Shown here one piece after another: positions 1 through 6,137 of a stretch of 6,137 nucleotides of DNA. The stretch is from NCBI GenBank assembly GCA_003157225.1, contig PMIZ01000481.1, positions 1 through 6,137 of the forward strand, given 5' to 3'. Numbering within the stretch: the stretch's first letter is position 1; every line of letters begins with the position of its first letter. Below the pieces are notes generated by a model. That model saw only the letters and a list, made by a program, of their open reading frames with translations, was not told where the DNA came from and searched no databases. Both the position numbers and the translations under genes were made by a program. Source of the DNA: Actinomycetota bacterium (lineage in GTDB: Bacteria; Actinomycetota; Thermoleophilia; RBG-16-64-13).

Positions 1-947
1 CCGGCTTGTATCCACGGCCCCGACTCTGGGCCGAAGGCAAGGACTGGGAGGGCTATGACGGCCACTTCTCCTATGGGTTCCTCACCGAGCCCGGGGTGTG
101 CCATCCCATCGAAGGAGCCGTCGCTCATCCCTATGACGAGGTCCTGGTGTTCGCCGGCACCGAGCTTGCGGATATCCTCACTCTCGGCGCCGAGATGTCG
201 ATAGAACTCGGCGAAGAGCGGGAGGAGCACATCTTCGATGTACCGACGGTCGTGAGCATTCCCAAGGGACTCCCCCACGGCCAAGTCCGGGTCAGGAAGA
301 TAGGCTCCGAAGCGGTCGCGCACTATCTGTTTGGACTGGCGGCCCAGTACCAGGCCGAGGTGATTCCCGCGAAGTCACTTCCCCCAAGGACGACCGGATT
401 GAAGTACGCCCATCTGGTACATCCCTTGAGGACCAGTCGCAGTCCGGAAGTGATGGCCGCCACGCATGCCAACGACCCGGGGCTCTTGGCCAGGATAGAG
501 GCGGCAAGATCGCAGCACGGCCGGGAGTACGATGACTCAAGAGGCGTGCTCCACCCTAGGGATTTCGAGGGTCCGGGGAGCGCCGATTCCATGATCTGCA
601 TGTTCGGTGAAGATCTCAACGGTTTCCGTTTCAACTTCACGTGGGGGTTCTACAGCAGCACCGGCGGCGCCGGCACCGACACCGACAGATCCAACGAAGG
701 TCACACCCACCCTGAGCCAGAAGCCTTGATATGGGTAGGCCTCAACCCCGGCGACCTGAACTACCTCGGCGCAGAAATTGAGCTAGCGTTGGGCCCCGGG
801 TTGGAGAGACACGTGTTCAGCACACCGACATGTGTGGTCTGCGCGGGGGATTTTGTCCACACGCCGCTGATCACTAGGCGGGTGGATAACCCCTACGTAT
901 TCCTTATCGGATTGCTGGCCGAGGAGTACGTGGGACTCCCCGGGTGA
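1..947 (+). CDS. Two-domain cupin protein, 5' end cut by window edge
   Basis: This is the 3' part of a bicupin gene. The frame is open to base 1 and reads Gly-Leu-Tyr-Pro-Arg-Pro, which matches Gly-Leu-Tyr-Pro-Lys-Pro at residues 21-26 of the complete bicupin at 1876-2841. The TTG at position 6 is therefore an ordinary Leu codon, and about 20 N-terminal residues lie outside the window. Counting from that Leu, the N-terminal cupin has HPYDEVLVFAG at 41-51 and PKGLPH at 86-91. The C-terminal cupin has HTHPEPE at 233-239 and a second-motif His at 285. In the N-terminal half the position of the first His of HxH is Val39. In the C-terminal half the usual PxGxxH is altered to AGDFVH, keeping the His. 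No signal peptide is visible, so a cytosolic metalloprotein is likely. Substrate and reaction are unknown. It is a close paralogue of the 1876-2841 product but clearly diverged, especially in the linker. A promoter of its own for the next gene starts 18 nt downstream, so this gene probably ends an upstream transcript. Confidence 0.85.
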   Translation, partial: GLYPRPRLWAEGKDWEGYDGHFSYGFLTEPGVCHPIEGAVAHPYDEVLVFAGTELADILTLGAEMSIELGEEREEHIFDVPTVVSIPKGLPHGQVRVRKIGSEAVAHYLFGLAAQYQAEVIPAKSLPPRTTGLKYAHLVHPLRTSRSPEVMAATHANDPGLLARIEAARSQHGREYDDSRGVLHPRDFEGPGSADSMICMFGEDLNGFRFNFTWGFYSSTGGAGTDTDRSNEGHTHPEPEALIWVGLNPGDLNYLGAEIELALGPGLERHVFSTPTCVVCAGDFVHTPLITRRVDNPYVFLIGLLAEEYVGLPG

Positions 948-965
948 GTCCGGAAGACCTGCGCC

Positions 966-994
966 TTGACAGCGTGGACGCTCATTGCTAGCCT
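966..994 (+). promoter_or_regulatory. Sigma70-like promoter of the TetR gene
   Basis: A perfect -35 box TTGACA (966-971) is followed by 17 nt and TAGCCT (989-994). The latter matches the -10 consensus at its three most conserved positions (T1, A2, T6). The predicted transcription start is near 1001. The placement between the stop of the upstream bicupin gene and the TetR start, plus a palindrome over the -10 region, supports it. It is assigned by eye only. Confidence 0.55.
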
Positions 995-1005
995 AATTTG
1001 TTAGG
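992..1005 (+). promoter_or_regulatory. Short palindrome over -10/start site, candidate operator
   Basis: CCTAA (992-996) and TTAGG (1001-1005) form a perfect 5-bp inverted repeat around TTTG. It overlaps the end of the predicted -10 box and the predicted transcription start. TetR-family repressors usually bind inverted repeats at just this place and repress their own gene, so it is a candidate half of an autoregulatory operator. The arms are short, so chance occurrence is possible. Confidence 0.35.
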
Positions 1006-1012
1006 TCAAGGG

Positions 1013-1031
1013 GTAGTAGTTGCCCTACTAC
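1013..1031 (+). promoter_or_regulatory. 7-bp inverted repeat in leader of TetR gene
   Basis: GTAGTAG (1013-1019) and CTACTAC (1025-1031) form a perfect 7-bp inverted repeat with a 5-nt centre (TTGCC). It lies about 12-30 nt after the predicted transcription start. It may be a dimeric TetR operator. As RNA, it would instead be a small hairpin that covers the alternative TTG start at 1020, which sits in the loop. It is the most regular palindrome upstream of the regulator and a better operator candidate than the 992-1005 repeat. Confidence 0.45.
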
Positions 1032-1058
1032 AGACGGGAATGCTTGGAGACCGTGTCG

Positions 1059-1700
1059 GTGGAAGAGAAGTCAGAAGTCGAGGAGAGGGTCCTGCAAGCG
1101 GCGAGGAAGCTCTTCCTCGCCCGCGGGGTCGCGAAGACGCCGCTGAGGGCTGTCGCCGCCGAGGCGGGCACCAGCGAAAGCGGGATCCTCAGGTTCTTCA
1201 GGGACAAGGACGACCTGGTCCACGCCGTGATCGATTCGTGCTGGGTCGAAGTGAACGCCCGCATTGCCGAAGCGTTGCGCGTGAACTCGGAGCGCAGCGA
1301 CGATCCGCGCTTCCTGCTGATCGAAGTAGTGCGGGCCATATTGGAGCACGCGGCAACCGACAAACGAGCGAGGTCGTTTCTCGTCAGCCATTTTCACTAC
1401 ACGTTGTCGGCCGGCTCCGACGAGAAGCACCCCACGGCCAATGCGTCCCGGTTCAACGCATACCGTGAGTATCGATTGACTATCGACGAACTGTGCGCAC
1501 GCATTGCAGCCTACGATCCGGGTCTCCGCGAGGCCGGGATCACTCAGGCCGGGCTGTGTCATCTGACTCTCTCCCTTCTCTACGGGATTTCCGGCGGGTG
1601 GTACCTGTCCGAGCGAAATCCGATGGTCCACGGCCCGGCTGTGCCTCTCGAGGACGCCCTTGTCGTCCTTCGCAGAGTCGTCTATGCGGATGGAAGCTGA
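1059..1700 (+). CDS. TetR/AcrR-family transcriptional regulator
   Basis: This is a one-component DNA-binding repressor, 213 aa from GTG 1059. That length is typical for TetR family members. The N-terminal helix (ERVLQAARKLFLARGV, about residues 9-24) leads into a helix-turn-helix (about 27-48: TPLRAVAAEAGTSESGILRFF). The family signature DKDDLVHAV follows at about 49-57. The C-terminal ligand and dimer domain (about 60-213) is divergent and does not reveal the ligand. GTG 1059 was chosen because GGAGA (1046-1050) lies 8 nt upstream and it leaves the usual short arm before helix 1. GTG 1053 and TTG 1020 are in-frame alternatives. TTG 1020 has AAGGGG at 1008-1013 and would add 13 residues. The gene has its own promoter at 966-994 with palindromes, so autoregulation is likely. 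The adjacent bicupin genes are plausible targets by position, but no matching operator was seen upstream of 1876. Confidence 0.88.
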   Translation: MEEKSEVEERVLQAARKLFLARGVAKTPLRAVAAEAGTSESGILRFFRDKDDLVHAVIDSCWVEVNARIAEALRVNSERSDDPRFLLIEVVRAILEHAATDKRARSFLVSHFHYTLSAGSDEKHPTANASRFNAYREYRLTIDELCARIAAYDPGLREAGITQAGLCHLTLSLLYGISGGWYLSERNPMVHGPAVPLEDALVVLRRVVYADGS

Positions 1701-1725
1701 CAAGGCTGTCTCAAGGCAACAATAT
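1697..1725 (+). promoter_or_regulatory. Weak candidate promoter for the bicupin gene
   Basis: CTGACA (1697-1702, five of six consensus bases, overlapping the TetR stop codon) is followed after 17 nt by CAATAT (1720-1725, three of six). If used, transcription would start near 1732 and give a leader of about 145 nt before the GTG at 1876. The rest of the 1701-1875 gap shows no clear palindrome, RNA structure or gene. Read-through from the TetR promoter is an equally good explanation for expression of the bicupin gene. Confidence 0.2.
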
Positions 1726-1861
1726 GGATATCGGGTTACACCAATCCTCGTGCCACGGATCCAGCCGGTAGGGGGATTGGAGTTCACCTCCCTCTGGCAG
1801 CGAGAGCGCATCGCTTCCAGAGGTGCGGAACTCAACGCGGAAATGCTCGAACAGACATCTC

Positions 1862-1868
1862 AAGGAGG
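1862..1868 (+). promoter_or_regulatory. Shine-Dalgarno fixing the bicupin start
   Basis: AAGGAGG is a full-length match to the anti-Shine-Dalgarno, 7 nt before GTG 1876. It decides the start of the bicupin gene against the much longer open frame, which reaches back to 1660 inside the TetR gene. It also decides against ATG 1843, which has no properly spaced ribosome binding site. Confidence 0.85.
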
Positions 1869-1875
1869 CGGCGAA

Positions 1876-2841
1876 GTGGTACAGAAACTCTATCCCCATC
1901 TGATCAAGCCGGCGCTCGTCAAGCAGGGGCCCGCCGGGCTGTATCCGAAGCCGCGGATCTGGATGGACGCCAAGGACATGGAGGGCTTCAACGCCTACCT
2001 ATCCTACGGTTTCATAACGGAGCCGGGCACGCTCCATCCGGTCGAAGGCATGGTAGTCCATCCCTATGACGAGGTCCTGGTTTTTGCCGGTTATCAGGAC
2101 GGCGACATACGTCGCATGGAAGCGGAGATATCCATACAACTCGGCGCGGAGCGGGAGGTGCACACCTTCCACAAACCTACCTACGTCGTAATCCCCAGGG
2201 GTACGCCGCACGGTCCCGTCACGACCCACTGGGTGGACAGACCGATAGCCCACTACGTCGTCGGCCTTTCGCCCGAGTACAAGGCGGACGTGCTGCCCGC
2301 GGGCACTCCGACCACAGGCTCTAAGTACGCCCACCTGGTCAAGAACCTTCGGTGTGAGCTTCCCGACGCCCTGAAGACAATGACGGGCGAAGAGAAGCGC
2401 GGACCGACCTATGCCGACATCATGGACGAGGACGGGATACTCCATCCGGTCAAGTTCGGTGTGGGGCCTGGCAACGGCGATGAGATAGTCTGGCTGTTCG
2501 GCGACAACCTCGAGGGCATGGACGTCAACTTCACCTGGGGCTACTACACGAAGACTGGCAAGTGGCACAGAGGTGGGGAAGTCCATACCCACCCCGAAGC
2601 CGAGATACTATGCTACCTAGGGCTCGACCCGGAAAACCTCGACTATCTGGGCGCGGAGCTCGAGCTGGGCATGGGCAAGGAGCGCGAAAGGCACGTCTTC
2701 AACACGCCGACCGTCGCCGTCTGCCCGGAAGGGTTCCCTCACCTGCCGCTCATCACAAGGTGGGTCGACAAGCCCTATGCCTTCATCGTCGTGTGCTTGA
2801 GTGGCGAGCATGACTCGCCATGGGTGGAAGTCGAGGAGTAG
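1876..2841 (+). CDS. Two-domain cupin (bicupin) metalloprotein of unknown substrate
   Basis: The protein is 321 aa from GTG 1876 and has no signal peptide or membrane segment. It is built of two homologous halves. Half one (about 40-135) has SYGFITEP, then HPYDEVLVFAG (62-72) and PRGTPH (107-112). Half two (about 215-310) has HTHPEAE (237-243) and PEGFPH (284-289). Both halves end in a matching TxxVDxP segment followed by a hydrophobic strand. The second half keeps the full cupin metal set: His237, His239, Glu243, His289. The first half has Val60 in place of the first His. This suggests one normal metal site per chain and a second half with altered or structural function. A conserved KYAHLV linker (150-155) is shared with the upstream paralogue. 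Cupins include dioxygenases, decarboxylases, isomerases and binding proteins, and nothing here picks one. It follows the TetR gene by 175 nt and is followed by a strong hairpin, so it may be a single-gene unit or the end of a TetR transcript. Confidence 0.85.
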   Translation: MVQKLYPHLIKPALVKQGPAGLYPKPRIWMDAKDMEGFNAYLSYGFITEPGTLHPVEGMVVHPYDEVLVFAGYQDGDIRRMEAEISIQLGAEREVHTFHKPTYVVIPRGTPHGPVTTHWVDRPIAHYVVGLSPEYKADVLPAGTPTTGSKYAHLVKNLRCELPDALKTMTGEEKRGPTYADIMDEDGILHPVKFGVGPGNGDEIVWLFGDNLEGMDVNFTWGYYTKTGKWHRGGEVHTHPEAEILCYLGLDPENLDYLGAELELGMGKERERHVFNTPTVAVCPEGFPHLPLITRWVDKPYAFIVVCLSGEHDSPWVEVEE

Positions 2842-2868
2842 ACCGCTAGTGGTTCAACCGCATAGTGC

Positions 2869-2904
2869 GCAAGACGTGGGAGGCACCGGCCTCCCACGTC
2901 TTGC
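2869..2904 (+). terminator. Perfect 16-bp hairpin after the bicupin gene
   Basis: Bases 2869-2884 (GCAAGACGTGGGAGGC) pair perfectly with 2889-2904 around an ACCG tetraloop. It starts 28 nt after the bicupin stop codon and ends 39 nt before the AKR start. The stem is long and GC-rich, as in intrinsic terminators, but the following bases (TCTGCGCC) are not a T-run. It may terminate on the + strand only partly. Alternatively it protects the 3' end of the upstream mRNA or sets the ratio of bicupin to AKR expression. Confidence 0.65.
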
Positions 2905-2943
2905 TCTGCGCCGCCCTGAGCAAAGCACCGTTGGGCAGGCATC

Positions 2944-4089
2944 GTGAAATACCGTGGATTTGGGCGACTCGACTGGCAATCATCCGTCCTGGGGGTGGGC
3001 GTCATGCGCCTGCCCACTCGTGTCGTGGGAAGTCAGAGCGCCATCGACGAGGCTGAAGCGATCAGGATCATCAGGCACGGCATCGACCGGGGTGTCAACT
3101 ATGTCGACCTCGGCTTCCCCTGGGACATGGCGCGTCACGAGCCGATCATCCGCGTCGTCGGCAAGGCCCTCCAAGACGGATACCGCGAGCGGGTCAAGCT
3201 CGCGCTCACAATCCCCGCCTTCATGATCTCGTCGCCCAAGGACTTCGATCGCAGCCTGGATGGCCAACTGGAGTGGCTGGGCTCGGACGGTGTGGACTTC
3301 TGCCTCCTCGGCCGGCTGACGCGAGACAACTGGCCTGGGCTGGAGGAGATGGGCATTCTGAGCCGCCTTGAAGAAGCACAGTCCGACGGTCGCATCCAAC
3401 ACGCGGGTTTCTCCTTCCACGATCACTACCAGGTGCTCAAGAGCATCATTCGAAGCTATGACCGTTGGATCGTCTGCAGCGTCCAGTACAGCTACATGGA
3501 CGTCAAGCATGACCCCGGCGCGAACGGCATCCGCTACGCGGCGGAACAGGGCCTGGCCGTGGTCGCCACAGAGCCGTTCAAGGGCGGGAGGCTCACGAAA
3601 GAGCCCCCCGAGGAGGTGCGCCAGGTATGGGCCCGGTCTCCGCGGGAATGGTCCCGCGCCGAGTGGGCGTTGCGCTTCGTCTGGAACCATCCTGGTATCT
3701 CCGTCGCGGTGGGCGACATGGGCAGCATGGAGCAGATCGTCGAGAATCTGAAGGTGGCAGAGACGGCCGAGGCGGACAACCTTTCCATCCCTGACGAAGT
3801 GACGATTGGGAACGTGCGAGACGCGTTCCGAAAGCGGCAGCAGGTGCCGTGCCCCTCCTGCCGCCCCTGCATGCCCTGTCCGGAGGGCATCGACGTGCCG
3901 CGCTTCTTTGAGATCTACAACGACGCGGCCATGTACGAGGACGTGGAGACGGCACGGTCGCTCTGCATCCGAGAGCGCATCTATCCTGAGGACTGCACCG
4001 AGTGCCGGCACTGCGAGGCTCGTTGCACCAAAAGACTACCTATGGTCGATTGGCTCGCGCGGGGGAGATCCTTCCTGGGGCTCACCTGA
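2944..4089 (+). CDS. Aldo/keto reductase-like protein with C-terminal [4Fe-4S] domain
   Basis: This 381-aa protein has an AKR TIM-barrel (about 1-285) followed by a cysteine-rich ferredoxin-like tail. The opening MKYRGFGRLDWQSSVLGVGVM fits the family start and supports GTG 2944, although its ribosome site (GGCAGG, 2934-2939) is modest. Cofactor-side motifs are present: GFSFHD (155-160), VQYSYMD (180-186), EPFKGGRL (210-217) and MGSMEQIVENLK (259-270). The tail has C303-x2-C306-x2-C309-x2-C312-P, then C351-x2-C354-x2-C357-x3-C361, enough for two [4Fe-4S] clusters. The classical Asp-Tyr-Lys-His tetrad is eroded. Asp55 is kept, but the Tyr position is Trp60, the Lys position Thr89 and the His position Gly123 (aligned from memory with the Fe-S AKR family). 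Normal carbonyl reduction is therefore doubtful, and an Fe-S-dependent redox role or electron transfer is possible. The protein is cytosolic. It lies between bicupin and small-cupin genes and runs convergently into the latter. Confidence 0.88.
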   Translation: MKYRGFGRLDWQSSVLGVGVMRLPTRVVGSQSAIDEAEAIRIIRHGIDRGVNYVDLGFPWDMARHEPIIRVVGKALQDGYRERVKLALTIPAFMISSPKDFDRSLDGQLEWLGSDGVDFCLLGRLTRDNWPGLEEMGILSRLEEAQSDGRIQHAGFSFHDHYQVLKSIIRSYDRWIVCSVQYSYMDVKHDPGANGIRYAAEQGLAVVATEPFKGGRLTKEPPEEVRQVWARSPREWSRAEWALRFVWNHPGISVAVGDMGSMEQIVENLKVAETAEADNLSIPDEVTIGNVRDAFRKRQQVPCPSCRPCMPCPEGIDVPRFFEIYNDAAMYEDVETARSLCIRERIYPEDCTECRHCEARCTKRLPMVDWLARGRSFLGLT

Positions 4090-4133
4090 CGGCCACGGGT
4101 TGACACCAAGAGCTTGCTTCGTCGCAACCAGCC

Positions 4134-4622
4134 TTAGACCACTCCGTAGCCCGCCGGCGGAGGATCGATCGGATCGTGAGGGTACGGGTAGTGCGTAACC
4201 GTCGGTGCCGATGCGATCCAGACGATGGGCGAATTCACCTCGTGAAACACGACCGGGCAATGGTAGACACCTCTCGGGCAGAAGACAGCACAAGTCTTGG
4301 TCAATATGTACTTCTCATCTTCTATCCACATTTCTACTACCCCGTCCAGCTCATGGGGCTTATCGACGTTCGTCCCTATGAACGTAACGTACTCATCATA
4401 CGAATGGACATGCCCTTGAGGATGGCCTTCGAACCAACCTAGCGGCTTCGTGATGAGCGCGATGTTCAGATAGGTGGCATTCGGTACGGCGCCCTGAAGC
4501 TCATTGTTGATCCAGACTACGTTGGTACCGCCTGCTTCCTTCGGATTAGCAGGGCGAGACTCCATCGGCGGATCTATCGTCTTCTCGATGACGTATTTAG
4601 CGTATTTCTTCTCGCCTGGCAT
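4134..4622 (-). CDS. Small single-domain cupin protein (copy A)
   Basis: The protein is 162 aa from an ATG (4620-4622) with GGGAGGAG 10 nt upstream. It opens MPGEKKYAKYVIEKT, like copies B and C. The cupin core has HVHSYDE (71-77; metal ligands His71, His73, Glu77), FIG (81-83), WIEDEKY (99-105) and CPRGVYH (115-121; ligand His121). The invariant FHEVNSPIV follows at 126-134. The C-terminal tail DPIDPPPAGYG (150-160) is shared with copies C and D. The full ligand set predicts a bound divalent metal. The reaction is unknown, and binding or sensing is as possible as catalysis. It is the last gene of the minus-strand row, 39 nt after copy B, and ends 44 nt from the convergent AKR gene. Cys111, Cys115 and Cys122 lie near the metal motif. 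Only copy A has Cys at 115, and B and D lack the equivalent of 122. Confidence 0.88.
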   Translation of the reverse strand: MPGEKKYAKYVIEKTIDPPMESRPANPKEAGGTNVVWINNELQGAVPNATYLNIALITKPLGWFEGHPQGHVHSYDEYVTFIGTNVDKPHELDGVVEMWIEDEKYILTKTCAVFCPRGVYHCPVVFHEVNSPIVWIASAPTVTHYPYPHDPIDPPPAGYGVV

Positions 4623-4632
4623 TCTGTTTTCA

Positions 4633-4640
4633 CTCCTCCC
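4633..4640 (-). promoter_or_regulatory. Ribosome binding site of small cupin A
   Basis: Read on the - strand, GGGAGGAG stands 10 nt before the ATG at 4622. The 20 nt before the start (GGAGGAG, a purine, GAAAA, a short spacer, AGA) are nearly the same in front of copy C. The duplication therefore carried the ribosome binding region along with the gene. Confidence 0.7.
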
Positions 4641-4661
4641 GCCAAAATCGGTACCTTGTCC

Positions 4662-5105
4662 CTACATCATCCCGTAGCTGTAGTTGGTCGCTGCCGACGA
4701 CTCGACCCAGACGATGGGCGAGTTGACTTCGTGAAACACGCAGGGGGAATGGTAGATGCCTTTCGGAACAAAAACAGCGCAACTCTTGGTCAAGACGTAC
4801 TTCTCGTCCTCTATCCAGAACTCGACCACTCCGTCCAGATCGTAGGGCTTCTCGATGTTGGTCCCGATGAATGTCACGTACTCGTCGAATGCGTGGACAT
4901 GCTGCTGGAACGGTCCCACCTCCGTCGGTTTTGCGATGATTTCGGCGTTCATATAGGTGGCGTTCGGCACCGTCCCTTGAAGCTCGTCGTTGATCAAGAG
5001 CACGTTCGTGCCTCCGGCCGGCATGGGAGCGCCCGGGAGAGGGTTTGACGAAAGCTCAGCCGTCTTCTCGATGATGTATTTCGCGTACTTCTTCTCGTCT
5101 GGCAT
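4662..5105 (-). CDS. Small single-domain cupin protein (copy B), shortened tail
   Basis: The protein is 147 aa from an ATG (5103-5105) with AGGGGT 8 nt upstream, a weaker site than those of A and C. It opens MPDEKKYAKYIIEKT. The core is intact, with HVHAFDE (69-75; ligands His69, His71, Glu75), FWIEDEKYVLTKS and VPKGIYH (113-119; ligand His119), then FHEVNSPIV. The end differs from its sisters. Where A, C and D continue with about 13 residues ending DPxDPxPAxYGV, B goes from NY directly to SYGMM and stops. This looks like an in-frame loss of most of the tail, while the last Tyr-Gly is kept. The N-terminal stretch 16-30 is also the most diverged. It lies 46 nt after copy C and 39 nt before copy A, with no terminator between them, so co-transcription is likely. 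Function is unknown. Confidence 0.87.
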   Translation of the reverse strand: MPDEKKYAKYIIEKTAELSSNPLPGAPMPAGGTNVLLINDELQGTVPNATYMNAEIIAKPTEVGPFQQHVHAFDEYVTFIGTNIEKPYDLDGVVEFWIEDEKYVLTKSCAVFVPKGIYHSPCVFHEVNSPIVWVESSAATNYSYGMM

Positions 5106-5151
5106 CCTATTTCACCCCTGGTGTTGTTCGCTTCCTCGCGACGCAATCGCC

Positions 5152-5631
5152 CTAGAGCACTCCGTATGCCGCCGGCGCTGGATCAATGGGGTCCCGAGGT
5201 TCTGTGCAATGGGTGGCGGCTGCTGACGCAATGAAAACGATGGGCGAGTTGACTTCGTGAAACACGAACGGGCAGTGGAAGACCCCTTTTGGAACGAAGA
5301 TGGTACAACTCTTGGTCAAGATGTACTTCTCGTCTTCAATCCAGAATTCCGCCACTCCGTCCAGATCGAAGGGCTTCTCGATGTTTGTCCCGATGAAAGT
5401 GACGTACTCGTCAAACGAATGGGCATGTTGCCGAAATGGCCCCGGGTGCAACGGCTTGGTGATGAGCGTAGCTTCCAGAAAGGTGGCATTCGGCATGGCA
5501 CCGTCGAGCCCGTTGTTGATGTAGATCACGTTCGAACCGCCGTGCGCCTTGGGGTCGGCAGGGCGAGGGTATGACGGCGGCTCAGGGGTCTTGTCGATGA
5601 TGTATCTCGCGTACTTCTTTTCGCCTGGCAT
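5152..5631 (-). CDS. Small single-domain cupin protein (copy C)
   Basis: The protein is 159 aa from the ATG at 5629-5631, which has GGAGGAG 9 nt upstream and gives the same MPGEKKYARY opening as its paralogues. The frame is open to an ATG at 5673, but that would add 14 residues unlike any sister and place the ribosome site inside the gene. The core has HAHSFDE (69-75; ligands His69, His71, Glu75), FWIEDEKYILTKS, VPKGVFH (113-119; ligand His119) and FHEVNSPIV. The tail is DPIDPAPAAYGV. It is closest to the partial copy D, sharing a 37-nt identical stretch in the core. It is probably the first gene of a C-B-A transcript, because two hairpins lie upstream between it and copy D. Substrate is unknown. 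Confidence 0.88.
   Translation of the reverse strand: MPGEKKYARYIIDKTPEPPSYPRPADPKAHGGSNVIYINNGLDGAMPNATFLEATLITKPLHPGPFRQHAHSFDEYVTFIGTNIEKPFDLDGVAEFWIEDEKYILTKSCTIFVPKGVFHCPFVFHEVNSPIVFIASAAATHCTEPRDPIDPAPAAYGVL
5310..5346. repeat. 37-nt stretch identical between copies C and D (copy C side)
   Basis: Bases 5310-5346 are identical to 5916-5952. The stretch encodes the FWIEDEKYILTK segment on the - strand. Neighbouring parts of the two genes differ at many third positions. This block therefore marks either strong constraint, a recent duplication or local gene conversion. Confidence 0.7.
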
Positions 5632-5640
5632 TCTTTTTCG

Positions 5641-5647
5641 CTCCTCC
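5641..5647 (-). promoter_or_regulatory. Ribosome binding site of small cupin C, decides the start
   Basis: GGAGGAG on the - strand stands 9 nt before the ATG at 5631. It favours this start over the in-frame ATG at 5673, for which the site would lie within the coding region. Confidence 0.75.
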
Positions 5648-5692
5648 GCAACGCCCGTTGACGTTGGCCTCAAGGGCTGTGTTTTCGACTCC

Positions 5693-5724
5693 CGGTGAGA
5701 CCTACCGCGAGGCAGGCCTCACCG
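5693..5724 (-). promoter_or_regulatory. Imperfect inverted repeat in the gap between cupins D and C
   Basis: CGGTGAG (5693-5699) and CTCACCG (5718-5724) are perfect arms. After one mismatch they continue with CCT/AGG, giving an 11-position stem with one mismatch and a 10-nt loop. No T-run follows on either strand. It lies between the stop of copy D and the start of copy C. A Rho-assisted terminator, an operator for copy C, or an mRNA processing or stability element all fit. A smaller hairpin, GGCTC-loop-GAGCC (5740-5753), sits right after the stop of copy D. No convincing -35/-10 pair is seen in the rest of the 126-nt gap. Confidence 0.45.
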
Positions 5725-5757
5725 AGGAAAGAGTGAGTTGGCTCCCTCGAGCCGGCG

Positions 5758-6137
5758 CTAGAGCACTCCGTAGCCCGCCGGCGGCGGATCGACAGGATCA
5801 CGCTGGTCCACGTAGTGAGTGATCGCTGCCGATGCCATGAGAACGATGGGCGAATTCACTTCGTGAAACACGAAGGGGAGATGGTAGGCGCCCTTCGGAA
5901 TGAGGATGGTGCACGTCTTGGTCAAGATGTACTTCTCGTCTTCAATCCAGAACTCCACGACTCCATCCAGCTCGTAGGGCTTGTCTATATTCGTCCCGAC
6001 GAACGTGACGTACTCGTCGAACGAATGCGCGTGCTGGTGAAAGGGCAGCTTCAACGGCTTGGTTATGAGCGCGATGTCCATGTAGTTCGCGTTGGGCATG
6101 GCGCCTTCGAGCTCGTTGTTGATGTAGATCACGTTCG
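5758..6137 (-). CDS. Small single-domain cupin protein (copy D), 5' end outside window
   Basis: This is the C-terminal part of a fourth paralogue. The frame is open to the right edge, and the first complete codons read Asn-Val-Ile-Tyr-Ile-Asn-Asn. That matches residues 34-40 of copy C, so about 33 residues are missing. The GTG at 6130-6132 is an internal Val, not a start. The visible core has HAHSFDE (ligands His, His, Glu), FWIEDEKYILTKT, IPKGAYH (third His) and FHEVNSPIV. The tail DPVDPPPAGYGV is complete. Copy D lacks the Cys found at the third position of the TKxC(A/T)(V/I)F(V/C)P stretch variants only in copy A. It shares most of its core with copy C. It is the most upstream visible gene of the minus-strand row, and further copies may lie beyond the edge. 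Confidence 0.87.
   Translation of the reverse strand, partial: NVIYINNELEGAMPNANYMDIALITKPLKLPFHQHAHSFDEYVTFVGTNIDKPYELDGVVEFWIEDEKYILTKTCTILIPKGAYHLPFVFHEVNSPIVLMASAAITHYVDQRDPVDPPPAGYGVL
5916..5952. repeat. 37-nt stretch identical between copies C and D (copy D side)
   Basis: This is the partner of 5310-5346: the same bases in the same orientation and the same reading frame, encoding the FWIEDEKYILTK segment. The two lie 606 nt apart, about one gene plus one gap. Confidence 0.7.

Follow-up and report, generated by a model that had tools for sequence, protein, structure and literature searches.

The window, that is, the whole stretch of 6,137 nucleotides analysed here, contains eight genes, namely two fused bicupins, four single-domain cupins in a tandem row, one TetR-family regulator and one Fe-S protein resembling aldo-keto reductases (AKRs), so that six of the eight are cupins, as the first-pass annotation had stated. 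Bicupin A (positions 3 to 947, its 5' end lying outside the window), the regulator (about 1053 to 1700; the start codon is uncertain and the GTG at 1053 is assumed), bicupin B (1876 to 2841, with a GTG start after AAGGAGG) and the AKR-like protein (2944 to 4089) follow one another on the plus strand, and the single cupins s1 (4134 to 4622), s2 (4662 to 5105), s3 (5152 to 5631) and s4 (5758 to 6135, 5' end outside the window) occupy the minus strand. A 35-base piece of the window had no exact match among viral contigs. The host is an uncultured, actinobacterium-like and probably anaerobic organism, with the lineages and enzymes as the pointers to anaerobiosis.

The metal ligands of the single cupins are well conserved, H69, H71 and E75 being present in all 18 rows of alignment A1 and H119 in 17 of them, with a gap in the remaining row. 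All four window proteins match the second half of the Cupin_2 model (PF07883) at 17.3–19.6 bits and do not reach its curated cut-off of 27.2, which was passed by three of ten sampled distant relatives. Since the A1 profile scores 32 and 20 bits against bicupin B and twice 20 bits against bicupin A, the single cupins and the bicupin halves are related; the predicted single-cupin structure is of low confidence (pLDDT 31.4), and this homology of 20–32 bits is a profile-level one only. The proposed alignment of the single-cupin core with each half of the bicupins consequently stands as far as homology and the complete ligand set of the single cupins are concerned, but the motif itself is not kept in every half. 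Among the 25 bicupins checked (23 high-scoring ones, the L017 protein and bicupin A), the first His of the N-terminal H-x-H is always replaced by Val, Leu or Ile (Val in bicupin A), and the C-terminal half of bicupin A reads CAGDFVH where P-x-G-x2-H was expected. The other N-terminal ligands (H62, E66 and H112) are retained in 25/25, bicupin A included, and so is the full 3His-Glu site of the C-terminal half (H237, H239, E243 and H289).

Bicupin B is predicted to adopt the bicupin fold of double-stranded beta-barrels (pLDDT 89.2), and bicupin A is a divergent relative with 51% identity to it and a score of 434 bits against the profile of alignment A2, whose 23 chosen rows are 22 of the 120 matches listed plus the window. 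The window bicupins have no match in Pfam, the bicupin profile has none in the PDB at E 0.01, and sequence comparisons of single proteins and profiles with the PDB gave nothing convincing for either kind of cupin. The known bicupins OxdC (oxalate decarboxylase) and YxaG (quercetin dioxygenase) share 9 and 14% identity, respectively, with the window bicupin. OxdC carries a metal site of the full 3His-1Glu type in both halves, whereas the window-type proteins, lacking the first His of the N-terminal half, do not, and they further differ from OxdC and YxaG in being linked to an Fe-S AKR-like protein.

The first-pass annotation had spoken of a local expansion, which, in the sense of recent duplication, is contradicted by the cupin tree (its long-branch warnings fall mostly outside the window-type clade). 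There, s1 clusters with P0017 and P0019 (support 98/62), s2 with P0018 (100/99) and s4 with P0013 (100/99; 99% identical over 123 columns), and s3 has no close partner. As s1, s2 and s4 all have their tree partners on other contigs and not among one another, the single cupins look like old, distinct paralogues, and we reject a recent tandem duplication. The database clusters to which s1, s2 and s3 belong lie on contigs of up to 29,591 bases. Elsewhere, five-gene arrays of single cupins are conserved position by position in four genomes, which fits both several related substrates and a hetero-oligomer; the metal motif is degraded in one member of such arrays (L046, 8391–8822; L054, 7843–8286).

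Nor are the bicupins scattered singletons lacking a conserved neighbourhood, which would have refuted the first-pass idea: the bicupin-AKR pair is present in 18/18 high-scoring loci, a linkage beyond what chance would give. For all 23 bicupin ORFs of these loci with scores of at least 499 bits, the AKR lies downstream on the same strand (L025, with a bicupin piece that is too short, does not enter the count), and in 16 loci the distance to the nearest bicupin is at most 600 bases; in L012 and L015, two loci of Bacillota, five genes lie between. The linked AKRs form one clade (support 100/100) spanning five phyla. Loci with several cupin genes, and arrays of single cupins, are likewise seen again in other genomes. 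In one order of 151 genomes, the 12 that have the bicupin are the same 12 that have the linked AKR form, all of which were already among the input loci, with AKR scoring covering at most 12 candidates per genome. Bicupin and AKR distances are correlated (r 0.77 over 15 loci, one bicupin being taken per locus; none of 5000 permutations was as high), as genes that travel together would generally be. The AKR is missing for 9 of the 15 lower-scoring bicupin rows (two each in L019, L022 and L023, the same gene in L020 and L068, and one in L067), from which it follows that the bicupins of the wider family do not need it.

The AKR superfamily is characterised by the catalytic tetrad Asp-Tyr-Lys-His, which is intact in the control proteins used here. 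The window protein clearly matches the AKR barrel (PF00248, 70 bits; cut-off 24), and at its tetrad positions D55 is kept, W60 stands for Tyr, T89 for Lys and G123 for His. The loss of the catalytic Lys and His is the oddest feature of the locus and was absent from the first-pass annotation. In alignment A3 of the linked proteins, Lys and His are found in 0/19, Tyr in 6/19 and Asp in 17/19. With the five proteins that A3 omits and that were checked separately (L002, L005 and L012, each truncated where its contig stops; the distant L017; and L065, which was found and not added), His is absent from 24/24 and Lys from 23/24, the exception being L017, which aligns with a Lys at the tetrad position. 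Among the 120 database proteins listed as closest to the window AKR, neither Lys (0/120, with one gap) nor His (0/120) occurs and 118 have all eight cysteines.

These cysteines (C303, C306, C309, C312, C351, C354, C357 and C361) are a feature that the linked clade has in common with the other Fe-S-tailed AKRs, which one source names 'predicted aldo/keto reductase-like oxidoreductase': they are present in 20/20 linked proteins (a comparison that leaves out L017) and in 20/20 intact cousins, and could hold two [4Fe-4S] clusters. Fer4_9 scores 22 bits against the window protein, below its cut-off of 27, and two four-cysteine cluster motifs are nonetheless present. The intact cousins differ from the linked proteins at position 258, which is Gly in 20/20 of them and Asp in 17/20 linked proteins, a replacement that may bear on NAD(P)H binding; P191 (20/20) and S183 (19/20) are further examples of residues newly fixed in the linked clade. 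In this clade, the His is gone throughout, the Lys almost always, the Tyr in most cases and the conserved Gly usually. Of 43 unlinked cousins from one order, in contrast, 42 keep the intact tetrad and one is truncated with its His present, and none of the 43 has a cupin nearby in the fetched region. Because the tetrad loss maps to one clade, the contrast between the 12 linked genomes and the 43 cousins represents one evolutionary event and not many. Two more distantly related Fe-S AKRs with an intact D-Y-K-H also lie near other family cupins (84 bases from a cupin in L046, 1.7 kb in L051); hence nearness to a family cupin alone does not go with tetrad loss, and the link concerns one bicupin subfamily. 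In four of five pairs of linked AKRs, those for which dS could be computed, dN (0.07–0.24) is below dS (0.38–1.24), which indicates purifying selection.

The TetR protein (TetR_N, 46.8 bits; cut-off 24) is 55% identical over 209 amino acids to a TetR regulator of a Thermoleophilia-type genome (L069), where the latter adjoins a single cupin of the window type. In relatives, the bicupin-AKR unit has URO-D, BPD_transp_1, SDR, SBP_bac_5 and SnoaL_2 proteins as neighbours, that is, it lies beside Dpp-type importers, URO-D-like proteins and SDRs; the window itself has no importer or URO-D gene. Cupins of the wider family adjoin many different importers and enzymes. Apart from the five labels just given, AhtL-like_1st and Fer4, neighbour labels such as ATPase, TRAP, ribosomal protein or glycyl-radical activase are readings of the sequences. 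Two ideas on the chemistry were set aside: the H-x-C pattern occurs in 4/6 URO-D neighbours checked, which is too weak to decide whether they are corrinoid methyltransferases, and an aromatic or polyphenol substrate would draw on a pyrogallol-hydroxytransferase-like protein (AhtL-like_1st, L039) and a Fer4 protein (L036) near family cupins, both from a single genome (G020) and outside the bicupin-AKR unit.

At the core of the locus stands a conserved two-gene unit, in which a bicupin is paired with an Fe-S protein whose ancestor was an aldo-keto reductase. From our point of view, the window is best explained, with a probability of about 0.4 and judging from the sequences, as belonging to a catabolic locus whose chemistry would take place at the metal site of the bicupin, with the tetrad-less AKR as its Fe-S partner. 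The dedicated catabolic system that had been proposed is suggested by the importers, SDRs and URO-D-like proteins of the relatives. By analogy to the Dpp-type importers, a small oxygenated organic substrate might be imported under TetR control and converted at the metal of the C-terminal bicupin half. The former AKR would no longer perform the classical hydride transfer from NAD(P)H to a carbonyl and may instead assist the bicupin in electron transfer and/or substrate holding, and the single cupins could deal with related intermediates or assemble into mixed oligomers. We consider it rather unlikely that the two proteins go as far as forming an obligate two-subunit metalloenzyme, in which a formerly NADPH-dependent reductase would have become the Fe-S electron-relay subunit of the cupin metal centre and which would represent a new class of anaerobic cupin oxidoreductase within a cupin family expanded to dozens of copies in some anaerobes.

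A possible, if somewhat doubtful, alternative is that the bicupin and the AKR-like barrel are independent enzymes acting consecutively in one pathway and that the barrel has taken on a new reaction (e.g., as a lyase, an isomerase or in a ferredoxin-linked reduction) through D55 and other conserved residues. That D55 is retained in 17/19, that P191, S183 and D258 look like a re-tooled pocket, and that the genes are separate, with five others in between in the Bacillota loci, would all agree with such a barrel; the tight adjacency in 16/18 loci and the correlated distances, however, fit a complex as well. One could also imagine that the role of the cupins is the non-catalytic binding of pathway intermediates or metals, as ligand sinks or regulators beside importers. 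We regard this as unlikely, since full ligand retention, as in the window single cupins and in the C-terminal halves of 25/25 bicupins, is usual for metalloenzymes, even though the variety of importers and enzymes beside family members and the one degraded motif per five-gene array speak for it. Lastly, generic cupins could have been amplified locally by chance without any dedicated system, as related genomes are rich in cupins anyway and some of these would cluster. This is very improbable and largely refuted already by the grouping of s1, s2 and s4 with genes of other contigs, by the bicupin-AKR link conserved over five phyla and by the recurrence of a related TetR gene next to a single cupin of the window type.

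If the catabolic reading with the AKR as an Fe-S partner is true, an oxidoreductase has lost its own chemistry upon recruitment to another enzyme, a change for which intact AKR cousins, present in part of these genomes, provide natural controls. A testable two-gene unit would also become available for a poorly annotated cupin family whose domains number in the dozens in some small genomes. Through the substrate, one might be led to a kind of organic matter whose turnover proceeds without oxygen and escapes current annotation.

The suspicion that the system is undescribed agrees with our searches, as sequence searches of the PDB and NCBIfam gave no characterised member, and the family did not appear as a topic in the titles and beginnings of abstracts that the literature searches listed. 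The studies on SAR202 expansions reportedly deal with other enzyme families and with marine aerobic lineages. As far as the search-listing text of two such papers goes, enzyme families with catabolic paralogues are greatly expanded in Chloroflexota SAR202 genomes, which resembles the cupin case, and the word 'cupin' does not occur in that text (PMC6946804, PMC5395668). The single-cupin profile was matched in 1 of 148 genomes in the class of G003 (G003 itself), in 29 of 151 in the order of G004 (12 being our own input, thus 17 of 139 others), and in 2 of 296 in the phylum of G020 at E 1e-12 (one being G020), so the family is patchy and not a whole-class trait; one follow-up comparison used seven of the eight genomes found in a search of 149. 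In some genomes the family is much expanded, the maximum being 62 domain matches within 2.3 Mb, a count in which one bicupin may figure twice and which comes from genomes chosen for holding a bicupin or relative and is hence no average.

Six of the eight genes in the window encode cupins. On the forward strand lie bicupin A (3–947, cut by the window edge), a TetR regulator (about 1053–1700), bicupin B (1876–2841) and an Fe-S aldo-keto reductase (AKR)-like protein (2944–4089), and on the reverse strand follow the single cupins s1 (4134–4622), s2 (4662–5105), s3 (5152–5631) and s4 (5758–6135, cut by the window edge). TetR_N and Aldo_ket_red scored above the Pfam cut-off, Fer4_9 and, in all four single cupins, Cupin_2 scored below it, and neither bicupin had a Pfam match. 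NCBIfam returned nothing for the cupins and only scores below the curated cut-offs for the TetR and AKR proteins. Homologue searches yielded 17 database proteins for the single cupins (E 1e-3), three being the window's own (P0004, P0005, P0008) and two distant (P0021, P0022), and 709 for the bicupins, with no precomputed Pfam domain in any of the 120 matches listed. Bicupin B is predicted to adopt an ordinary bicupin fold (pLDDT 89.2); it shares about 10% identity with oxalate decarboxylase and 14% with the quercetinase YxaG. As far as our searches go, the folds are known and what is new is the partnership of a bicupin with an Fe-S AKR lacking the catalytic tetrad Asp-Tyr-Lys-His, the strangest part of the locus and one missing from the first-pass annotation.

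A scan of 84,980 species genomes with the bicupin alignment, which may miss relatives because it uses two peptide patterns, gave 25 loci, which by their record titles lie mostly in Dehalococcoidia/Chloroflexi, the others in Acidobacteria, Bacillota/Clostridia, Spirochaetes, Actinomycetota and one Bathyarchaeota. Together with the window and three regions from two genomes (L066–L068), these 29 sources held 38 bicupin reading frames of at least about 150 bits. The first-pass annotation had proposed a dedicated and possibly undescribed system, and the arrangement is indeed conserved: all 23 bicupins of at least 499 bits (18 loci) are followed on the same strand by an AKR gene, at no more than 600 bases in 16 of the 18 loci and at 5.6–5.7 kb, past importer genes, in L012 and L015. 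Among the 15 lower-scoring rows, five have a downstream AKR (L017, L018, L021, L024 and bicupin A), L004 has one nearby in a different orientation, and nine have none. The arrangement also appears to be undescribed, in that our literature search, covering titles and abstract openings and few subscription journals, listed no paper about this family or pairing, though some of the papers contain the word cupin; such silence is a weak sign of novelty. The first N-half His of the bicupins (position 60) is missing from all 25 bicupins checked for metal ligands but kept by five unlinked relatives (L022 4262–6517, L023 9983–12246, L019 9992–10894); the likewise unlinked L019 8849–9802 and L020 carry Val at this site.

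Tetrad positions were read by aligning the AKRs encoded with a bicupin to the solved AKR 5dan and to one another. Asp is present in 17, Tyr in six, and Lys and His in none of 19 aligned linked AKRs; when five further linked proteins from outside this alignment are counted in, Lys is found in 1/24, the distant, long-branched L017, and His in 0/24. Likewise, neither tetrad Lys (one gap) nor tetrad His occurs in the 120 proteins that the database search listed as closest to the AKR of the window. Of 151 genomes of one order, 36 contained matches to an AKR profile, 55 in all. Twelve of these matches adjoin a bicupin, in exactly the 12 bicupin-holding genomes, all of them already among the input loci. 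The tetrad is intact in 42 of the 43 unlinked AKRs, and the remaining one is cut off before Lys but has the His; the regions fetched around these 43, some being short contigs, contain no cupin. Both forms co-occur in six genomes (G004, G005, G007, G008, G011, G014). Two distant Fe-S AKRs with intact tetrads near other family cupins (L046 3–1124, L051 3565–4710) argue against a general rule tying tetrad loss to family-cupin proximity; perhaps they reflect the pairing as it was before tetrad loss, or chance.

In a tree of 21 rows the linked AKRs form a single clade (support 100/100), and the tetrad loss is therefore one event. Going by record titles, the clade spans Chloroflexota, Bacillota, Actinomycetota, Acidobacteriota and Spirochaetota, the window AKR being closest to that of an actinomycetotal genome (G020, 68%) and then to that of G611, a Thermoleophilia-type relative. 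In the four linked AKR pairs for which dS could be calculated, dN is much lower than dS, so these genes are not decaying. Linkage, tetrad loss, retained cysteines and ligand patterns of the unit are established from the sequences. In the likeliest mechanism, bicupin and AKR would form a complex, electron transfer would take place, and the locus may serve a catabolic role.

In G611, bicupin and AKR (L066) adjoin a URO-D-like protein, Dpp-type permeases, ATPases, an SDR, another cupin and a solute-binding protein, and importer genes of the same clusters adjoin the unit in L003, L006, L009, L012, L015 and L016. URO-D-family proteins recur beside it in several phyla (L066 9485–10900, by Pfam; L013 12759–14099 and L016 8046–9386, by clustering). 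Elsewhere in G611 (L069), a TetR 55% identical to that of the window adjoins a window-type single cupin, with a Dpp-type importer and a further cupin of two domains alongside. Regulators 36–38% identical to the window's occur in loci with other family cupins (L020/L068, L062), and the regulator family may therefore travel with cupins.

The single-cupin profile gave 3–62 domain matches per genome in 22 genomes chosen for holding a bicupin or relative, most in G008 (62), G004 (59) and G011 (51). In three samples it matched 1/148 genomes (the centre genome), 29/151 (12 being our own inputs) and 2/296 (one the centre genome). A five-gene array is common to four Dehalococcoidales/Dehalococcoidia genomes, G005, G007, G010 and G016 (arrays L046 6787–9297, L043 972–3500, L041 1275–3883, L054 7309–9841), each position forming its own clade, orthologous across the four; a single position carries a degenerate metal motif in L046 and L054, and two arrays lie near putative ribosomal-protein genes, as read from sequence. 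As s1, s2 and s4 likewise have their tree partners on other contigs, arrays of distinct, long-lived single cupins recur, which would agree equally with mixed oligomers or several related substrates.

Two G611 genes, L076 1776–2534 (−) and L077 6147–6956 (+), join a ferredoxin-like 4Fe-4S part (a Pfam Fer4 match in L076, read by eye in L077) and a profile-matched family cupin in one chain, which by analogy would parallel the bicupin–AKR partnership. Another gene run of this genome (L071 11794–18115) combines a glycyl-radical enzyme and a protein resembling a radical-SAM activase with SDRs, an importer, a two-domain cupin and a single one.
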